Shown here: positions 1-64,000 of the stretch, in pieces
Layout: each line of letters opens with the position of its first letter
Numbering within the stretch: the stretch's first letter is position 1
Translations under genes and position numbers: made by a program
From: Oceanospirillaceae bacterium
GTDB lineage: Bacteria > Pseudomonadota > Gammaproteobacteria > Pseudomonadales > Oceanobacteraceae
Length of the DNA: 64,000 nt
Reading direction: 5' to 3'
Assembly: GCA_002724925.1 (NCBI GenBank)
Contig: PBQA01000028.1
Span: forward strand, 124,001 to 188,000
Notes under the pieces: generated by a model
What the model saw: the letters and a program-made list of their open reading frames with translations, nothing else
The model's database searches: none
Told to the model about the DNA's origin: nothing

Positions 1-1194
1 ATCAATGCGATCACACACGTTGCCACTGCAGACGGGCTTCTCAACATGATACTGGCAACCACGATGCTTGCCATGTATCTGTATTCTCAGGCGCCATCCC
101 GAGGTCTGCTGGTCGGCATTTATGTGTTGATGGCTTTGGGCACTCTCACCAAAGGCCCGGTGGCAGTTGCCATCCCATTTTTGGCCGGAGGATTGTTCTA
201 CCTGAGCAGTGGTTACCGCCAGGAATTCCTGCGTGCCATCTTCTACATCCCCGGCTGGATTATATTCCTGTTGATCGCAGCTCCCTGGTACATCGCGGCC
301 TATCAGATCCACGGTCAGGAGTTCATTGACGGTTTCTTCATGAAACACAACGTCAATCGCTTCAACAACGCCATGGAAGGACACGATGGTGGCTTGCTGT
401 TTTACCCAATGGTGTTGCCTTTCATACTCGCACCGTTTGGAGGGCTGATGATTCGCATACTGCCTTCCATCAAAACCACGCTGACCGGTGGCGACCATCT
501 GAATCGCTTCTTGTGGATCTGGTTTCTGGTCGTCCTGGTATTATTCAGTCTCGCCAGCACGAAGCTGCCGCACTACATCCTCTATGGTGTGACACCGCTG
601 GTTATTCTGATGGCGCGTTACCGCAACTGGCTACAGAGCCGGGTACTGGCCGCCGTCTTTCCGCTGATTCTGTTTGGCCTTATGGTTGCCTTCCCATTAT
701 TGATCCCAATCGTCGAGGCGCGACTGACCAACCCCATTGAGATCGCCACAGCACAGCGTGCGGCCGAGTACTTCAATACCGACTTCGTGATTCTGGCGGG
801 GCTGGGGACGCTCGTCGCGCTTGCGTTTATTTTCTGGAAGCGCTTCAGCCCCTGGTTTGGCCTTGTACTGGCGGGTGTCGTGCAGTCTGTTCTGCTTTGG
901 TTCCTGTTCATCCCGACCTTCAGTGAAACCCAGCAGCGCCCGGTCTGGGAAGCTGCAATGTTTGCCAAAGAGCTGGGCGAACCGGTAGTGACGCAATCAA
1001 TCGACATGCCAAGCTTTAACGTTTATCTCGATACCTGGACAGAGCGTCGCCGTCTGCAACCAGGCGAGGTCGGCTTCGCCCGCGAAGACAGAGTGAAACG
1101 GATTGAGCACCCATTTGATGTGCTCTATCAATCAGGCCCAATCATGATTATTCGCCACAGCGGCGAACAACCAACAAGCGAAGCAACCGAATGA
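1..1194 (+). CDS. ArnT/PMT-family glycosyltransferase, C-terminal part (5' end outside window)
   Basis: The reading frame is open from base 1, so the gene starts before the window. About 398 C-terminal residues are present: a run of hydrophobic membrane helices followed by a roughly 70-residue soluble tail. The pattern of helices, the LTKGP segment near residue 50 of the visible part, and the overall arrangement fit the ArnT/dolichyl-phosphate-mannose mannosyltransferase (GT83/GT39) family, which moves a sugar from an undecaprenyl-phosphate carrier to lipid A or another periplasmic acceptor. The catalytic N-terminal loop is not visible, so the sugar cannot be named. The stop codon overlaps the start of the PAP2 gene by 4 bases, which implies co-translation. 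Confidence 0.75.
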   Translation: MNAITHVATADGLLNMILATTMLAMYLYSQAPSRGLLVGIYVLMALGTLTKGPVAVAIPFLAGGLFYLSSGYRQEFLRAIFYIPGWIIFLLIAAPWYIAAYQIHGQEFIDGFFMKHNVNRFNNAMEGHDGGLLFYPMVLPFILAPFGGLMIRILPSIKTTLTGGDHLNRFLWIWFLVVLVLFSLASTKLPHYILYGVTPLVILMARYRNWLQSRVLAAVFPLILFGLMVAFPLLIPIVEARLTNPIEIATAQRAAEYFNTDFVILAGLGTLVALAFIFWKRFSPWFGLVLAGVVQSVLLWFLFIPTFSETQQRPVWEAAMFAKELGEPVVTQSIDMPSFNVYLDTWTERRRLQPGEVGFAREDRVKRIEHPFDVLYQSGPIMIIRHSGEQPTSEATE

Positions 1195-1949
1195 AGACCG
1201 ATACCCTGCTGATCAGCCTCGCCATGATACTGCTTGTTTTAGCAGCTGGCGTAACGTCGCAAGGCTCTAATCAAGAAATCTTCCTCTGGTTCAACGCCAA
1301 TGCTGGTGTACTGCCGGATGCCTTTTGGGCCAACATGACCTTCGTAGCAGACACCTTGTTTGCCGTTGCCGTCATTGCGCTTGTTGCCAGCCGATACCCA
1401 CATATTTTCAACTCTGGGTTTGTACTACTGATTATCGGCGCTTTGTTTGTTCATGGCCTGAAGAACCTGCTTGAGATACCACGTCCGCCTGCCGTATTGG
1501 ATGCCGACATGTTCAAGGTCATTGGTCCAGTTGTAAAAAACCACGCCTTCCCATCCGGACACTCCTTCACGGCACTGGCGACCGCCGGCTTACTCGCTCT
1601 CAACATGCGTAGCTTGAGTGGCACGATTGCACTCCTTGTGATTGCCTTAACCGCCGCGATCAGTCGCGCAGCTGTCGGCGCGCATTGGCCGCTCGACATC
1701 CTCGTCGGCTCTGCTGCAGGTCTGATCTTCGCATTGATCGCCCAAAAGCTGACTGACGAGATCTGGTGGCTACAAGGTAAAGGCCTTGAACGCTTCGCAG
1801 CAGGCCTCATGACCATCACCTGCGTTACCATGATATTTCACGACAGCCGCTACCCTGACACCCGCATCCTGACTGTCGCGGCTGCCGTCATTGCCCTGCT
1901 GGCACTTGCCTCATATTGGCGCCAGACGGTCGCTGCTTTGCGTAAGTGA
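1191..1949 (+). CDS. PAP2-family membrane phosphatase
   Basis: This 252-residue membrane protein has the three phosphatase motifs of the PAP2 (type 2 phosphatidic acid phosphatase) family in order: KNLLEIPRP near residue 91 (KX6RP), PSGHS near 121, and SRAAVGAHWPLD near 157-168 (SRX5HX3D). These provide the catalytic histidines of a lipid-phosphate or undecaprenyl-diphosphate phosphatase acting at the periplasmic face. It is joined to the upstream glycosyltransferase by an ATGA overlap. That suggests it either recycles the polyprenyl carrier or modifies lipid A phosphates in the same pathway; the substrate cannot be read from the sequence. Confidence 0.85.
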   Translation: MKTDTLLISLAMILLVLAAGVTSQGSNQEIFLWFNANAGVLPDAFWANMTFVADTLFAVAVIALVASRYPHIFNSGFVLLIIGALFVHGLKNLLEIPRPPAVLDADMFKVIGPVVKNHAFPSGHSFTALATAGLLALNMRSLSGTIALLVIALTAAISRAAVGAHWPLDILVGSAAGLIFALIAQKLTDEIWWLQGKGLERFAAGLMTITCVTMIFHDSRYPDTRILTVAAAVIALLALASYWRQTVAALRK

Positions 1950-1973
1950 GCCAAATCCGGCCCCTATCCACTG

Positions 1974-2018
1974 AAATCAAACATTTTGATTTGTTCCCGG
2001 CGCCCAGTGCTTTATAGT
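1974..2018 (+). promoter_or_regulatory. fabB promoter with overlapping 19-bp perfect palindrome
   Basis: AAATCAAA-CAT-TTTGATTT (1974-1992) is an 8+3+8 perfect inverted repeat. It overlaps the first bases of a -35-like TTGTTC (1991-1996), which is followed after 16 bases by a -10-like TATAGT (2013-2018). A symmetric site at the -35 region of a fatty-acid synthesis gene is a plausible operator for a FabR/FadR/DesT-type regulator, but the sequence does not match the E. coli FabR or FadR consensus as I know them. Confidence 0.5.
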
Positions 2019-2029
2019 GATGGGCTTCT

Positions 2030-2058
2030 GTGGGAGGAGGCGTCCGTGAGCCTCCCAC
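2030..2058 (+). promoter_or_regulatory. Leader hairpin before fabB
   Basis: GTGGGAGG (2030-2037) and CCTCCCAC (2051-2058) form an 8-bp perfect GC-rich stem with a 13-base loop, between the predicted promoter and the fabB start at 2101. There is no T-run, so it is not an ordinary terminator. It would lie in the 5' untranslated region and could affect mRNA stability or translation. Confidence 0.4.
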
Positions 2059-2100
2059 GTGTGTCTAAGGTATCAGAACAGAAGGCAAGGTTTAGTCGTA

Positions 2101-3312
2101 ATGCGCCGCGTCGTTATCACTGGGTTAGGAATTGTTAGTTGCATCGGCAATAATAAGGAAGAGGTACTGACCTCCCTGAAAGGCCAGACATCGGGTATCC
2201 GTTATATCCCTGAGTATGAAGAAGCCGGTTTCAGAAGCCATATTGCCGGTCGGCCACAGATAAGCCCAGATGACCATATCGATCGTAAACAACGCCGCTT
2301 TATGGGCGATTCTGCTGCATATTCCTACATTGCACTGAAAGAAGCCATTGCCGACGCTGGTCTCAGCGTCGATATGGTCAGCAGCCCACGTACCGGTCTC
2401 ATTGCAGGCTCTGGTGGTGCATCCTCAAGCGATATCGTCGAAGCTGTCGACACCTTGCGCGAGAAAGGCATCCGCCGGGTAGGCCCATACCGCGTAACCC
2501 GCTCCATGGGCAGCACCGTATCAGCGAACCTCGCCACGCCATTTTCTATCCGTGGAGTGAACTACTCCATTACCTCGGCCTGTGCGACCAGCGCTCACTG
2601 CATCGGTAATGCCATGGAGCTTATTCAATGGGGTAAGCAGGACATTATGTTTGCTGGCGGCGGTGAGGAAGAGCACTGGACACTCACCATGCAGTTTGAT
2701 GCCATGGGTGCTCTTTCAACAAAGTATAACGACACTCCGGATAAGGCCTCACGCCCTTATGACGCAACCCGCGATGGTTTTGTTATTGCCGGTGGAGCGG
2801 GAATGGTCGTACTCGAAGAATACGAACACGCTGTTAAACGCGGTGCCACTATTTATGCCGAAATTATCGGCTATGGCGCCACCTCTGATGGCGCAGACAT
2901 GGTTGCCCCTTCTGGCGAAGGTGCCGAACGCTGTATGCGCGACGCCCTGGAAATGGCCGGCAACCCGAACATAGATTATCTGAACACCCACGGCACCAGT
3001 ACGCCAGCGGGTGATATTTGCGAGCTTGACGCTGTAAAGCGTGCCTTCAGTGGTAACGTGCCCCCTTTCAGCTCAACCAAATCATTGACTGGCCACTCTC
3101 TTGGAGCGGCAGGTGTTCAGGAAGCTATCTACTGCCTGTTAATGCAGAAAGACGGCTTTATCACCGGAAGCGCGAACGTTACTGAACGCGATCCGGGCGC
3201 GGCGGACGTGCCGCTTGTGACCGAAAACCGTGATGCCAGTTTGACGACGATCATGTCAAACAGCTTTGGCTTTGGTGGCACGAATGCCACTCTGGTGTTT
3301 AAGAAGGTTTAA
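2101..3312 (+). CDS. fabB: 3-oxoacyl-[acyl-carrier-protein] synthase I
   Basis: FabB condenses acyl-ACP with malonyl-ACP and is the elongation enzyme needed for unsaturated fatty acids in gammaproteobacteria. The 403-residue protein follows E. coli FabB almost throughout. The active-site triad is visible: Cys161 in SACATSAH, His297 in [11 protein letters not shown] and His332 in [10 protein letters not shown]. The ATG at 2101 gives the family N-terminus [18 protein letters not shown]; an upstream GTG at 2059 would add 14 residues that do not look like the family. fabA, its usual partner, is not adjacent. Instead the next gene is a large carboxylase fusion, which would supply malonyl-CoA. Confidence 0.95.
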
Positions 3313-3452
3313 CAAGCGGATAACCGTGGCATACCTCTCTCCGGGATACCGGAAATTACTGTATGGGGCATAAAAACTAAAAAAGTCAGGCATGTAACCC
3401 AGTGACACCGGGTTCAGTGAAACGCCTGAAAATGACCAACGGAATACAACGC

Positions 3453-6400
3453 ATGACACAACAAGAATTACCGAATCATACGGACCCGTTATTTCAGATC
3501 GCCGAAAAATTATCGGCGGACTTCTCGCTCTTTCCCGAGTATGAGGACAACGCGGTTGATCACAAAGTCAAAGGCCTGATTGCACCACAGCAATGCGCCA
3601 TTGAGCTGGATCGACTGAGAAAGCTCAACATCGACGACTACATTCAGAGCGTCGTTGCACCCAGCGAGAATCCTCAGCGCACTGATGCGAAGAGCATCGT
3701 CCGACACCTTGTTGTACGTTTAGTCTCAGAAGTCGAAGACGGCCCGCTTTACTGCGCTGAAGCTGATCTCGATTTCGGTGGTCAGATTCGCCGTGTTGGC
3801 TTTATCTGCCAGAACCGCTCCCACTCCAATGGCGCATGGGGGCCGATTCATCACAACCGTGCGGCACAACAGGCAAAGAATTACGCCAGTCGTGCGATGC
3901 CGATCATCACCTTTATCGATACCCCAGGGGCCGACGCTGGTGAGCTGGCCAATGCCAATAACCAGGCGCACTCAATCAGCCACCTGATCACCGAAATGGT
4001 GAACAACGATGTACCGACCATCGGTATTATCTGGGGCGCGGGTTACTCAGGCGGTGCTATTCCTCTGGCCGCAACCAATATTCTGCTGTCAGTACGCGAT
4101 GGTATTTTTAATACGATTCAGCCGCAGGGTCTTGCCAGCATCGCACGTAAGTACAACCTGTCATGGCAGGAATGTGCAAAATACGTTGGAGTATCAGGCT
4201 ACCAGTTGCGTGAATCCGGCGTGATTGATGGCATCATCGATTACGCACCGACCGATGCCGATGAAAAGCGTGCAAATCTGCTGCGTGCAATTACCAGTGG
4301 TATTCAATCCATCGAAGAAGGTGCGAAGGAATTTACGCGCAACAACCCTTACCTGATGGATCACTACAAGCGCAGTATTGATCGTTTCCTGAACCCATCA
4401 GAAAAACTTTCAACGCTTGAGAATAACGCAAATTTCTTCCTTGCTCAGAGCCCGACAGAACATATCAATATTTTCGGCCTGTGCTATCGCTATACTCGCT
4501 ACCTGACACTGCGTCGTCGTATTCACTCGACCACGGTTGAGAATTACGGCCGTCTTGCGGATAAAGAAATCCCAGCGGGTCAGCTGGAGCAACGCATCCA
4601 GAATGAGCAGAACCGTAAATTCCAGAAATGGCTACAGGCGCCTGAGAAAATCGTTTACGACGATGGCCTGCAGAAAAGCTGGAAAAACTTCTGGGCGAAA
4701 TACGAAGAACGTGACGAAAGCCGTAATACCATCGTCCGTCTCTTTCTGGGTGAGCCAAAGAATAACTACCTGAAAGCAAAGCAGGACCTCTGCTTTAATT
4801 TTGGTCTGTACCTGTTTAATCGCTGGAAATCTGATGCCGCGGTTAATTTCCAGGGCCTGCTTAATTACCTTGAAGATTATCGCCAGAGCCGCTTTTTGCT
4901 GCGCTCATCCGATATTCTCGATGCCAGCGCCGTTGCCGATTTTATTGAAGACAATCCGCACCCACTGGCGGCTTATATTCGTGAGCAGTTACCACACGAA
5001 ACCCGTCAGGAGCTGACCTCCGAACGCAACGCTGAAAAAGGCAAAGGGACACTGCGTCAGTCTCTGGCGACCGCGCTGAATACCATTCTGTCAGACGAAC
5101 TACTGCCAGAAAGTATCCGTGCCGAACTCAAGCTCTCGACACGTTCAGAAGCTCTGTGCAACAACGAAGAAACACAAGCGACTGAAGCCAACCGCAGAAT
5201 TATTGAAGAAGCGCTGGCGCCTTATATTCAGTTCCGTCAGGAAAATATTCAGAACCCGGCTAACCCAGACATCACGATTCTGGATGCCATTCTGCATGAT
5301 GAACTGCGCGAAGAATTCCGTCACGTTTGTCAGAACATGCTGGTGTTTGGCAGCCTCTACGACAACTTTATCCATAACCTGGTCAGTGTCGCGAAAGAAG
5401 CGAACAACAACCGTGCGCTTTCCCGCGATTCTGTGAAAGCACTGTTGGATAAGTCTCTGTCGGAAGCGACCAAAGGCGAAAGCTACACCATGAAAGAGCT
5501 CGAATCCTTCAATTACTGGCTCAGCTATTTCATCAAGAGTTCGCAGAGCGGTGAATTCCTGAAGTCTGTCGAAGAGTGGAAAAAGCTCGCCTTCCCACGC
5601 TTGTCCGAAACCCTCTTCGTAGTGATTACGTTTATTTTCGAGAAGCTTCTGCCTGAGTACTACAACGCAGAGCAATCAGGAAAGAGCTATAACGGGCGCA
5701 TCAACCCAGTCAGCATCGGTCGTCGTAAAGATTTCTGGAACCGTCTGACCATGGCCTATCACGACCTGCTGATTCAGGACGTACTCGACGACACCAAACG
5801 CCAGAAGCGCACTTCACCAAAGGCCATTATTGAGCGTTTCTTTGATAACTTCGAAGAGATCAATGCCAACCTGATGTCGGCAGACCCAGTGGCCTTTCCG
5901 GGTTTCCGTTCTTCTATCGAAAAAGCACTGAAAAATAGTATTCAGCCATGTGGTGTTATCACAGGCCTCGCGGATATTAATATCGGTGGCAAGACACAAC
6001 GCGTTGGTGCGCTGGTATCAAATCTGGATTTCCAGGCTGGCGCTTTTGATATGGCCAGTGCCGAGAAATTCTGTAAGTTGATGGTCGAGTGTGCACGTCA
6101 GCAATTGCCTGTCGTTTGCTTCGTATCCTCCGGCGGCATGCAAACCAAAGAAGGTGCCGCGGCGCTCTTCTCAATGGCTGTTGTTAACGACCGTATTACC
6201 CGCTTTGTTCGCGACAATGACCTGCCTCTCGTGGTCTTTGGTTTTGGCGACTGTACTGGTGGTGCTCAGGCAAGTTTTGTTACCCACCCGCTGGCGCAAA
6301 CCTATTATTTCTCAGGTACGAATATGCCGTTCGCCGGGCAGATCGTTGTGCCTAGCTATCTGCCAAGCACCTGCACTCTGTCGAACTATTTATCGGTTTC

Positions 6401-8345
6401 TTCAGACTCCATGGATGGCCTGGTATCGAACCCATTCTTTGACGACCTCGATGAACGCCTGCGCGAGATTGACCCGGATATGCCGGTGGCGCGCTACAGC
6501 GTTAACGACGTACTCGAACGTGTCCTTGAAGGTTATGTCTCTGCCGCACGCATGGCACCACTGACCGCCGAAGACGAAGTCAGCCAGAAAAAGTACGGCA
6601 AGATCGACAAGGTCATGGTTCACGCACGAGGCTGTACCGCTGTTAAGCTGATCCGCAAAGCACAGGAAAACGACATTAAAGTTGTACTGATCCAGTCTGA
6701 CCCGGACATGGAATCTGTGCCTGTCGATATGCTGGGGCCACAGGATCGCGTTGTCTGTATTGGTGGTAACACACCGGATGAAAGTTATCTCAACGCCAAG
6801 TCTGTTTTGCGCATTGCGCATCACGAAGGTGTTGATGCACTGCACCCCGGGATTGGCTTCCTGTCAGAAAGCAGCCAGTTCGCTGCGCTCTGTGGCAACC
6901 ACGACATTAATTTTGTTGGCCCGCCGGTCTCCTCAATGGAAACCATGGGGAACAAATCAAACGCTATTAACACCGCGATGCGCGTTAACGTGCCAGTTGT
7001 ACCCGGTTCCCACGGCATCCTGACCAGCTCCGCCAATGCCGCAAGCGTAGCCGACGAAATCGGATACCCTGTTCTGCTTAAAGCCGTGCACGGTGGGGGC
7101 GGTAAAGGTATTCAGGTGGTTGAATCGGCAGATCGCATTCACGCCCTGTTCCACCAGATTTCCACGGAAGCGAAAGCCGCGTTTGGTAACGGTGATGTTT
7201 ACCTCGAAAAATACGTGACGTCTCTGCGCCACATTGAGGTTCAGGTTCTGCGTGACTCTCGGGGCAACACCAAAATCCTGGGCCTGCGTGACTGCTCGGT
7301 GCAGCGTAATAACCAGAAGATTTTCGAAGAATCTGGCTCTACCATGCTGCCGCGAGAGCTAGAGCAAGGCGCCTACGATTACGCCGAAAAACTGGCAGAC
7401 GCTGTCGACTATGTCGGTGCTGGTACCGTTGAGTTTATTTTCGACCTCGACAACATGGCGATCTACTTTATGGAGATGAATACCCGTCTTCAGGTAGAGC
7501 ACCCCGTTACTGAACTGGTTTCTGGTATCGATATCGTCTCGACTCAGTTCCGCATTGCCGAAGGTGGTGACATTGCCGATCTGAAACCAGATCACAAAGG
7601 TTACGCCATTGAAGTACGTGTTAACGCTGAAAAAGCCGTATTCAAAGGCGACAACGTTGAATTTGTTCCAACACCAGGAACGATCCGTGAGTGCGTATTG
7701 CCGAAGTACGATCACATCGAACTTATTTCGATGGCTGCTGCAGGCAAGCAGGTATCCCCTTTCTATGACAGCATGGTCGCTCAGATCATTTGTTACGGTG
7801 AAGATCGTAACGACACCATCGCAAAACTGCGTAAATACCTGGATGAAATAAAAATCACCGGCGTATGTACCAACATTCCGCTACTTAAGCGCGTACTGGA
7901 CGACAACGTGTTTGTAGATGGCGTTTACGATACAACCTACCTGCCGAAATTCCTGGATCGTATTGATCTTGATGCTCTGATTAAAGACATCGAAGACGCA
8001 GCAGACATGAGTGCCGATGCGGTTGATGCTTCTCAGCTCAAAATTGAAGGCTCAGACGAACTGAAAGTACTGTCACCATCGACCAGTATCTTCTACGGCT
8101 CGTCGTCACCAAGTGAGCCTGCCTTTGTTAAAGAAGGCGACGTCATCGATGTATCTCAGACTCTGTGCCTGATGGAAGCCATGAAAATGTTCACACCGCT
8201 TAGCCTTAAACAGTTTAACCGCGCAGGTAGCCAGCTCTACCCGGCTAAGCAGAAGTTTAAGGTGACTCGTGTTATGAACACGGACGGTCAGCAAGTGAAC
8301 CAGGGAGACCTGCTCTTTGTTGTAAAACCAATGGCCGAAGCCTGA
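3453..8345 (+). CDS. Single-chain acetyl-CoA-carboxylase-like protein (CT-alpha / CT-beta / biotin carboxylase / BCCP fusion)
   Basis: This 1630-residue protein joins all activities of a biotin-dependent acyl-CoA carboxylase. Domains in order: an AccA-like carboxyltransferase (about 60-330, FIDTPGADAG near 151 and GAGYSGGAIP); a long helical segment of unknown role (330-810); an AccD-like carboxyltransferase (about 834-1034, SSGGMQTKEG); a biotin carboxylase ATP-grasp domain (about 1049-1507, HGGGGKGIQ near 1212, EMNTRLQVEHPVTE near 1341); and a biotin carrier (about 1536-1630) with EAMKMF, the biotinyl lysine being about residue 1578. The usual RGEIA near the start of the biotin carboxylase is RGCTA here, so the domain is divergent. 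I chose the ATG at 3453 (GGAAT upstream) over GTG 3402 and ATG 3432. The neighbour fabB suggests malonyl-CoA supply, but propionyl-CoA or another acyl-CoA is possible. Confidence 0.85.
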   Translation: MTQQELPNHTDPLFQIAEKLSADFSLFPEYEDNAVDHKVKGLIAPQQCAIELDRLRKLNIDDYIQSVVAPSENPQRTDAKSIVRHLVVRLVSEVEDGPLYCAEADLDFGGQIRRVGFICQNRSHSNGAWGPIHHNRAAQQAKNYASRAMPIITFIDTPGADAGELANANNQAHSISHLITEMVNNDVPTIGIIWGAGYSGGAIPLAATNILLSVRDGIFNTIQPQGLASIARKYNLSWQECAKYVGVSGYQLRESGVIDGIIDYAPTDADEKRANLLRAITSGIQSIEEGAKEFTRNNPYLMDHYKRSIDRFLNPSEKLSTLENNANFFLAQSPTEHINIFGLCYRYTRYLTLRRRIHSTTVENYGRLADKEIPAGQLEQRIQNEQNRKFQKWLQAPEKIVYDDGLQKSWKNFWAKYEERDESRNTIVRLFLGEPKNNYLKAKQDLCFNFGLYLFNRWKSDAAVNFQGLLNYLEDYRQSRFLLRSSDILDASAVADFIEDNPHPLAAYIREQLPHETRQELTSERNAEKGKGTLRQSLATALNTILSDELLPESIRAELKLSTRSEALCNNEETQATEANRRIIEEALAPYIQFRQENIQNPANPDITILDAILHDELREEFRHVCQNMLVFGSLYDNFIHNLVSVAKEANNNRALSRDSVKALLDKSLSEATKGESYTMKELESFNYWLSYFIKSSQSGEFLKSVEEWKKLAFPRLSETLFVVITFIFEKLLPEYYNAEQSGKSYNGRINPVSIGRRKDFWNRLTMAYHDLLIQDVLDDTKRQKRTSPKAIIERFFDNFEEINANLMSADPVAFPGFRSSIEKALKNSIQPCGVITGLADINIGGKTQRVGALVSNLDFQAGAFDMASAEKFCKLMVECARQQLPVVCFVSSGGMQTKEGAAALFSMAVVNDRITRFVRDNDLPLVVFGFGDCTGGAQASFVTHPLAQTYYFSGTNMPFAGQIVVPSYLPSTCTLSNYLSVSSDSMDGLVSNPFFDDLDERLREIDPDMPVARYSVNDVLERVLEGYVSAARMAPLTAEDEVSQKKYGKIDKVMVHARGCTAVKLIRKAQENDIKVVLIQSDPDMESVPVDMLGPQDRVVCIGGNTPDESYLNAKSVLRIAHHEGVDALHPGIGFLSESSQFAALCGNHDINFVGPPVSSMETMGNKSNAINTAMRVNVPVVPGSHGILTSSANAASVADEIGYPVLLKAVHGGGGKGIQVVESADRIHALFHQISTEAKAAFGNGDVYLEKYVTSLRHIEVQVLRDSRGNTKILGLRDCSVQRNNQKIFEESGSTMLPRELEQGAYDYAEKLADAVDYVGAGTVEFIFDLDNMAIYFMEMNTRLQVEHPVTELVSGIDIVSTQFRIAEGGDIADLKPDHKGYAIEVRVNAEKAVFKGDNVEFVPTPGTIRECVLPKYDHIELISMAAAGKQVSPFYDSMVAQIICYGEDRNDTIAKLRKYLDEIKITGVCTNIPLLKRVLDDNVFVDGVYDTTYLPKFLDRIDLDALIKDIEDAADMSADAVDASQLKIEGSDELKVLSPSTSIFYGSSSPSEPAFVKEGDVIDVSQTLCLMEAMKMFTPLSLKQFNRAGSQLYPAKQKFKVTRVMNTDGQQVNQGDLLFVVKPMAEA

Positions 8346-8363
8346 TTCTGACCTCGGTTAAAA

Positions 8364-8392
8364 CCGAAAAGCCCGCAATGCGGGCTTTTTTA
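8364..8392 (+). terminator. Rho-independent terminator after the carboxylase fusion
   Basis: AAAAGCCCGCA and TGCGGGCTTTTTT form a GC-rich stem with a two-base loop followed by a T-run. The A-run on the other side means it could also end the convergent sigma-factor transcript. Confidence 0.85.
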
Positions 8393-8402
8393 TGGGCCGG
8401 TA

Positions 8403-8954
8403 TTACTGATAGGCCTCACTGCTCAGATTGGAGGGTTCCTGCAATAACTGATCTCTGACCATGGCGCGCGCGCGGTGCAAACGACTCTTAACCGCCGCAA
8501 CCGATTCCCCGGTTTTATCGGCAATTTCACGATTGGTCAGTTGCTCGTAATCTTTCATCAGTAGCACTTCACGATAAAGATCAGGTAAGTCGTGGATCGC
8601 ACGCGTCAGATCAATCAGTTGATCCTGCTCCGGTGTTGCGTTGAGCCACTCGAGGGCGGAGCCATCGCCATGCGGGTCGAAATCAAACGCAACACGCCCT
8701 AAGCGTCGGCATTCACGACGGGTTGTCGTAAACAACCATGAAGATAAGGCTGCTACAATTTTCAAACTCTCTAAACGCCGGGATACTGTGATGAGAACTT
8801 CCTGAACGGCATCATCGACGTCGTTGATTATACAGTGCTTCATTGCATAGTTATGAACATTCGGACGAACCGCCTGCAGCAGCTCAGATAAGGCCTCACT
8901 GTCACCCGCCTGAGCACGTACGATCATTGCTTCCTGAATTTCCTTAATCGTCAC
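8403..8954 (-). CDS. ECF-type sigma-70 family RNA polymerase sigma factor
   Basis: The 183-residue protein has region 2 (about 20-85, with the DDAVQEV helix for core binding) and region 4 (about 125-175, a helix-turn-helix reading LTNREIADKTGESVAAVKSRLHRAR), and lacks regions 1 and 3 as ECF sigma factors do. It starts with GTG at 8954, preceded by AAGGAG at good spacing. No anti-sigma gene is adjacent, so the signal is unknown. It is divergent from the MAPEG gene and convergent with the carboxylase gene. Confidence 0.85.
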   Translation of the reverse strand: MTIKEIQEAMIVRAQAGDSEALSELLQAVRPNVHNYAMKHCIINDVDDAVQEVLITVSRRLESLKIVAALSSWLFTTTRRECRRLGRVAFDFDPHGDGSALEWLNATPEQDQLIDLTRAIHDLPDLYREVLLMKDYEQLTNREIADKTGESVAAVKSRLHRARAMVRDQLLQEPSNLSSEAYQ

Positions 8955-9026
8955 CGAATCAACTCCTTATCCCTTTCAGTGAAATATTTTTTCTCGCTGG
9001 TGAATCCTTTTTGAGTCCAGCCGCCT

Positions 9027-9055
9027 CTTATATAGACCTATGGCCTGACTGTCAC
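9027..9055 (-). promoter_or_regulatory. Predicted promoter of the ECF sigma gene
   Basis: On the minus strand GTGACA (9050-9055) and TATAAG (9027-9032) are separated by 17 bases, about 75 bases upstream of the GTG start. This is an ordinary sigma-70-like arrangement found by eye. Confidence 0.45.
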
Positions 9056-9132
9056 CTCGTTCGGTCCCTCGTTCTGAGGACAGCGACCTAGTTTTATGGA
9101 AGTTAGATTATTTTTCTACAGGAGAAACCCGA

Positions 9133-9528
9133 ATGACGACCGAAATGATGTCACTGCTGACGTTTGCAATGACCTGCCTGATAGTTCTGTTAGTTCAGGC
9201 CACTATTGCGATGAAAGCGTATGGGATATCGTACTTTATGAGCAATCGTGATGAAGCACCCGCAGAAGAAAGCCCACTGGCACAACGCTTTAAACGGATT
9301 GTCAGCAACAATATTGAAACAGGTTTCATCTTTGTCGCTCTGGTGCTGGTCGCTGCGCAAACAGAAGTCTCTAATGGCCTTACCGTCTGGGGTTCTATCG
9401 TCTTTGCCGGTGCGCGTATTCTTTATCCAGTCATCTATGCCGCAGGTATCCCTGTCGTCCGTACCTTAGTCTGGGACACAGGTATCGTTGCTCTGTTCGT
9501 TATTTTCACGGGTATCGTAACGGCTTGA
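9133..9528 (+). CDS. MAPEG-family membrane protein
   Basis: A 131-residue protein with four predicted membrane helices. The segment NNIETGFIFVALVLV (about 56-70) and the later GARILYPVIYAAGIP (about 96-110) are typical of bacterial MAPEG proteins (membrane-associated proteins in eicosanoid and glutathione metabolism). Family members include glutathione transferases and peroxidases, but small bacterial ones mostly have no known substrate. A CAGGAG ribosome binding site precedes the ATG by 8 bases. The gene stands alone, with a terminator after it. Confidence 0.85.
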   Translation: MTTEMMSLLTFAMTCLIVLLVQATIAMKAYGISYFMSNRDEAPAEESPLAQRFKRIVSNNIETGFIFVALVLVAAQTEVSNGLTVWGSIVFAGARILYPVIYAAGIPVVRTLVWDTGIVALFVIFTGIVTA

Positions 9529-9545
9529 TAGTGCAGAACACTGCT

Positions 9546-9583
9546 AAAAAAAGCCCTCTGTATAGACAGAGGGCTATTTCTTT
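9546..9583. terminator. Bidirectional terminator between the MAPEG gene and uvrB
   Basis: AGCCCTCTGT and ACAGAGGGCT form a 10-bp stem with a four-base loop, flanked by A-rich sequence on one side and TTTCTTTT on the other. It can end both convergent transcripts. Confidence 0.85.
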
Positions 9584-9605
9584 TATCAGCGAGGCCTTCT
9601 GACAA

Positions 9606-11639
9606 TCAGCTGTTCTGGATCATTTTTTCTTTCATTGAGTGCAGCAGGTCACGCAGCTTAGCCGCCTCTTCAAAGTTCAGGTCCTTCGCAGCTTTAAACA
9701 TGTCATCTTCAATTTTGGATATCCGTTTACCCAGTTCTGCGGCATTCAGATGCTGCCAGTCGTCTGCTGAGTAACCTGCTTCCTTCTCTGCCACTTGCTG
9801 ACGAGCACGTCCGCGCTGTTTGCCTTTTTTACCCGGGGGCGGCGCTGCCTCCAGAATATCTTCAACCGACTTCATAACGCCTTTCGGTGTAATGCCGTGC
9901 TCTTCATTGAAGGCCAACTGCTTCTCACGACGGCGGTCGGTTTCGTCCATTGCGCGCTGCATAGAATCTGTCACACGATCGGCATAAAGAATCGCTTTAC
10001 CATTCAGGTTACGCGCCGCCCGACCAATGGTCTGAATCAGCGAACGTTCAGAACGCAAAAAACCTTCTTTATCCGCATCAAAAATCGCGACCAGAGATAC
10101 TTCAGGAATATCGAGACCTTCCCGCAGCAGGTTGATACCCACCAGCACATCGAATTCGCCCAAACGCAGATCACGGATAATCTCGACCCGTTCCACAGTA
10201 TCGATGTCACTGTGCAGGTAGCGCACCCGAACTTGTTGTTCGTGCAGGAAGTCAGTCAGATCTTCTGCCATACGCTTCGTCAGAACCGTAATCAGGACAC
10301 GCTCACCCTTCTCTACCCGCTGGTGAATTTCATGCAGAGAATCATCGACCTGACCGGTAGCCGGGCGAATTTCAATTTCAGGGTCCACCAGGCCAGTCGG
10401 GCGAACTACCTGCTCGACCACATTGTCCTGATGATCTTTCTCGTAAGGCCCTGGCGTCGCAGAAACGAAAATGCACTGGGGTACAATTGACTCCCATTCT
10501 TCGAAACGCATAGGCCGGTTATCCAGCGCCGACGGCAAACGGAAACCAAACTGAACCAGCGTCTCTTTACGGGATCGGTCACCACGATACATGCCGCCAA
10601 TCTGCGGAATAGTCACATGCGACTCATCAACAAACACAAGTGCATCGTTAGGAATGTAATCAAACAAGGTCGGCGGCGCATCACCGGCCGCACGCCCTGA
10701 CAGATAGCGAGAGTAGTTCTCAATGCCCGAGCAGTAGCCCAGCTCCTGCATCATCTCAAGATCGTACTTGGTGCGTTGCTCCAATCGCTGAGCTTCTACC
10801 AGAAGGTTCTCTTTGCGGTAGTATTCAAGGCGCTCTTTCAGCTCTTCTTTGATGCCTTCAATGGCATCCAGAATTTTCTCTCGTGGCGTCACGTAGTGGG
10901 TTTTCGGGTACACAGTGACACGCGCCAGACGGCTATAGATCTGACCAGTGAGCGGATCGAACGTGCTTAACTGCTCGACCTCATCATCAAATAACTCCAC
11001 ACGGATGGCTTCATCATCGCTCTCCGCCGGGAAGATATCGATCACCTCACCGCGCACGCGATAAGTACCACGATGGAAGTCTGCATCATTGCGGGTGTAC
11101 TGAAGCTCGGCCAGTCTGCGCAGAATGTCACGTTGATTGACCTGATCACCGCGCACAAGGTGCAACATCATCTTAAGGTAAGAGTCAGGGTCACCGAGGC
11201 CATAAATAGCCGACACGGTGCAGACGATAATGGCGTCGCGACGCTCCATCAGCGCCTTAGTCGCAGACAAACGCATCTGCTCAATGTGCTCGTTCACCGA
11301 GGCGTCTTTATCAATGAAAGTATCTGACGACGGAACATACGCTTCTGGCTGGTAGTAGTCGTAGTACGACACGAAGTATTCAACGGAGTTATTCGGGAAG
11401 AACTCTTTGAATTCCCCGTACAACTGCGCTGCCAATGTTTTATTGTGGGCCATTATGATGGCCGGGCGCCCACACCGGGCAATCACGTTGGCCATGGTAT
11501 AGGTCTTACCGGAGCCCGTTACACCCAGCAAAGTTTGTTTGAGCAGGCCGGCATCGACGCCTTTTATCAGGCCATCAATAGCTTTTGGCTGGTCGCCTGC
11601 GGGCGAATATTTGGATGACAGCTCGAATGGCTTACTCAT
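9606..11639 (-). CDS. uvrB: Excinuclease ABC subunit UvrB
   Basis: UvrB verifies DNA damage in nucleotide excision repair and loads UvrC. The 677-residue protein has the normal length and family order: Walker [11 protein letters not shown] near residue 39, the damage-probing beta-hairpin segment ([12 protein letters not shown], about 92-103), the DESH Walker B motif near 338, helicase motif QTIGRAARN near 540, and a C-terminal UVR domain (about 633-670) for UvrC contact. The ATG at 11639 gives the family N-terminus. A minus-strand TATAAT lies at 11672-11677, but I found no CTG-N10-CAG LexA box upstream, so SOS control is not supported here. Confidence 0.97.
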
Positions 11640-11749
11640 GAGGATTCCAGTTAACGTCTAAATCCAGTAAGATTATACGTTGTTTTAGGGTCTATTTTGA
11701 GGCCCACTATTTTTAGGCACACATTGTGGCCGTGCTAGAGGAAAGTACA

Positions 11750-12931
11750 TTGGATCTTAAATTGTCTGATCGCGTTCAACTGATCAAGCCATCCCCGACC
11801 CTGGCGGTAACCAACCGCGCAGCCGAGTTACGAGCGGAAGGCAAAGACATTATCGGGCTCGGTGCTGGCGAACCGGATTTTGATACTCCGGACCACATCA
11901 AAGCAGCGGCTGCAGAAGCTATTGATAAGGGCTTCACCAAGTACACTGCCGTTGATGGTACCCCCGGTCTCAAATCAGCCATTATCGACAAGCTGAAAGC
12001 AGACAATGGCCTTAACTACGAAGCCAATCAGATTCTGGTTTCCTGTGGTGGCAAGCAAAGCTTCTTCAATATGGCGCTTGCTCTGATCAACCCAGGTGAC
12101 GAAGTCGTGATTCCGGCGCCCTACTGGGTATCTTACCCAGACATGGTAAAAATTGCAGAAGGCGAGCCAGTCATCATCGAAACCGATGAGTCTACCCGCT
12201 TCAAAATTACGCCAGAGCAGCTCGATGCAGCCATCACAGACAAAACCCGTCTGGTGGTTCTGAACAGCCCATCGAACCCTTCTGGTGTGGCGTACACGAA
12301 AGATGAATTCATTGCTCTGGGTGACGTACTGCGTAAGTACCCAGACGTACTGATCGCCACTGACGACATGTACGAATACATCTGGTGGGCAGATTTCGGT
12401 TTTGAAAACATCGTGACTGCTAACCCTGACCTGTACGAGCGCACGATCGTTCTCAACGGTGTATCCAAAGCTTACAGCATGACTGGCTGGCGTATTGGTT
12501 ACGCCGCTGGCCCTGCTAAGCTGATCGGCGCAATGAAAAAGATTCAGTCACAAAGCACCTCTAACCCTGCGTCTATCTCTCAGGTGGCTGCTGAAGCAGC
12601 ACTGCGTGGCGGCCGTGATTGCGTGACTCCGATGGTTACCGCATTTAAAGAGCGTCACGACTACATCGTTGATGCACTGAATGGTATTCCGGGCATCACC
12701 TGTATCCCAGGCGATGGTGCTTTCTATGCTTATCCTTGCGTGAAAGGCGCCATGGAAAAATTGGGCATTACTGACGACGTTGAATTTGCAGAGAAGCTTC
12801 TCAGTGATGCAGGCGTTGCTCTGGTTCCTGGCTCAGCCTTCGGTACACCGGGTTATATGCGTCTGTCGTTCGCGACCAGCATGAATACTCTGCGTGATGC
12901 CGTTGCCCGCCTGAGCAAAGCATTGAGCTAA
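11750..12931 (+). CDS. Class I pyridoxal-phosphate aminotransferase, aspartate aminotransferase type (TTG start)
   Basis: A fold-type I aminotransferase of about 393 residues, close to bacterial subgroup 1b aspartate/prephenate aminotransferases. Visible motifs are GAGEPDFDTP near 37, the PLP-binding lysine about residue 240 in SKAYSMTGWR, and NSPSNPSG near 172 for the substrate carboxylate. A GTG at 11726 is also in frame, but the TTG at 11750 is preceded by AGAGGAAAG at the right distance and gives the common family start (LDLKLSDRVQ), so I prefer it. The gene is divergent from uvrB and ends at a strong terminator. Confidence 0.9.
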   Translation: MDLKLSDRVQLIKPSPTLAVTNRAAELRAEGKDIIGLGAGEPDFDTPDHIKAAAAEAIDKGFTKYTAVDGTPGLKSAIIDKLKADNGLNYEANQILVSCGGKQSFFNMALALINPGDEVVIPAPYWVSYPDMVKIAEGEPVIIETDESTRFKITPEQLDAAITDKTRLVVLNSPSNPSGVAYTKDEFIALGDVLRKYPDVLIATDDMYEYIWWADFGFENIVTANPDLYERTIVLNGVSKAYSMTGWRIGYAAGPAKLIGAMKKIQSQSTSNPASISQVAAEAALRGGRDCVTPMVTAFKERHDYIVDALNGIPGITCIPGDGAFYAYPCVKGAMEKLGITDDVEFAEKLLSDAGVALVPGSAFGTPGYMRLSFATSMNTLRDAVARLSKALS

Positions 12932-12960
12932 ACGCTTCGCTAGCGCGACGCAGCGCTCAT

Positions 12961-12989
12961 AAAAAAGCCCGCATCTGCGGGCTTTTTTA
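12961..12989 (+). terminator. Terminator after the aminotransferase gene
   Basis: AGCCCGCA and TGCGGGCT form an 8-bp stem with a TC loop, extended by A and T runs on either side. It should end the aminotransferase transcript and may also serve the converging lipoprotein gene. Confidence 0.85.
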
Positions 12990-13017
12990 TTGTCTGAATA
13001 CCTGATTCGATCGAGGG

Positions 13018-13614
13018 TCAGACGCCCAGGTACTCACGTAACTCAGGATCGCTGAAGATGTATTCCCACAAACGGTCGAGTACATCATTCACCCATTTTT
13101 CGTTGTACTCCTTCACCGGTGCCGCAGCAACACGGCGGGACTCACTCAGACCATACGGCTTAGTAAAGGTCGTGCCGCCATCAATAACCATCATGTTGAA
13201 TCGAATGCTGACGCTGCACGCCGTCACCAGAAAACCCTCATTGCAGCTATAACGGAAACGATTCACCGCCAACTCCAACTTCACCGGATCAAGCGGGCTC
13301 TCGCCACCAAACCCGAGCTGGGTCATACTGTCCTGCAGGCGACGTGTCAGTACCGCCGACAATTCATCCTGAACATACAAAGGAGAATTTTCCGCGAGAC
13401 GACCACCACGGCTCCCCAACGACTGGCGCTCATCGGAGCTGATTTCTTCGCGATTATCGACCACACGGATTAAAGCACCACGGGATACCGAGGCAGCGGG
13501 CTGCTCAATCTCGTAGCTTTCGCTCAGTTCAATCGTCTGAGGAGCCAGAACACACCCCGTCAGGCCGGTGGCCAGCGCAGTGCTGGCCAGCAAAGTCAGA
13601 ACGCTCTTACGCAT
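13018..13614 (-). CDS. YajG-family lipoprotein
   Basis: A 198-residue predicted outer-membrane lipoprotein: basic N-terminus MRKSV, hydrophobic stretch, and lipobox LTGC at about residues 18-21. The rest, with the SRGALIRVVDNRE segment and a C-terminal WEYIFSDPELREYLG, resembles the YajG family of unknown function. The ATG at 13614 has AGAAGGA upstream; a longer frame to 13698 would have no signal peptide. It overlaps the end of yaaA by 8 bases, so the two are probably co-transcribed. Confidence 0.75.
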   Translation of the reverse strand: MRKSVLTLLASTALATGLTGCVLAPQTIELSESYEIEQPAASVSRGALIRVVDNREEISSDERQSLGSRGGRLAENSPLYVQDELSAVLTRRLQDSMTQLGFGGESPLDPVKLELAVNRFRYSCNEGFLVTACSVSIRFNMMVIDGGTTFTKPYGLSESRRVAAAPVKEYNEKWVNDVLDRLWEYIFSDPELREYLGV

Positions 13615-14395
13615 TCGGTACATCCTTCTCTGCACGTTTAAATACCCACTCAGTGGCGGTCGATTCTTCTTCAGAAAAACGATACCCCGCCACATCAAAT
13701 TTTTTCAGATCTTCAGCATTCTCAATACGCTGAGTAATCTGATACGCCGCCATAAGGCCGCGCGCCTTTTTCGCATAAAAGCTGATAATTTTATACTTAC
13801 CGTTTTTCTCATCACGAAAGACGGGGGTAATCAGCTCCGCTTTCAACGCCTTCGGCTTAACCGACTTAAAGTACTCGTTCGACGCCAGGTTCACGATGGT
13901 ATTGATACCCGGTTGCTCCGTGAGTTCATTCAGAGCGTCGGTGATTTTATCGCCCCAGAAGGCATAAAGATCCTTGCCCCGATCATTGCCGAGTTTGGTC
14001 CCCATCTCAAGACGGTACGGCAGAATCAGATCAAGCGGGCGCAGCAAACCGTATAAGCCCGAAAGAATACGAAGGTGCCCCTGCGCATAATCGAGATCAG
14101 CCTTGCTCATGTTGTCAGCGTCGAGACCAGTATATACGTCCCCTTTAAACGCGAGCACGGCGGCTTTGGATTCCCCTTCCGGGAATGGAATCTTCCAGTC
14201 ACTGTAACGCTGTACATTCAGCTCAGACAATTTAGGGCTCAGCTTCATTAAAGCGCCGATTTCGTCTGGGGAATACTTACGCAATACATCAATCAGCTCA
14301 GCCGAATCATCCAGATAATCTGGCAGACTGTGCTGATCCGTAACCGGCGGTGTCTCGAAATCGAGAGTCTTGGCGGGTGAAAGCAATGTAAGCAT
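13607..14395 (-). CDS. yaaA: Peroxide stress protein YaaA (DUF328/UPF0246)
   Basis: YaaA lowers free iron and protects DNA during hydrogen peroxide stress; it has a DNA-binding fold. This 262-residue protein shows the family signature from the first residues (MLTLLSPAKTLDFETP), the central FKGDVYTGLDA (about 97-107), the YGLLRPLD segment (about 115-122), and NLASNEYFKSV near 167. Length matches the E. coli protein. The downstream lipoprotein gene overlaps its stop codon. No OxyR-like site was evident in the 205-base region upstream that it shares with the acyl-CoA dehydrogenase gene. Confidence 0.93.
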   Translation of the reverse strand: MLTLLSPAKTLDFETPPVTDQHSLPDYLDDSAELIDVLRKYSPDEIGALMKLSPKLSELNVQRYSDWKIPFPEGESKAAVLAFKGDVYTGLDADNMSKADLDYAQGHLRILSGLYGLLRPLDLILPYRLEMGTKLGNDRGKDLYAFWGDKITDALNELTEQPGINTIVNLASNEYFKSVKPKALKAELITPVFRDEKNGKYKIISFYAKKARGLMAAYQITQRIENAEDLKKFDVAGYRFSEEESTATEWVFKRAEKDVPNA

Positions 14396-14600
14396 GTCGA
14401 TCCTCAGCAGATATTTGTTGCGGTCATGATACCTTGTGCCCGCGTAACTCCCAAACGTGTCCTGTGTTTTGGCATTCCGGCCCGCTATGTCCGGTCAGGG
14501 CTGCCAATGCAGCCACTGTCATAAAGATGTGAGAATGGCTGACACAGAATACATTCACTCTGTCGTGTGTCCTCAGACGAGTCATCAAGAGGTATAGAAA

Positions 14601-15902
14601 ATGGCAAAAGATATACAGGGCATGGGCCTAGGCCTTGCCGTTCGTTTCTCTGGCAGTGAGTTCGCCAGAAAGTACAAACTGCGTCGCCCAGCGGAAAAGC
14701 TGGCCTACGCAGGTACCAAGAAGGGCTTCGAAGTTATCGGTCAGATGATGGCTAAAAAGAAGGCCAAGAAATCCGAAGATCCTAAAATGCTGCCAGAGCC
14801 GAGCACGGCTGGCCTGTTTGACCTGACTTTGTCAGAAGAACAGCAGATGATCAAAGACACCGTGCGTTCATACGCCGAAGAAGTTGTCCGCGGTCTGGCA
14901 CACGACGCCAACGAAGACATGAAACTGCCAGAGACCTATCTCCAGGACATCATGGACCTCGGTCTGAACTACTTCTCGGTACCTGAAAGCATGGGCGGCG
15001 CGGCTCAGAGCTACAGCCCGACCACCAACGCTATCATTGCTGAAGAACTCGCCTGGGGCGACTTCTCGCTGGCCTACGCAACACTGGCCCCTGTTGCTGT
15101 GGCAAACGCTATCGTTAAATGGGGCAACCAGAAGCAAAAAGAAAAGTATCTGCCTGACTACCTGGCAGAGACGCCTGTCAAAGCCGCGATTGCGGTACAG
15201 GAACCTGCACCTCTGTTTGATCCGGCAAAACTGTCTGCAAAAGCCAAGAAAACTAAATCTGGCTTTAAAATCTCAGGAGTTAAAAGCCTGGTGCCGTTTG
15301 GTGGCGAAGCCTCTCTGTACCTGGTGGCTGCACGCTACAAGCGTCGCAATCGCCTGTTCATTGTTCCGGGAGATGCGCCGGGTGTTCAATGGCAAGCCGC
15401 TCCGGCCATGGGCCTGCGTGCCACCGCGACTGGCACACTGACACTCGATAAAGTACTGCTTGGCCCGGATGCCCTGCTTGGCGACGACAGCTTTAATTTT
15501 GAAGCCTTTATGGACCTCGGCCAACTGCACTGGTGTGCGTTGGCCATTGGTGCCTGTCAGGCAGCGCTTGATTACCTGATTCCTTACGTTAACGAGCGTG
15601 AAGCCTTCGGCGAACCGATTTCTCACCGTCAGGCCGTTGCCTTTATGGTTGCGAATATCGGTATCGAACTTGAATCTATGCGCCTCATGGTCTGGCGCGC
15701 AGCGGCGCTTGCTGAAGCTGGCAAGCCATTCCACCGCGAAGCCTACCTTGCACACATCCTGTGTTCTGAAAAAGCCATGGAAATCGGCACCAACGCAGTT
15801 CAGCTGCTGGGTGGCCATGGTTTCACCAAAGAACACCCAGCCGAGCGCTGGTATCGTGATCTGCGGGTTCTGGCCTGCATCAACGGCGGCATGCACCTGT
15901 AA
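14601..15902 (+). CDS. Acyl-CoA dehydrogenase family protein without the usual catalytic glutamate
   Basis: This 433-residue protein has the ACAD fold: an N-terminal extension rich in Lys (about 1-70), a helical N-domain, a beta domain, and a C-terminal helical domain with NEREAFGEPISHRQAVAF near 331 and LLGGHGFTKEHPAERWYRDLR near 406. It ends at INGGMHL, where ordinary ACADs have a (Y/F)EGT motif whose Glu is the catalytic base, so that Glu is missing. The next gene, 12 bases downstream, is a complete ACAD. Paired unlike subunits are known from alpha2beta2 ACADs of steroid-degrading mycobacteria, so a heteromeric enzyme is likely. AAGAGG precedes the ATG. Confidence 0.85.
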   Translation: MAKDIQGMGLGLAVRFSGSEFARKYKLRRPAEKLAYAGTKKGFEVIGQMMAKKKAKKSEDPKMLPEPSTAGLFDLTLSEEQQMIKDTVRSYAEEVVRGLAHDANEDMKLPETYLQDIMDLGLNYFSVPESMGGAAQSYSPTTNAIIAEELAWGDFSLAYATLAPVAVANAIVKWGNQKQKEKYLPDYLAETPVKAAIAVQEPAPLFDPAKLSAKAKKTKSGFKISGVKSLVPFGGEASLYLVAARYKRRNRLFIVPGDAPGVQWQAAPAMGLRATATGTLTLDKVLLGPDALLGDDSFNFEAFMDLGQLHWCALAIGACQAALDYLIPYVNEREAFGEPISHRQAVAFMVANIGIELESMRLMVWRAAALAEAGKPFHREAYLAHILCSEKAMEIGTNAVQLLGGHGFTKEHPAERWYRDLRVLACINGGMHL

Positions 15903-15914
15903 GGAGAAGCACAG

Positions 15915-17126
15915 ATGATTAATTTAGAGAATCCGAAAAAATTCCGTGCCCTTGTTAACCAGGCACACCAGGTAGCGGCAAGTGTTTTCCGTCCGGTATC
16001 CCGTAAATACGACCGTTCTGAGCACGCTTACCCAATCGAACTTGACATGCTGGCCTCCATCATGGACGGCATGAACGACGGCACGACAGGCGAAGGCGCC
16101 GGTGCTGGCAAACTGAAGCAGGACAACGGTCCGAAGAAAGAAGGCATCCAGAACGGCACTAACATGTCGACGGTACTGTCTCTTGCTGAGCTGTGCTGGG
16201 GCGATGTTGGCCTGTCGCTGACCCTGCCACGTCAGGGCCTGGGTAACGCTGCGATTGCAGCGGTGGCTGATGACGAGCAGTTTGCTCGTTTCGGTGGCAA
16301 GTGGGCAGCCATGGCGATTACCGAGCCAGGCTTTGGTTCTGACTCGGCAGCTGTTCGTACCACGGCGATTCGTGATGGCGACGAGTACATCATCAACGGT
16401 GAAAAAATCTACGTTACCTCAGGCGAACGTGCTGACTGCGTTGTGGTCTGGGCAAGCGTTGACCGCTCTCTTGGTCGTGCGGCTATCAAGTCGTTCATCG
16501 TCGAGAAAGGCACGCCAGGTATGGACGTTGTCCGTCTTGAAAAGAAACTGGGTATCAAAGCGTCTGATACCGCAGCCATTACCTTTACCGACTGCCGTAT
16601 TCCAGCGAGCAACCTGCTGGGCGACCCAGAGGTGAACGTCGAGAAAGGTTTTGCCGGTGTCATGCAGACCTTTGATAACACCCGCCCGGTCGTGGCTGCC
16701 ATGGCGATTGGTGTGGCTAAGGCGTCTATCGACCGTACCCGCGAACTGCTGAAGCAGCTCAAAGTAAAAACCGATTACCGTACGCCGTACAAACTGGCTT
16801 CACAGCTGGAAGCCAAGTTGTATCGCTATGAGGCAGAATGGGAAGCAGCACGTCTGCTGACACTCAAAGCTGCATGGATGGCCGATAACGGCATGCCTAA
16901 CTCTAAAGAAGCATCCATGTCGAAAGCTAAGGCGGGCCGCACTGCTAATGAAATTACCCTAGGCTGTGTCGAGATGCTTGGCATGCTGGGTTACGGCGAA
17001 GACGAACTGCTTGAGAAGTGGTCACGTGACTCGAAGATTCTTGATATCTTCGAAGGCACACAGCAGATCCAGCAGCTGATTGTTGCTCGTCGACTGCTCG
17101 GCAAGTCATCCGCCGAACTGAAGTAA
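15915..17126 (+). CDS. Acyl-CoA dehydrogenase with catalytic glutamate
   Basis: A 403-residue ACAD that oxidises acyl-CoA at the alpha-beta bond using FAD and passes electrons to ETF. Visible features include ITEPGFGSDSAAVRTTA (about 135-151) in the FAD/substrate region, the beta domain NGEKIYVTSGE near 161, and a C-terminal IFEGTQQIQ in which Glu380 is the expected catalytic base. An insertion near 56-78 is Gly- and Lys-rich. It follows the Glu-less ACAD by 12 bases and was probably produced with it, then followed by an acyl-CoA synthetase, so the three form a fatty-acid activation and oxidation cluster. Confidence 0.9.
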   Translation: MINLENPKKFRALVNQAHQVAASVFRPVSRKYDRSEHAYPIELDMLASIMDGMNDGTTGEGAGAGKLKQDNGPKKEGIQNGTNMSTVLSLAELCWGDVGLSLTLPRQGLGNAAIAAVADDEQFARFGGKWAAMAITEPGFGSDSAAVRTTAIRDGDEYIINGEKIYVTSGERADCVVVWASVDRSLGRAAIKSFIVEKGTPGMDVVRLEKKLGIKASDTAAITFTDCRIPASNLLGDPEVNVEKGFAGVMQTFDNTRPVVAAMAIGVAKASIDRTRELLKQLKVKTDYRTPYKLASQLEAKLYRYEAEWEAARLLTLKAAWMADNGMPNSKEASMSKAKAGRTANEITLGCVEMLGMLGYGEDELLEKWSRDSKILDIFEGTQQIQQLIVARRLLGKSSAELK

Positions 17127-17145
17127 TCTGTACGACAAACTAAGC

Positions 17146-17164
17146 ACGGGGCCTGGCGCCCCGT
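17146..17164 (+). terminator. Possible weak terminator after the ACAD pair
   Basis: ACGGGGC and GCCCCGT form a 7-bp stem with a five-base loop just after the stop codon. Only a short T-rich stretch follows, so read-through into the acyl-CoA synthetase gene is likely. Confidence 0.5.
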
Positions 17165-17233
17165 TGCTGTATTAATAACGATAATTTTCCGGTAACGTCG
17201 CACTCCGGACTTTCGAGCGAGACTCTTACCCGT

Positions 17234-19063
17234 ATGACTCAATACAACGAAAAACTGGTTTCACTGCCGAATATTCTGACACAATTGGCAAGCCAGGCCA
17301 CAAGCATTCCGATCAAACTGAAAGGTGTGTACGAACTGGCAACCAGCAAACCTGAGAAAGAGAAATCAATCGGACTTCTGCTGGAGAAACACGCACGCCA
17401 GCGCCCTGAGCACATCGCTATCCGCTACGAAGATGTGACCTACACCTACGATCAGGTGAACCGCAAGGCAAACCAGATTGCGCACTACCTGACTTCTCAG
17501 GGCATAGGCAGCGGTGATGTCGTTGCGGTCGTTCTTGAGAACCGTCCTGAGACTCTGATTTCCGTACTGGCCATCGTCAAACTCGGTGCCATTGCCTCCA
17601 TGATCAACACCAGCCAGCGCGGTGAAGTCCTGCTTCATAGCCTGACACTGGTCAAACCGAAAATGATCATCGTGGGCGAAGAGATGCTGGAGAACGTCAA
17701 CACGGTCGAAGGCGACCTCGACGAAGCGTCTCTGAAGTCTCTTCACTATTTACGCGACACCGGCGAAACTGCCTGCCCGGAGCATTACACCAATATCCTG
17801 ACCGCCATCGAAGGCCAGTCGGATAAAAACCCGGATTCCACCAAGAAAGTGAAAATGCACCAGCCGTGCTATTACATTTTCACATCTGGCACCACAGGGC
17901 TGCCAAAAGCCTCGGTCATGAGCCACTACCGCTGGTTCAAATCTCTTGCAGGCATGGGTCTGGCTTCCATGAACATGAGCAGCAAAGACATCCTGTATGT
18001 GTCTTTGCCGCTGTATCACAACAACGCACTGACCGTATCCATGGCCGCAGTACTGGGCTCAGGCGCATGCATGGCGATTGCACGTAAGTTCTCCGTGTCA
18101 CGCTTCTGGGACGACATCCGTCACCACAACGCGACGGGCTTCTGCTACATCGGCGAGCTGTGCCGCTACCTGCTGAATGCGCCAGAAAAAGACTCAGACA
18201 GCCAGCACAAGATCCGTGTCTGTGTCGGTAACGGCCTGCGCCCGGACATCTGGATGCAGTTTAAGAACCGTTTCAACATTGATCACATCAATGAATTCTA
18301 CGGCGCATCCGAGTGCAATCTGGTATTCACCAACGCCTTTAACCTCGATAAAACGGCAGGCTTCTGCCCTCTTTCGTACAACATCGTGAAGTACGATATC
18401 GAAGAAGACGCGCCGCTGCGTGACGACAAAGGCTTTATGATTCCCGTGCAACCCGGAGACAGCGGTCTGCTGATCACCGAGGTAAACGATAAGCAGCCGT
18501 TTGAGGGCTACACCGACGAAGACGCGACCAACAGCAAACTGCTGCGTAACGTCTTCAAGAAAGACGACTGCTGGTTCAACACCGGTGATCTGGTCAACAA
18601 CCAGGGTTACAAACACGTCTCCTTCGCTGACCGCCTGGGGGATACCTTCCGCTGGAAAGGCGAAAACGTCGCCACCACAGAGGTTGAGTCCATCTTGATG
18701 GAACTCGCCAGCGTAGAACACGCAGTGGTCTATGGTGTTCAGATTCCACACACCGACGGCCGCGCAGGCATGGCAACCATTACGCCATCGGTACCATTGG
18801 AAGAATTCGACTGGTCTGAGCTGTCGGCACACGTACGCGACAAAATGCCAGCGTATATGATCCCGGTATTCATCCGCGTTCGCGAACAGCAGGAAGTGAC
18901 GGGCACCTTCAAATACCGCAAGGTTGAACTGAAGAAAGAAGCCTACCACCTCGACAAAGTGGATGATGAGCCAATCTATGTCATCGTCGGCAAAGACGGC
19001 GAGTACAAAGAACTCACCAGCGATACCGAAGCGAAAATCGACGAAGGTGAACTCAGCCTCTGA
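17234..19063 (+). CDS. Long-chain/very-long-chain acyl-CoA synthetase (FadD6/FATP-like)
   Basis: The enzyme activates a fatty acid to acyl-CoA through an acyl-adenylate. The 609-residue protein has the adenylate-forming superfamily motifs: YIFTSGTTGLPKAS (about 213-226, AMP-binding P-loop), EFYGASECN near 355, WFNTGDL near 448, and DRLGDTFRWKGENVAT near 462, with a C-terminal TGTFKYRK carrying the likely catalytic lysine. The DRLGDTFRWKGENV form is typical of the very-long-chain/FATP branch rather than E. coli FadD. It lies 107 bases after the ACAD pair on the same strand. Confidence 0.88.
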   Translation: MTQYNEKLVSLPNILTQLASQATSIPIKLKGVYELATSKPEKEKSIGLLLEKHARQRPEHIAIRYEDVTYTYDQVNRKANQIAHYLTSQGIGSGDVVAVVLENRPETLISVLAIVKLGAIASMINTSQRGEVLLHSLTLVKPKMIIVGEEMLENVNTVEGDLDEASLKSLHYLRDTGETACPEHYTNILTAIEGQSDKNPDSTKKVKMHQPCYYIFTSGTTGLPKASVMSHYRWFKSLAGMGLASMNMSSKDILYVSLPLYHNNALTVSMAAVLGSGACMAIARKFSVSRFWDDIRHHNATGFCYIGELCRYLLNAPEKDSDSQHKIRVCVGNGLRPDIWMQFKNRFNIDHINEFYGASECNLVFTNAFNLDKTAGFCPLSYNIVKYDIEEDAPLRDDKGFMIPVQPGDSGLLITEVNDKQPFEGYTDEDATNSKLLRNVFKKDDCWFNTGDLVNNQGYKHVSFADRLGDTFRWKGENVATTEVESILMELASVEHAVVYGVQIPHTDGRAGMATITPSVPLEEFDWSELSAHVRDKMPAYMIPVFIRVREQQEVTGTFKYRKVELKKEAYHLDKVDDEPIYVIVGKDGEYKELTSDTEAKIDEGELSL

Positions 19064-19068
19064 TCACC

Positions 19069-19111
19069 TGACGATTATCGTCATTGCCAGTGCAGTCATT
19101 CTGCACTGGCA
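19069..19111 (+). terminator. Hairpins between the acyl-CoA synthetase gene and purE
   Basis: Two structures lie back to back. TGACGAT-T-ATCGTCA (19069-19083) is a perfect 15-base palindrome. TGCCAGTGCAG (19085-19095) and CTGCACTGGCA (19101-19111) form an 11-bp perfect stem with a five-base loop. No strong T-run follows, so termination may be partial; the shorter palindrome could instead be an operator. Confidence 0.55.
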
Positions 19112-19223
19112 TCCCCTTATTAGCGCCTGAACCTTTCCCCCATCCCCGCCCCCTTGTGATAGAATTCGCCGCTTTCTTTGCACGCTTGCGCGAAGTGACG
19201 CCGCAAACATGAGGACACAAGAC

Positions 19224-19718
19224 ATGACAGTACCTGTCGGAATTATCATGGGCTCCAAGAGTGACTGGCCCACCATGAAGCACGCAGCTGATATGCTGGA
19301 CCTGCTGGGCGTAGACTACGAAGTCAAAGTCGTCTCGGCGCACCGTACTCCCGACCTGCTGTTTGACTACGCAAAAACCGCACACGAGCGTGGCCTCAAG
19401 GTCATCATTGCGGGCGCAGGCGGCGCAGCACACCTGCCGGGTATGGCCGCATCGCAGACCTCATTGCCTGTACTGGGTGTACCGGTTAAATCGCGCGCAC
19501 TGAACGGCATTGACTCACTGCTCTCCATCGCCCAGATGCCAGGCGGCGTCGCCGTTGGTACACTGGCCATCGGAGACGCAGGCGCGAAAAACGCAGGCCT
19601 GCTGGCCGCACAGATTCTGGCCACCTCAGACGCTGAGCTGATGAAGCGTGTTGACGGGTTCCGCGAAACTCAGAAAAACACCGTATTGTCACAGCCAGAT
19701 CCACGAATTATTGAATAA
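19224..19718 (+). CDS. purE: N5-carboxyaminoimidazole ribonucleotide mutase PurE
   Basis: PurE moves the carboxyl group from N5-CAIR to C4, giving CAIR in purine synthesis. The 164-residue protein has the family start ([16 protein letters not shown]), the SAHRTPD motif near 45 with the catalytic histidine, and [11 protein letters not shown] near 73. I chose ATG 19224 because GAGGA lies 8 bases upstream; an ATG at 19209 would overlap that ribosome binding site. purK follows 19 bases after the stop, giving the usual purEK pair. Confidence 0.96.
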
Positions 19719-19737
19719 CCGCAGCACGGACATCCCG

Positions 19738-20814
19738 ATGAAAGTAGGTATTTTAGGTAACGGCCAGCTTGGCCAGATGTGTGAAGCCAGCATCTCCGAT
19801 CTTACGGATATTGAAGTTTCACTGTACGACCTGCGCGCTCACAGCGACGACGCACTGGCAGAGTTTATTGCCTCGGTCGACATTCTCTCGTACGAAACCG
19901 AGAACATCCCGGCGCATATCGTGACCTTACTTGAGCCACACGCCGACAAGCTCTACCCCGGCCTGAATGCCCTGAAAACCTTTCAGAACCGTCTGCTGGA
20001 AAAGAATGCACTGCGTAACGCGGGCATCGCCACTGCAGACTTCCGTGCCGTGAATTCACTCGAAGACGTGCATACCGCAGTACAAGAACTCGGCCTGCCG
20101 ATCGTCATGAAAACCACGACCGAAGGTTACGACGGCAAGGGTCAATTCGTACTGCGCACACCCGACGATGCAGCACCGGCCTGGAACTCCATCGGCAATC
20201 GCGAACTCATCGCCGAAGCCTTTGTACCTTTCGACCGTGAAACCTCGGTTATTGCCAGCCGCGACCGCGACGGCAATATCGTTGTTTTCCCAATGACCGA
20301 AAACGTACACCACGAAGGCATCCTGCGTTACAGCCTCTACCCGGCACCGGCACTCTCACAAGAGAAAGCTGAACAAGCAGAGCGTTACATCCGCCAGCTG
20401 GCAGAAAGCCTCGACTACGTGGGTACTATTACTCTTGAGCTGTTCGACACCGAAGACGGCCTTGTTGGCAACGAAGTGGCACCGCGCGTACACAACTCTG
20501 GCCACTGGTCGATTGAAGGCACCGAAGCCTCTCAGTTCCGTAACCACATGCTGGCCATTACAGGCAAAAGCCTCGGCGCGACCGAGCCTAAATTTGCCTC
20601 AGTGGCCATGCTCAACGTCATCAGTGAAGAAACCCCGGCTGAAAAAGCCGATGGTATCGACAATGCTCACCGCCACTCCTACGGCAAAGAAGCACGCCCT
20701 GCGCGCAAACTAGGCCACGTCACCGTGACAGGCAGCAACGACGCTGAACGCGACGCCACCATTACCGAACTGAGCGCCCTGATGCCCGAAGGTATCTGGC
20801 CGCCGAAACACTGA
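19738..20814 (+). CDS. purK: N5-carboxyaminoimidazole ribonucleotide synthase PurK
   Basis: PurK uses ATP and bicarbonate to make N5-CAIR for PurE. It is an ATP-grasp protein of 358 residues, starting with MKVGILGNGQLGQM. Visible are the ATP-binding KTTTEGYDGKGQ segment near 122, EAFVPFDRE near 160, and the metal/substrate region NEVAPRVHNSGHWSIE (about 244-259). The ATG at 19738 gives the family N-terminus; the upstream extension of the frame overlaps purE and is not real. Confidence 0.96.
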   Translation: MKVGILGNGQLGQMCEASISDLTDIEVSLYDLRAHSDDALAEFIASVDILSYETENIPAHIVTLLEPHADKLYPGLNALKTFQNRLLEKNALRNAGIATADFRAVNSLEDVHTAVQELGLPIVMKTTTEGYDGKGQFVLRTPDDAAPAWNSIGNRELIAEAFVPFDRETSVIASRDRDGNIVVFPMTENVHHEGILRYSLYPAPALSQEKAEQAERYIRQLAESLDYVGTITLELFDTEDGLVGNEVAPRVHNSGHWSIEGTEASQFRNHMLAITGKSLGATEPKFASVAMLNVISEETPAEKADGIDNAHRHSYGKEARPARKLGHVTVTGSNDAERDATITELSALMPEGIWPPKH

Positions 20815-20830
20815 TCGGGAGACATACCTC

Positions 20831-21373
20831 ATGGGTAAATCACTTCAGGATCAACTGCTGGGACTCGGATTAACCGACAACAAAAAGCAGAAAAAGAACG
20901 ACAAAGAGAAAAAGCGCCAGGAACACCTGAAGCGCACCGGCCAGGAAAACAACGCCGACGAATCACGAGAAAAAGCAGAACAGGCGCGTAAAGAAAAAGC
21001 CGCTCGTGACAAAGAACTGAATCGACAGCGCGACGCAGAAGCTCAAAAGAAAGCCATCAAGGCCCAGGTACAGCAACTCGTCGACAACAACCTGATCACC
21101 GCCACACAAGGTGACATCAAGTATCAGTTTGTTGATGGCAAGAAAGTAAAAAGCCTCTACGTTGATCAAGCTGTCTGGGACCGCCTGTCGAAAGGCCAAC
21201 TGGCGATCATCGCGCATCGCAACAGCTACGCAGTGATTCCACTGCAAGTCGCTGAAAAAATCCGTGAACGTGACGACGGCCACTTTATCGTGATCGCCGA
21301 ACAGACCGACGGTCAGATGGATGAAGATGATCCGTACGCAGCGTATCAGATCCCCGATGATCTGATGTGGTGA
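20831..21373 (+). CDS. YaiL-like DUF2058 protein
   Basis: A 180-residue hydrophilic protein. Residues 15-85 are very rich in Lys, Glu, Arg and Gln and likely form a long charged helix or coiled coil. The C-terminal half (about 86-180) is the conserved DUF2058 part, ending in an acidic DEDDPYAAYQIPDDLMW. E. coli YaiL is described as nucleoprotein/polynucleotide-associated, with no defined role. It follows purK by 16 bases and probably belongs to that transcript. A diverged copy of its 3' end lies at 23001-23063. Confidence 0.88.
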   Translation: MGKSLQDQLLGLGLTDNKKQKKNDKEKKRQEHLKRTGQENNADESREKAEQARKEKAARDKELNRQRDAEAQKKAIKAQVQQLVDNNLITATQGDIKYQFVDGKKVKSLYVDQAVWDRLSKGQLAIIAHRNSYAVIPLQVAEKIRERDDGHFIVIAEQTDGQMDEDDPYAAYQIPDDLMW

Positions 21374-21381
21374 TTAAAACG

Positions 21382-21410
21382 AAAAGCCCGCTTAAAAAGC
21401 GGGCTTTTTG
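21382..21410 (+). terminator. Terminator after purEK-yaiL
   Basis: AAAAGCCCGCTT and AAGCGGGCTTTTT form a long stem around AAA, with a T-run. It may also serve the convergent minus-strand genes. Confidence 0.85.
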
Positions 21411-21440
21411 TCTCTGCCATAACAACCCCAGAAGATACCA

Positions 21441-21725
21441 TCAGATATCCAGATCAACCCCACCATCTCCATCGCGGAACAACCTTCCTATGTTACGAAG
21501 GATGGTCGCTATTGTCCTGTAAGGTAAATCAAGCACGAGGTCGACAATTTCATAAAAGCCATCATCAACCGACGACTTCTTAGGAAGTAGAAAGTGCACC
21601 AGGACAAAACCCCCGATACAGAAAAGCAGTACCGGCAGACTGAAGCCATACACGAACAAATCAACCGCGAGATACGCGCTTATACAAAAAACACATATTG
21701 AGAGAAATATTCTCAAAAGGTCCAA
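21441..21725 (-). CDS. Small two-helix membrane protein of unknown function
   Basis: 94 residues with two adjacent hydrophobic helices (about 5-25 and 29-48), then a soluble tail ending in acidic DGDGGVDLDI. I do not recognise the family. A TTG start at 21725 is supported by AAGGAG upstream. It lies 29 bases after the VF530-like gene on the same strand and may be co-transcribed with it. Confidence 0.55.
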   Translation of the reverse strand: MDLLRIFLSICVFCISAYLAVDLFVYGFSLPVLLFCIGGFVLVHFLLPKKSSVDDGFYEIVDLVLDLPYRTIATILRNIGRLFRDGDGGVDLDI

Positions 21726-21754
21726 AAGAAAACTCCTTTTCCTAATCAGCGAAC

Positions 21755-22003
21755 TTATTTACCCCAGGGGGTTGGCTTACTGGCTGAATGGAAAGTGCCG
21801 ACAAAAAGCTCCTCTACTTTGGTTCGCGCCCAAGGCGTACGCCGTAGAAACTTCAGCGACGATTTAACCGAAGGGTCTGACTTGAAGCAATTGATGTTTA
21901 TCCGGCTAGCCAGACCTTCCCAACCGTAGTGACCAACCAGCTGGTTGAGTATAGATTCGAGAGTCACTCCGTGAAGTGGGTCGTGTTTGTTGTGTTCTTT
22001 CAT
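21755..22003 (-). CDS. VF530-family DNA-binding protein
   Basis: An 82-residue protein that matches the VF530 family along its length: [44 protein letters not shown]. The Vibrio fischeri member has a solved fold and is regarded as DNA-binding; its role is unknown. The ATG at 22003 gives the usual N-terminus ([12 protein letters not shown]); a TTG at 22021 is also possible. It is in the accessory region just after yaiL. Confidence 0.85.
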
Positions 22004-22050
22004 AGATATGGGCCTGACCAACGAGGACTAAAGGTTGTTTGGATATACTT

Positions 22051-22245
22051 TCAAATGCCGTAGGTTTTCCTGGCCTGAGCAATCTGGCTCTCGACTGTTG
22101 TGCCCGACACCAAATAGTAACTCGGAGCGATAATGGGTTCCGATTTACTCACCTGCACTGCAATAATTCCCTGAATTGGAAAAGCATCGCCAATAGTCGG
22201 GCTCAATACTTCAGCGCACTTCTGACCCACTAGTAAAGCGAACAA
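22051..22245 (-). CDS. Possible small gene of unknown function
   Basis: A 64-residue frame beginning with TTG, with an AGAGGA about 12-15 bases upstream. The N-terminus is mildly hydrophobic and the rest has ordinary protein composition. I do not recognise it. The opposite strand has an overlapping frame of similar length (22039-22233) with less protein-like composition. Either could be spurious. Confidence 0.35.
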   Translation of the reverse strand: MFALLVGQKCAEVLSPTIGDAFPIQGIIAVQVSKSEPIIAPSYYLVSGTTVESQIAQARKTYGI

Positions 22246-22293
22246 GAATGAACTTTTTCCTCTTCAGGCAAAAAGGTCAGTCATTTCAATCGT

Positions 22294-22671
22294 TTAAACT
22301 TTAAACTCAATAGGGTCTTTCGATACAAAACCCTTCTTTCTCATGACCGTAATGGCAATAATCTGGCGATGATCACTACCTGTTCGATCAATACTCATTT
22401 CCACAGCACACGGTATATTGATATCTGTTTTAGTGCAGCGAACGTTAAAAGTATCGAGATGTTTCAGCAGAAGAAGTTTGCTGATATAAACTGTAGTAAG
22501 GCGATTAAAAATTCCTTTCAACTCAGTTAACGTGATACTTGGGTTATTTCTTGGGTGGTTCATTCGATCTTTCACAAAGTGAACCGACATTTTAAAGCTC
22601 AACCGATCCTGGGAAAATTGTTCATTAAGAACACTTTCCAATGTCGATATTTCATCCAACGAAATACTCAT
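22294..22671 (-). CDS. Hypothetical protein, possibly phage-related
   Basis: A 125-residue soluble protein with an N-terminal acidic helix and a C-terminal half rich in beta-prone residues (ITVMRKKGFVSKDPIEF at the end). I have only a vague recollection of similar small proteins in tailed phages of enterobacteria and vibrios, so the phage link is weak. It starts one base after the stop codon of the 71-residue gene upstream, so the two form a pair. Confidence 0.65.
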   Translation of the reverse strand: MSISLDEISTLESVLNEQFSQDRLSFKMSVHFVKDRMNHPRNNPSITLTELKGIFNRLTTVYISKLLLLKHLDTFNVRCTKTDINIPCAVEMSIDRTGSDHRQIIAITVMRKKGFVSKDPIEFKV

Positions 22672-22672
22672 G

Positions 22673-22888
22673 TTACTTCCCTTTAAATTTTCTAAAGACT
22701 TCTTCCAGTTTCGTATTGAGTTCGTCTGATGTTTTCGCTCGTATGATCCCCGCTTCTTGGGAATCAGTTACTGTGCCAATGCGTACCTCGAAATCCACAT
22801 TATCAAAAGATTCAACAAAGACGGCCTCCCCCGACTCTTTGTCTATGAATGAGGCATAATTGTCGTCAATTGACATATCAAACTTCAT
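22673..22888 (-). CDS. Small hypothetical protein, first of a two-gene pair
   Basis: 71 residues, acidic, with no membrane segment or recognisable motif. The ATG at 22888 is preceded by AGGGA at reasonable spacing. Its stop codon is one base before the ATG of the 125-residue gene, a classic coupled pair. The pair is on the minus strand in the AT-rich island. Confidence 0.6.
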   Translation of the reverse strand: MKFDMSIDDNYASFIDKESGEAVFVESFDNVDFEVRIGTVTDSQEAGIIRAKTSDELNTKLEEVFRKFKGK

Positions 22889-23000
22889 AAAGAATTCCCT
22901 ATACCATATTACCCATACAAACAGCCAACATCGTATGGCTACAGCCCCATATATACAATACGAGAAAGAAAATTAGATTATTAACCTAATCACCGGAACA

Positions 23001-23063
23001 AAAAACCTACGACCAGATGGATGAAGATGATCCATACGCAGCGTATCAGACCCCTGGTGATCT
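23001..23063 (+). pseudogene. Remnant of a yaiL 3' end
   Basis: Bases 23014-23063 match 21314-21363, the end of the yaiL-like gene, at 46 of 50 positions by my count, at an offset of exactly 1700. Translated in frame it reads EQKTYDQMDEDDPYAAYQTP, against EQTDGQMDEDDPYAAYQIP in the intact gene. A TAA lies just upstream in that frame and the frame runs on past the normal stop. It is a direct repeat flanking the small-gene island. Confidence 0.8.
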
Positions 23064-23118
23064 TACCGACTTCCAAGACACTCATTCAAAGAAATACGGT
23101 TGCACTACTTCACAGGAA

Positions 23119-23193
23119 ATTTCAAAGGAGAAATTTCAAAAATTTCAAAGGACAGTCATCCTAAAGTAATTCCAAAGGACAGTCATCCTAAGA
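23119..23193 (+). repeat. Short direct repeats ahead of the RAYT transposase
   Basis: CAAAGGACAGTCATCCTAA occurs at 23146-23164 and again at 23073+100, that is 23173-23191, 27 bases apart. Each copy contains AGGA...TCCT with a six-base centre. Just upstream, ATTTCAAA occurs three times. Short imperfect palindromes next to a Y1-type REP transposase fit the REP/BIME elements such proteins act on. Confidence 0.6.
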
Positions 23194-23262
23194 AGAATGC
23201 CTGATTTTCCTTTCAGGTCAACTCGTGTAAGGTAATTCTGTCAGCCAACATCAGGAGGATGT

Positions 23263-24270
23263 ATGCCAAAGCCAAGGAAGCAGCTCGTATCCCTCGAAGC
23301 CACCCCCTACTATCACTGCGTTTCTCGCTGTGTGCGCCGTGCCTTCTTGTGTGGCACAGACTCTGAAGGTCGTTCGTTTGAGCATCGCCGGGGATGGATT
23401 GAGAAGTTGATTCTCGATCAGGCTCAGGTCTTCTGTATAGATATTGCCGCTTATGCCGTTATGTCCAACCACTTTCATGTTGTACTGCATGTCAGTCAGC
23501 AACGTGCACGCGGACTAACGGATCTGGAGGTAGTTCAACGCTGGCATCAGCTCTATCAAGGGGTCTTACTTTCTCAGAAATTCGAACGCGGTGAGGAGCT
23601 GTCTGAATCACAGCAAGCCATGCTCGATGAGCGTATTGATGAGTGGCGAGAACGCCTGATGAGTATCAGCTGGTCTATGCGACGCCTGAACGAGACCGTC
23701 GCTCGTTTAGCAAATGAAGAAGACCAATGTACCGGCCATTTCTGGGAAGGTAGATTCAAGTCTCAAGCTCTTCTCGATGAAAAAGCCCTTGCTGCCTGCA
23801 TGGCGTATGTTGATTTAAACCCACTACGAGCCGCCATGACCAAAACCCCGGAAGAATCAGCTCATACGTCCGTAAAAAAACGCGCTGAAAAAGCCAAAGA
23901 AGCTCACTCACCGAATCACCCGCAACAGCAAGCCTATGGCTTACAGCCCTTCTCGGGTAACCCACGCAAGGACATGCCCGAAGGCATTCAGATGAGGCTA
24001 ACAGACTACTTAGATCTTGTTGACTGGACAGGTCGGCAGATCCGCGAAAACAAGCGAGGATCAATCTCAGAGGCAGAACCTGCCATCATGGATCGCTTAG
24101 GAATCGACGCCGAACACTGGCTCTACATCACTCAAAACTTCGAGTCAGAATTTAAAGGCATTGTCGGCGCAGCCCACGAGGTGAAATCAAAAATCACCAA
24201 ATTCTGGGACGGCCAACGAGAACGAAGGCGAGCCGCTGGCATCGCTGCATGTAAGTTACGCCTCTCTTAG
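23263..24270 (+). CDS. REP-associated tyrosine transposase (RAYT, Y1/IS200-like)
   Basis: A 335-residue protein of the TnpA-REP family. The HUH metal motif is HFHVVLH at about residues 70-76 after MSNH, and the AYVDLNPLRA segment near 181 holds the likely nucleophilic tyrosine. An arginine-rich N-terminus (MPKPRKQLVSL) and a long C-terminal extension (about 215-335) are typical of the longer RAYT forms of marine gammaproteobacteria. AGGAGG lies directly before the ATG. It is the only plus-strand gene between 21.4 and 27.4 kb and is flanked upstream by short repeats, so it may be domesticated or recently moved. Confidence 0.88.
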   Translation: MPKPRKQLVSLEATPYYHCVSRCVRRAFLCGTDSEGRSFEHRRGWIEKLILDQAQVFCIDIAAYAVMSNHFHVVLHVSQQRARGLTDLEVVQRWHQLYQGVLLSQKFERGEELSESQQAMLDERIDEWRERLMSISWSMRRLNETVARLANEEDQCTGHFWEGRFKSQALLDEKALAACMAYVDLNPLRAAMTKTPEESAHTSVKKRAEKAKEAHSPNHPQQQAYGLQPFSGNPRKDMPEGIQMRLTDYLDLVDWTGRQIRENKRGSISEAEPAIMDRLGIDAEHWLYITQNFESEFKGIVGAAHEVKSKITKFWDGQRERRRAAGIAACKLRLS

Positions 24271-24373
24271 AAGGCTCCTACCTACCGTAACTCCCAATCA
24301 GAACACTCTGAGAATTTGCCTCACCTGAAATCTAGCCTTTTTCACTTAAATAGCCATGAAATCTTTGTTTTTG

Positions 24374-24551
24374 ACAGCCTAACAACCCTATTTGATTAAC
24401 CGGGAAAAATTAGAGCAAGCAACAAGCGCTTTCTCTCTTACGATGACCGTCCACGTAGTCTAACAGCCTAACAACCCTATTTGATTAACCGGGAAAAATT
24501 AGAGCAAGCAACAAGCGCTTTCTCTCTTACGATGACCGTCCACGTAGTCTA
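24374..24551. repeat. Exact 89-bp tandem duplication containing an integron-like core heptamer
   Basis: Bases 24374-24462 and 24463-24551 are identical by my reading, period 89. Each unit carries GCCTAAC (24377-24383 and 24466-24472), which on the minus strand is GTTAGGC, a perfect match to the attC core GTTRRRY. If recombination occurs at this core, each unit has the size of a lone attC. The hairpin arms are less clear than in the other attC-like sites, so this could also be a simple tandem duplication. The right copy includes the 3' end of the minus-strand ankyrin-like frame. Confidence 0.85.
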
Positions 24552-25016
24552 GGCCTCCCCTAGCATCAATATTGTGGCCGTCAACAAGCAGTCTTCTGAT
24601 CAATTCTCGGTCCTTGTGCTTTACAGCCCAATGAAGTGGAGTTATGGCGTTTAGTTTTTCTCCGAGGTCCACGCATGTCTCTTTAAGGCAGGCCGTTACC
24701 CGAGGCTGCTCTACCGAGCAAACTGAGGCTATAGTTCTTTCGCTGTGATATTTTCTTTCAAGCTCATAATGGATCTCAACCAAAGATGCTATCATGGCGG
24801 GCTCGACAGCATTTTCTGAATAAATAATAAACTTACTGTAGCCTCCACACACTCTGTGGCCCACGCCAATAGTTCTGCAATCAGCATCTGATTTACAAGA
24901 CAAGTCTTTGGTTTGCTCCCTTATCCTCTGCTCCAAACTTTCTATTTCCTCGGTTTGCCCAAACGCTAAAAATGGAATGCACATAAGGAGTAACACAAAA
25001 ACTGACGCCGACTCAT
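24499..25016 (-). pseudogene. Secreted ankyrin-repeat-like protein, frameshifted in the signal peptide and probably 3'-truncated
   Basis: The open frame from GTG 24996 encodes a hydrophobic N-terminus, a Cys-containing middle, and one ankyrin-like unit (NAITPLHWAVKHKDRELIRRLL) before it runs into the 89-bp repeat. A proper start, ATG at 25014-25016 with AAGAGG upstream, is in another frame. Adding one T to the run at 24997-25001 would give MSRRQFFVLLLMCIPFLAFG, a textbook signal peptide. So the gene seems to have lost one base, or the base call is wrong. After NIDARGG the ankyrin pattern stops, consistent with truncation at the duplicated segment. Confidence 0.6.
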
Positions 25017-25053
25017 TTGGCGTACCTCTTAAGTTCTAATTCCGCGCTAGAAA

Positions 25054-25125
25054 GCAAGCCAAGCGAGTTCTAGTGACGGCCACGTTTTATCTGTGGCAGT
25101 AACGAATTTCAGCCGCTTGTTATGA
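25054..25125 (-). repeat. attC-like site A
   Basis: A long imperfect hairpin directly at the stop codon of the minus-strand gene at 25120-25482. Outer arms CAAGCG/CGCTTG enclose inner arms GCCAC/GTGGC, with unpaired bases between. The end near the stop has GTTATGA (plus strand 25119-25125), close to the core heptamer; the other end is eroded. The next minus-strand gene begins about 40 bases further on. Confidence 0.45.
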
Positions 25126-25482
25126 TTTGAAGTCATTGACAAAGTTATTTCTCATGTACTTAGGCCAGCTTGGGTATACTGATCTGAAATGGTCTAGTAT
25201 CCTTTTCTCCATATAGAACCTGTCCAACTCATCGAACCTAACAGGATCTTTATTACCAGATGATAACTTTTCATAAGCAGCCTTATGGAAAGCACAGAAG
25301 ATCACATATGACATCAAATTATGCCATTCATTAATTTTTGACTGGCCGATCTCCGCTTTATCCCAAACACCACAGAGCGTCGGGAAGTATCCACGTCCCT
25401 GTTCACCAAGCCCTCCATCGCTAATAACTACTTGCGACGGCCAAAATAGTCTACTTTCTCTAATTAGTCTACTCAATTTCAT
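25120..25482 (-). CDS. Hypothetical cassette protein
   Basis: 120 residues, soluble, with Trp- and Tyr-rich segments (NEWHNLMSYVIF near 51, SVYPSWPKYMRNN near 101). I do not recognise it. I place the start at ATG 25482 (MKLSRLIRES) and not at 25599, because the extra 39 codons would be translated straight through the hairpin at 25485-25568. The gene sits between two attC-like sites, as an integron cassette would. Its codon use is AT-richer than the housekeeping genes nearby. Confidence 0.6.
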   Translation of the reverse strand: MKLSRLIRESRLFWPSQVVISDGGLGEQGRGYFPTLCGVWDKAEIGQSKINEWHNLMSYVIFCAFHKAAYEKLSSGNKDPVRFDELDRFYMEKRILDHFRSVYPSWPKYMRNNFVNDFKS

Positions 25483-25484
25483 AA

Positions 25485-25568
25485 AGATAACGACGCCGTA
25501 ATAAAAGGCGAGCGTTAGCGAATCCAGCCCGTGATTATCGCGGGCGGTTTTCAATTGCTTTTTTATGC
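25485..25568 (-). repeat. attC-like site B
   Basis: An 84-base imperfect inverted repeat between two minus-strand genes. Arms pair as ATAAAA/TTTTAT at the outside, then AA-CC, then CCCG/CGGG around the centre, with bulges between. The ends are GCATAAA and GTTATCT on the minus strand, near to RYYYAAC and GTTRRRY. The stop codon of the upstream gene lies inside one end and the next ATG is 3 bases beyond the other, the spacing expected in cassette arrays. Confidence 0.5.
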
Positions 25569-25927
25569 ATTTATAAACGGTATGTCGCCATACCCCCAAA
25601 TTAGTGTACCAATAGCAATTAGCGTGAAAGCTATTTTATTTAGCAGACCAGGCCAATGGTTATTTTTAGCTTTAAACTCGTTAAACCCTACCTCTACGAA
25701 ACCCGACGGATTGAAAATATTAAATATTTTTATGGCATTCGCTTCTGCTAGCAATGCAAGAACTACCATTGCTGCACCACTACGAGAAAACCAAATGCCA
25801 AAATCAACGTCCTCAGGTCTCCAAGGTACAAAGAAAATAAAAATGGTGCCGCGACTGCTAAGCCTGTAAAGGAAAAGAACCTTATACGTTCTTTACTTAA
25901 CATACCTTCATACAATTCCTCAGACAT
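25563..25927 (-). pseudogene. Membrane protein split by a frameshift (cassette gene)
   Basis: Two overlapping frames make sense only together. The first, from ATG 25927 with AAGGGAAGG directly upstream, encodes about 54 residues with a hydrophobic helix and stops at 25763. The second encodes VDFGIWFSRSGAAMVVLALL, a charged stretch and a final hydrophobic helix, ending at 25563. Joining them near 25780-25800 gives a three-helix membrane protein of about 120 residues with the common FGIWFSRSGA motif. Either one base was lost or gained, or the sequence has an error. The family is unknown to me. Confidence 0.55.
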
Positions 25928-25939
25928 ACCTTCCCTTAT

Positions 25940-26033
25940 GCATAACGCTTTGCTAAGCGGCAATAAAATAGCTGGCTACAATTAGCGAGAAAAGAGCAAT
26001 TACCAGCTTTTCCGTTTTAGCAGATTGTTTAGT
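25940..26033 (-). repeat. attC-like site C (best candidate)
   Basis: A 94-base imperfect palindrome starting right at the stop codon of the DUF4062 gene. Its far end reads GCGTTATGC on the minus strand, the form common at attC right ends, and is followed by AAGGGAAGGT and the next ATG. The near end reads ACTAAAC, one base off RYYYAAC. Arms include TGCTAA/TTAGCA, CCG/CGG and AGCTGG/CCAGCT with extra unpaired bases on one side, and a variable centre. Size, position and ends all fit an integron attC. Confidence 0.6.
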
Positions 26034-27083
26034 TTACTTTAGAAGCTCATTCAATATTTTTTCCCGCTGCTCTAGCGTGGACTTACGAACACCTTTCTCA
26101 AAATTAACATATATAGGGCGCTTATTTTTTACAGAAGCTTCTATTTCCAAACAGTATTCGCCAGTGGCAAACATTAGGTGTCGACCACCTTCATCCCACC
26201 CCAAATCATCCGTGTAGAAAATACCTGTTTCTATTAAATATTCCACCCATGATTTATTCTCAGGAGTAATCGAAGCAATCTTTTTAATTTCTTCATCTTC
26301 ACTAAATTGATCAATCTCAATATCGATTGGAATATCGCCGTCCAAGTTAAATATCTCAGTAAAAAACTTTTTAGTAATTGCGTAAGTTTCTATTTCACTT
26401 ATTGATTCCTCAGCCTTGGCTTCATCAGGGCTAGATGAACGATACAAACTCTTTACAAGTGCCTCTAATTTGCCATTGGAATCTTTTAAATTACTCAATA
26501 AATGATTAGTAGCATCAATTTGAGTTTTAACTTCTCTAGTTCTCAGAAATTCGAAGAAAAGCCCAGCCCACTGTTTCCGCAAATGAACTTCTATATCATT
26601 AAAATTAGAAAAGCCCTCAAAAGCATTATTAACTGGAGAACGGCGTACTTCGTCTATAAATTTAAATATACTTTCTGCATCATCCTGTTTTTCTATCGCA
26701 GGAAAATTAATTTTATCAATAAATTTCTGATTGCGATTCTCTCTATAAATATGGTGATTATTAAGAACTGAATTTCTTATATAAGTGAAAACAGGTATAT
26801 TTGCAGCTTTAGCTGCTTCATATTCTGCATTGGTAATGGATTTGGATTTATCTTTCACATATCCACCACCAAACCGCCCTCCAACAATCAAAATAAATAG
26901 TTGACAGTTGGATACTTCATGCACACATGCATCATGAGTATGAAGATCAGGATGATAGAATACGTCTCCGTGTTCACTTAGTATTGGATCGAAACCAAAC
27001 GATCTAACAAACTTGTTCAATTGCTCTCTTACTTCAGATAAATCAAAACAGGTAGAGCTTATAAAAACTTTTGGTGTAGCCAA
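26034..27083 (-). CDS. DUF4062 domain protein, possible conflict/defence gene
   Basis: A 349-residue protein beginning with KVFISSTCFDLSEVREQL, the hallmark of DUF4062 (about 4-95), followed by LFILIVGGRFGGGY near 63 and NAEYEAAKAANIPVF near 85. The rest (about 100-349) is charged and without a recognised domain. DUF4062 is regarded as TIR-like and occurs at the front of STAND NTPases and other conflict-system proteins; here it stands without an NTPase. TTG 27083 is the likely start, with GGAG upstream. Low GC and the attC-like hairpin at its 3' end point to acquisition as a cassette. Function is inferred, not shown. Confidence 0.75.
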   Translation of the reverse strand: MATPKVFISSTCFDLSEVREQLNKFVRSFGFDPILSEHGDVFYHPDLHTHDACVHEVSNCQLFILIVGGRFGGGYVKDKSKSITNAEYEAAKAANIPVFTYIRNSVLNNHHIYRENRNQKFIDKINFPAIEKQDDAESIFKFIDEVRRSPVNNAFEGFSNFNDIEVHLRKQWAGLFFEFLRTREVKTQIDATNHLLSNLKDSNGKLEALVKSLYRSSSPDEAKAEESISEIETYAITKKFFTEIFNLDGDIPIDIEIDQFSEDEEIKKIASITPENKSWVEYLIETGIFYTDDLGWDEGGRHLMFATGEYCLEIEASVKNKRPIYVNFEKGVRKSTLEQREKILNELLK

Positions 27084-27449
27084 TTACTTCTCCTGTAAAA
27101 TTAACAGTTTGTTAGTGTGCGTACGCATTTATCCTGGGACACTCTATCGAGGTTTCCAGAGTAGCGATCTGACATCATTGAAGTATCTTCCATAACTTAG
27201 ATCTCCCTTCTGAATATACGAGCATACTTAGCTATTTAACTCGTGCTCACGCCTGGCTCAGGCGCCAAGCTTTCTTTCAATACACCGAGCATACCGACCT
27301 TAGCGCTGTATGCAAAGTGCCTGAGGCGACGCCATATCAGCTCCCGATTCACTTCATATACCCTGACCTACGTCATTGCCCTTCCCCCGCCCACTCTATA
27401 TGTTATGGCCTATACGGAAATCCACGGTCACTGACCTACGAGGGCCATT
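27084..27449. other. Gene-poor stretch of 366 bases at the end of the accessory region
   Basis: Lies between the divergent DUF4062 and HlyD-like genes. It should hold both promoters. TGCGTACGCA near 27119-27128 is a 10-base palindrome, and GCCTG/CAGGC near 27253 is a short inverted repeat. A 30-codon minus-strand frame (27101-27193) is listed separately. No integrase gene or clear attI site is visible. Confidence 0.6.
27101..27193 (-). CDS. Possible 30-residue upstream ORF
   Basis: ATG at 27193 with GGGAG about 10 bases upstream, reading MEDTSMMSDRYSGNLDR and ending VRTLTNC, 17 bases before the DUF4062 start. It may be a leader ORF, the remnant of an older gene, or chance. I do not recognise it. 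Confidence 0.25.
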   Translation of the reverse strand: MEDTSMMSDRYSGNLDRVSQDKCVRTLTNC

Positions 27450-28601
27450 ATGAGTCTTCCCTCTCCTAAACTTCTGATTCCTATTGTGTTGATTGGCGCA
27501 GGTGTCGCCGCTGTGCGCTTCTGGCCTGAGAGCCCGCTTGATGTCACGGTATCTAAGGCCTCTGTCGGCTTAGTCGAAGCGAGTGTCGCCAATACCCGCT
27601 CAGGTACGGTTAAGGCGTGCCAGCGTTCGCGCTTGTCGCTGCCTCTTGGTGGCCAGGTAAGTGTTCTCTATGTTGCTCAGGGCGATAAAGTTGAAGCAGG
27701 CGCGCCTTTGATGGAGCTTTGGAACGAAGACATTCGTGCCACTCTGGCGACTGCTGAGGCTCAGCTGGATACTGCCAAGCTTTCGCACGAGGCTACCTGT
27801 ACGCAGTCGCAATCAGATAAGCGTGAAGAGCGGCGTATTCATGATCTTCATAAGCGCCAGATGGCATCCTCTGAGCAGTTAGACCGCGCCGAAACAGCTG
27901 CAACCATCAGTGAGCTTTCGTGCAAACAGCAAGAAACCCTGATTACACAAGCCTCTGCCAATCTGGACCTACAGAAAGCGCGCTTTGCACAGACACAATT
28001 ACGAGCGCCATTCGCAGGGATTATTGCTGAGGTGAATGCCGAGATCGGGGAATACGCGACGCCGTCGCCGCCGGGTGTCGCTACCCCACCCGCGATTGAT
28101 TTAATTAACCCGGATTGTTTTTACGTGCAGGCTCCGATTGATGAGGTGGATGCGGCTCAGGTCGCACTGGATATGCCGGTACGGGTTACGCTGGATGCCT
28201 TCGGCGACCGTACTTTTGATGGCCATGTCTCGCGTATATCGCCTTACATTCAGGATGAAGAAAAGCAGGCCCGTACCGTGGATGTTGATGTGCGCCTTAA
28301 CGAGCTTCCTGAAGGCACCCATCTGTTGATTGGTTACAGCGCCGATATCGAGGTGATTACGGCAACCTCTGAGAACACCCTGCGGCTGCCCACCGAGCTT
28401 TTAATCGACACGGATCACGTAATGCTCACCAGAGACGGCAAGGCCGTTAAGCAGCAAGTCGAGCTTGGCCTGACTAACTGGACCTGGAGCGAAGTCACCA
28501 GCGGGCTGAATAGCGACAATCAGATCATTAATGAACCCGGCCAGAGCGATCTGGAAGGTGGCCGTACGGTTCGAGTGTTGGATACCGACGCTAATGACTG
28601 A
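27450..28601 (+). CDS. HlyD/MacA-type periplasmic adaptor subunit
   Basis: A 383-residue membrane fusion protein: one N-terminal membrane anchor (about 7-22), a lipoyl half-motif (VSVLYVAQGDKVEAGAPL near 71-88), a coiled-coil hairpin (about 100-175), the returning half (TQLRAPFAGIIAEVNAEIGEY near 180-200), then beta-barrel domains. It links an inner-membrane ABC transporter to an outer-membrane channel. GAGG precedes the ATG. It overlaps the ATPase gene by 8 bases; no TolC-like gene is in the window. Confidence 0.87.
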   Translation: MSLPSPKLLIPIVLIGAGVAAVRFWPESPLDVTVSKASVGLVEASVANTRSGTVKACQRSRLSLPLGGQVSVLYVAQGDKVEAGAPLMELWNEDIRATLATAEAQLDTAKLSHEATCTQSQSDKREERRIHDLHKRQMASSEQLDRAETAATISELSCKQQETLITQASANLDLQKARFAQTQLRAPFAGIIAEVNAEIGEYATPSPPGVATPPAIDLINPDCFYVQAPIDEVDAAQVALDMPVRVTLDAFGDRTFDGHVSRISPYIQDEEKQARTVDVDVRLNELPEGTHLLIGYSADIEVITATSENTLRLPTELLIDTDHVMLTRDGKAVKQQVELGLTNWTWSEVTSGLNSDNQIINEPGQSDLEGGRTVRVLDTDAND

Positions 28602-29331
28602 AGCAACCACAGAAACAAATACAGAAGCAATCAGAGTACGCGGTGTTCATCGTCGCTTTCAGCTCGGCGATCAGACCGTACACGCCCTGAATGATATCAA
28701 TCTGGATATTACGCAAGGCGAGTATATCTCGGTGATGGGGCCTTCGGGTTCGGGCAAGTCGACGCTGCTGAATATGCTGGGGCTGTTGGATGTGCCTGAT
28801 GAAGGGCAATACTGGCTCGCGGGTAAGGATACCGTCCCGATGAGTGAAGAAGAGCGCGCGGGGTATCGTCGCGACCATATTGGTTTTGTGTTTCAGTCGT
28901 ATCACTTAGTGCCACGCCTCAGTGCTCGCGAGAATATGGAACTGCCTATGGTGCTGGCAGGTATTCCTCCGGCAGAACGCCGTAAACGCTTAGAGCCTGT
29001 CATTAATCGCTTAGGATTAACTGAGCGCGCCGGTCACAAACCAGAACAACTGTCTGGTGGTCAGCGCCAGCGCGTAGCCATAGGCCGTGCGATTATTATG
29101 CAGGCTCCACTGCTACTCGCCGACGAACCTACCGGTAATCTCGATACGCATTCGGGTGCCGATGTGGTTGAGCTGCTGGAAGAATTAAATGCTCAGGGCA
29201 TTACCTTAATTGTGGTTACGCACGGCATGGCGCTCGGCCAGCGCGCAAAGCGACGTTTACGTATGGTGGATGGCGCCATCGTCAGCGACGATACGTTCGC
29301 CATAATCCCCTCAGAAGAGCCTGCTCTATGA
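28594..29331 (+). CDS. MacB/LolD-type ABC transporter ATP-binding protein
   Basis: A 245-residue ATPase with Walker A GPSGSGKST (about 49-57), Q-loop VFQSYHLVP, signature LSGGQRQRVAIGRA near 153, Walker B LLLADEPTGNLD near 172 and the switch histidine in VVTHG. The FtsE/LolD/MacB subfamily match is clear. The ATG at 28594 overlaps the adaptor stop codon and is preferred to the upstream in-frame start at 28531, which would lie inside the adaptor gene. It overlaps the first permease by 4 bases. Confidence 0.93.
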   Translation: MTEATTETNTEAIRVRGVHRRFQLGDQTVHALNDINLDITQGEYISVMGPSGSGKSTLLNMLGLLDVPDEGQYWLAGKDTVPMSEEERAGYRRDHIGFVFQSYHLVPRLSARENMELPMVLAGIPPAERRKRLEPVINRLGLTERAGHKPEQLSGGQRQRVAIGRAIIMQAPLLLADEPTGNLDTHSGADVVELLEELNAQGITLIVVTHGMALGQRAKRRLRMVDGAIVSDDTFAIIPSEEPAL

Positions 29332-30545
29332 TCCGCCTGCAGGATCACTTCACCTTTACCCTGCGCTCCGTTACGCGACAGCGTTTTCGTACCACGATGC
29401 AGTTAGTTGCTATGGCCATTGGTGTGCTGGCGGTCGTGTTACTGACCGGTATTGGTGAAGGCGGGCGTCGCTTTGTAATGGCCGAGTTCGCAAGCCTGGG
29501 CAACGATGTTTTAGTGATGCTGCCGGGCCGAAAAGAAACCACCGGCGGCCTGCCGCCATTAACCGGCGAAGGCACCCGTGATATCACGCTTAACGATGCC
29601 CAAAGCCTCATGCGAATTTCCGGTGTCGAGCGTATTGCACCTATCGTTGTGGGCACCAGCCGTTTGAGTATTTCAGGGTTGAGCCGCGACAGCTTAGTGC
29701 TGGGGACGACTCAGGATTTCTTTAACATCCGCGATCTCGCCTTCAGTCAGGGTCAGGCATTTACTACTCGCCAGGGTAGCCGCAGTCGTGCGGAATGCAT
29801 TCTGGGTGCAACGCTCCGCGATGAACTTTTTGGCCCTAAACGCGCGCTGGGCCAATGGATTAATGTCGCGGACTATCGTTGTCGGGTGACAGGCGTGCTT
29901 ACCGATTCAGGGACGGGTTTCGGCTTTGATATGAGCAACGCGCTGATGCTGCCCGTTGATAATGCCATGCAGATTTTTAACACCGAAGGTCTGTTCCGCG
30001 TGATGATTCAGATTGAGAACATTGATGCGGTTCCGGCGATGACGACCGCCGTTGAGCAACAGATGACGCTGCGCCATGACGGCCAACTGGATATTACGAT
30101 TGTTACGCCCGACAGCCTGCTCAGCGCCTTCAATAATGTACTGTTAGTCATGACCTTTGCTGTCGCCGGTATCGCTGCTATCAGCCTGTTAGTCGCTGGT
30201 GTGTTAATCATGAATATGACACTCATCGGCGTAGCTCAGCGCCGCGCTGAAATTGGCTTATTAAAAGCACTAGGGGCGTCATCAAAAGAGGTCCGCTTAT
30301 TGTTTATTACCGAAGCCACCTTACTCGCCACCAGCGGCGCGGTGCTCGGTATGCTGATCGCGGAGGTGATTCTATTAGGGCTTCGAGTAAAATTTCCTGA
30401 AGTACCTTTTGCCACCCCTGTCTGGGCGAGTGCATCGGCGATTGGTATTTCTGCGGTCGCCGGTGTTCTGTTCTCATGGATACCGGCCCAGAAAGCCGCA
30501 AAATTACCGCCAGTATTGGCGCTTCAGGCTCAGGCCGGAAAATAG
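29328..30545 (+). CDS. MacB-type ABC transporter permease (first)
   Basis: A 405-residue permease with the MacB/FtsX layout: an N-terminal membrane helix (about 22-45), a periplasmic MacB_PCD domain (about 50-260), and three C-terminal helices (about 275-390) containing the cytoplasmic coupling segment RRAEIGLLKALGASSKEV. This type of transporter uses mechanical movement of the periplasmic domain to push substrate out through the adaptor. It starts in the ATGA overlap with the ATPase. Confidence 0.9.
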   Translation: MIRLQDHFTFTLRSVTRQRFRTTMQLVAMAIGVLAVVLLTGIGEGGRRFVMAEFASLGNDVLVMLPGRKETTGGLPPLTGEGTRDITLNDAQSLMRISGVERIAPIVVGTSRLSISGLSRDSLVLGTTQDFFNIRDLAFSQGQAFTTRQGSRSRAECILGATLRDELFGPKRALGQWINVADYRCRVTGVLTDSGTGFGFDMSNALMLPVDNAMQIFNTEGLFRVMIQIENIDAVPAMTTAVEQQMTLRHDGQLDITIVTPDSLLSAFNNVLLVMTFAVAGIAAISLLVAGVLIMNMTLIGVAQRRAEIGLLKALGASSKEVRLLFITEATLLATSGAVLGMLIAEVILLGLRVKFPEVPFATPVWASASAIGISAVAGVLFSWIPAQKAAKLPPVLALQAQAGK

Positions 30546-30557
30546 GAGGCGTGCCTT

Positions 30558-31757
30558 ATGATCAGACCTGACGATTGGCTACGCCTTGCAACCTCACCCG
30601 TTACCAGCCAACCGGGTAAGAGCGTCTTAACCGCACTGGGCATTGCAATTGGTATTGCCGCAGTGACCCTTCTGACGACACTTGGCCACGGTGTACGCCA
30701 GTACGTGCTCGACAGTTTTTCGCAATTTGGCACACGCATTATTGCAATTACCCCAGGTCACAGTGAGACCGCAGGACTGGCCGGAGGATTAATAAGCTCA
30801 GTCCGGTTATTAACGCTCGACGATGCCGAAGCCTTATCAAGAATTACCGGTAGCGAATGGGTCGTATCGAATGTTCAGGGCTCAGGGCCAGTGCGCTACG
30901 GTGAACGTGTTCGCAGCACTGAAATTCTCGGTACAACCTCTGACTTTAATCAGGCCTGGGACTTCCCACTGGCAATGGGGAAGTTTTTACCGAACGCCGA
31001 CGGTAATAGCCCTGCGGTCGCGGTCATTGGCGATACGTTATATCGGGAGTTATTCCGCAGTGAAAACCCTCTCGGAAAATTTATCCGGATTGGCGGCCAA
31101 CGCTATCGTGTGATTGGTGTAATGCAACCGAAAGGCTCAACTCTTGGGTTTGATCTCGACGATATGGCGTATATTCCTGCCGACCGCGCCCTTACCCTGT
31201 TTAACCGCGAAGGTTTAATGGAAGTCGATGTGGTGTTCTCAGAAGGCACGACCTCTGCGCAAATGCAGGAGCGCATTAAAAGCGTGATGATGAAACGCCA
31301 CGGCCAGGAAGATTTCACCCTCACCAGCCAGGACGAAATGCTCAGCAGCATGAATCGCATTCTCAGTATCCTGACCATGGGCGTTGCCGCACTGGGTGGT
31401 ATTTCTTTGTTGGTTGGTGGCGTTGGTATTTTTACCATTATGACCACCAACCTGACGGAACGCACAGCCGAGATCGGTTTGCTGCGTGCGATTGGTTGCC
31501 CACGCCGTCAGCTACTCAGCCTGTTTTTAGGCGAAGCAGTCATGCTTTCATTATTCGGCGCCTTTATCGGCATCGTTATTACTGCCGTTGTAGTTGCCCT
31601 TCTGAGCGTTTTAGCACCTGCATTTCCGGTTCAGATTCAGTTTTCAACACTGGGACTGGCCATTGCAGTAGCGACGATCACTGGCCTTATTTCCGGCATT
31701 TGGCCCGCCTATAAATCATCACGGCTGAGCCCTATTGAGGCTTTACGGGGGGAGTAA
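30558..31757 (+). CDS. MacB-type ABC transporter permease (second)
   Basis: A 399-residue paralogue of the preceding permease with the same layout; its coupling segment reads TAEIGLLRAIGCPRRQLL near 296. It follows 12 bases after the first permease, with GGAGG just upstream. Two unlike permeases with one ATPase suggest a heterodimeric exporter. The substrate is unknown; macrolide-like, peptide or lipid substrates are all known in this family. Confidence 0.9.
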   Translation: MIRPDDWLRLATSPVTSQPGKSVLTALGIAIGIAAVTLLTTLGHGVRQYVLDSFSQFGTRIIAITPGHSETAGLAGGLISSVRLLTLDDAEALSRITGSEWVVSNVQGSGPVRYGERVRSTEILGTTSDFNQAWDFPLAMGKFLPNADGNSPAVAVIGDTLYRELFRSENPLGKFIRIGGQRYRVIGVMQPKGSTLGFDLDDMAYIPADRALTLFNREGLMEVDVVFSEGTTSAQMQERIKSVMMKRHGQEDFTLTSQDEMLSSMNRILSILTMGVAALGGISLLVGGVGIFTIMTTNLTERTAEIGLLRAIGCPRRQLLSLFLGEAVMLSLFGAFIGIVITAVVVALLSVLAPAFPVQIQFSTLGLAIAVATITGLISGIWPAYKSSRLSPIEALRGE

Positions 31758-31793
31758 CTTTCCTTGCCCTAAACCCAGTCATCACGCTTTTCT

Positions 31794-31842
31794 TTGGTGC
31801 GACAGTGCGCCCCAAAACCGACCATACTCGCACCATCATGGT
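31794..31842 (+). promoter_or_regulatory. Two NtrC-like binding sites upstream of amtB
   Basis: GCACCATCATGGT at 31830-31842 matches the core of the classical NtrC site (GCACCANNNTGGTGC) on both half-sites. A second, 22-base imperfect palindrome at 31794-31815 has outer arms TTGG/CCAA and inner GCG/CGC. Both lie 110-190 bases before the sigma-54 promoter, the right range for enhancer-like activation. Confidence 0.65.
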
Positions 31843-31952
31843 TAGCCCAGTTGTTTTTATTCATTCCGGTATATTTTTCACAAGCTGTTCAAGGCCCGCC
31901 GCAGCTGCATCGCGACAGATAACCCGCCCTTAATTACAAAGTTATAAATAGA

Positions 31953-31967
31953 TGGCATGACACTTGC
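31953..31967 (+). promoter_or_regulatory. Sigma-54 (RpoN) promoter of the ammonium transporter gene
   Basis: TGGCATGACACTTGC has the -24 GG and -12 GC dinucleotides separated by 10 bases, as in the RpoN consensus TGGCAC-N5-TTGC. Transcription would begin near 31979, about 33 bases before the ATG at 32012. Confidence 0.8.
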
Positions 31968-32011
31968 CAATCAAGCAGGAGAAACTTTATAAGAAACATA
32001 GGCTTAGCTAT

Positions 32012-33298
32012 ATGTACATTCTCCCAGCGATACTCCTGTCGCTTACTCTGATCCCCGGAATCGCTCACGCCGATACCGGAACAACCAGCATGGATATCGT
32101 CTGGATTCTGTTTTCTGCCACACTTGTCTTTTTTATGCAGGCCGGTTTTGCCTTGCTTGAAAGTGGCATGTCTCGCGCAAAAAATGCCATTAACGTGATG
32201 ATGAAAAACTACATCGATGTCTGTATCGGTAGTCTATTATTCTGGGCCATTGGCTTCGGTATTATGTTTGGCAACAACCCAACGGGCTTCTTTGGCACCA
32301 CGGCATTCGGCTTATCTGAAGGCAGTAACTGGGACTTTACTTTCTTGTTATTCCAGACCATGTTCGCTGCGACCGCTGTCACTATCTGCAGTGGTGCCAT
32401 GGCCGAACGCACTCGCTATACCGCCTATTTATTATCTGCGGCGGCCATCGTCACCTTTATTTATCCTGTGTTTGGCAGTTGGGCCTGGGGCGGAAGTTAC
32501 GGCGGTCAGGGCTGGCTTGCCGAACTGGGCTTTATTGATTTTGCTGGCTCTACCGTTGTGCACTCTTTGGGCGCATGGTGTGCACTTGCTGGGGTCATCG
32601 CCGTAGGCGCACGTACTGGTCGCTTTGATAATTCAGGCAACACGCGAAATATTCCTGGCCACAATTTATCTCTCGTAGCTTTGGGTGGCTTTATTCTTTG
32701 GTTCGGCTGGTTTGGCTTTAATGGTGGCAGCGCGTTGTCAGCTTCAGAGAATATTGGTGGCATCATTCTTAACACTCACCTTTCGGCGGCGGCCGGTGCG
32801 GGCGGTGCAATTTTACTGTCGGCCCTGTTACAACGCCCGATTCTTTTAACCACTACCGTTAACGGTAGCCTCGCAGGCCTTGTAGGCATCACCGCCGGCT
32901 GTGCCACGATGGAACCGCCATTCGCCATCGTCACAGGCGCTGTCAGTGGTGTGATTGCAACTCTGGGTCAGGACCTGATGCTTCGTTGGAAACTCGACGA
33001 TGTTGTTTCAGCAATTCCCGTGCATGGTTTCGCCGGTGCCTGGGGCACGATTGCCGCGGGGCTCTTTTTCGCTGGCGACATGTTCGATACTCAGCGTGTT
33101 GCGACTCAGGCCATTGGTGTCATCACTGCCTTCCTCTGGGCCTTCCCGCTGTCGCTGCTGGTGTTCACGCTGATTCGCTTTATGATCGGCCTACGTTCTT
33201 CGAAGGAACACGAGCAGATGGGCCTCGATTGTACCGAGCACAATGAAGTCGGTTATCCAGAGTTCCAGCGAAACATCACATTCCGTCAGGAGCCATAA
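32012..33298 (+). CDS. amtB: Ammonium transporter (Amt/MEP family)
   Basis: A 428-residue inner-membrane channel for ammonium. A signal peptide (MYILPAILLSLTLIPGIAHA) precedes eleven helices. The twin-histidine pore can be placed in TVVHSLGAWCALAG and AIPVHGFAGAWG. An in-frame TTG at 31964 exists, but it lies within the RpoN promoter, so I use ATG 32012. The promoter and NtrC-like sites indicate induction by nitrogen limitation. glnK, the usual PII partner upstream of amtB, is missing here; the next gene, 2 bases away, is an unknown protein. Confidence 0.92.
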   Translation: MYILPAILLSLTLIPGIAHADTGTTSMDIVWILFSATLVFFMQAGFALLESGMSRAKNAINVMMKNYIDVCIGSLLFWAIGFGIMFGNNPTGFFGTTAFGLSEGSNWDFTFLLFQTMFAATAVTICSGAMAERTRYTAYLLSAAAIVTFIYPVFGSWAWGGSYGGQGWLAELGFIDFAGSTVVHSLGAWCALAGVIAVGARTGRFDNSGNTRNIPGHNLSLVALGGFILWFGWFGFNGGSALSASENIGGIILNTHLSAAAGAGGAILLSALLQRPILLTTTVNGSLAGLVGITAGCATMEPPFAIVTGAVSGVIATLGQDLMLRWKLDDVVSAIPVHGFAGAWGTIAAGLFFAGDMFDTQRVATQAIGVITAFLWAFPLSLLVFTLIRFMIGLRSSKEHEQMGLDCTEHNEVGYPEFQRNITFRQEP

Positions 33299-33300
33299 GC

Positions 33301-34032
33301 ATGAGCCCTGATATTAAACGTCGCATCGTGTTTACGATTTTGTCGGACTATATTGCTGGCGAAGAACTTCGCCAGGTTATGATCCTATGGCAAGCGGAAT
33401 TTTCTGAACGCTCGCGTTATGAACTGAATCAGTTCCTGGGCGCGTGCCGGGATGTTCCGGGTATTCAGCAGAATCGCCTTGAGATTCTCAGTCGTCTGGT
33501 GCGCATGGTCATGGCTGCTAACGAATCTGATCTGAAGCCTGACCCCATCAACTGGATGAATTCAGCAGACGATGCAGAAACTTCGTTTACGCCTTCTGAG
33601 CCGCTCACCAAAGAAGAATTCAGTCGGCCTCAGCAGGCAGCCTCCCGGCTTTCGCAGCCTCAAAAGACCTCAGAGACTGCACCGCAAAACAGTTTGGTCG
33701 CTGAAGTGGTTAATATGTTGTTCAGCCGCCTGCGCTCGGATCAGATTCGCACGATTAAATCGTATGTGCTCAGCGCCGCTCAGAAGAAAAAACTCCAGCC
33801 TGCGGCTGTGGCTATGTTTGAACAGCCAGACATTTCGGTTTCTGCCGTTCATACCCCACTCGAAATCATGGATGCACGTAAGCTGATTAACTTCACTTAC
33901 ATCGGTTGCTGCGAGGCAATTGGCCCGGTAGATGCCGACTTGTTGCTTAGTAAAGCCGTGCGCGAAGTCGGTGAAAAATATCGAGGTAATGAGCCTTACG
34001 CGAACTGCCTGAATCAACTACTGGGGCGCTGA
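33301..34032 (+). CDS. Unknown protein co-transcribed with amtB
   Basis: A 243-residue soluble protein with no signal peptide. Three parts can be seen: an N-terminal helical region (about 1-65), a Ser/Pro/Gln-rich linker (about 90-125), and a C-terminal helical region (about 130-243) ending in CLNQLLGR. I do not recognise it. It begins 2 bases after the amtB stop, so it is almost certainly translated under the same nitrogen control and may regulate or act with the transporter. Confidence 0.8.
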   Translation: MSPDIKRRIVFTILSDYIAGEELRQVMILWQAEFSERSRYELNQFLGACRDVPGIQQNRLEILSRLVRMVMAANESDLKPDPINWMNSADDAETSFTPSEPLTKEEFSRPQQAASRLSQPQKTSETAPQNSLVAEVVNMLFSRLRSDQIRTIKSYVLSAAQKKKLQPAAVAMFEQPDISVSAVHTPLEIMDARKLINFTYIGCCEAIGPVDADLLLSKAVREVGEKYRGNEPYANCLNQLLGR

Positions 34033-34057
34033 TGAGTGCGTAGGCTGAGTGAAGATT

Positions 34058-34093
34058 AAAAAAGCCACTGACAGAACGTCAGTGGCTTTTTTA
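34058..34093. terminator. Terminator between the amtB operon and the metallophosphatase gene
   Basis: AAAAGCCACTGAC and GTCAGTGGCTTTT form a 13-bp stem with an AGAAC loop and a following T-run. Symmetric enough to act in both directions. Confidence 0.88.
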
Positions 34094-34128
34094 TTGAAAC
34101 ACACCGGGTATCGCTTTAATCAGACTCT

Positions 34129-35157
34129 TCAGTCGCGCGTCATCTGATAGCTATGCGCCAGAGCATGTTCTCCCGATACTTCATCAACGGTATATACACG
34201 CACCGTCAGTTGATTGCCTTCAATGTGCAGATGCATAAAACCTAATACATCGCCCTGCTGAAATTCGGCCGGGTTACGATTCACGTCATCAAGTGGGCGT
34301 TGTTTAGCACCTGCCCCCGATACGATCTGAGTCATACCCTCACAGCGTTCTAGCGGCGGAAGTATCTGCAGATCATGATCATGCCCCGAGATCATCAGAT
34401 CAAAATCACCGCATAGATTGTCGCCTACGAAATCATAAAAAGCGTATCCGAAAGCAGGAACACCATCGTACCAGCCTGCGTTACCGTGACGGCCATTTGA
34501 AATATACGGGTGATGGGAAAACGCAATTTTCCAGGGTGTCGTCGCAGATTCTTTTTCAGCTTCGATCCACTCTTCCTGAACCCGATAGTATTTAAACTGA
34601 CGGTATTTAGGATCAAGATCAGACACAGCCGCCAGCGGATTAGAATCGAGTGAGAAGAAAGTCACCAGTGGCGCTTCTGATTCAAGCGGTGCAGTAAACG
34701 AATAGTACCGTGCTGGCATATTCCACTTTTCACTCATGCGGTCTTCCGCATAGTGATAATCCACCTGAAACTCGCCCTTGTCGTTATCCAGGCCATCACC
34801 ACTCAGCCAACCATTGTCGTGATTACCAAGCGTCATATAGAACGGAAAATCAACGTCTGCATAGGGCTTTTCAAATTTATCGATAAACTGAACATCGTCG
34901 ACCGAATCAACGCCAGTTTCATAGATATTGTCACCCAGCCCCAGTGCAAAATCACAGCCGAGTTCATCACAGACTGCCTTCATGGCTGTGGCAACCTTAT
35001 ACTGCTTGTCTTCGCCCGTACCGGTGTCACCGATGGCGATAAAAGAAACTGCGCCTTCTGGCACCTCAACGACTGGCTCTTCGGGTTCCTCTGGAAACCA
35101 GGACATGCCATAGGCGGGTAAATGTACGGCCAGCGCCATCAATGCGAGCTTTTTCAT
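34129..35157 (-). CDS. Secreted metallophosphoesterase (acid-phosphatase-like)
   Basis: A 342-residue calcineurin-like phosphatase. After a signal sequence (MKKLALMALAVHLPAYG) come the metal-binding motifs IGDTGTG near 41, GLGDNIYETG near 76, TLGNHDN near 112, SHHPY near 217 and SGHDHD near 261. The pattern is like tartrate-resistant or purple acid phosphatases. ATG 35157 is chosen because GGAG lies upstream and it exposes the signal peptide. Substrate unknown; periplasmic phosphate scavenging is likely. Confidence 0.87.
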   Translation of the reverse strand: MKKLALMALAVHLPAYGMSWFPEEPEEPVVEVPEGAVSFIAIGDTGTGEDKQYKVATAMKAVCDELGCDFALGLGDNIYETGVDSVDDVQFIDKFEKPYADVDFPFYMTLGNHDNGWLSGDGLDNDKGEFQVDYHYAEDRMSEKWNMPARYYSFTAPLESEAPLVTFFSLDSNPLAAVSDLDPKYRQFKYYRVQEEWIEAEKESATTPWKIAFSHHPYISNGRHGNAGWYDGVPAFGYAFYDFVGDNLCGDFDLMISGHDHDLQILPPLERCEGMTQIVSGAGAKQRPLDDVNRNPAEFQQGDVLGFMHLHIEGNQLTVRVYTVDEVSGEHALAHSYQMTRD

Positions 35158-35354
35158 CTTCTGTCTCCAGACCAACATTGCAATAAAACCACTGAGTGTA
35201 ACGCCCCAGTGCTTCAGATTTGTGAAACATCCTACACAAGCTGCTCGAAACGTGCCGCCACCCAGCGGGCCAAGTAGATACGTCGGGTCATCAGTCACTT
35301 TCGCTGGTGAGTGCTAAACTCATCTGACAGAGGTTTGATAGGCAGGAGGTCCCT

Positions 35355-35792
35355 ATGATTGTCGATTCTTTGATGACCACCAAAGTCGTTACCGTGCATC
35401 TTGATGACAAACTGACAAAGCTCCATGAAATATTCATTAATACGCGCTTCCATCACGTTCTGGTGGCTGAGAATGGCCGGTTACGTGGGGTTATTACCGA
35501 TCGCGACTTTTTTAAAGCGGTGAGCCCATACATTGGCACACCGGCAGAAACCACGCACGATACTGCAACGATTAACAAGAAGGCTCATCAGATTATGAGT
35601 CGGAACCCGGTTACCATCAAAGCAGGCAGTAATATCCGTGAGGCTGTATCGCTGATATACCAACACGGCGTCACCTGTCTGCCGATACTCAACGATGAAG
35701 ATAAGATTGCAGGTATTCTGACCTGGCGGGATGTATTTCGGGGGCTTGAGGCTCGCTATAACAAACCCGCGGCCCCCGAACAAAAGGATTGA
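35355..35792 (+). CDS. CBS-pair domain protein
   Basis: 145 residues made of two CBS domains (about 1-60 and 75-135), with the typical MTTKVVTVHLDDKL and MSRNPVTIKAGSNIREA repeats and ITDRDFF/LTWRDVF ends. Such pairs bind adenosine nucleotides and act as energy or ligand sensors. GGAGG precedes the ATG. No partner domain is fused and its target is not known. Confidence 0.88.
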   Translation: MIVDSLMTTKVVTVHLDDKLTKLHEIFINTRFHHVLVAENGRLRGVITDRDFFKAVSPYIGTPAETTHDTATINKKAHQIMSRNPVTIKAGSNIREAVSLIYQHGVTCLPILNDEDKIAGILTWRDVFRGLEARYNKPAAPEQKD

Positions 35793-35804
35793 GCAACGCA
35801 GACG

Positions 35805-38800
35805 TTACCGCCTGACCTCCGGTGCTTCTTTTATTGGCAGTGAGATAAAGTTCAGATAAAGATCTTCTTCCTGTATTTCCAGAGGGATAAGGAGAGAAGC
35901 AACTTCGTCTGACTCATTCTCTGTGCAGAGAACGTCTGCAAAAATGCCCAGCAGAGGAACATCAGTTGCGCCACAGGTGACCGGATCAAGAGACTCGGTG
36001 AGGTCACCAGTAAAGATAGTGATCGCGTTGACCAGATCATCCACGGTTGAACCCACTGGCCCAAGGGTCGACTCGATATCAAGATTCACCAATACGTTGA
36101 TGGGTGGCACGTTCTGATTCCGCTGTTCAATTTGCATGCGGCCATCATCAAAGAAAGTAATATCGCCCACCAGCGTCAATGGCAGCGGATAGTTGTAGAG
36201 GTTATGACTCAGTATTTCACCACCGTCAGGTAACGCCAGGTTAGGAGAATCCAGCGCCAGAGTAACCTCTGTTTTGAAGATTGGCTGACCGTTATCGCCA
36301 GTAACAATCATACCGGGCACCAACCCCATTGGGTTGTCTTCGGTCGGTGTGGTGTAGCGCATACGGAGGATTTGTGTGCCGGTGGTCTGCTCGCCCAGTA
36401 CTGGGAGAAAAACACTGGTAGGTGTGGTCGCCAGAAGCATGGGATACAGGTGTACTTTCACGGCTTGCTGACCGGTTTCTGGATCGACCGTTGGCCCTAT
36501 CACCTCTGTATTCAGGGCTAATGTCTGGAATACGGCCTTATTGTCGGGGCAATCGTCACCGAGCGGATCACACCCATTACGTGCTGGCAGTGAGAGTGTC
36601 TCGTTGAGAAGCGTTGCTTCTCCGTTAACTACCGTAAGGATTGCGGCATTCTCTGACGGCAAGACATCCCCTGACGCCGTTATCGGACTGGTTGATGGTT
36701 CCAGGCATGGCTCCCCGCAATCGACAACGTAATTGGCGTTAGCATCTCGCACAGGGTAATTACGCAGCGGCGTAAAAACAGATTCTTGAGGAGCGCTGCC
36801 ACGGAAGTAAATCACCATATCCGGGCCGCCGAAATCTTCAGAGTCGACAAGAAGATCCGTCTGTAGTGGAAGACCGGCATCTGAGCAGATAATATCCAGC
36901 TCATCACATACGGTATCGTTTACCGAATCAGCATGTGCTGACGCCATTGTGTAACGATAGACCTGCCCTTCTTCCCAGGCATTTTCCGGGAAGAAACGAA
37001 TACGTTGACGAGCCTTTTCAAGACGACCCGACACCGGGGTAATTTCTCCGTCTTCGCTAACACGCTCAACTTTAAACGAGGTATTCAGATTGATTGAATC
37101 AATATCCATCACCTGCGAGAAAATAACCGCGATCGGCCGATCAGCTGGCATCGTAGTTAATGGCAATGTCTGATTTTCTACTTCAGCAGGCGTATTCTCA
37201 GAGACGACGCACTGGCCGTGATTTGGCTGCTCGGGTGGCAGCGGAAAAATATCACTCAGAGTGGCTGTTGATACACACGGGAAGCCGGGATACGTCGTCA
37301 GCGCAAGCGGTGACACTTTTACTTCCTGATCGGTCTGCTGCGTTGCAGGCATAGTGAATGTCAGTATGTCGGCTAATGCAGGCGACCCTTCCAGGTTTTG
37401 TAAACGACTGGTGGTTGTTACGACATATTCAGCAGCGGGTTTCAAACCACCACGAATCTGAACAGTCAGCACCGTACCGTCGATGCGACTCTCAATACTC
37501 TCTGTTGGTATACGAACTCCGTTTTCCTCGACAATGACCAGCTCCCCCGATTGACGACGTAACGGCTGATCAAAATTCAGAATAATGGGATCACCCGGTC
37601 GCTGCATCGACTGACGAGTTGCAGGAATAGCGTTTTCGAACCCCGGAACCCAACTGACAAGGCGCGGTGGGATATTCGGAGCCTGATTCTGCTCCTGATC
37701 AAATAAACGCTCGATCTGATCGTTAGTTTCGGCAAGCAGCTTAAACGCGATGGTGGCATTACCGACGTCCTGACCAAGAATATTGGGTTCAACAATACCG
37801 ATAGAGTTAATTTCCAGTAAACCATTACGCACCTGTGCAAGACCCACCAACTCTACTCGCATTAAATCCTGCGAGAGCGACGCGTTGGGCTGTGATGCTG
37901 CGGTGTTCATGCTCACATCCATAAACAGGCGAATATGACGCTGGGCTTCAGGGTTGTCGGTATACGGGTTCGGGTAAAGGTAACCACTCGCATCAGAGAT
38001 AAAAGTCACGATGACCGACCCCGTCTCCTGTGGAAGACCGGTTGCCGCATCCAGAAGCGGGACGTTACCGTTAATTTTCACGTCGAGAGATGAGCTAAGC
38101 AAAGTGCTGCCACGTGCAATGCGCAGAGGTACTGGCTGATTACCCGGAAAGTTAACCGCATACGCCAATTCAGCATTAAGAGTGCCCGTTTGCTGAGATA
38201 AATCAGTCACACCCTGCAATACGGAATTAAGTACAACCCCATTGACTAAGGCTTCATTCAATGGCGATATTTCTGAGTTTTCTGAGTCAACAATATCCTG
38301 AATCAGGATTGAGCTCGGCCCAGTATCACGAGGTACAAAATCCAGCGAGTAATTAATACCCGTGGTGCCATCGTCGTTCAACGGACGCACATCAACCAGT
38401 TCAAGACGATACGATTCACCTGGGTTTAATCGATCCCCTTCTGTACCGCACTCCGATGCGAGCGACACAGTGCAAGGGTCGATCGTCATTGACTGGTGCT
38501 TAAGAATAATGTCAGCCGGTACAAGATTATTGTTCGCGTCCAGGATCCGGACATTAACGCCATACTCGACGGATTCCGGGTCAACGGGCTGAGTAAACAA
38601 AAATCGGAAGGTCGAGAAATCCATCACCTCAAAATTGTTGCCGTCTGGTAGCAATTCAAGTACGCCGAAGTCATCGTCAACCGATGTCAGAGACAAGGGA
38701 CCCGTCGCCTCGGGGCGTGTGGAAAACTGAATACCCTCTGGGCCAGTAGCATTAGGGGATGCAATTGCGTTAGCGCCCGAACCCAGTACACCATCGAATG

Positions 38801-39167
38801 TCAGGCTGTAGTCAGTGCCCGGAGAAAGCTCTTCTGCTGGTGTCGCTACAAGACCACGGCCACCATCGACCGTTCGTACAGATTCAATGGCCACGTTGTT
38901 TCCGCTACCGTCCACGAGAACCAACTTTTCAACGAGTAACGGGTCATCCACTGGAACAGTAAACCGAAGCACAAGGTCAGTCACTGGTGGCACGTTAATC
39001 TGACCATCAGCAGGATACGAGTACTCGACACTGGCACTTAAAAATGGCGCGAGAAAAGTACCGTTCGGACCTTCGACCATGGTGCCACCCAGAAGAGTCT
39101 GAGTTTCTTTATCACCGCAGGCGACCAGTACCAACGAAGTACATGCAATAATTAATGACTTTTTCAT
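35805..39167 (-). CDS. Large lipoprotein with Ig-like (Big_5/SbsA-type) domains
   Basis: A 1120-residue predicted lipoprotein: signal peptide and lipobox LVAC at about 14-17, then repeated Ig-like modules of the SbsA/Big_5 type. The clearest are at about 48-155 (YPADGQINVPPVTDLVLRF), 505-610 (PGDPIILNFDQPL) and 690-760 (DRPIAVIFSQVMD). The remainder is beta-rich with several Cys pairs. It follows the FadL-family gene by 10 bases and is probably made with it. It may be displayed on the outer membrane and assist binding of hydrophobic substrates or adhesion; this is inference. Confidence 0.82.
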   Translation of the reverse strand: MKKSLIIACTSLVLVACGDKETQTLLGGTMVEGPNGTFLAPFLSASVEYSYPADGQINVPPVTDLVLRFTVPVDDPLLVEKLVLVDGSGNNVAIESVRTVDGGRGLVATPAEELSPGTDYSLTFDGVLGSGANAIASPNATGPEGIQFSTRPEATGPLSLTSVDDDFGVLELLPDGNNFEVMDFSTFRFLFTQPVDPESVEYGVNVRILDANNNLVPADIILKHQSMTIDPCTVSLASECGTEGDRLNPGESYRLELVDVRPLNDDGTTGINYSLDFVPRDTGPSSILIQDIVDSENSEISPLNEALVNGVVLNSVLQGVTDLSQQTGTLNAELAYAVNFPGNQPVPLRIARGSTLLSSSLDVKINGNVPLLDAATGLPQETGSVIVTFISDASGYLYPNPYTDNPEAQRHIRLFMDVSMNTAASQPNASLSQDLMRVELVGLAQVRNGLLEINSIGIVEPNILGQDVGNATIAFKLLAETNDQIERLFDQEQNQAPNIPPRLVSWVPGFENAIPATRQSMQRPGDPIILNFDQPLRRQSGELVIVEENGVRIPTESIESRIDGTVLTVQIRGGLKPAAEYVVTTTSRLQNLEGSPALADILTFTMPATQQTDQEVKVSPLALTTYPGFPCVSTATLSDIFPLPPEQPNHGQCVVSENTPAEVENQTLPLTTMPADRPIAVIFSQVMDIDSINLNTSFKVERVSEDGEITPVSGRLEKARQRIRFFPENAWEEGQVYRYTMASAHADSVNDTVCDELDIICSDAGLPLQTDLLVDSEDFGGPDMVIYFRGSAPQESVFTPLRNYPVRDANANYVVDCGEPCLEPSTSPITASGDVLPSENAAILTVVNGEATLLNETLSLPARNGCDPLGDDCPDNKAVFQTLALNTEVIGPTVDPETGQQAVKVHLYPMLLATTPTSVFLPVLGEQTTGTQILRMRYTTPTEDNPMGLVPGMIVTGDNGQPIFKTEVTLALDSPNLALPDGGEILSHNLYNYPLPLTLVGDITFFDDGRMQIEQRNQNVPPINVLVNLDIESTLGPVGSTVDDLVNAITIFTGDLTESLDPVTCGATDVPLLGIFADVLCTENESDEVASLLIPLEIQEEDLYLNFISLPIKEAPEVRR

Positions 39168-39177
39168 TTCGACCTCC

Positions 39178-40497
39178 TCAGAACTTCAGACTGATAGAAC
39201 CACTGAATACATCCACGCTACCGCCAGTAGTCACTTCAATATTATTGGCTGTGCCGGGGCGGGAATTCACAATGGTAAAATCACGGTCGACCAGCTCCTG
39301 ACGCTGATAACCGAGATCGATCTGCAATGGATGTGCGAGAAACAACTGCTTTCCGACCTTTGCTGATAACCCCACACCGACGATATAGCGGTCGGTATCA
39401 AAAAGGTTTACGTCGACAGTCTGAGTGCTTTTCAGCGCAGTTGGGCGATAAGAAAAACCGCCTAATAGTGAGAAAGATTCGCCAAAGCGATACTCTGCTC
39501 CAAGGCGCGGAATCATAATGTCTTCAAATTCAGCACCGGCCTGATCTTTAATGGTGTCGCTCGAAAACTGATCTTCAAGTGTCGACCACTCCTGATATTC
39601 GAGCGTCGCGCCAATGCGAATTGACCCGCGATCGAACTGTGTACCTGCCGTAATGGTAGTTGGCTGAAATGAATCGTACGTTTGTATCGTAAAATTTAGT
39701 GGATCAGAGGCCGGAATAAGACCCGGAATGACCGTCGTTGCTTCTACTTTGGTGCGAGAGTAAGAACGCTGCTGGTATGCCACAGCAAACTCAAGCCCGG
39801 TGACGGCACAGTCGTAATACGGACAGAACATTTCACCCAGATCGAGCGTATTCGAGAGCGTAAATGATAAGGCTGGCTCAGCCTGAACATTCAAAGATTC
39901 GTACTGTGTATTACCGGCAAGGTCTGTCGTGGTTGTCAGTGTGGCGTTGTTGTTTAACGTTGCGCGAGCTGAGAGACCACCACTGAATCCCCGAAACAGT
40001 TCCGTACCGCCGCCAACACTGACGAACAGAGGCTGACGGTCGTATTCAAGAAACTGCCCTCCTTCGCTGGTTTCAGACTGAAACTCCAACAGAGAAAAAC
40101 CATAATTCTCGACGCCAATAACAACCCCCAGAAACATCGGGTGGTCAAAGGTCGTTAATTTAGAGAGATCCGTTTTGAGCCCCAACAGCAATGATGCCGT
40201 AGGCGTTCGGGATAGCAGGTCGCCCGAGCGGTCAGGGCCAGAAGCTTCAAGCTTTGCTTCGGCCTGAAGAAGCCCGGTCGACAACTCTCCACGTTGATCT
40301 TTTACCAAACGCGATGGGTTGTAGTAAGTTGCCGACACTTCCTGGTTGAACATGGAAAGCGCTTGCGTTGTTGCGACGTCCTGCGGAAATAAACCATAGG
40401 TATTTCCGATGGTGCCCATATTGGCGTTTGCACTTGTTATTGTCATTAAAGCCGCAAACGCAGCAACACCCGTAAACGGGCGAATAGAGAAAGGCAT
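39178..40497 (-). CDS. FadL/TodX-family outer-membrane transport protein
   Basis: A 439-residue outer-membrane beta-barrel with signal peptide (about 1-26, ending SANA). The N-terminal hatch region contains ATYYNPSRL near 56, similar to the NPA segment of FadL proteins, and the protein ends in a Phe (SLKF) as barrels do. FadL proteins take up long-chain fatty acids and hydrocarbons. GGAG lies before the ATG. The gene is first in an apparent operon with the large lipoprotein. Confidence 0.85.
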   Translation of the reverse strand: MPFSIRPFTGVAAFAALMTITSANANMGTIGNTYGLFPQDVATTQALSMFNQEVSATYYNPSRLVKDQRGELSTGLLQAEAKLEASGPDRSGDLLSRTPTASLLLGLKTDLSKLTTFDHPMFLGVVIGVENYGFSLLEFQSETSEGGQFLEYDRQPLFVSVGGGTELFRGFSGGLSARATLNNNATLTTTTDLAGNTQYESLNVQAEPALSFTLSNTLDLGEMFCPYYDCAVTGLEFAVAYQQRSYSRTKVEATTVIPGLIPASDPLNFTIQTYDSFQPTTITAGTQFDRGSIRIGATLEYQEWSTLEDQFSSDTIKDQAGAEFEDIMIPRLGAEYRFGESFSLLGGFSYRPTALKSTQTVDVNLFDTDRYIVGVGLSAKVGKQLFLAHPLQIDLGYQRQELVDRDFTIVNSRPGTANNIEVTTGGSVDVFSGSISLKF

Positions 40498-40513
40498 TTT
40501 GTTGTCTCCGCTA

Positions 40514-40541
40514 TTAATATTTTTAGATCAAGGAGTTACAA
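40514..40541 (-). promoter_or_regulatory. Predicted promoter of the FadL-lipoprotein operon
   Basis: On the minus strand TTGTAA (40536-40541) and TATTAA (40514-40519) are 16 bases apart, with the ATG about 17 bases after the -10. The leader would be very short. Confidence 0.35.
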
Positions 40542-40866
40542 CAAACTCTATCAGAGCACTTAAAATTACAGCTACTAAACAATTGTTACTCTTGGTTTCC
40601 TTATTTACACATTTTTTTAAATCATAAAAATCAACAAGTTAGATCGACAATGTAATTATTAGTAACTCAATTAAAATATAATTTTCCATCACGTAATTTT
40701 TCAAGGCCGCTATGTAATTAATAAAAAGTACAATAGTCACAAAGGTGCGCACACACTGTTCAAGTTATCTATTTTCAAGGTGTAAAAATAGCTTCAGACA
40801 AGCGTTATATATCAGAGGATAAACGGTAGGATATTGTTGAATAATAAAAGCAAAAAAAGAAAAATG

Positions 40867-40898
40867 AAGGAAACAACGGGACACGCATTTGTATCCCG
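40867..40898 (-). terminator. Possible terminator of the 40915-41289 gene
   Basis: CGGGACAC/GTATCCCG (40877-40898) is an 8-bp stem with one mismatch and a six-base loop, followed on the minus strand by TTGTTTCCTT. It lies 16 bases after the stop codon. Confidence 0.5.
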
Positions 40899-40914
40899 AA
40901 CGTATTAAGTTTGA

Positions 40915-41289
40915 CTAGTGAGCCGCAATTCCAAGACTGTCCGCAGCTTCGTCCAACATATCCCGTTGGCCACTGATACATTGGTAATAGAGCTCAGAAG
41001 AGAGCTTACCGTCGTAAGGCACATCCAGATAGAGATATTCTTCGTCGTAGGCGGGCAAATCAAACAGCACCAACATGGTGTCGATTAAATCGATACGGGC
41101 GGTGTCTCCGTCTTCATATCCCCCCTGGTAGTAGACATCATCGATGCAACTGGCGATGGTCTGAATCTGGAGAATTTCTCGGTCTGTTGGCTGCTCATCG
41201 GCGACAGCACTCGCGGAAAATGGCAACAGGCCCACGAAGAGACTGGATAGGATCGAGCGATGCATGATTCTTTTATAGTGATTAATCAT
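40915..41289 (-). CDS. Small exported protein of unknown function
   Basis: About 124 residues with a signal peptide ending near SASAVA and a short acidic mature part containing two Cys (SCIDDVYY and YYQCISG), probably disulphide-linked. I do not recognise it. Three in-frame starts are possible (41328, 41289, 41265); I prefer 41289 because it keeps basic residues before the hydrophobic core, but 41265 would also give a good signal peptide. Confidence 0.6.
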   Translation of the reverse strand: MINHYKRIMHRSILSSLFVGLLPFSASAVADEQPTDREILQIQTIASCIDDVYYQGGYEDGDTARIDLIDTMLVLFDLPAYDEEYLYLDVPYDGKLSSELYYQCISGQRDMLDEAADSLGIAAH

Positions 41290-41374
41290 GCGCCCTATTA
41301 AGCCAATATGTATCCCTTTGGGCCACATACTTTCTGTTAAAAGTTGTAACAGGGGTTACCTGCACTCCCCCCGG

Positions 41375-41650
41375 TTACTTCATATAAGAGCGCAGTGCTT
41401 TGATAACATCCTCGGTTTCTGCCTGCCGTTGCTCTGCAGTCAACTCTTCAGCGCCGAGATGCTCCCTGACGTGAGATTCAAGCACTTCCGCCATCAATCC
41501 GTTCACGGCTCCTCTGACCGCAGCAATCTGCTGGAGCACTTTATTACAGTCCCCATCTGCTTCCAGCAGGCGCTCAATTCCCTCAGCCTGCCCCTTGATA
41601 CGCCTCACTCGCGTAAGCAATTTATCCCGGCTTTTTACCAGATGTGCCAT
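41375..41650 (-). CDS. RcnR/DmeR-type metal-sensing repressor (CsoR/FrmR family)
   Basis: A 91-residue all-helical repressor. The metal-ligand set of RcnR is present at the same positions: His3, Cys35, His60 and His64, together with the RIKGQ motif (17-21). His64, in place of the Glu of FrmR, points to nickel/cobalt rather than formaldehyde sensing. It is divergent from a CDF exporter with an RcnR-like site between them, an arrangement like the Rhizobium dmeR-dmeF pair. Metal specificity is inferred from residues. Confidence 0.88.
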   Translation of the reverse strand: MAHLVKSRDKLLTRVRRIKGQAEGIERLLEADGDCNKVLQQIAAVRGAVNGLMAEVLESHVREHLGAEELTAEQRQAETEDVIKALRSYMK

Positions 41651-41671
41651 TGAGGCCCCCCACAGAATGTA

Positions 41672-41686
41672 TACTAGGGTATAGTA
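41672..41686. promoter_or_regulatory. RcnR-like operator
   Basis: TACT-AGGGTAT-AGTA keeps the TACT-N7-AGTA frame and the G-tract of RcnR operators. It lies in the 65-base region between the repressor and the exporter genes and could control both. Confidence 0.65.
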
Positions 41687-41715
41687 TATTCCAAAGTCAG
41701 GATCAGTACAGAGTT

Positions 41716-42630
41716 ATGAAATCAGAGACAATCCACCACTGTCATAGCCCCATCATCAACGAAGGCAACCCACTGGCAGAGCGAAACACCCGGTGGGCAG
41801 TTTATCTCACGCTGGTCGCCATGATCGCCGAAATCAGCGCTGGTTTAATGTTCAATTCAATGGCTTTGTTGGCCGACGGCTGGCACATGAGTTCTCACGC
41901 GCTGGCTCTTGGTTTATCGGTTGCGGCATATGTAGCGGCACGACACTATGCTACCGATCCCCGATTTTCATTCGGTACCTGGAAAATAGAGATTCTTGGT
42001 GGCTATACCAGCGCCCTCTTTTTGATTGCTATTGCCGGGCTCATGCTGTTTCACTCTGTTGAGCGGCTTTTTAATCCGAGTACGATTCACTACGATCAGG
42101 CAATAATGGTTGCGGTATTTGGTCTTACTGTAAATCTGATCTGCGCCTGGCTGCTTAAAGAAGATCACCATCATCACGAACACACAGATGAACATGCTCA
42201 TCAACATCAGGATCTCAACCTGAGAGCCGCGTACATACACGTATTGACTGACGCACTGACCTCGGTTCTGGCCATTGCGGCTCTGTTTGGAGGCAAACTC
42301 TGGGGCGCTGCTTGGCTGGACCCGGTGATGGGTATTGTCGGCGCTATCATTGTTGCCGTGTGGGCGAAAGGCTTATTAAAAGAGACATCCGCAGTACTGC
42401 TTGATGCGGAAATGGATAAACCTTTATATGCGAAAGTGTCTGAGCGTCTGGCCAAGCGACACCCTGAAGCTGAAGTGTCCGACTTTCACGTCTGGCGGGT
42501 AGGAAGAAACGACTACTCCTGCATTATCGCCATCTCAACGATTCATCAGACAGCGACAGATGAATTCAAAGCATCACTGAAAGATATCCGAGAGATACGA
42601 CACCTCACCGTCGAAGTTAATCAGAGCTGA
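41716..42630 (+). CDS. Cation diffusion facilitator (DmeF-type cobalt/nickel exporter)
   Basis: A 304-residue CDF transporter: six helices, a His-rich loop between helices 4 and 5 (DHHHHEHTDEHAHQHQ near 150-165), and metal-site residues in LLADGWHMSSHAL near 50 and LTDALTSVLA near 178. A C-terminal cytoplasmic ferredoxin-like domain follows. The layout matches DmeF/CzcD-like exporters. ATG 41716 is taken because an upstream GTG at 41644 would run through the operator. Confidence 0.9.
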   Translation: MKSETIHHCHSPIINEGNPLAERNTRWAVYLTLVAMIAEISAGLMFNSMALLADGWHMSSHALALGLSVAAYVAARHYATDPRFSFGTWKIEILGGYTSALFLIAIAGLMLFHSVERLFNPSTIHYDQAIMVAVFGLTVNLICAWLLKEDHHHHEHTDEHAHQHQDLNLRAAYIHVLTDALTSVLAIAALFGGKLWGAAWLDPVMGIVGAIIVAVWAKGLLKETSAVLLDAEMDKPLYAKVSERLAKRHPEAEVSDFHVWRVGRNDYSCIIAISTIHQTATDEFKASLKDIREIRHLTVEVNQS

Positions 42631-42692
42631 TTAACTATTTGCCGTGGCAGGTGAAGGCTGAAACCTCAGCCTTTGCTGTCGGCCCCGCTGGA

Positions 42693-45128
42693 CTACTGGG
42701 CCACCGGAACTGGCTGCTTCCTGCCAACCCGCTTCATGTACTGCACACCGGGTACCGCTGACGTCCGCTGACGTAACCAGGCCTCAATCTCTTCCTGGCT
42801 TCTGTCGCCCTGCAAATCCACGACATGCCGGGCCAGCACATCAAAGCGTTTCATAATCAGCAGGAAAAACACCTGAAGCGTATCCAGGCCTTTAAATACC
42901 ACCGAGTCATGTTCACGATACAGTGGAATATTCTTCTCAAAGAACTCAGGCGCATCTTTCCAGTGAACCGCACAACGCTGGTGATGGCTCATATGGTAGC
43001 CTTCGTTCAGGAAGTCATTTTCAAAAATAAACGTCGTCGTACACGCCAGCACATCGTGAATATTGTCCTGTTTATAAAATGCGTGCTGTGCGAATGTTGC
43101 GCCACCCGTGACGATATTGAACATCAGCTTGGGTATCACGAGGTACGCGATTGCTATTTTCCAATCGATAACGGCAACGCCAACGATCACCGCAAGATGG
43201 ACTAACACCCCCGTCCGTACAGCGTCGAAGGACGACTTACGGTCATGGCTCGCAAAATAATCCAATAACGAAATACCCAGATTATTCAGCAGGTTTTCGC
43301 GACCAATGAATCTGGCAAAATCGATGATGGAGCTACGGTCGTAATGAGCAACACACTGCACGTCTTCATAGCTGGCATCTTCGCCATGATGAACCCGAAC
43401 GTGCCCCTGCGTGACTACAGACTGAAGCTGCCCGAATAAAAGCCCAAGCAGGTTTTCAAAAGGTCGGTCGAATGGTTTCTTCACGCTTGAATTAAAATAG
43501 CCCTTCGGCCTGTGCCCTTCTATGTGTGACGCGCTGAACAGGTGCTGATAATGAAATGTTCCGGGTCCAACCATCAGCGTCATGTACCCCGCCCACAACC
43601 AGACGTTGAACTCACCGAGCCACAATTGTATCAGTAGCAAGGGAACCAGAGTCACGATGGTTTTGGTCATGACATGCATCACCGGCATATCACGCGCATC
43701 GGCAAGTAAGGCATTTCCCAGTGCTTCGGTCATGGCTCCGAACGGGCGATACAGCGCCATACGCAGCGCGCGCACTCCGGGTACTTTATCGATCAGCCAG
43801 ACCGCAAACCCGAGAATGAATGCGGGCACTGTCACGACGGTAAACAACAGGATCTGTGCCAGACCAAAAGTGATCGCCATAAGATCACTCAGTGAATTCG
43901 CCTTTCCTGGCAAAGGCCTGAGCATGACGGCAATAAATCCGCGCTCATCTGTTTTACCGGCTTTCTCCAGACGCTTTATCCAGCTGAGGTAGCTGATCAG
44001 TAAATCGCCGAGAAACAGACTCGTACCAGCCGCGAAAATAGGAGCGGTATTCGCCGCGACTTCCTCAGTCGCCTGCCCACTCATGACCAGTACCGTGCCA
44101 ACAACCAGGGTGATCAAGGGATATAGGGATAAGACAATTCCGCGAATGCTCCACTGTCCGACATTCTCAACCAGACCTTCCCGCTTCGCTTTACCCAGGC
44201 CCCACGCACTCACCAACAGTCCCGCTGCGATGGCCAGCGTATTGAGCTGGACACCGTTGTGATAGGGATAGTCACTGAATGGCAGAACATTAAACACCAC
44301 TGCGGTAGTTAGCCCGATGGCAACGAGAATAAACACGGTTTGTAATGGCAAAGACTCTACACGGCGCCATACTGATGCGGTCGCAGCAAGCCTCTCAGCA
44401 TGTGCCGCGTTCTGAAAACGGCGCCAGCCCACAATGCAGATCCCGATCAGCAACATGGGCTGAACGATAAACTGCGACGTTAGCTGGAAGGCGGTTTCAA
44501 AATCATGGCCCAACCAGCCATAGATCAGAAAGCTCAATCGCTGTGGAAGTGCGGTACATACCAACGCATAGGTGAACACCATCCAGTCGCCATGGCGGCG
44601 AATGTCACCAGCGATCAGCCAGCGCATTGAAATCAACGCGGACAGCCAGGTCAGCGTTACCAGAGCCATCATCCCTTGCTCAATGGTCAGTTTCTGACCC
44701 GCATTGGCAGTACCGTAGGTTTCACCGCCCAGCACCATACCAAGCGCACCGATACCGCCGAAGAAAATCGCGGTAAGGAACAGAACACCAGCGACCCGAT
44801 GGAGCACCGGTACTTTTTTGCGCAACGACGGGACAAACTGAATCCAGCCAATCGCCAATGCTGTGGCCATGCCACCCACATGCATGAGCATGAAGGGCTT
44901 CATTTCGTGAATGTAGGCGCGTTGCGCATTTTCGTAGGCGGTTGGAGCGCTGGCAAATTCACGGGATACCAGCGAGCTGTACCAATGATGTATCCAGGAC
45001 AGGCCAGCCTCTATGTCCACCAGAAAACTGAACGATGGCAATGCATATATCAACGCCAGCATGGCGACAAAAACAATGCCGAGAGACGTTACCTGACTGC
45101 TTTTTATTTTAGTGGTTGGATCGCTCAT
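42693..45128 (-). CDS. Fusion of a DUF2306-like membrane domain and a fatty-acid desaturase-type diiron enzyme
   Basis: An 811-residue integral membrane protein. The N-terminal half (about 1-430) has many helices and a DUF2306-like segment with conserved histidines (HVGGMATALAIGW near 83, VLHRVAG near 108). The C-terminal half (about 500-780) is a membrane desaturase/hydroxylase with histidine boxes HYQHLFSASH, GHVRVHH (HX3HH) and EGYHMSHHQ (HX2HH). ATG 45128 has GGAG upstream. The AraC gene next to it and repeats in the gap suggest inducible expression. The N-terminal histidines might carry heme and feed electrons to the diiron site; that is speculation. Confidence 0.8.
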   Translation of the reverse strand: MSDPTTKIKSSQVTSLGIVFVAMLALIYALPSFSFLVDIEAGLSWIHHWYSSLVSREFASAPTAYENAQRAYIHEMKPFMLMHVGGMATALAIGWIQFVPSLRKKVPVLHRVAGVLFLTAIFFGGIGALGMVLGGETYGTANAGQKLTIEQGMMALVTLTWLSALISMRWLIAGDIRRHGDWMVFTYALVCTALPQRLSFLIYGWLGHDFETAFQLTSQFIVQPMLLIGICIVGWRRFQNAAHAERLAATASVWRRVESLPLQTVFILVAIGLTTAVVFNVLPFSDYPYHNGVQLNTLAIAAGLLVSAWGLGKAKREGLVENVGQWSIRGIVLSLYPLITLVVGTVLVMSGQATEEVAANTAPIFAAGTSLFLGDLLISYLSWIKRLEKAGKTDERGFIAVMLRPLPGKANSLSDLMAITFGLAQILLFTVVTVPAFILGFAVWLIDKVPGVRALRMALYRPFGAMTEALGNALLADARDMPVMHVMTKTIVTLVPLLLIQLWLGEFNVWLWAGYMTLMVGPGTFHYQHLFSASHIEGHRPKGYFNSSVKKPFDRPFENLLGLLFGQLQSVVTQGHVRVHHGEDASYEDVQCVAHYDRSSIIDFARFIGRENLLNNLGISLLDYFASHDRKSSFDAVRTGVLVHLAVIVGVAVIDWKIAIAYLVIPKLMFNIVTGGATFAQHAFYKQDNIHDVLACTTTFIFENDFLNEGYHMSHHQRCAVHWKDAPEFFEKNIPLYREHDSVVFKGLDTLQVFFLLIMKRFDVLARHVVDLQGDRSQEEIEAWLRQRTSAVPGVQYMKRVGRKQPVPVAQ

Positions 45129-45191
45129 CAATTTTACTCCGTAGCATGAGGTCATTAACCACGCCAGAGTATGGGATTGATGAAAGCGCAT

Positions 45192-45237
45192 CGTCCGGAC
45201 TGATAATCTGAGCCAGAAACTACGTCCAGAATGATAA
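45192..45237 (-). promoter_or_regulatory. Direct repeats upstream of the desaturase fusion, likely AraC-type sites
   Basis: CGTCCGGACTGATAA (45192-45206) and CGTCCAGAATGATAA (45223-45237) differ at two positions and are 31 bases apart, three turns of DNA. They lie 64-110 bases before the desaturase ATG and just after the AraC-family gene. Confidence 0.6.
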
Positions 45238-45278
45238 ATCAGGCCGTTCGATGCCAGTATTCATGCGGCCTGGGGCGA

Positions 45279-46358
45279 TCAGTCAGGCGTCTGTTCCTGT
45301 TTGCGCCAGGCCGTCGGTGTCGTACCAGTCACGGTTGAAAATGCGGAATTAAATGTCGATTTAGAACGGAAGCCAACCTCCAGAGCGATATCCAGAACCG
45401 GCTTATCGGGTTCTTCTCTGAGGGCTTTCTGAGCCGCCCGGATACGATAACCATTCAGGTACCTGGCGAAGCCCTGTCCGAGGTGCAGATTCAGGTACTC
45501 TGACATCTGGTGGGTACTGATGCCCACCTCTTCGGCCAGTCGGGCGAGCGTCAGGTCATTCGTCCTGAAACGCTCTTCCTCTTCCATCAGAACCGTCAGC
45601 CTGCTGCCGACTTCATCGGCCACGCTCTGATTCAGCCGCGTACGGCGGTAAGGCGCTTTCTCAATGGCATCGCGGATGTCTTGAAAGAGGGATGGAAAAC
45701 GGACGTCGGTGATAAACAAGCCCAGCAGCACCAACGTCGTCAGCATCAGTGGCAGAATGATCGTAAGCTGATTTGAAAACATCAGGCCAGCAAGGGATAC
45801 CAGCAGAACCACCAGCCCGCCCGCACAGGCGATCAGGAAGATGCGTCGAAGTGACTGGCCTTCCGATGGCTGACTGTCTTGCTGGTAACGTTTCAGGAGC
45901 ATCCTCGCCGCCATAGAAACAAAGACAATGGTGTACAGGAATCCCAAAACAAACGGATAGAAGCCCAGCGAGTCGGGTGATGGAATCATGATCGGATGCA
46001 AGTCACCCGTCATCACCGTATAAAAGAACCCGGCAGACACCAGTGCCCCCGGTGCATAGAGCAACGCATGCGGCTTCTGAATACGAAAGTCCGCATTCAG
46101 TGTGTGCTTGACGACCAGCCACACGGTCGGCCCGATACTGTAAATTGCCAACGGCTGCAGACACAGTAAGAACGCCTGCCCTTCTGTCACGTTCAGCAGA
46201 ATAAAACTGAGATAAGAGTTGGTGATGAACACCGACAGGCCCAACAGCGCCAGCAGGCGATACTCAGTGCCAGAGCAAGGCTTCAGAAGCGCAGATAAGG
46301 TGAACATAAACGGCAGGTTAATGTTCAGGGCAGCAAAAAAATAGATCAGCAGAGTCAT
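45279..46358 (-). CDS. AraC-family regulator with an N-terminal membrane domain
   Basis: A 359-residue protein with seven or so membrane helices (about 5-220) followed by a cytoplasmic AraC-type double helix-turn-helix (about 255-350), with LARLAEEVGISTHQMSEYLN and PVLDIALEVGFRSKSTFNSAF. Membrane-embedded AraC proteins probably sense a hydrophobic or envelope signal. The gene immediately before the desaturase fusion, on the same strand, is its likely target. Confidence 0.87.
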   Translation of the reverse strand: MTLLIYFFAALNINLPFMFTLSALLKPCSGTEYRLLALLGLSVFITNSYLSFILLNVTEGQAFLLCLQPLAIYSIGPTVWLVVKHTLNADFRIQKPHALLYAPGALVSAGFFYTVMTGDLHPIMIPSPDSLGFYPFVLGFLYTIVFVSMAARMLLKRYQQDSQPSEGQSLRRIFLIACAGGLVVLLVSLAGLMFSNQLTIILPLMLTTLVLLGLFITDVRFPSLFQDIRDAIEKAPYRRTRLNQSVADEVGSRLTVLMEEEERFRTNDLTLARLAEEVGISTHQMSEYLNLHLGQGFARYLNGYRIRAAQKALREEPDKPVLDIALEVGFRSKSTFNSAFSTVTGTTPTAWRKQEQTPD

Positions 46359-46476
46359 GAACTGGAGTCTAACCGTCGTTTTTTTTAAAAGATACTCCTG
46401 GCCATTTTAAGACCGTAATCGCTACTACCGGCGACTGATTGAGAATAGGAGGGAGAAAATTACTAACTTAGGAGAT

Positions 46477-46541
46477 TGGTCTGGATGACAGGATTAAACG
46501 CGGCCGGCTAGGTCTGCGACTCCCCCTGGCACCCTGTATTC
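46477..46541 (-). pseudogene. Degenerate tRNA-Pro-like fragment
   Basis: From 46477 the sequence TTGGTCTGGATGACAGGATT matches the CCA end and T-arm of the intact tRNA-Pro next to it, differing at one base. Further on, CTGCGACTCCCCCTGGCACC resembles its anticodon arm, but a stretch between them is unrelated. It cannot fold as a tRNA. Confidence 0.55.
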
Positions 46542-46554
46542 TAAATAATCAAAT

Positions 46555-46631
46555 TGGTCGGGATGACAGGATTTGAACCTGCGACCACTCGCCCCCCAGG
46601 CGAGTGCGCTACCAGACTGCGCCACATCCCG
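46555..46631 (-). tRNA. tRNA-Pro (anticodon GGG)
   Basis: A 77-base tRNA including the encoded CCA. The acceptor stem is CGGGATG/CATCCCG, the anticodon arm CTCGC-CTGGGGG-GCGAG has GGG, and the T-arm contains GGTTCAAATCC. Its place after ihfA-merR is conserved in gammaproteobacteria. Confidence 0.95.
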
Positions 46632-46667
46632 AATTTTACTGCCACAAGCCTGTGAACAGAGCGTTCA

Positions 46668-46695
46668 AGTATACTTAAGTGCCTGAAAAGGTAAA
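46668..46695 (-). promoter_or_regulatory. Predicted promoter of tRNA-Pro
   Basis: TTTACC (46690-46695) and TATACT (46668-46673) on the minus strand are 16 bases apart; transcription would start about 30 bases before the tRNA. Confidence 0.5.
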
Positions 46696-46713
46696 CTTTT
46701 TTTGGAATGCCCG

Positions 46714-47082
46714 TCAGAGGTTAGCGTCTGGATTAAGCATGTCTTCGAGCTCTTTCAGCTCACGTATCATATTTTTAATCAGAGCTTTATCCATGGCCAC
46801 CGCCTGCGATTCGCCATTGTCTTCCAGCTTCTGCCTCGCACCACCAATGGTGTAACCGTCCTGATACAGCAAAGCACGGATCTCCCGCACAAGAATCACG
46901 TCCTGACGCTGATAATAACGACGATTACCGGCACGCTTAACCGGCTTAAGGGTTGGAAATTCCTGTTCCCAATACCTGAGAACATGAGGCTTCACATCGC
47001 AAAGCTCACTGACCTCACCGATAGTGAAGTAACGCTTCGATGGAATAGGCGGTAGTTCGTTATTGTGGCTGGCTTCCAGCAT
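46714..47082 (-). CDS. MerR-family regulator next to ihfA
   Basis: A 122-residue protein with an N-terminal MerR helix-turn-helix (about 15-85: [22 protein letters not shown], then [14 protein letters not shown]) and a short dimerisation helix. No metal-binding Cys cluster is seen. The ihfA-merR arrangement is conserved in pseudomonads and relatives, but its function is poorly known. It overlaps the end of ihfA by 23 bases. Confidence 0.9.
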
Positions 47083-47365
47083 AGGCTTCTACCCGAATTT
47101 TGAGCTTCTGCCCCGGCTTGAACGTCACAACACGGCGAGCAGAAATCGGTATCTCCTCGCCTGTCTTTGGATTACGTCCCGGACGCTGACGCTTGTCACG
47201 CAGGTCGAAGTTACCAAACCCTGATAACTTCACCTGCTCATTTCGGCTCAGGCTATCGCGGATTTCATCAAAAAAGATGTCCACCATATCCTTAGCTTCA
47301 CGCTTATTAAGACCAAGATCTTCAAACTGTTTTTCTGCCAGTTCTGCTTTGGTCAGGGCGGTCAT
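47060..47365 (-). CDS. ihfA: Integration host factor subunit alpha
   Basis: A 101-residue DNA-bending HU-family protein. It shows the family signatures [22 protein letters not shown] and [24 protein letters not shown] near 45-68, with the conserved proline that inserts into the minor groove. It starts one base after the pheT stop codon, as in other gammaproteobacteria. Confidence 0.97.
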
Positions 47366-47366
47366 G

Positions 47367-49754
47367 TTAACCCCTTAACGTTGCTCCTATGCTTTCAGAG
47401 AGGTGAGCCAAGACTGCTTCCACAGAGTTGTTCACTTCTTCATCAGTCAGAGTGCGCGAAGGATGCTGCCACGTCAAGCCCAAAGCGAGACTTTTTCTAT
47501 CAGGATCAATACCTTTGCCGACATATACATCAAACAGGTTGAGCTTAGTGAGGTAATCCCCCGCTACGCTTCGGATTCCGTCGAATACCTGATCAACCTG
47601 AACTGACTGGTCTACAACCAGCGCCAGATCGCGACGCATTTCAGGGAATTTCGAGATATCACCATATGAAGGCACGGCGATATCACGAATCGCTTCAAGG
47701 TCCAGCTCCGCTACGAACAACGGCTGCTTAACCCCAACCTTTTTCTGAGTCGCTGGGTGCAATGCACCAATCCAACCAATCGGTTCGCCGTTCTTCAGAA
47801 CGCGTGCCGTCTGACCTGGGTGCAGGGCAGGATGCTGAGCAGACTCGAAACGGTACGCAGAAGCATCGCCGCCACGCGCCAGAAGAGACTCGACGTCGCC
47901 TTTGAGATCAAAGAAATCGACGGGGGTTTCCTGCTCGCTCCATCCTTGAGTCAGACGGTTACCGCACACCAGCATCGCCAACGTTGGAGTCTGCTTCAGA
48001 CCATCGGCTTCAGGCACAAAACGCAGGCCGGTCTCGAATAAGCGAACGCGTGGCTGCTGACGTTTCAGGTTATAACTTGCTGCCGACACCAGACCTGTCA
48101 GCAGAGTCGTGCGCATCACACCCATGTCCGCTGAAATCGGATTCAGCAGTGGCAGTGCTTCACGCTCAGGATCAAGCGCTTTCTGCAGCTCTGGTTCAAC
48201 GAAGCTGTAGGTAATCGCTTCCTGATACCCGCGGGCAATGATCTGGCGGCGCAGATCACGGATTGGCATACGGGATTCAGGTGCTTTCGCCAGAGGCGTC
48301 GCTGCCGCAGGAACGCGGGTCGGCAAACGGTTATAACCGTAGATACGCGCCAGTTCTTCGATCAGGTCGGCTTCAATCGCCATATCAAAACGATACGACG
48401 GTGCTGTTACTGTCCAGCCTTCGTCGGTCGTTTTTGTATCCATACCGAGACGAACCAGAATATCTGTGACTTCATCGTCGGCCATCGTCAGACTCAGCAC
48501 TTGCTCAATGCGCTTACGGCGTAGAGTAATGGTCGCTGCTTCTGGCAGTTTGTCTTCGGCAGTCACCTCTGTGACCGGGCCCGCCTGACCACCGCAGATA
48601 TCAATCACGAGTTGCGTCGCACGTTCCATCGCAGTATTGGCCAGGTTGTAATCAACACCACGTTCAAAACGGTGCGAAGAATCGGTGTGCAGACCGTAGT
48701 TACGGGCACGGCCAGCAATCGCAATCGGGTTAAAGAATGCCGCTTCTAATAGCAGGTCTTGCGTGTTCTCGTTCACACCGGAGTGCTCGCCCCCCATCAC
48801 ACCGGCCATCGCCAGTGGTTTGGCGTGGTCAGCGATGACCAGAGTGTCTGCGTTCAGTTCAACTTCCTGACCGTCCAGCAGAGTCAGCTTTTCACCTTCT
48901 TCAGCCAGGCGAACACGAATGCCACCTTCCACCTGAGCAAGATCAAAGGCATGCATTGGCTGGCCCAGCTCAAGTAATACGTAGTTTGTAATATCCACGA
49001 CAGGATCAATCGAACGGATACCGCCACGGCGCAGTTTTTCAACCATCCACAGAGGTGTTTCTGCTTTGACGTTAACGCCTTTAACAATACGACCCAGATA
49101 GCGTGGGCAGGCTTCTGCCGCAGTGACTTCGACAGACGCTTTATCGTCGATTGAAGCGGCGACGGCTGGTACCAGTGGAGGTGTCACCTCGGTACGGGTG
49201 AGTACACCAGTTTCACGCGCCAAGCCCGCAATACTGAGGCAGTCTGCACGGTTTGGCGTGAGGTCCACTTCGATCACGGTATCATCGAGGTTCAGGTACT
49301 CGCGGAAGTCAGCGCCTACTGGTGCGGAGTCTGGTAATTCCATCAGGCCGTCTGAGCTTTCTGCCATACCCAGCTCAGCTTCGGCACACAGCATACCGAA
49401 CGACTCTACGCCACGCAGCTTAGCTTTCTTGATCTTAAAGCCTTTGCCGTCGTCGGTAGGAAGGACCGCACCGATCTTAGCGAAAGGAATTTTCAGACCT
49501 TCGCGCACGTTGGCAGCGCCACAAACGATCTGGAAGTTCTCGGTGCCATCAGTCACCTGACACAGGCTCAGTTTATCGGCATCCGGATGCTGTTCGCGGC
49601 TAACGACCTGCCCTACAACAATGCCGGTGAACTCACCCGCGACGGCTTCTTCGCCATCAACTTCAAGACCCGCCAGTGTCAGATGATCTACCAGTTCCTG
49701 AGTCGTGATCTCAGGGTTTACCCATTCGCGTAACCACTGTTCGCTGAATTTCAT
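47367..49754 (-). CDS. pheT: Phenylalanine-tRNA ligase beta subunit
   Basis: The 795-residue beta subunit of the alpha2beta2 enzyme, of the usual length. It starts with [16 protein letters not shown]. The N-terminal tRNA-binding/OB domain (about 40-150, [21 protein letters not shown]), the B3/B4 editing region (about 210-390), the B5 domain and the C-terminal anticodon-binding fold (about 700-795) are all present. It lies 19 bases after pheS. Confidence 0.97.
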
Positions 49755-49773
49755 TTTCTTTATATCCCCTGAA

Positions 49774-50796
<1,023 letters not shown>

Positions 50797-50810
50797 TCAT
50801 TTTTTGATTA

Positions 50811-50882
50811 AGTGCTTACCGGAAATCCCTCCACTCCGCCTTTAAACAGCAAACTTGTTTCAAAGGAGTTCTGGTAAGCACT
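50811..50882 (-). promoter_or_regulatory. Long inverted repeat in the pheS leader
   Basis: AGTGCTTACC (50811-50820) and GGTAAGCACT (50873-50882) form a 10-bp perfect stem; inside, CTCC and GGAG can also pair. It lies between the rplT terminator and pheS, about 30 bases before the pheS ATG. It could be a regulatory hairpin or a small mobile repeat. Confidence 0.5.
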
Positions 50883-50900
50883 GAATGTATTTAAAAACAC

Positions 50901-50942
50901 AAAAAAATAGGGGAGGTCTTTCAAAGAAAGCCACTCCCCTAT
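50901..50942 (-). terminator. Terminator/attenuator between rplT and pheS
   Basis: ATAGGGGAG (50907-50915) and CTCCCCTAT (50934-50942) make a 9-bp stem, with CTTTC/GAAAG able to pair inside, and on the minus strand seven T's follow. It stands where the phe attenuator lies in enterobacteria. No leader peptide rich in Phe codons ahead of it was found. Confidence 0.8.
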
Positions 50943-51003
50943 CCTTTGGCCAGTCAAACTAATCACTGGCCCGGTTCCGCGTACTCAGAAGAGCGCGGTG
51001 AAA

Positions 51004-51357
51004 TTACAGGCTGGACTTGGCTTTTTCAACCAGAGCCGCAAACGCTGCTTTTTCATTCACAGCCAGATCAGCCAGAACCTTACGGTCAATTTCAACAGTG
51101 GCTTTTTTCAGGCCATTGATGAACTTGCTGTAAGACAGACCATTCTGACGTGCACCTGCGTTAATACGCGCAATCCACAGCTGACGGAACTGACGCTTAC
51201 GCTGACGACGGTCACGGTAAGCGTACTGACCTGCTTTGATTACCGCTTGCTTAGCAACGCGGAACACGCGACTGCGGGCACCGTAGTAACCTTTAGCCTG
51301 CTTCAGAATTTTTTTGTGACGACGACGAGCGACAACACCACGTTTTACACGAGCCAT
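51004..51357 (-). CDS. rplT: 50S ribosomal protein L20
   Basis: A 117-residue, highly basic protein matching L20 from end to end ([20 protein letters not shown] at the start, the [15 protein letters not shown] segment near 63). L20 is an early assembly protein and in E. coli represses translation of rpmI-rplT. It follows rpmI by 22 bases. Confidence 0.98.
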
Positions 51358-51379
51358 AATTTATCTCCTGACAGTCCGA

Positions 51380-51574
51380 TTAAAGGTTAGGAAGCATACG
51401 AATAACGAGCTTCTTATCAGAAGCGTGCAGCTGCGACATACCACGGAGGTGACGCTTACGCTTCGTGCTCTTCTTGGTCAGGATGTGGCTGCGGAAAGCA
51501 TTACGGTGCTTGAAACCGTTCGCAGTCTTTTTGAAGCGCTTCGCAGCGCCGCTCTTAGTTTTGATCTTTGGCAT
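51380..51574 (-). CDS. rpmI: 50S ribosomal protein L35
   Basis: 64 residues, very basic, with the family start [18 protein letters not shown] and end [18 protein letters not shown] 51574 is chosen; a longer frame to 51625 carries residues foreign to the family. The 155-base gap to infC contains a strong hairpin. Confidence 0.97.
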
Positions 51575-51678
51575 TTTCATACTCCTGAAAGTTATGAGAC
51601 GTACAGAAACTAAGACCCTGTACAACCTCTGCCGTAATAACGCCCGCCCAATTCAGGCGAACGCAGCGTCTGGCAGAA

Positions 51679-51710
51679 CGCACAAACCCCGGCAATCGCC
51701 GGGGTCTGCG
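51679..51710 (-). promoter_or_regulatory. Hairpin between infC and rpmI
   Basis: CCCCGGC (51687-51693) and GCCGGGG (51698-51704) pair perfectly with a four-base loop, and CGCA/TGCG extend the stem beyond two unpaired bases each side. In E. coli this leader holds the L20 control site; here it may be a weak terminator or part of such a site. Confidence 0.55.
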
Positions 51711-51729
51711 TATTCATTTGAAAACCAGA

Positions 51730-52269
51730 CTACTTCTTTTTCGAAGGACCGATGATCATGATCATCTGGCGACCTTCCATCTTAGGACGCTGCTCAACGC
51801 TACCCAGATCTTCAAGATCTTTCTCAACGCGCATCATCAGTTCCATACCCAGGTTCTGGTGAGCCATCTCACGACCGCGGAAACGCAGCGATACTTTTGC
51901 TTTGTTACCCGCTTCGAGGAAGCGCTTCAGATTACGCAGTTTAATCTGGTAGTCGCCTTCTTCCGTACCCGGACGGAATTTGACTTCCTTAATCTGCACC
52001 TGGTGCTGTTTCTTTTTGGCTTCTGCTTTCTGCTTCTTCTCTTCGTAGAGCTTCTTGCCGAAGTCCATGACCTTACAGACGATCGGATCGCCGTCTGAAA
52101 TCTGTACCAGATCCAGCTCGGCTTCTTCCGCAGCCGCAAGGGCTTCGCGTAAAGTGACGACGCCTACTTGCTCGCCGTCTGCTCCGATTAACCGGACTTC
52201 GTTTGCACGAATCTGGTCGTTAATGGGTGCACGGTTATCACGTGCTCCTCTTCTATTATCGCGTCTGAT
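51730..52269 (-). CDS. infC: Translation initiation factor IF-3 (ATC start codon)
   Basis: IF-3 of about 179 residues: N-domain ([30 protein letters not shown]), a lysine-rich linker ([18 protein letters not shown]) and C-domain ending IIGPSKKK. No ATG, GTG or TTG occurs in the frame until K-V-M-D-F about 67 codons in, which would delete the N-domain. Two ATC codons (52272-52270 and 52269-52267) follow GGAG, so one of these is the start. Non-standard AUU/AUC starts let IF-3 repress its own synthesis in other bacteria. It begins at or within the thrS stop codon. Confidence 0.93.
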
Positions 52270-52271
52270 GA

Positions 52272-54203
52272 TCAGTTCTCCATTCCAAACCGGCCGCGCT
52301 CAGCGATCGCCCTGTCAAGGACGGCGATCAACTCATCGATACTCATAGCACCGAGGTCTTCACCCGTGCGGGTGCGAACTGCGACAGTGTTTGTTTCTTT
52401 TTCTTTATCCCCTACCACCAACTGGAAAGGGACCTTGTGTAAAGTATGCTCGCGGATTTTAAAGCCGATCTTCTCATTTCTCAAGTCCGCATCTGCTCTG
52501 AAGCCCGCTGCTTTCAGTTTTTCGGCAACTTCACGGCAATATTCTGCCTGGCTATCAGTAATATTCAGGACAGAAACCTGCTTTGGAGCAAGCCATGGCG
52601 GCATTGCACCTGCGTAATGTTCAATCAGAATACCGACAAACCGCTCGAAGGAACCAAGAATAGCACGGTGCAACATGACCGGCGTCTTACGTTCGCCGTC
52701 TTCATCAACAAACTGGGCGCCGAGACGCTCAGGCAGCATGAAGTCGAGCTGAATAGTGCCGCACTGCCATACACGGCCAATGCAGTCACGCAGAGAAAAT
52801 TCGATCTTAGGGCCGTAGAAGGCACCTTCGCCCGGTTGTAGCTCCCAATCCAGACCGGCATCGTTCAGAGCATCTTCGAGAGCAGCTTCTGCTTCATCCC
52901 AAAGAGACTCTTCACCAATACGACCTTCTGGGCGGGTCGAAAGTTTCATTTCGACATTATCGAAGCCGAAGTCTTTGTACACATCCAGAGTCAGCTTGAT
53001 GAAATCAGAAGCTTCCTGACGGATCTGGCTGTTTGAGCAGAATATGTGTGCATCGTCCTGAGTAAAGCCGCGCACACGCATGATGCCATGCAGCGCACCC
53101 GAAGGCTCATTACGGTGGCAGCAACCAAACTCGGCCAGGCGCAGTGGCAGCTCACGGTAAGACTTCAGCCCCTGGTTGAACACCTGAATATGACACGGGC
53201 AGTTCATCGGCTTAACGGCGTAGCTGCGCTTCTCGGACTCAGTAGTGAACATGGCGTCTGAGTAATGTTCCCAGTGGCCAGACTTCTCCCAGAGAGTGCG
53301 GTCTACAACCTGTGGCGTTTTGATCTCCTGATAACCGGCGTCGTTCTGAACTTTACGCATGTACTGTTCAAGTACCTGATAAATCGTCCAGCCGTTCGGG
53401 TGCCAGAACACCATGCCCGGTGCTTCTTCCTGCAGGTGGAACAGATCCAGCTGCTTCGCCAGCTTACGGTGGTCGCGCTTTTCAGCTTCTTCGAGACGCT
53501 GAAGGTACGCCTTCATGTCTTTTTTGTCGTTCCACGCAGTACCGTAGATACGCTGCAACTGAGCATTCTGTGAATCACCGCGCCAGTAGGCACCTGAGAC
53601 ACGCTGCAGTTTGAAGATACGCATAACCCGCGTGTTCGGGACGTGCGGTCCACGACACATGTCGGTGTATTCTTCATGGTGATACAGGCCAACCGCCTCT
53701 TCACCTTTGCTGATCAGGTCATCGATCAGCTCGACCTTGTAATCTTCCTCGCGATCAACAAACACACGACGCGCTTCTTTGATCGGCGTCATCTTCTTGA
53801 TGACGTCATAATCTTTCTTAATCAGCTCTTTAACGCGCTTCTCGATGGCTTCAACGTCTTCCGGTGTAAATGGACGCTCAAAATCGATGTCGTAATAGAA
53901 GCCGTTATCGATCACCGGGCCAATCGCCATCTTAGCGCTTGGATACAGCTGCTTAACGGCATGACCAACGAGGTGAGCGAATGAGTGACGGATAACTTCC
54001 AGACCTTCTTCATCGCGACCTGTGATCAGCGTGACATCGGAATCGCGAGTGATCAGTTCACAGGCATCAACCAGTTCACCATTAATACGACCACACACGG
54101 TCGCTTTGGCGAGACCGGGGCCGATATCTTCGGCGACTTGCATCAGGGTAACGGGTTGATCGAACTCGCGTTTGGAGCCATCAGGAAGGGTAATAACAGG
54201 CAT
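52272..54203 (-). CDS. thrS: Threonine-tRNA ligase
   Basis: A 643-residue class II synthetase of full length: TGS domain (about 1-62), editing domain (about 63-225, with [16 protein letters not shown] near 73), catalytic core (about 245-535, NCPCHIQVF with the zinc Cys near 336, [15 protein letters not shown] near 362), and anticodon-binding domain (about 540-643). The stop codon overlaps the infC start region. A promoter and a hairpin that might be a translational operator lie upstream. Confidence 0.98.
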
Positions 54204-54221
54204 AGTAAATCCTTGTCAGTG

Positions 54222-54242
54222 GTGGCCCCCACGACAGGCCAC
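54222..54242 (-). promoter_or_regulatory. Hairpin just upstream of thrS, possible autoregulatory operator
   Basis: On the minus strand GTGGCC and GGCCAC form a 6-bp stem around a nine-base loop TGTCGTGGG, ending 18 bases before the ATG. E. coli thrS is controlled by a hairpin with a CGU loop that mimics the tRNA-Thr anticodon. The loop here contains CGT. The parallel is suggestive only. Confidence 0.45.
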
Positions 54243-54261
54243 GTGAATGTAAAGACCGGGT

Positions 54262-54290
54262 ACTCTACAGGCCGGAAAAAGCCGTGTAAA
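54262..54290 (-). promoter_or_regulatory. Predicted promoter of the thrS-infC-rpmI-rplT operon
   Basis: TTTACA (54285-54290) and TAGAGT (54262-54267) on the minus strand, 17 bases apart, about 60 bases before the thrS ATG. Confidence 0.6.
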
Positions 54291-54320
54291 CAGTTGATGG
54301 CTGCGGCTTTGACCAAGGCA

Positions 54321-55277
54321 TTATGTGAGCTTGAATTCTGCCCGCCACTTGCCCGGTGTTTTGCCCGTCGCTTTGCGAAAAGCCCGGTTAAAAGGCGCCT
54401 GCTCCGAGTAGCCAAGCAGCAGCGCAATTTCACTGAGGGTCAGGTGCTGATCACGAAGGTAGACCTGAGCCAGCTCTACCCTGACCCGCCCCAGCAGATC
54501 CCTGAAGCCAATACCCGACTGACGCAACCTGCGCAGCAATGTGCGTTCTGACATCGCCAGACGTGAGGCAATTGCGCTCTGGTCAGCCTCACCCAGCGGT
54601 AGGCGCTCAATCATCAGTTGCCTTACGGTGTCCGCAAACCGCCCAAGATCAGGCATGTTGGCGAGTGCTGTGGTTGCCTTATCATTCAATGCCCTGAACG
54701 CTGCATCGTCGTGACCGACCAAAGGCATAGTCAGTACACTGGCATCAAACCAGAGTGCATTCGCACTGGCGTTCAATATCAGTGTGCCACCCAGGTACTC
54801 CTCGAACAGATCAGCAGCTGGCAAGTCACTCCACCAGCTTTCTGCACGCTCTATTACAAGATCGCTCTGCCCCGTCATTCGTCGCAAAAAAGTAACGAAG
54901 CCCCCAAGAATCACTTCATCCGATAAACGCGTAGAACCGCCAAAGCTGGTATCCCACACTAATCCAGCGAGGCCGCCTCTCAATTCGAGTCGTGCCTTAG
55001 GGCCTTCATAGAGCAAAGTCTGGAACCGCTCGAAATATTGAAAGGCCTCCAAAACCGTCTGGCACGATAAGGTCAGATAACCAATAACGCCAACATGCTC
55101 AGGCCCGACTCGCTTCGCAAGGTCAACGCCGACAGATGACGTTCCAACTCCTGCTTGCACGCTGTCCAGCAGCGACCACCACTCGTCGAAGGTCAGACGA
55201 CGAGCAGACTCCTGACGACTGAGCACAGCCGGAACTGAACGCCGCTGCTCAGAGGCATACGAAGACACAAGAGACAT
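54321..55277 (-). CDS. AraC-family regulator with Arabinose_bd-type N-domain
   Basis: 318 residues: an N-terminal ligand-binding domain of the Arabinose_bd/OruR-like type (about 15-195, GVIGYLTLSCQTVLEAFQYF near 64) and a C-terminal AraC double helix-turn-helix (about 215-315, SAIASRLAMSERTLLRRLRQ and SEIALLLGYSEQAPFNRAFR). ATG 55277 has GGAG upstream; earlier starts are unsupported. It is divergent from a sterol-desaturase-family gene, and tandem repeats lie between them. Relatives control fatty-acid and alkane genes, which fits. Confidence 0.87.
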   Translation of the reverse strand: MSLVSSYASEQRRSVPAVLSRQESARRLTFDEWWSLLDSVQAGVGTSSVGVDLAKRVGPEHVGVIGYLTLSCQTVLEAFQYFERFQTLLYEGPKARLELRGGLAGLVWDTSFGGSTRLSDEVILGGFVTFLRRMTGQSDLVIERAESWWSDLPAADLFEEYLGGTLILNASANALWFDASVLTMPLVGHDDAAFRALNDKATTALANMPDLGRFADTVRQLMIERLPLGEADQSAIASRLAMSERTLLRRLRQSGIGFRDLLGRVRVELAQVYLRDQHLTLSEIALLLGYSEQAPFNRAFRKATGKTPGKWRAEFKLT

Positions 55278-55379
55278 TAAATCTCCGGTGACCGACAGAC
55301 CCGCTAACCGGGTATCTCGCTCTTTCACAGGTGGCAGTACGGAATAGTCATAATCCAATACACCTCGACAGGTTAATAT

Positions 55380-55421
55380 GTCTGATAATATCAAATAAAC
55401 GTCTGAAAATATCAATATAAC
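55380..55421 (+). promoter_or_regulatory. Two tandem 21-bp direct repeats, likely AraC-type operator
   Basis: 55380-55400 and 55401-55421 both begin GTCTGA-AATATCA (one variable base) and end in AAC, so the period is 21 bases, two turns of DNA. They sit about 16 bases before a possible -10, TAATCT (55437-55442), upstream of the hydroxylase gene, where an AraC activator would contact polymerase. Confidence 0.65.
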
Positions 55422-55474
55422 CTACAGCGACTGCGCTAATCTATCAGGATCAAATAAGAAAGCTGGAGACACAG

Positions 55475-56347
55475 ATGGAAGACTTACTGCGAGCACTGCT
55501 GTTTATCGGGCTGTTTGCCGGTGTGTTCATCGGAACCATGGTCATAGAAAACCTCTGGGCCAAACGTCGTGGTGTTACTAAGCTGTATCACTTCCCTGAG
55601 ACCTTCACCAACCTGATGACAGGTGCGTCGTACAAAATTGTCGACGGCATCGCCATCGCGCTCTTTATTCAGCTGTTTTACGACTGGGTGTACCAGTTTG
55701 GCTTTCAATGGAATCCGGACGTCGGCGTTGTCAGCATCATCGCGCTCATTCTGTTTATCGATCTGTGTATGTATGCCGCCCACTATCTGATGCATAAAAT
55801 CCGCTGGTTCTGGAATGCGCATGTCACGCATCACAGCTCAGAGCACATGAATTTCTCGACGGCGCTGCGCCAGAACTTCACCTATGCATTCTCAGGTACC
55901 TGGATTCTGTGGTGGATTCCTGCCGCGTTTGTCGGTTTCGATAAAACCTGGACCTTAATCGCCATTGAAGCGAACCTCGTGTATCAGTTCTTCCTGCATA
56001 CCGAACAAGTGCGCACGCTGGGCTGGGCCGAGAAAATTTTCAATACTCCGTCGCATCACAGGGTTCACCATGGCAGCAACCCGGAACAGATCGACAAGAA
56101 CTTTGGCGGCGTGCTCATTATCTGGGACAAACTTTTCGGTACATTTCAGGCAGAAGAAACCGCCGGAGAAATCGTATACGGCGTAAAACGTATGCCGACC
56201 AAGCCAAACAATCCATGGCATGCCCAGGTGTATGATTGGCAGAATATGTTCCGTGACCTGAAAACCTACAAAGATCCGCGTATTCTGTGGAAACACCCCG
56301 ACTGGGTGACTGAACAATACGGGGAGGCATCTGTTCAGAAGAAATAG
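55475..56347 (+). CDS. Sterol-desaturase/fatty-acid-hydroxylase superfamily membrane protein
   Basis: A 290-residue membrane enzyme with four or so helices and the diiron histidine clusters of the family: HYLMHKIRWFWNAHVTHHSSEHMN (about 107-130, in two parts HX3H and HX2HH) and HHRVHHG near 194. Superfamily members hydroxylate or desaturate lipids, sterols or alkyl-glycerols. AGCTGGAG lies upstream of the ATG. The divergent AraC gene is the probable regulator. Substrate unknown. Confidence 0.87.
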   Translation: MEDLLRALLFIGLFAGVFIGTMVIENLWAKRRGVTKLYHFPETFTNLMTGASYKIVDGIAIALFIQLFYDWVYQFGFQWNPDVGVVSIIALILFIDLCMYAAHYLMHKIRWFWNAHVTHHSSEHMNFSTALRQNFTYAFSGTWILWWIPAAFVGFDKTWTLIAIEANLVYQFFLHTEQVRTLGWAEKIFNTPSHHRVHHGSNPEQIDKNFGGVLIIWDKLFGTFQAEETAGEIVYGVKRMPTKPNNPWHAQVYDWQNMFRDLKTYKDPRILWKHPDWVTEQYGEASVQKK

Positions 56348-56362
56348 AACGCCTTTATTAAC

Positions 56363-56414
56363 TGCCTTCCTGAATACAAGTAACGACCAGCTGCGCCATT
56401 TATTCAGGAAGGCA
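56363..56414. repeat. 14-bp perfect inverted repeat downstream of the hydroxylase gene
   Basis: TGCCTTCCTGAATA (56363-56376) and TATTCAGGAAGGCA (56401-56414) pair perfectly around a 24-base loop. There is no T-run. It could act as a processing or terminating hairpin, or as a binding site before the GDPD gene. Confidence 0.6.
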
Positions 56415-56509
56415 AAATGACACAAGACCTTCACCAGTCAGTTGCAAAACTGAAACCCAAGCTACCTAGCCTGAACCTCCCTGTTATCCAACTGATATGG
56501 AGGTTAATC

Positions 56510-57772
56510 ATGAAATCCTTACTGACCTACGCGCTGGCATCTCTGATGCTGATTGCCGGATGTGCATCCCACGCTGGCAACGGCCACGGCAATAAATTTG
56601 GCCACTGGTTCTTCGGCAAGTTTTCTGAAACTCAGATCGGGCCGCGCCCTTTCTACCTTGTCGAAGACATGGACGAAGGCGAACTGAAAGATAAGCTGAA
56701 AAGCTGCGAAAGCGGTCCGTTTTTTCAAAGCCGTTTTTCGATTGGCCACCGCGGTGCGCCACTCCAATTTCCTGAGCACACAAAAGAGTCCTACGAAGCG
56801 GCTGCCAAAATGGGCGCGGGCATTCTGGAATGCGACGTAACATTTACCAAAGACCGTGAGCTGGTGTGTCGACATTCACAATGTGACCTTCACACCACAA
56901 CCAATATTCTGGCAACGCCACTGGCTCAAAAATGCTCAGTCGCCCCCGAATTCGACAGCAATGGCATGCTGACCAATGCTGCAGACATTACCTGCTGCAC
57001 CAGCGATATAACGCTTGCTGAATTCAAAAGCCTGCAAGGCAAAATGGACGCGGCAGATCGTACGGCAACCACCATCGAAGGCTACATGAATGCGACAGCA
57101 GACTATCGTACTGACCTGTATTCATCGAAAGGCACCCTGCTGACCCACGCAGAAAGTATTCAACTCTTTAAAGAGCTGGGCGCACATTACACGCCAGAAC
57201 TGAAATCACCGTCGGTAGACATGCCGTTTGAAGGTGACTACACGCAAGAGATGTACGCACAACAAATGATTGATGAATACCGCGAAGCCGGCATCCATCC
57301 TCGCAAAGTATGGCCACAATCCTTCAACCTTGAAGACGTAAAATACTGGATCGATAACACCTGGTACGGTCGTCAGGCGGTGTACCTGGACGGTGTTTAC
57401 GACACCAGCGTGACTCAAGCTCAAATGGAAGAATGGGTTGCCGACGGCCTGCGTGTGCTTGCTCCACCTATGTGGATGCTGCTGGATGTAAACAGCAACG
57501 GAGAAATTATCCCGTCTCAGTACGCTGAAAATGCCAAAGCAGCGGGCCTGAAACTGATCGCCTGGACCCTCGAACGCTCGGGTCGCCTGACAGACAACGG
57601 AGGCTGGTACTTCCAGTCGGTAAATGGTGACGATGGCGGCATGGACGTGATTGATAACGATGGTGACGTGATGACAGTGCTGGATGTACTGGCTAAAGAC
57701 GTCGGGGTTATTGGCGTGTTCTCAGACTGGCCGGCAACAACGACCTACTATGCGAATTGCATGGGGCTGTAA
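56510..57772 (+). CDS. Glycerophosphodiester phosphodiesterase lipoprotein
   Basis: A 420-residue enzyme that cleaves glycerophosphodiesters to glycerol-3-phosphate and an alcohol. The lipobox LIAGC (about 14-18) follows a short signal peptide. GDPD motifs are [21 protein letters not shown] split over about 80-100, then [10 protein letters not shown] with the metal Glu and Asp near 105, and CRHSQCD near 121. TGGAGG precedes ATG 56510, which I choose over 56417. Several Cys residues suggest periplasmic disulphides. Confidence 0.9.
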
Positions 57773-57838
57773 GGCATTTTCATGCTGGGTGGAATTCAAT
57801 GCATTGGCGCTGGATTCCGACCTGCGTGGGAATGACAT

Positions 57839-58396
57839 TCAAACCAGCAAACCGTCCGCAACCTGATGAGATACCTCTTCACCGCACAAGCGGGTAACAA
57901 CCGCCAGAGCAAACTGCATTGCTGTCCCCGGGCCCTGGCTGGTGATAACGTGGTCATCAATAACGACCACTTCATCGCTCGGCGCCACCCCAGCGGTTTT
58001 CAGCTCCTCACGGAATCCAGGATACGCGGTCGCCGATTTTCCTTCTAATAATCCATGACATGCCAGAACAACGTAAGGCGCGGCACAGATGGCTCCGATT
58101 GTTTTTCTGTCTTCGTGTTGACGCTTCAGCAAAGAAACAAAAGCTTCGTTGTCTGATAGGTTTTGAGCTCCCGGCATGCCTCCCGGCACCAGGATGGCAT
58201 CCCACTCATCATCAACGCACTCTCCCATCAGTACGTCAGCAACTAATTGAACGCCTCGCGAGCAGGTGACCTGATGGCCCGGTGCTACTGAAGCAACCGT
58301 GACGTCGATCTCCGCTCGACGCAGCACGTCGATGATAGTGACGGCTTCCAACTCTTCGGTACCGTCTGCGACACCGATCAGGACCTTCTTGTTCAT
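57839..58396 (-). CDS. DJ-1/PfpI-family protein (YajL-like)
   Basis: 185 residues, with the DJ-1 acid and Cys: GTEELEAVTIIDVLRRA near 12-28 (Glu) and AICAAPYVVL near 103 (nucleophilic Cys). Members act as glyoxalase/deglycase or oxidative-stress chaperones; activity is debated. It starts one base after the EamA gene stop and is the last gene of the selenium-associated operon. Confidence 0.9.
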   Translation of the reverse strand: MNKKVLIGVADGTEELEAVTIIDVLRRAEIDVTVASVAPGHQVTCSRGVQLVADVLMGECVDDEWDAILVPGGMPGAQNLSDNEAFVSLLKRQHEDRKTIGAICAAPYVVLACHGLLEGKSATAYPGFREELKTAGVAPSDEVVVIDDHVITSQGPGTAMQFALAVVTRLCGEEVSHQVADGLLV

Positions 58397-58397
58397 T

Positions 58398-59231
58398 TCA
58401 CACCTCAGGCTGAAGTATTACCGGAATGCAGGCCAGAATCACAATGCACCAGAATACCTGCACTTTTGATATGGCCTCTCTGAACAATAACAAACCACCC
58501 AGCAAAGCTCCAACAATGCCGACGCTACGCTTGACGGTCTCAACAATGCCAGCATCCAGACCGTCCAGCGCCAACCACTGAAATACCACCGCACCAACAA
58601 ACACCAGCAATGCTGGTATCAGCCGTAACGCCCTGCCCTGCAGACGTGCAGGTGTTCGCGTTGCCAATGCGTAAGTCGCAATCAACAGTGAGCCCAGCGT
58701 TGTCTGAATCACCCCATGAAAGAACGGGCCACTGTGCTCCAGCGCTTGCTTGTCAAACACAATACCAACGCCCCAACCAAAGCAGACCAGCAACATCAAC
58801 ATAAAGGGTTTACCCTTCACGTGATGTAAACCACCCTGAGCGCCACCAATCGCCACTACAGTGACCAGCATCGCCAGCCATTGATACAGACTCAGTGATT
58901 CACCCAGCAACCAACCTGCTGCCAGTGTTGAAATGACCGGCGTCAAAGCAAGTACCGGGATAACACGGGCAACGTCACCCAGTTTCAGCGCGGTTATAAA
59001 GCCCACAGCAGCCATTGCCGCAAGTGTTGCGGCGACGAGCGACGGCAGCCAGTATCCAGCGGATACCGACGAGTCTGAGGCGATGAAATATGCGGCAAGA
59101 TATAAAGGGATCGCGCCGACGTTGAAAGCCAGCGTCAACGCCAGCGGAGTTTCATTAGCGACCAGCTTTTTGCGGGAAAGATCAAACAGCGTCCAGCAGA
59201 TCGCTGAAATAAAAAGAAAGGCTATCGACAT
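58398..59231 (-). CDS. EamA/DMT-family transporter
   Basis: 277 residues with ten predicted membrane helices in two EamA repeats (about 1-130 and 140-275). Drug/metabolite transporters of this family mostly export small metabolites; the substrate cannot be inferred from the sequence. It is packed between the ABC permease (1-base gap) and the DJ-1 gene, so it belongs to the operon. Confidence 0.88.
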   Translation of the reverse strand: MSIAFLFISAICWTLFDLSRKKLVANETPLALTLAFNVGAIPLYLAAYFIASDSSVSAGYWLPSLVAATLAAMAAVGFITALKLGDVARVIPVLALTPVISTLAAGWLLGESLSLYQWLAMLVTVVAIGGAQGGLHHVKGKPFMLMLLVCFGWGVGIVFDKQALEHSGPFFHGVIQTTLGSLLIATYALATRTPARLQGRALRLIPALLVFVGAVVFQWLALDGLDAGIVETVKRSVGIVGALLGGLLLFREAISKVQVFWCIVILACIPVILQPEV

Positions 59232-59232
59232 A

Positions 59233-60717
59233 TTACATCCGCGGAGTTTTTAAACCCGCCGCTTTGCGCAAACGCCGGGACAGGCTGTCGACGATAACAT
59301 TCAATGCGGCGGCAACAAGAATCAGGAAGAAGGCCTTATCAAAGCGGATTTCTTCAAAGGCAGAGTCCACATAAAAGCCAAGCGTCGCGATACCAAGAAC
59401 GCCCATCATAGCGCTTTCACGCATGATGACTTCCCAGCGATAAAACAGCAGCGCCAGAAACGCCGGGTAGCGCTGTGGTAAATCCTGATAAAAATAACGC
59501 GCAAGTCCCACCGGGGAGTCCTGCCTCTGTTGCGCACATGAGTCCTGGCTGTGGTTAGCCAGAAGAAACGCTATCAACCCGCCATTATGCAACGCCAGTG
59601 CGAAAATCGCCGGTAACGCCGAAGGACCAAACAACAGCATAAAGAGATACGCCAGCATCAATTCAGGAACCGAACGCAACACCAGCAATTTAAATCGCCC
59701 CAGCCAATAGTAGCGCCCTACCAGCCAGCGGCTCGCGAATGGATACCAGGCCAGGGCCAGCACACCACTGAGCACCAGCGCTGCCTGGGTAATCGCTATC
59801 GTCTGAATAAGTGCTGGGCCGACTTCATCCGCCAATACATTGCCGTACCATCTCAGTGCGCCTGCAATGTCGCCGTTAAGAAGAGAACCTGGCCATAAGT
59901 CCTGAGTAAAGAATTGCCACACGAAACTCGCATTCACCGGCGGCATCTCCGGCAGCAGAAATAAAGCCCCAAGGAGGTACGCCAGTAATAACTTTTTGTA
60001 AAACCAGAACCTGACGGTGCCAATTAAAATAAGGAATACCCAGAATACCGCAGCCGCTTCACTGTAGTCCCCCTGACGAAACGCCGTCTCAAGGTGAAAC
60101 CCTAGCGTTGGCAGGCCAATAAAGCCCAGAATCGCACTCGACCGCAATGCGCACTCGAAGCGGTAACGGATATACGAGCGCATGGCTGGCCAGGCCTGTG
60201 GAATCCATGCATAAAAGAAGCGGCTTAAACGACTGGAGCCTGACAGCGTATCGACCGTTGCAGAAGACTGCTGATGAAATATATCTGAAAAGACCTTAGC
60301 GAATATGCCCGCAAAAGGAATCGTGATGGCCAATAACCCAGTCAAAGCACTGAGACCGAACACCTGCATAAACAACAGGCCCCAGAAAATCTCGTGCACA
60401 GAACGGATAACAGCAGAAAATACCCGGACAATCCGCCAGTGAAACCAGATAGCCAGTAACACGCCCAGCGCCGCCGACACCGCGACCCCGAGTAAAGCAA
60501 AGCTGACGGTGTGTAACGCCGACATAAGGAGTTCATCAGCGTCTGGCCAGAACGGCGTGATCATCCCCCAGCCTATGCGTCCAAACTCTTCCCAAGGGTC
60601 GGGCTGATACAAAAAGATGTCGGCAAAGAACAGAGACAAGAATGCAACCAGAGCAAACCACAGGCTCAGGTTCCGGTAGCGTGCCCCCGTCGACACTGCA
60701 TGGATTTTAATGCCCAT
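59233..60717 (-). CDS. Fused PhnE-like ABC permease of the putative selenium transporter
   Basis: A 494-residue permease made of two PhnE-type BPD_transp_1 domains in one chain (about 60-250 and 290-480). A typical PhnE is about half this length, so a PhnE1-PhnE2 pair appears fused; the usual EAA-type loop is seen in SAILGFIGLPTLGFHLETAF near 192 and MMGVLGIATLGFYVDSAF near 438. It directly follows the PhnC-like gene (2-base gap). Confidence 0.85.
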   Translation of the reverse strand: MGIKIHAVSTGARYRNLSLWFALVAFLSLFFADIFLYQPDPWEEFGRIGWGMITPFWPDADELLMSALHTVSFALLGVAVSAALGVLLAIWFHWRIVRVFSAVIRSVHEIFWGLLFMQVFGLSALTGLLAITIPFAGIFAKVFSDIFHQQSSATVDTLSGSSRLSRFFYAWIPQAWPAMRSYIRYRFECALRSSAILGFIGLPTLGFHLETAFRQGDYSEAAAVFWVFLILIGTVRFWFYKKLLLAYLLGALFLLPEMPPVNASFVWQFFTQDLWPGSLLNGDIAGALRWYGNVLADEVGPALIQTIAITQAALVLSGVLALAWYPFASRWLVGRYYWLGRFKLLVLRSVPELMLAYLFMLLFGPSALPAIFALALHNGGLIAFLLANHSQDSCAQQRQDSPVGLARYFYQDLPQRYPAFLALLFYRWEVIMRESAMMGVLGIATLGFYVDSAFEEIRFDKAFFLILVAAALNVIVDSLSRRLRKAAGLKTPRM

Positions 60718-60719
60718 GT

Positions 60720-61391
60720 TCAGGCATCCTGATAGACGGTTTCGAGTACGCTGAGATCAACCTCTGTCGCTTGCCAGTCGCCATACACACGACCGTTTTT
60801 TAACGCGATAATACGATCAAAATATCTCAGTGCCAGCTCTGGACTATGGATGGCAACCACCGCTGTCATGTGCTGGTCCAGCACATGCTTTAAGAGTTGT
60901 TCACCCTGTTCAGGGTCAAGAGAAGAAACAGGCTCATCCCCCATAAATACCGACTGCTGTCGATAAAGCGCCCGCCCCAACGCAACGCGCTGACGTTGGC
61001 CACCGGATAACTGATCCGGGGAATTCTGCAGTTTATCTTCGATGCCCAGCGTGCGAGCCAGATCCGCGACCTCTTCACGGCGGGCCGCCCAGGGGCGGAT
61101 CAGATTAATCAGGTTATAAAACGTCGAAAAGCGGGATAACCCGCCCATATAAATATTCTGATAAGTGGACAACAAGTCCACAAGGCCACTGTCTTGCGGA
61201 CATAAGGCGATGGCGTCTGGGTGCTGCCTCCACAACAACGAAAGCAGCGTTGACTTCCCGGCGCCCGATGGCCCAACCAGAGCGACCTTTTCACCCTCAC
61301 CAATGGCCAGCGTAATATCGTGCAATACTGGCTCATTATCGTGAGAAAAAGACGCTCCGGTAAGCTGAAACATAGACTCGACCGGCGTCAT
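60720..61391 (-). CDS. PhnC-like ABC ATP-binding protein of the putative selenium transporter
   Basis: A 223-residue ATPase with Walker A GPSGAGKST near 39, signature LSGGQRQRVALGRAL near 123, Walker B VFMGDEPVSSLD near 142 and the switch HSPE near 183. The start codon shares one base with the stop of the PhnD-like gene. It is shorter than E. coli PhnC (262). Confidence 0.88.
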   Translation of the reverse strand: MTPVESMFQLTGASFSHDNEPVLHDITLAIGEGEKVALVGPSGAGKSTLLSLLWRQHPDAIALCPQDSGLVDLLSTYQNIYMGGLSRFSTFYNLINLIRPWAARREEVADLARTLGIEDKLQNSPDQLSGGQRQRVALGRALYRQQSVFMGDEPVSSLDPEQGEQLLKHVLDQHMTAVVAIHSPELALRYFDRIIALKNGRVYGDWQATEVDLSVLETVYQDA

Positions 61392-62248
61392 TAATCGAGT
61401 AGGCCGATGGCTTTACCCGTCCGCTCAATCGGAGCATAGTCATCATTGCTCGCAGGGACGAACGACTTACGAGGGAAGCTCGCCAGCAGGTCTTCGTCTT
61501 TCATATTCAGCAGTACGTCTCTGACTTTTTCTTTAAAGCCTTCGCCATAACGGGCATCAACATCACCGCGAATTGTCCATTGGTAGTCAGGATACGTTGG
61601 CGTTGTCCAAACGACTTTGACTTTATCTGTGTCGATCTTGCCTTCTTCAACTTCGGTGTCCCAAACGCTGTAATTTACAGCGCCCACCTGGTACACACCG
61701 CTCTGTACCTGAGCAATGGTGCGGCTATGGTCGCCAGAAAATCCGACGCGACTGAACAGCTCATCCGGAGCGGCATTAAATGTATCGCGGATAAAGAATT
61801 CAGGCATCAGACGGCCAGAGGTAGAACCCTTTGAACCAAAGGTAAAGGTCTTGCCTTTGATATCTTCAGGTAGCTCGTCAGACGCTTCAATGCCCGTGCT
61901 GGTATGCGCAATGATATAGGTTTTGAAAAACTGATCTTCATAGCCCTGAGCAATCGCCTCAGACCCATCTACCAGCGCACGCGCCTGAACACCTGACAAA
62001 CCACCAAACCAAGCGAGTTGTACCTGATCGTTACGGAAAGCAGTGATTGCCGCAGGATAAGATTTCACCGGGATATACTTCACCTCAACGCCCAGTTGCT
62101 CAGACAAATAATCAGCAACCTTACCGAAGCGCGCGTTCAGACGGCTCTCATCAGCGTCAGGAATCGCGGTAAACGTAAAGGTTTCGGCAGCCGCTGCAGC
62201 ACTCATCAGCATCCCCGCTGCCACAGCGAACAAAGAACGTAATTTCAT
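61391..62248 (-). CDS. PhnD-like periplasmic binding protein, putative selenate/selenium transporter
   Basis: 285 residues: signal peptide (MKLRSLFAVAAGMLMSAAAAA) and a PhnD-family substrate-binding fold (about 25-270) with LAWFGGLSGVQARALVDG near 81 and FGSKGSTSGRLMPEFF near 139. The phosphonate name would be the default, but genes of this subfamily next to selD-mnmH are annotated as putative selenate ABC transporter binding proteins in several databases. That fits the two genes upstream. Ligand not proven. Confidence 0.83.
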   Translation of the reverse strand: MKLRSLFAVAAGMLMSAAAAAETFTFTAIPDADESRLNARFGKVADYLSEQLGVEVKYIPVKSYPAAITAFRNDQVQLAWFGGLSGVQARALVDGSEAIAQGYEDQFFKTYIIAHTSTGIEASDELPEDIKGKTFTFGSKGSTSGRLMPEFFIRDTFNAAPDELFSRVGFSGDHSRTIAQVQSGVYQVGAVNYSVWDTEVEEGKIDTDKVKVVWTTPTYPDYQWTIRGDVDARYGEGFKEKVRDVLLNMKDEDLLASFPRKSFVPASNDDYAPIERTGKAIGLLD

Positions 62249-62252
62249 TTTT

Positions 62253-63365
62253 TTATCCTTTTAAATCAGAATCAGAAAGTGAATTTAAATAGTCGCGAAC
62301 CTCGTCAAATGAGCCACGCATAACCAGCCGTCCTTTTTTACGGGACAACTGGTATTGATACATAGGGTCGTAATACTGTTCGAGCAGGTGCCCAATCCAT
62401 TCACGATGTAATTCAGGACTACCCTGCTCGTGCTGCCGGATGGCTTTTTCGAGAAGTTCGGTAATGGCCCGATGGCGTACACCGCCCAAGCGACGTTCCA
62501 CTTTACTCATACTCTGACGTAAATCATCAGCAAACGCAGCAAAGCCTTCGTCTTCACCAAGAAACGCCTGCCACTCAGAGAGCTTATCCAGAATATAATT
62601 GCTGTAGCTGTGCTCAACACGCGATTCAAAGCTGGCCTCTACAATAGCCAGAGGCGCGTTCGCCATCTGGTTTCGTAAGATCTCAGGCAATGCACAACGA
62701 CCGATTAATAAGCTCTCGTCTTCGAGAACGACCGGCATGTTCGACTTAAACGCTTCATGGCGAAGAAGATCCACAGCCAAGACATTCTCAAAACCGATCT
62801 GCGCAGGCTGACCGCCCGGGCGTTTACCGAACGTACTGCCTCGGTGGTGCGCCAGACCTTCAAGATCGACACTGGCCGGAACCTGCTTCAGTAATTCAGT
62901 TTTTGCACATCCCGTCTGCCCCGCGACCACGACCAGAGGTTTCTCAACCACAACGCGTTCGAGAGTATCGATCAGGAAACGTCGCATGGCTTTGTAGCCA
63001 CCGGTAATACGTGGATATTCGCAACCGGCCTCTTTCAGCCATTGCTGCGTAATCTGACTGCGCAGACCGCCACGAAAACAATACAAGTAGCCTTCCGGGT
63101 TTTCTTTTGCAAAAGCGAGCCATTTTTCGATTCGCTCATCCTTAGTTTTACCCGACACCAACTGATGGCCGAGTTTAATGGCTTCGTCCTGGCCTTTCTT
63201 TTTATAGCAAGTACCGACTTTCGCCCGCTCCTGATCCGTCATTAACGGCAGGCTGACCGCATGCGGAAACGCCCCCTTCTTAAATTCCAGCGGCGCACGG
63301 GTATCCATCATCGGCGTATCGTTTAAAAAGAGGGATTTAAAATCGGCGGTATCCGGGCGACTCAT
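62253..63365 (-). CDS. mnmH: tRNA 2-selenouridine synthase
   Basis: MnmH (SelU/YbbB) replaces the 2-thio group of U34 in tRNA-Lys, -Glu and -Gln with selenium from selenophosphate. The 370-residue protein has a rhodanese domain (about 1-130) with the active Cys in YCFRGGLRS near 96, and a P-loop domain with AGQTGCAKTELL near 148. It overlaps the selD stop codon by 4 bases, so the two are co-translated. Confidence 0.95.
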   Translation of the reverse strand: MSRPDTADFKSLFLNDTPMMDTRAPLEFKKGAFPHAVSLPLMTDQERAKVGTCYKKKGQDEAIKLGHQLVSGKTKDERIEKWLAFAKENPEGYLYCFRGGLRSQITQQWLKEAGCEYPRITGGYKAMRRFLIDTLERVVVEKPLVVVAGQTGCAKTELLKQVPASVDLEGLAHHRGSTFGKRPGGQPAQIGFENVLAVDLLRHEAFKSNMPVVLEDESLLIGRCALPEILRNQMANAPLAIVEASFESRVEHSYSNYILDKLSEWQAFLGEDEGFAAFADDLRQSMSKVERRLGGVRHRAITELLEKAIRQHEQGSPELHREWIGHLLEQYYDPMYQYQLSRKKGRLVMRGSFDEVRDYLNSLSDSDLKG

Positions 63366-64000
63366 GCACGCACCTCAACCCTGACGGTATCTCCTGACGC
63401 CTGCACCAGTTCACCGACACAAACCGACTGCAGCCCTTCTGCAGCCAAAATCGCCTCCACCGCGCCCGCCTGCTCAGGGCGCACGGCAATCAACAAGCCG
63501 CCACTGGTTTGCGGATCACACACAATGGCACGCTGCTCATCGGTTAACGCAGACAGCTTCTCTCCGTAGCTCTCAAAGTTACGATCCGTACCGCCCGGCA
63601 TCGAGCCCTGAGCGATGTAATCTTTCACAGGAGGCATAACAGGCAATGCGTTGTAATCAATCACGGCATCCACACCACTGCCCTCGCAGATTTCCAACAA
63701 ATGCCCGCCTAGCCCAAAGCCGGTGACATCCGTCAGCGCTTCCACACCCGGCAACTGAGAGATCTTCTCTCCGACCTTGTTAAGGATGCACATAGTGTCA
63801 CGCGCCAAAAACTCATGCTCTGGCTTTAAGATCTTCTTCTTCTGAGCGGTGGTCAGCACACCAACGCCCAACGGCTTCGACAGGTACAACTTACAACCCG
63901 CCGTCGCCTGATCGTTCTGCTTCAGCTTATCGATATCAACGATGCCCGTCACCGCCAGGCCGAAGATAGGCTCCGGTGCATCAATACTATGACCACCCGC
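63362..64000 (-). CDS. selD: Selenide, water dikinase, C-terminal part (5' end outside window)
   Basis: SelD makes selenophosphate from selenide and ATP. The frame runs off the window at base 64000. Visible are the AGGHSIDAPEPIFGLAVTG segment and the later TDVTGFGLGGHLLE, and a C-terminus of the normal length. The N-terminal Cys/Sec active site is not in the window. First gene of the operon seen here. Confidence 0.95.
   Translation of the reverse strand, partial: AGGHSIDAPEPIFGLAVTGIVDIDKLKQNDQATAGCKLYLSKPLGVGVLTTAQKKKILKPEHEFLARDTMCILNKVGEKISQLPGVEALTDVTGFGLGGHLLEICEGSGVDAVIDYNALPVMPPVKDYIAQGSMPGGTDRNFESYGEKLSALTDEQRAIVCDPQTSGGLLIAVRPEQAGAVEAILAAEGLQSVCVGELVQASGDTVRVEVRA

Follow-up and report, generated by a model that had tools for sequence, protein, structure and literature searches.

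The AT-rich gene array on the minus strand of the window (the whole stretch of 64,000 nucleotides analysed, positions 124,001 to 188,000 of contig PBQA01000028.1 in the Oceanospirillaceae assembly GCA_002724925.1) is, in our view, probably a decayed gene cassette platform without an integrase of its own. It would consist of an attI leader and the cassettes that follow it, and would be one of about ten such platforms in the genome, on which a single integron integrase (IntI) acts in trans. This reading is drawn from sequence comparison within the genome and with its relatives. As a mechanism we propose that the one IntI of the cell would recombine cassettes in trans into any attI leader, that one integrase would feed many insertion points, and that new platforms would arise when the end of the integron next to intI is copied to other sites.

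The cassette array in the window

Across the minus-strand gene run at 24499-27083 the GC content is 0.393, compared with 0.51 for the whole window, and the lowest value among the 2.7-kb stretches of the window (sampled every 500 bases) is 0.392. An earlier reading of the sequence alone had pointed out this row of AT-rich genes, rightly as the composition shows, and had described it as a small integrase-less cassette array (CALIN) in decay with attC hairpins in the spacers. It had staked its case on two points, namely that an attC covariance model would match the spacers, and that the same genes would not be found at fixed syntenic positions in related genomes. With regard to the latter, approximately 22003-27106 has no counterpart at the same place in the two compared relatives, Thalassolituus maritimus DSM 24913 (G003) and an Oleibacter marinus MAG (G008), the one exception being 59 bp at 23005-23063.

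The spacers were scored with an attC covariance model, R1, which was made in this analysis and gives rough E-values. R1 was built on 23 attC sites found in relatives and on other contigs of the same genome, with no site from the window among them, and the test of the spacers is therefore free of circularity. Seeds had been picked with a loosened motif finder that was later replaced by the covariance model. The R and L arm pairs covary across the 23 sites, with 89.1% of the cells paired and a covariation score of 0.615; shuffles score 0.163 and slid versions no more than 0.110. The training sites had been partly chosen for pairing. The features of the array are as follows.

22003..27105, no strand: the entire variable stretch of the window platform, both flanks being alike in G008 and G003
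25946..27104, minus strand: cassette 1, with bounds set by the crossover and the R' box
26034-27083, minus strand: cassette 1 ORF, a DUF4062 protein of 349 aa with a TTG start (PF13271, E 9.5e-24, above cut-off)
25940..26033, minus strand: attC site 1, R' box GTTATGC (R1 21.3 bits, E 0.0049; top match of the window)
25491..25945, minus strand: cassette 2, two short, overlapping hydrophobic frames at 25763-25963 and 25563-25769
25485..25568, minus strand: attC site 2, R' box GTTATCT and decayed R'' box GCATAAA (R1 17.8 bits, E 0.038; second match of the window)
25120..25490, minus strand: cassette 3, a 120-aa orphan protein (ORF 25120-25482)
25054..25125, minus strand: possible attC relic, 5' half only (unreported by R1 up to E 10)
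24499..25035, minus strand: gene with a single ankyrin repeat (PF00023, E 3e-5, 24.5 bits, cut-off 21.1)
24374..24551, minus strand: exact tandem repeat of 2 x 89 bp (copies 24374-24462 and 24463-24551), extending into the end of the ankyrin gene

The two best R1 matches in the 64 kb are the spacers at 25940-26033 and 25485-25568, both on the minus strand, and the next match has an E-value of 2. Two of the three hairpins proposed as attC sites are thus upheld by R1, and the third is the relic at 25054-25125, in which a good 5' half, CATAACAAGCGG, is read by eye without a 3' R' box. DNA folding alone gives modest hairpins, with z-scores against shuffles of -0.41, -2.83 and -0.98 for the three spacers (the last computed on 25040-25125); the proposed folding of the bottom strands is therefore borne out slightly for 25485-25568, the sole spacer that stands out a little, and not for the other two. 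The attC sites of the window are weak.

The two frames of cassette 2 look like a single small membrane-protein gene broken by a frameshift; the cassette had no match in Pfam or PADLOC. The protein of cassette 3 has no match in Pfam, NCBIfam or PADLOC and is present in 1 of the 293 genomes of the order, its own. Searches of PADLOC and NCBIfam with the window cassettes gave nothing informative, and against plasmids the DUF4062 protein matched seven records, every one below 60% identity. The ankyrin-repeat gene at 24499-25035 is perhaps a fourth cassette. An Rfam scan at gathering thresholds returned a tRNA as its sole match.

The 89-bp repeat had also been put forward on account of its GTTAGGC motifs. 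It is indeed an exact tandem, and as an attC site it was rejected, R1 being silent and the folding no better than that of shuffles (z +0.30).

The attI leader at the head of the array

Directly before cassette 1 lies a stretch which is homologous to the sequence between intI and the first cassette on contig C31 of the same genome.

27102..27250, minus strand: attI leader, directly before cassette 1, a copy of the C31 sequence from intI to the first cassette
27104..27105, minus strand: attI crossover CTG^TTAATT, with the G at 27105; conservation over 35 anchored leaders drops right past CTGTTA
27101..27193, minus strand: 30-codon open frame inside the leader, its stop TAA spanning the junction

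The strongest part of the leader, 27102-27209, is 81% identical to C31. The local alignment score between the window and the C31 attI region is 148, while the top score of 300 mononucleotide shuffles is 40, and in a genome search with the C31 attI the window leader was found at E 1.4e-23. The homology runs up to the crossover, so that by sequence the array does have an attI before its first cassette as a complete integron has, but it has no adjoining intI: the genome holds 8 matches to PF00589 and 3 to TIGR02249, none of them on the contig of the window, just as the sequence-only reading had noted for the window itself. With at least two attC sites by R1 (the default threshold of IntegronFinder is 2) and no integron integrase nearby, the array also fits the description of a CALIN. 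A cassette of the Delta-attI type is a poor description of it, since the leader precedes the first cassette and adjoins a conserved chromosomal flank.

The claim of a CALIN in decay accordingly holds for the attC cassettes, the missing neighbouring integrase and the decay, but not for a bare cluster of attC sites, since an attI leader heads the array. A plain CALIN, in which cassettes have entered attG-type chromosomal sites or are the remaining tail of a broken integron, with no attI involved, would account for the missing integrase and the decayed attC sites, and recurrent CALIN loci are described for Xanthomonas in the accessible text of PMC12444791. It does not account for a leader before cassette 1 that matches the attI of the main integron, nor for the leaders heading other arrays, and we regard it as very improbable.

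A consensus scan of 26900-27460 found no sigma-70-like cassette promoter (Pc). C31 likewise showed no promoter in the direction of the cassettes, and the one match on its other strand was at chance level. The 30-codon frame inside the leader was considered as a selected peptide and rejected. It is present in 28 of 43 leaders, and among the 27 of equal length that were analysed the mean pairwise difference by codon position is 0.209, 0.196 and 0.223, with internal stops in 5 of the 27, suggesting that the frame is probably not a selected peptide.

Leaders and integrase in the same genome

The sole integron-integrase locus of the genome is on C31, where positions 1-131 and 273-314 of the profile are matched and nothing between them, which means that the middle of intI is missing through an internal deletion. 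The only other TIGR02249 match is weak (23.7 bits) and lies in a recombinase gene on C32. C31 has two clear attC sites.

When the C31 attI was used as query, eight leader copies were found on eight contigs, 81-100% identical, together with two 18-bp matches. A second leader type, for which the main integron of G002 served as query, was found at two more places on contig C7. This chromosome, that of a marine Thalassolituus, thus appears, from these homologies, to hold about ten scattered attI leaders, one of which stands beside intI, a broken one. With intI broken on C31 the window platform is presumably no longer served; the platforms of this strain are presumably frozen, and that of the window much worn. 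The core of the window platform still has an intact form (CTG^TTAATT); its counterparts in G008 and G003 are altered (CTTTCA and TTGGTA), and no attC was found at the orthologous position there.

The attC search of the whole genome scored 150 of 770 first-look candidates. It listed 17 matches with E no higher than 1. The two sites of the window are not among them, and 11 of the 17 lie downstream of a leader and on its strand. Five further listed matches are found at the far end of C27; the flank there matches the sequence in which the C36 platform continues in G008, so that these five probably belong to C36. The remaining listed match, on C21, is weak (E 0.12) and has no leader.

Leaders and integrase in related genomes

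The C31 leader has matches in 22 of 93 related genomes, its own included and some of them short pieces only, and in 11 of the 93 there are at least four matches. An intact intI with an adjoining C31-type leader is present in G003, G008 and G023, and within the genus an intI match above the cut-off was found in 6 of 9 genomes, the present one included. The main attI and the C31-type satellites, i.e. the leaders that do not adjoin intI, differ in type in G002, G005 and G007. The complete genome G006 has no match to the C31 leader at E 1e-3 and carries a leader type of its own, in six near-full copies and one partial copy, one of the copies adjoining the intact G006 intI. All 9 of the 9 aligned main leaders contain the motif CTG-N10-CAG, which we take to be of the LexA type, and intI is therefore probably under SOS control.

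Support is weak overall in a tree of 53 leaders (9 of 50 inner branches starred; the split row G003_C7 included). In this tree the G006 copies cluster with the G006 main attI (94/99) and the sister-genus leaders, 15 in number, fall together (100/99), while other groupings follow chromosomal position: the window leader with G008:C2 and G003:C15 (100/93), and C27 with G003:C14 (100/89). Some orthologous sets are left ungrouped, e.g. C36 with G003:C19 and C30 with G008:C20. The groupings by position and by genome indicate that some copies are old and occupy the same place across species, and that others arose within a lineage.

Crossover and cassette turnover at orthologous platforms

For a wider comparison 43 leaders were fetched as loci from ten genomes, the set being complete for G000, G003, G008, G023, G002, G005 and G031 and partial for G001, G007 and G027, with one match to the first part of the leader only left out. 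Cassettes with attC sites lie downstream on the same strand in 27 of the 43; no attC was found downstream of the other 16, and in 5 of these less than 900 bp of contig remain. At ten further loci of the G006 type, two of them with partial leaders, an attC was found downstream in eight.

Conservation was counted over the 35 of the 43 leaders that could be anchored on CTGTT, which makes CTGTT itself conserved by construction and excludes the 8 leaders that lack it. The information content is 0.69-2.0 bits at the 25 positions preceding CTGTT (at least 1.18 at 21 of them) and 0.04-0.74 bits at the 19 positions past CTGTTA.

Six sets of orthologous platforms were compared, five satellites and the main one. 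Flank and leader are alike within a set, and the likeness stops at the core or within about 22 bases of it. C30 and G008:C20, for example, are alike from -4527 to +6 and show no likeness thereafter. C9 and G008:C26 part at the core and become alike again at +2178 and +1605, the positions at which the last attC of the respective platform ends. For the pairs L102, L106 and L107 one partner has less than 100 bp of contig past the core, and a change of content cannot be judged there. Judging by these alignments, several species carry leader copies at the same fixed positions, with different cassettes behind them.

These results also bear on the idea that the leader is not an attI at all but a mobile promoter or repeat element standing by chance beside intI and cassettes. 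Many copies do have nearly the same left end, (A)ATGTAAAG, as such an element might; but in main integrons the leader sits between intI and the cassettes, on its right side it is conserved up to the G^TT crossover, and orthologous copies are fixed in place. We consider this explanation very unlikely.

One exact case links the two kinds of attI. Cassette 1 of C31 and cassette 1 of G003:C19 are 100% identical over 466 bp, a unit made up of a 110-aa ORF and its attC, the identity running from the core into the R' box. The leaders before them are about 80% alike without gaps, and the 1500 bp that follow show no similarity. G003:C19 is the satellite orthologous to C36, and the intI of G003 lies elsewhere (C21). 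Such sharing would be expected if one cassette can enter either kind of attI. It is the only exact cassette common to a main and a satellite attI among the platforms compared; weaker shared stretches are G001:C43 with G031:C32 (913 bp at 86%) and G003:C15 with G031:C73 (339 bp at 80%).

Gain and origin of the platforms

G008:C4 lacks the C7 platform at the corresponding place, its flank matches standing 55 bp apart, and G003:C18 has an unrelated insert at that position. A target-site duplication could not be read, the empty place in G008:C4 being too diverged and G003:C18 carrying the insert. Counterparts of the C10 platform exist in G008 and G002; the G003 leader at this position is split by about 16 kb. 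In the sequence examined behind the same gene, no leader was found in G001, G005, G006 and G007.

Two of the G006 satellites retain about 72 and 18 codons, respectively, from the beginning of intI, so that platforms seem to come about by copying of the intI-proximal end. A fixed transposon-like left end was considered as well and rejected as a firm claim; two G006 copies reach into intI and others start later.

The same intI remnants could be what is left of full integrons, each platform having once had an intI of its own that was later lost, without any service in trans, and the platforms lacking a normal core or an attC would agree with relics of this kind. Against this, no intI match was found at 34 of the 36 satellite loci examined, quite different cassettes occupy the same positions in close species, and the 100% identical cassette stands at a G003 satellite that does not adjoin intI, whereas flanks are about 85% identical between the species. 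We therefore think it unlikely that the platforms are relics only, and prefer platforms served by a single IntI in trans, that of the window being decayed. The broader model, a distributed integron in which one SOS-controlled IntI serves about ten attI platforms and the leader is the spreading unit, recopied in each lineage, is in our opinion somewhat more likely than not to be correct, and would mean that a genome has many separate first-cassette positions at once and not one.

Comparison with known integrons

The system shares with sedentary chromosomal integrons a TIGR02249 IntI, an attI with a G^TTRRRY-type core, a LexA-type motif before intI, and attC hairpins that have R and L arms as well as an extra base. 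It differs in the number of attI sites: integrons typically have one attI near the integrase and one array, as described in the accessible text of PMC9024848, whereas we find about ten leaders, one of them near a broken intI. According to the same text the standard program does not detect attI sites outside class 1, which is why a pattern of several attI sites would be easily missed.

Literature searches, which mostly covered papers outside subscription and left preprints aside, found no paper on several attI platforms per genome and none joining integrons with Thalassolituus; PMC9892861, in its accessible part, deals with phage attC sites and class 1 attI. Set against the known kinds of integron, several attI leaders per genome appear to be new, the in-trans step being inferred. 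In the genus and its sister genus several leaders per genome at stable positions would give new cassettes many possible points of entry. Some arrays of cassettes without an integrase, commonly regarded as debris, could be explained in this way, and the natural sets of attI variants belonging to each integrase should be useful for learning what makes an attI.

CALINs are alike in having attC-tagged cassettes without an adjoining integrase, and the accessible text of PMC12444791 reports such arrays at recurrent loci in Xanthomonas that are said to be mobilisable in trans; it makes no mention of a CALIN attI, whereas the arrays described here are headed by an attI leader copied from the resident integron. 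Cassettes of the Delta-attI type in mobile integrons also carry attI sequence away from the main attI, as pieces behind cassette genes that are still used by IntI1 (PMC12901181, accessible part). There the attI piece replaces the attC within the array, while the present arrays are each headed, at a new chromosomal place, by a leader of about 300 bp. Finally, attG sites are another chromosomal route by which cassettes enter outside the main array (PMC12444791 and PMC12901181, accessible parts), but they are not copies of attI, whereas the leaders described here are.

Gene content of the variable stretch and of a second cassette

Between the flanks that are alike in Oleibacter marinus and Thalassolituus maritimus, the variable stretch of the window (22003-27105) contains two features outside the decayed cassette array itself:

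23005-23063: 59-bp piece, present at the same locus in both of these relatives
23263-24270, plus strand: gene adjoining the array, whose 335-aa product weakly matches a Y1 transposase

The 59-bp piece is 86-88% identical to both relatives, while its surroundings are unlike. The 335-aa protein scored 23.2 bits against PF01797 (Y1 transposase), where the cut-off is 23, and 40.2 bits with the REP-associated transposase model, which is below the cut-off of 80.

On the contig carrying the intI locus of the same genome (C31) we located one further feature:

L012 14256-16165: second cassette, approximately 2 kb, flanked by two clear attC sites

Within it lie genes for a cupin-like (ChrR-like) protein, for a short-chain dehydrogenase, which is encoded on the strand opposite that of the array, and for a regulator that gives a weak RrpB-like match.

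Leader sequences and their junctions

When the leader frame is read into a cassette starting with TTRR, the codon formed exactly at the junction is TAA, TAG, TGA or TGG (window 27101-27104 and other leaders), and therefore translation of the leader would mostly stop at the cassette start. No sign of selection on the leader-frame peptide was found.

In T. maritimus the same sequence (AATGAAATGGACACCCCTCCCTTAC) follows AAGCT at three attI sites, including the main one, and at all three the contig ends about 85 bp further on:

L106: from 4122
L107 and L108: below 87

A single insertion element appears to sit at each of these three cores.

Two satellite leaders of the related complete genome G006 retain pieces of the start of intI, approximately 18 codons in L164 (2865-2914) and 72 in L165 (8424-8658), and these leaders may be intermediates on the way to losing or spreading a platform. 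The L108 satellite leader of T. maritimus (contig C7) lies in two pieces, at about 91-178 and 16316-16365, separated by approximately 16 kb and overlapping by about 5 bases of leader sequence, an arrangement resembling that left by a transposon whose insertion duplicates a short stretch of its target.
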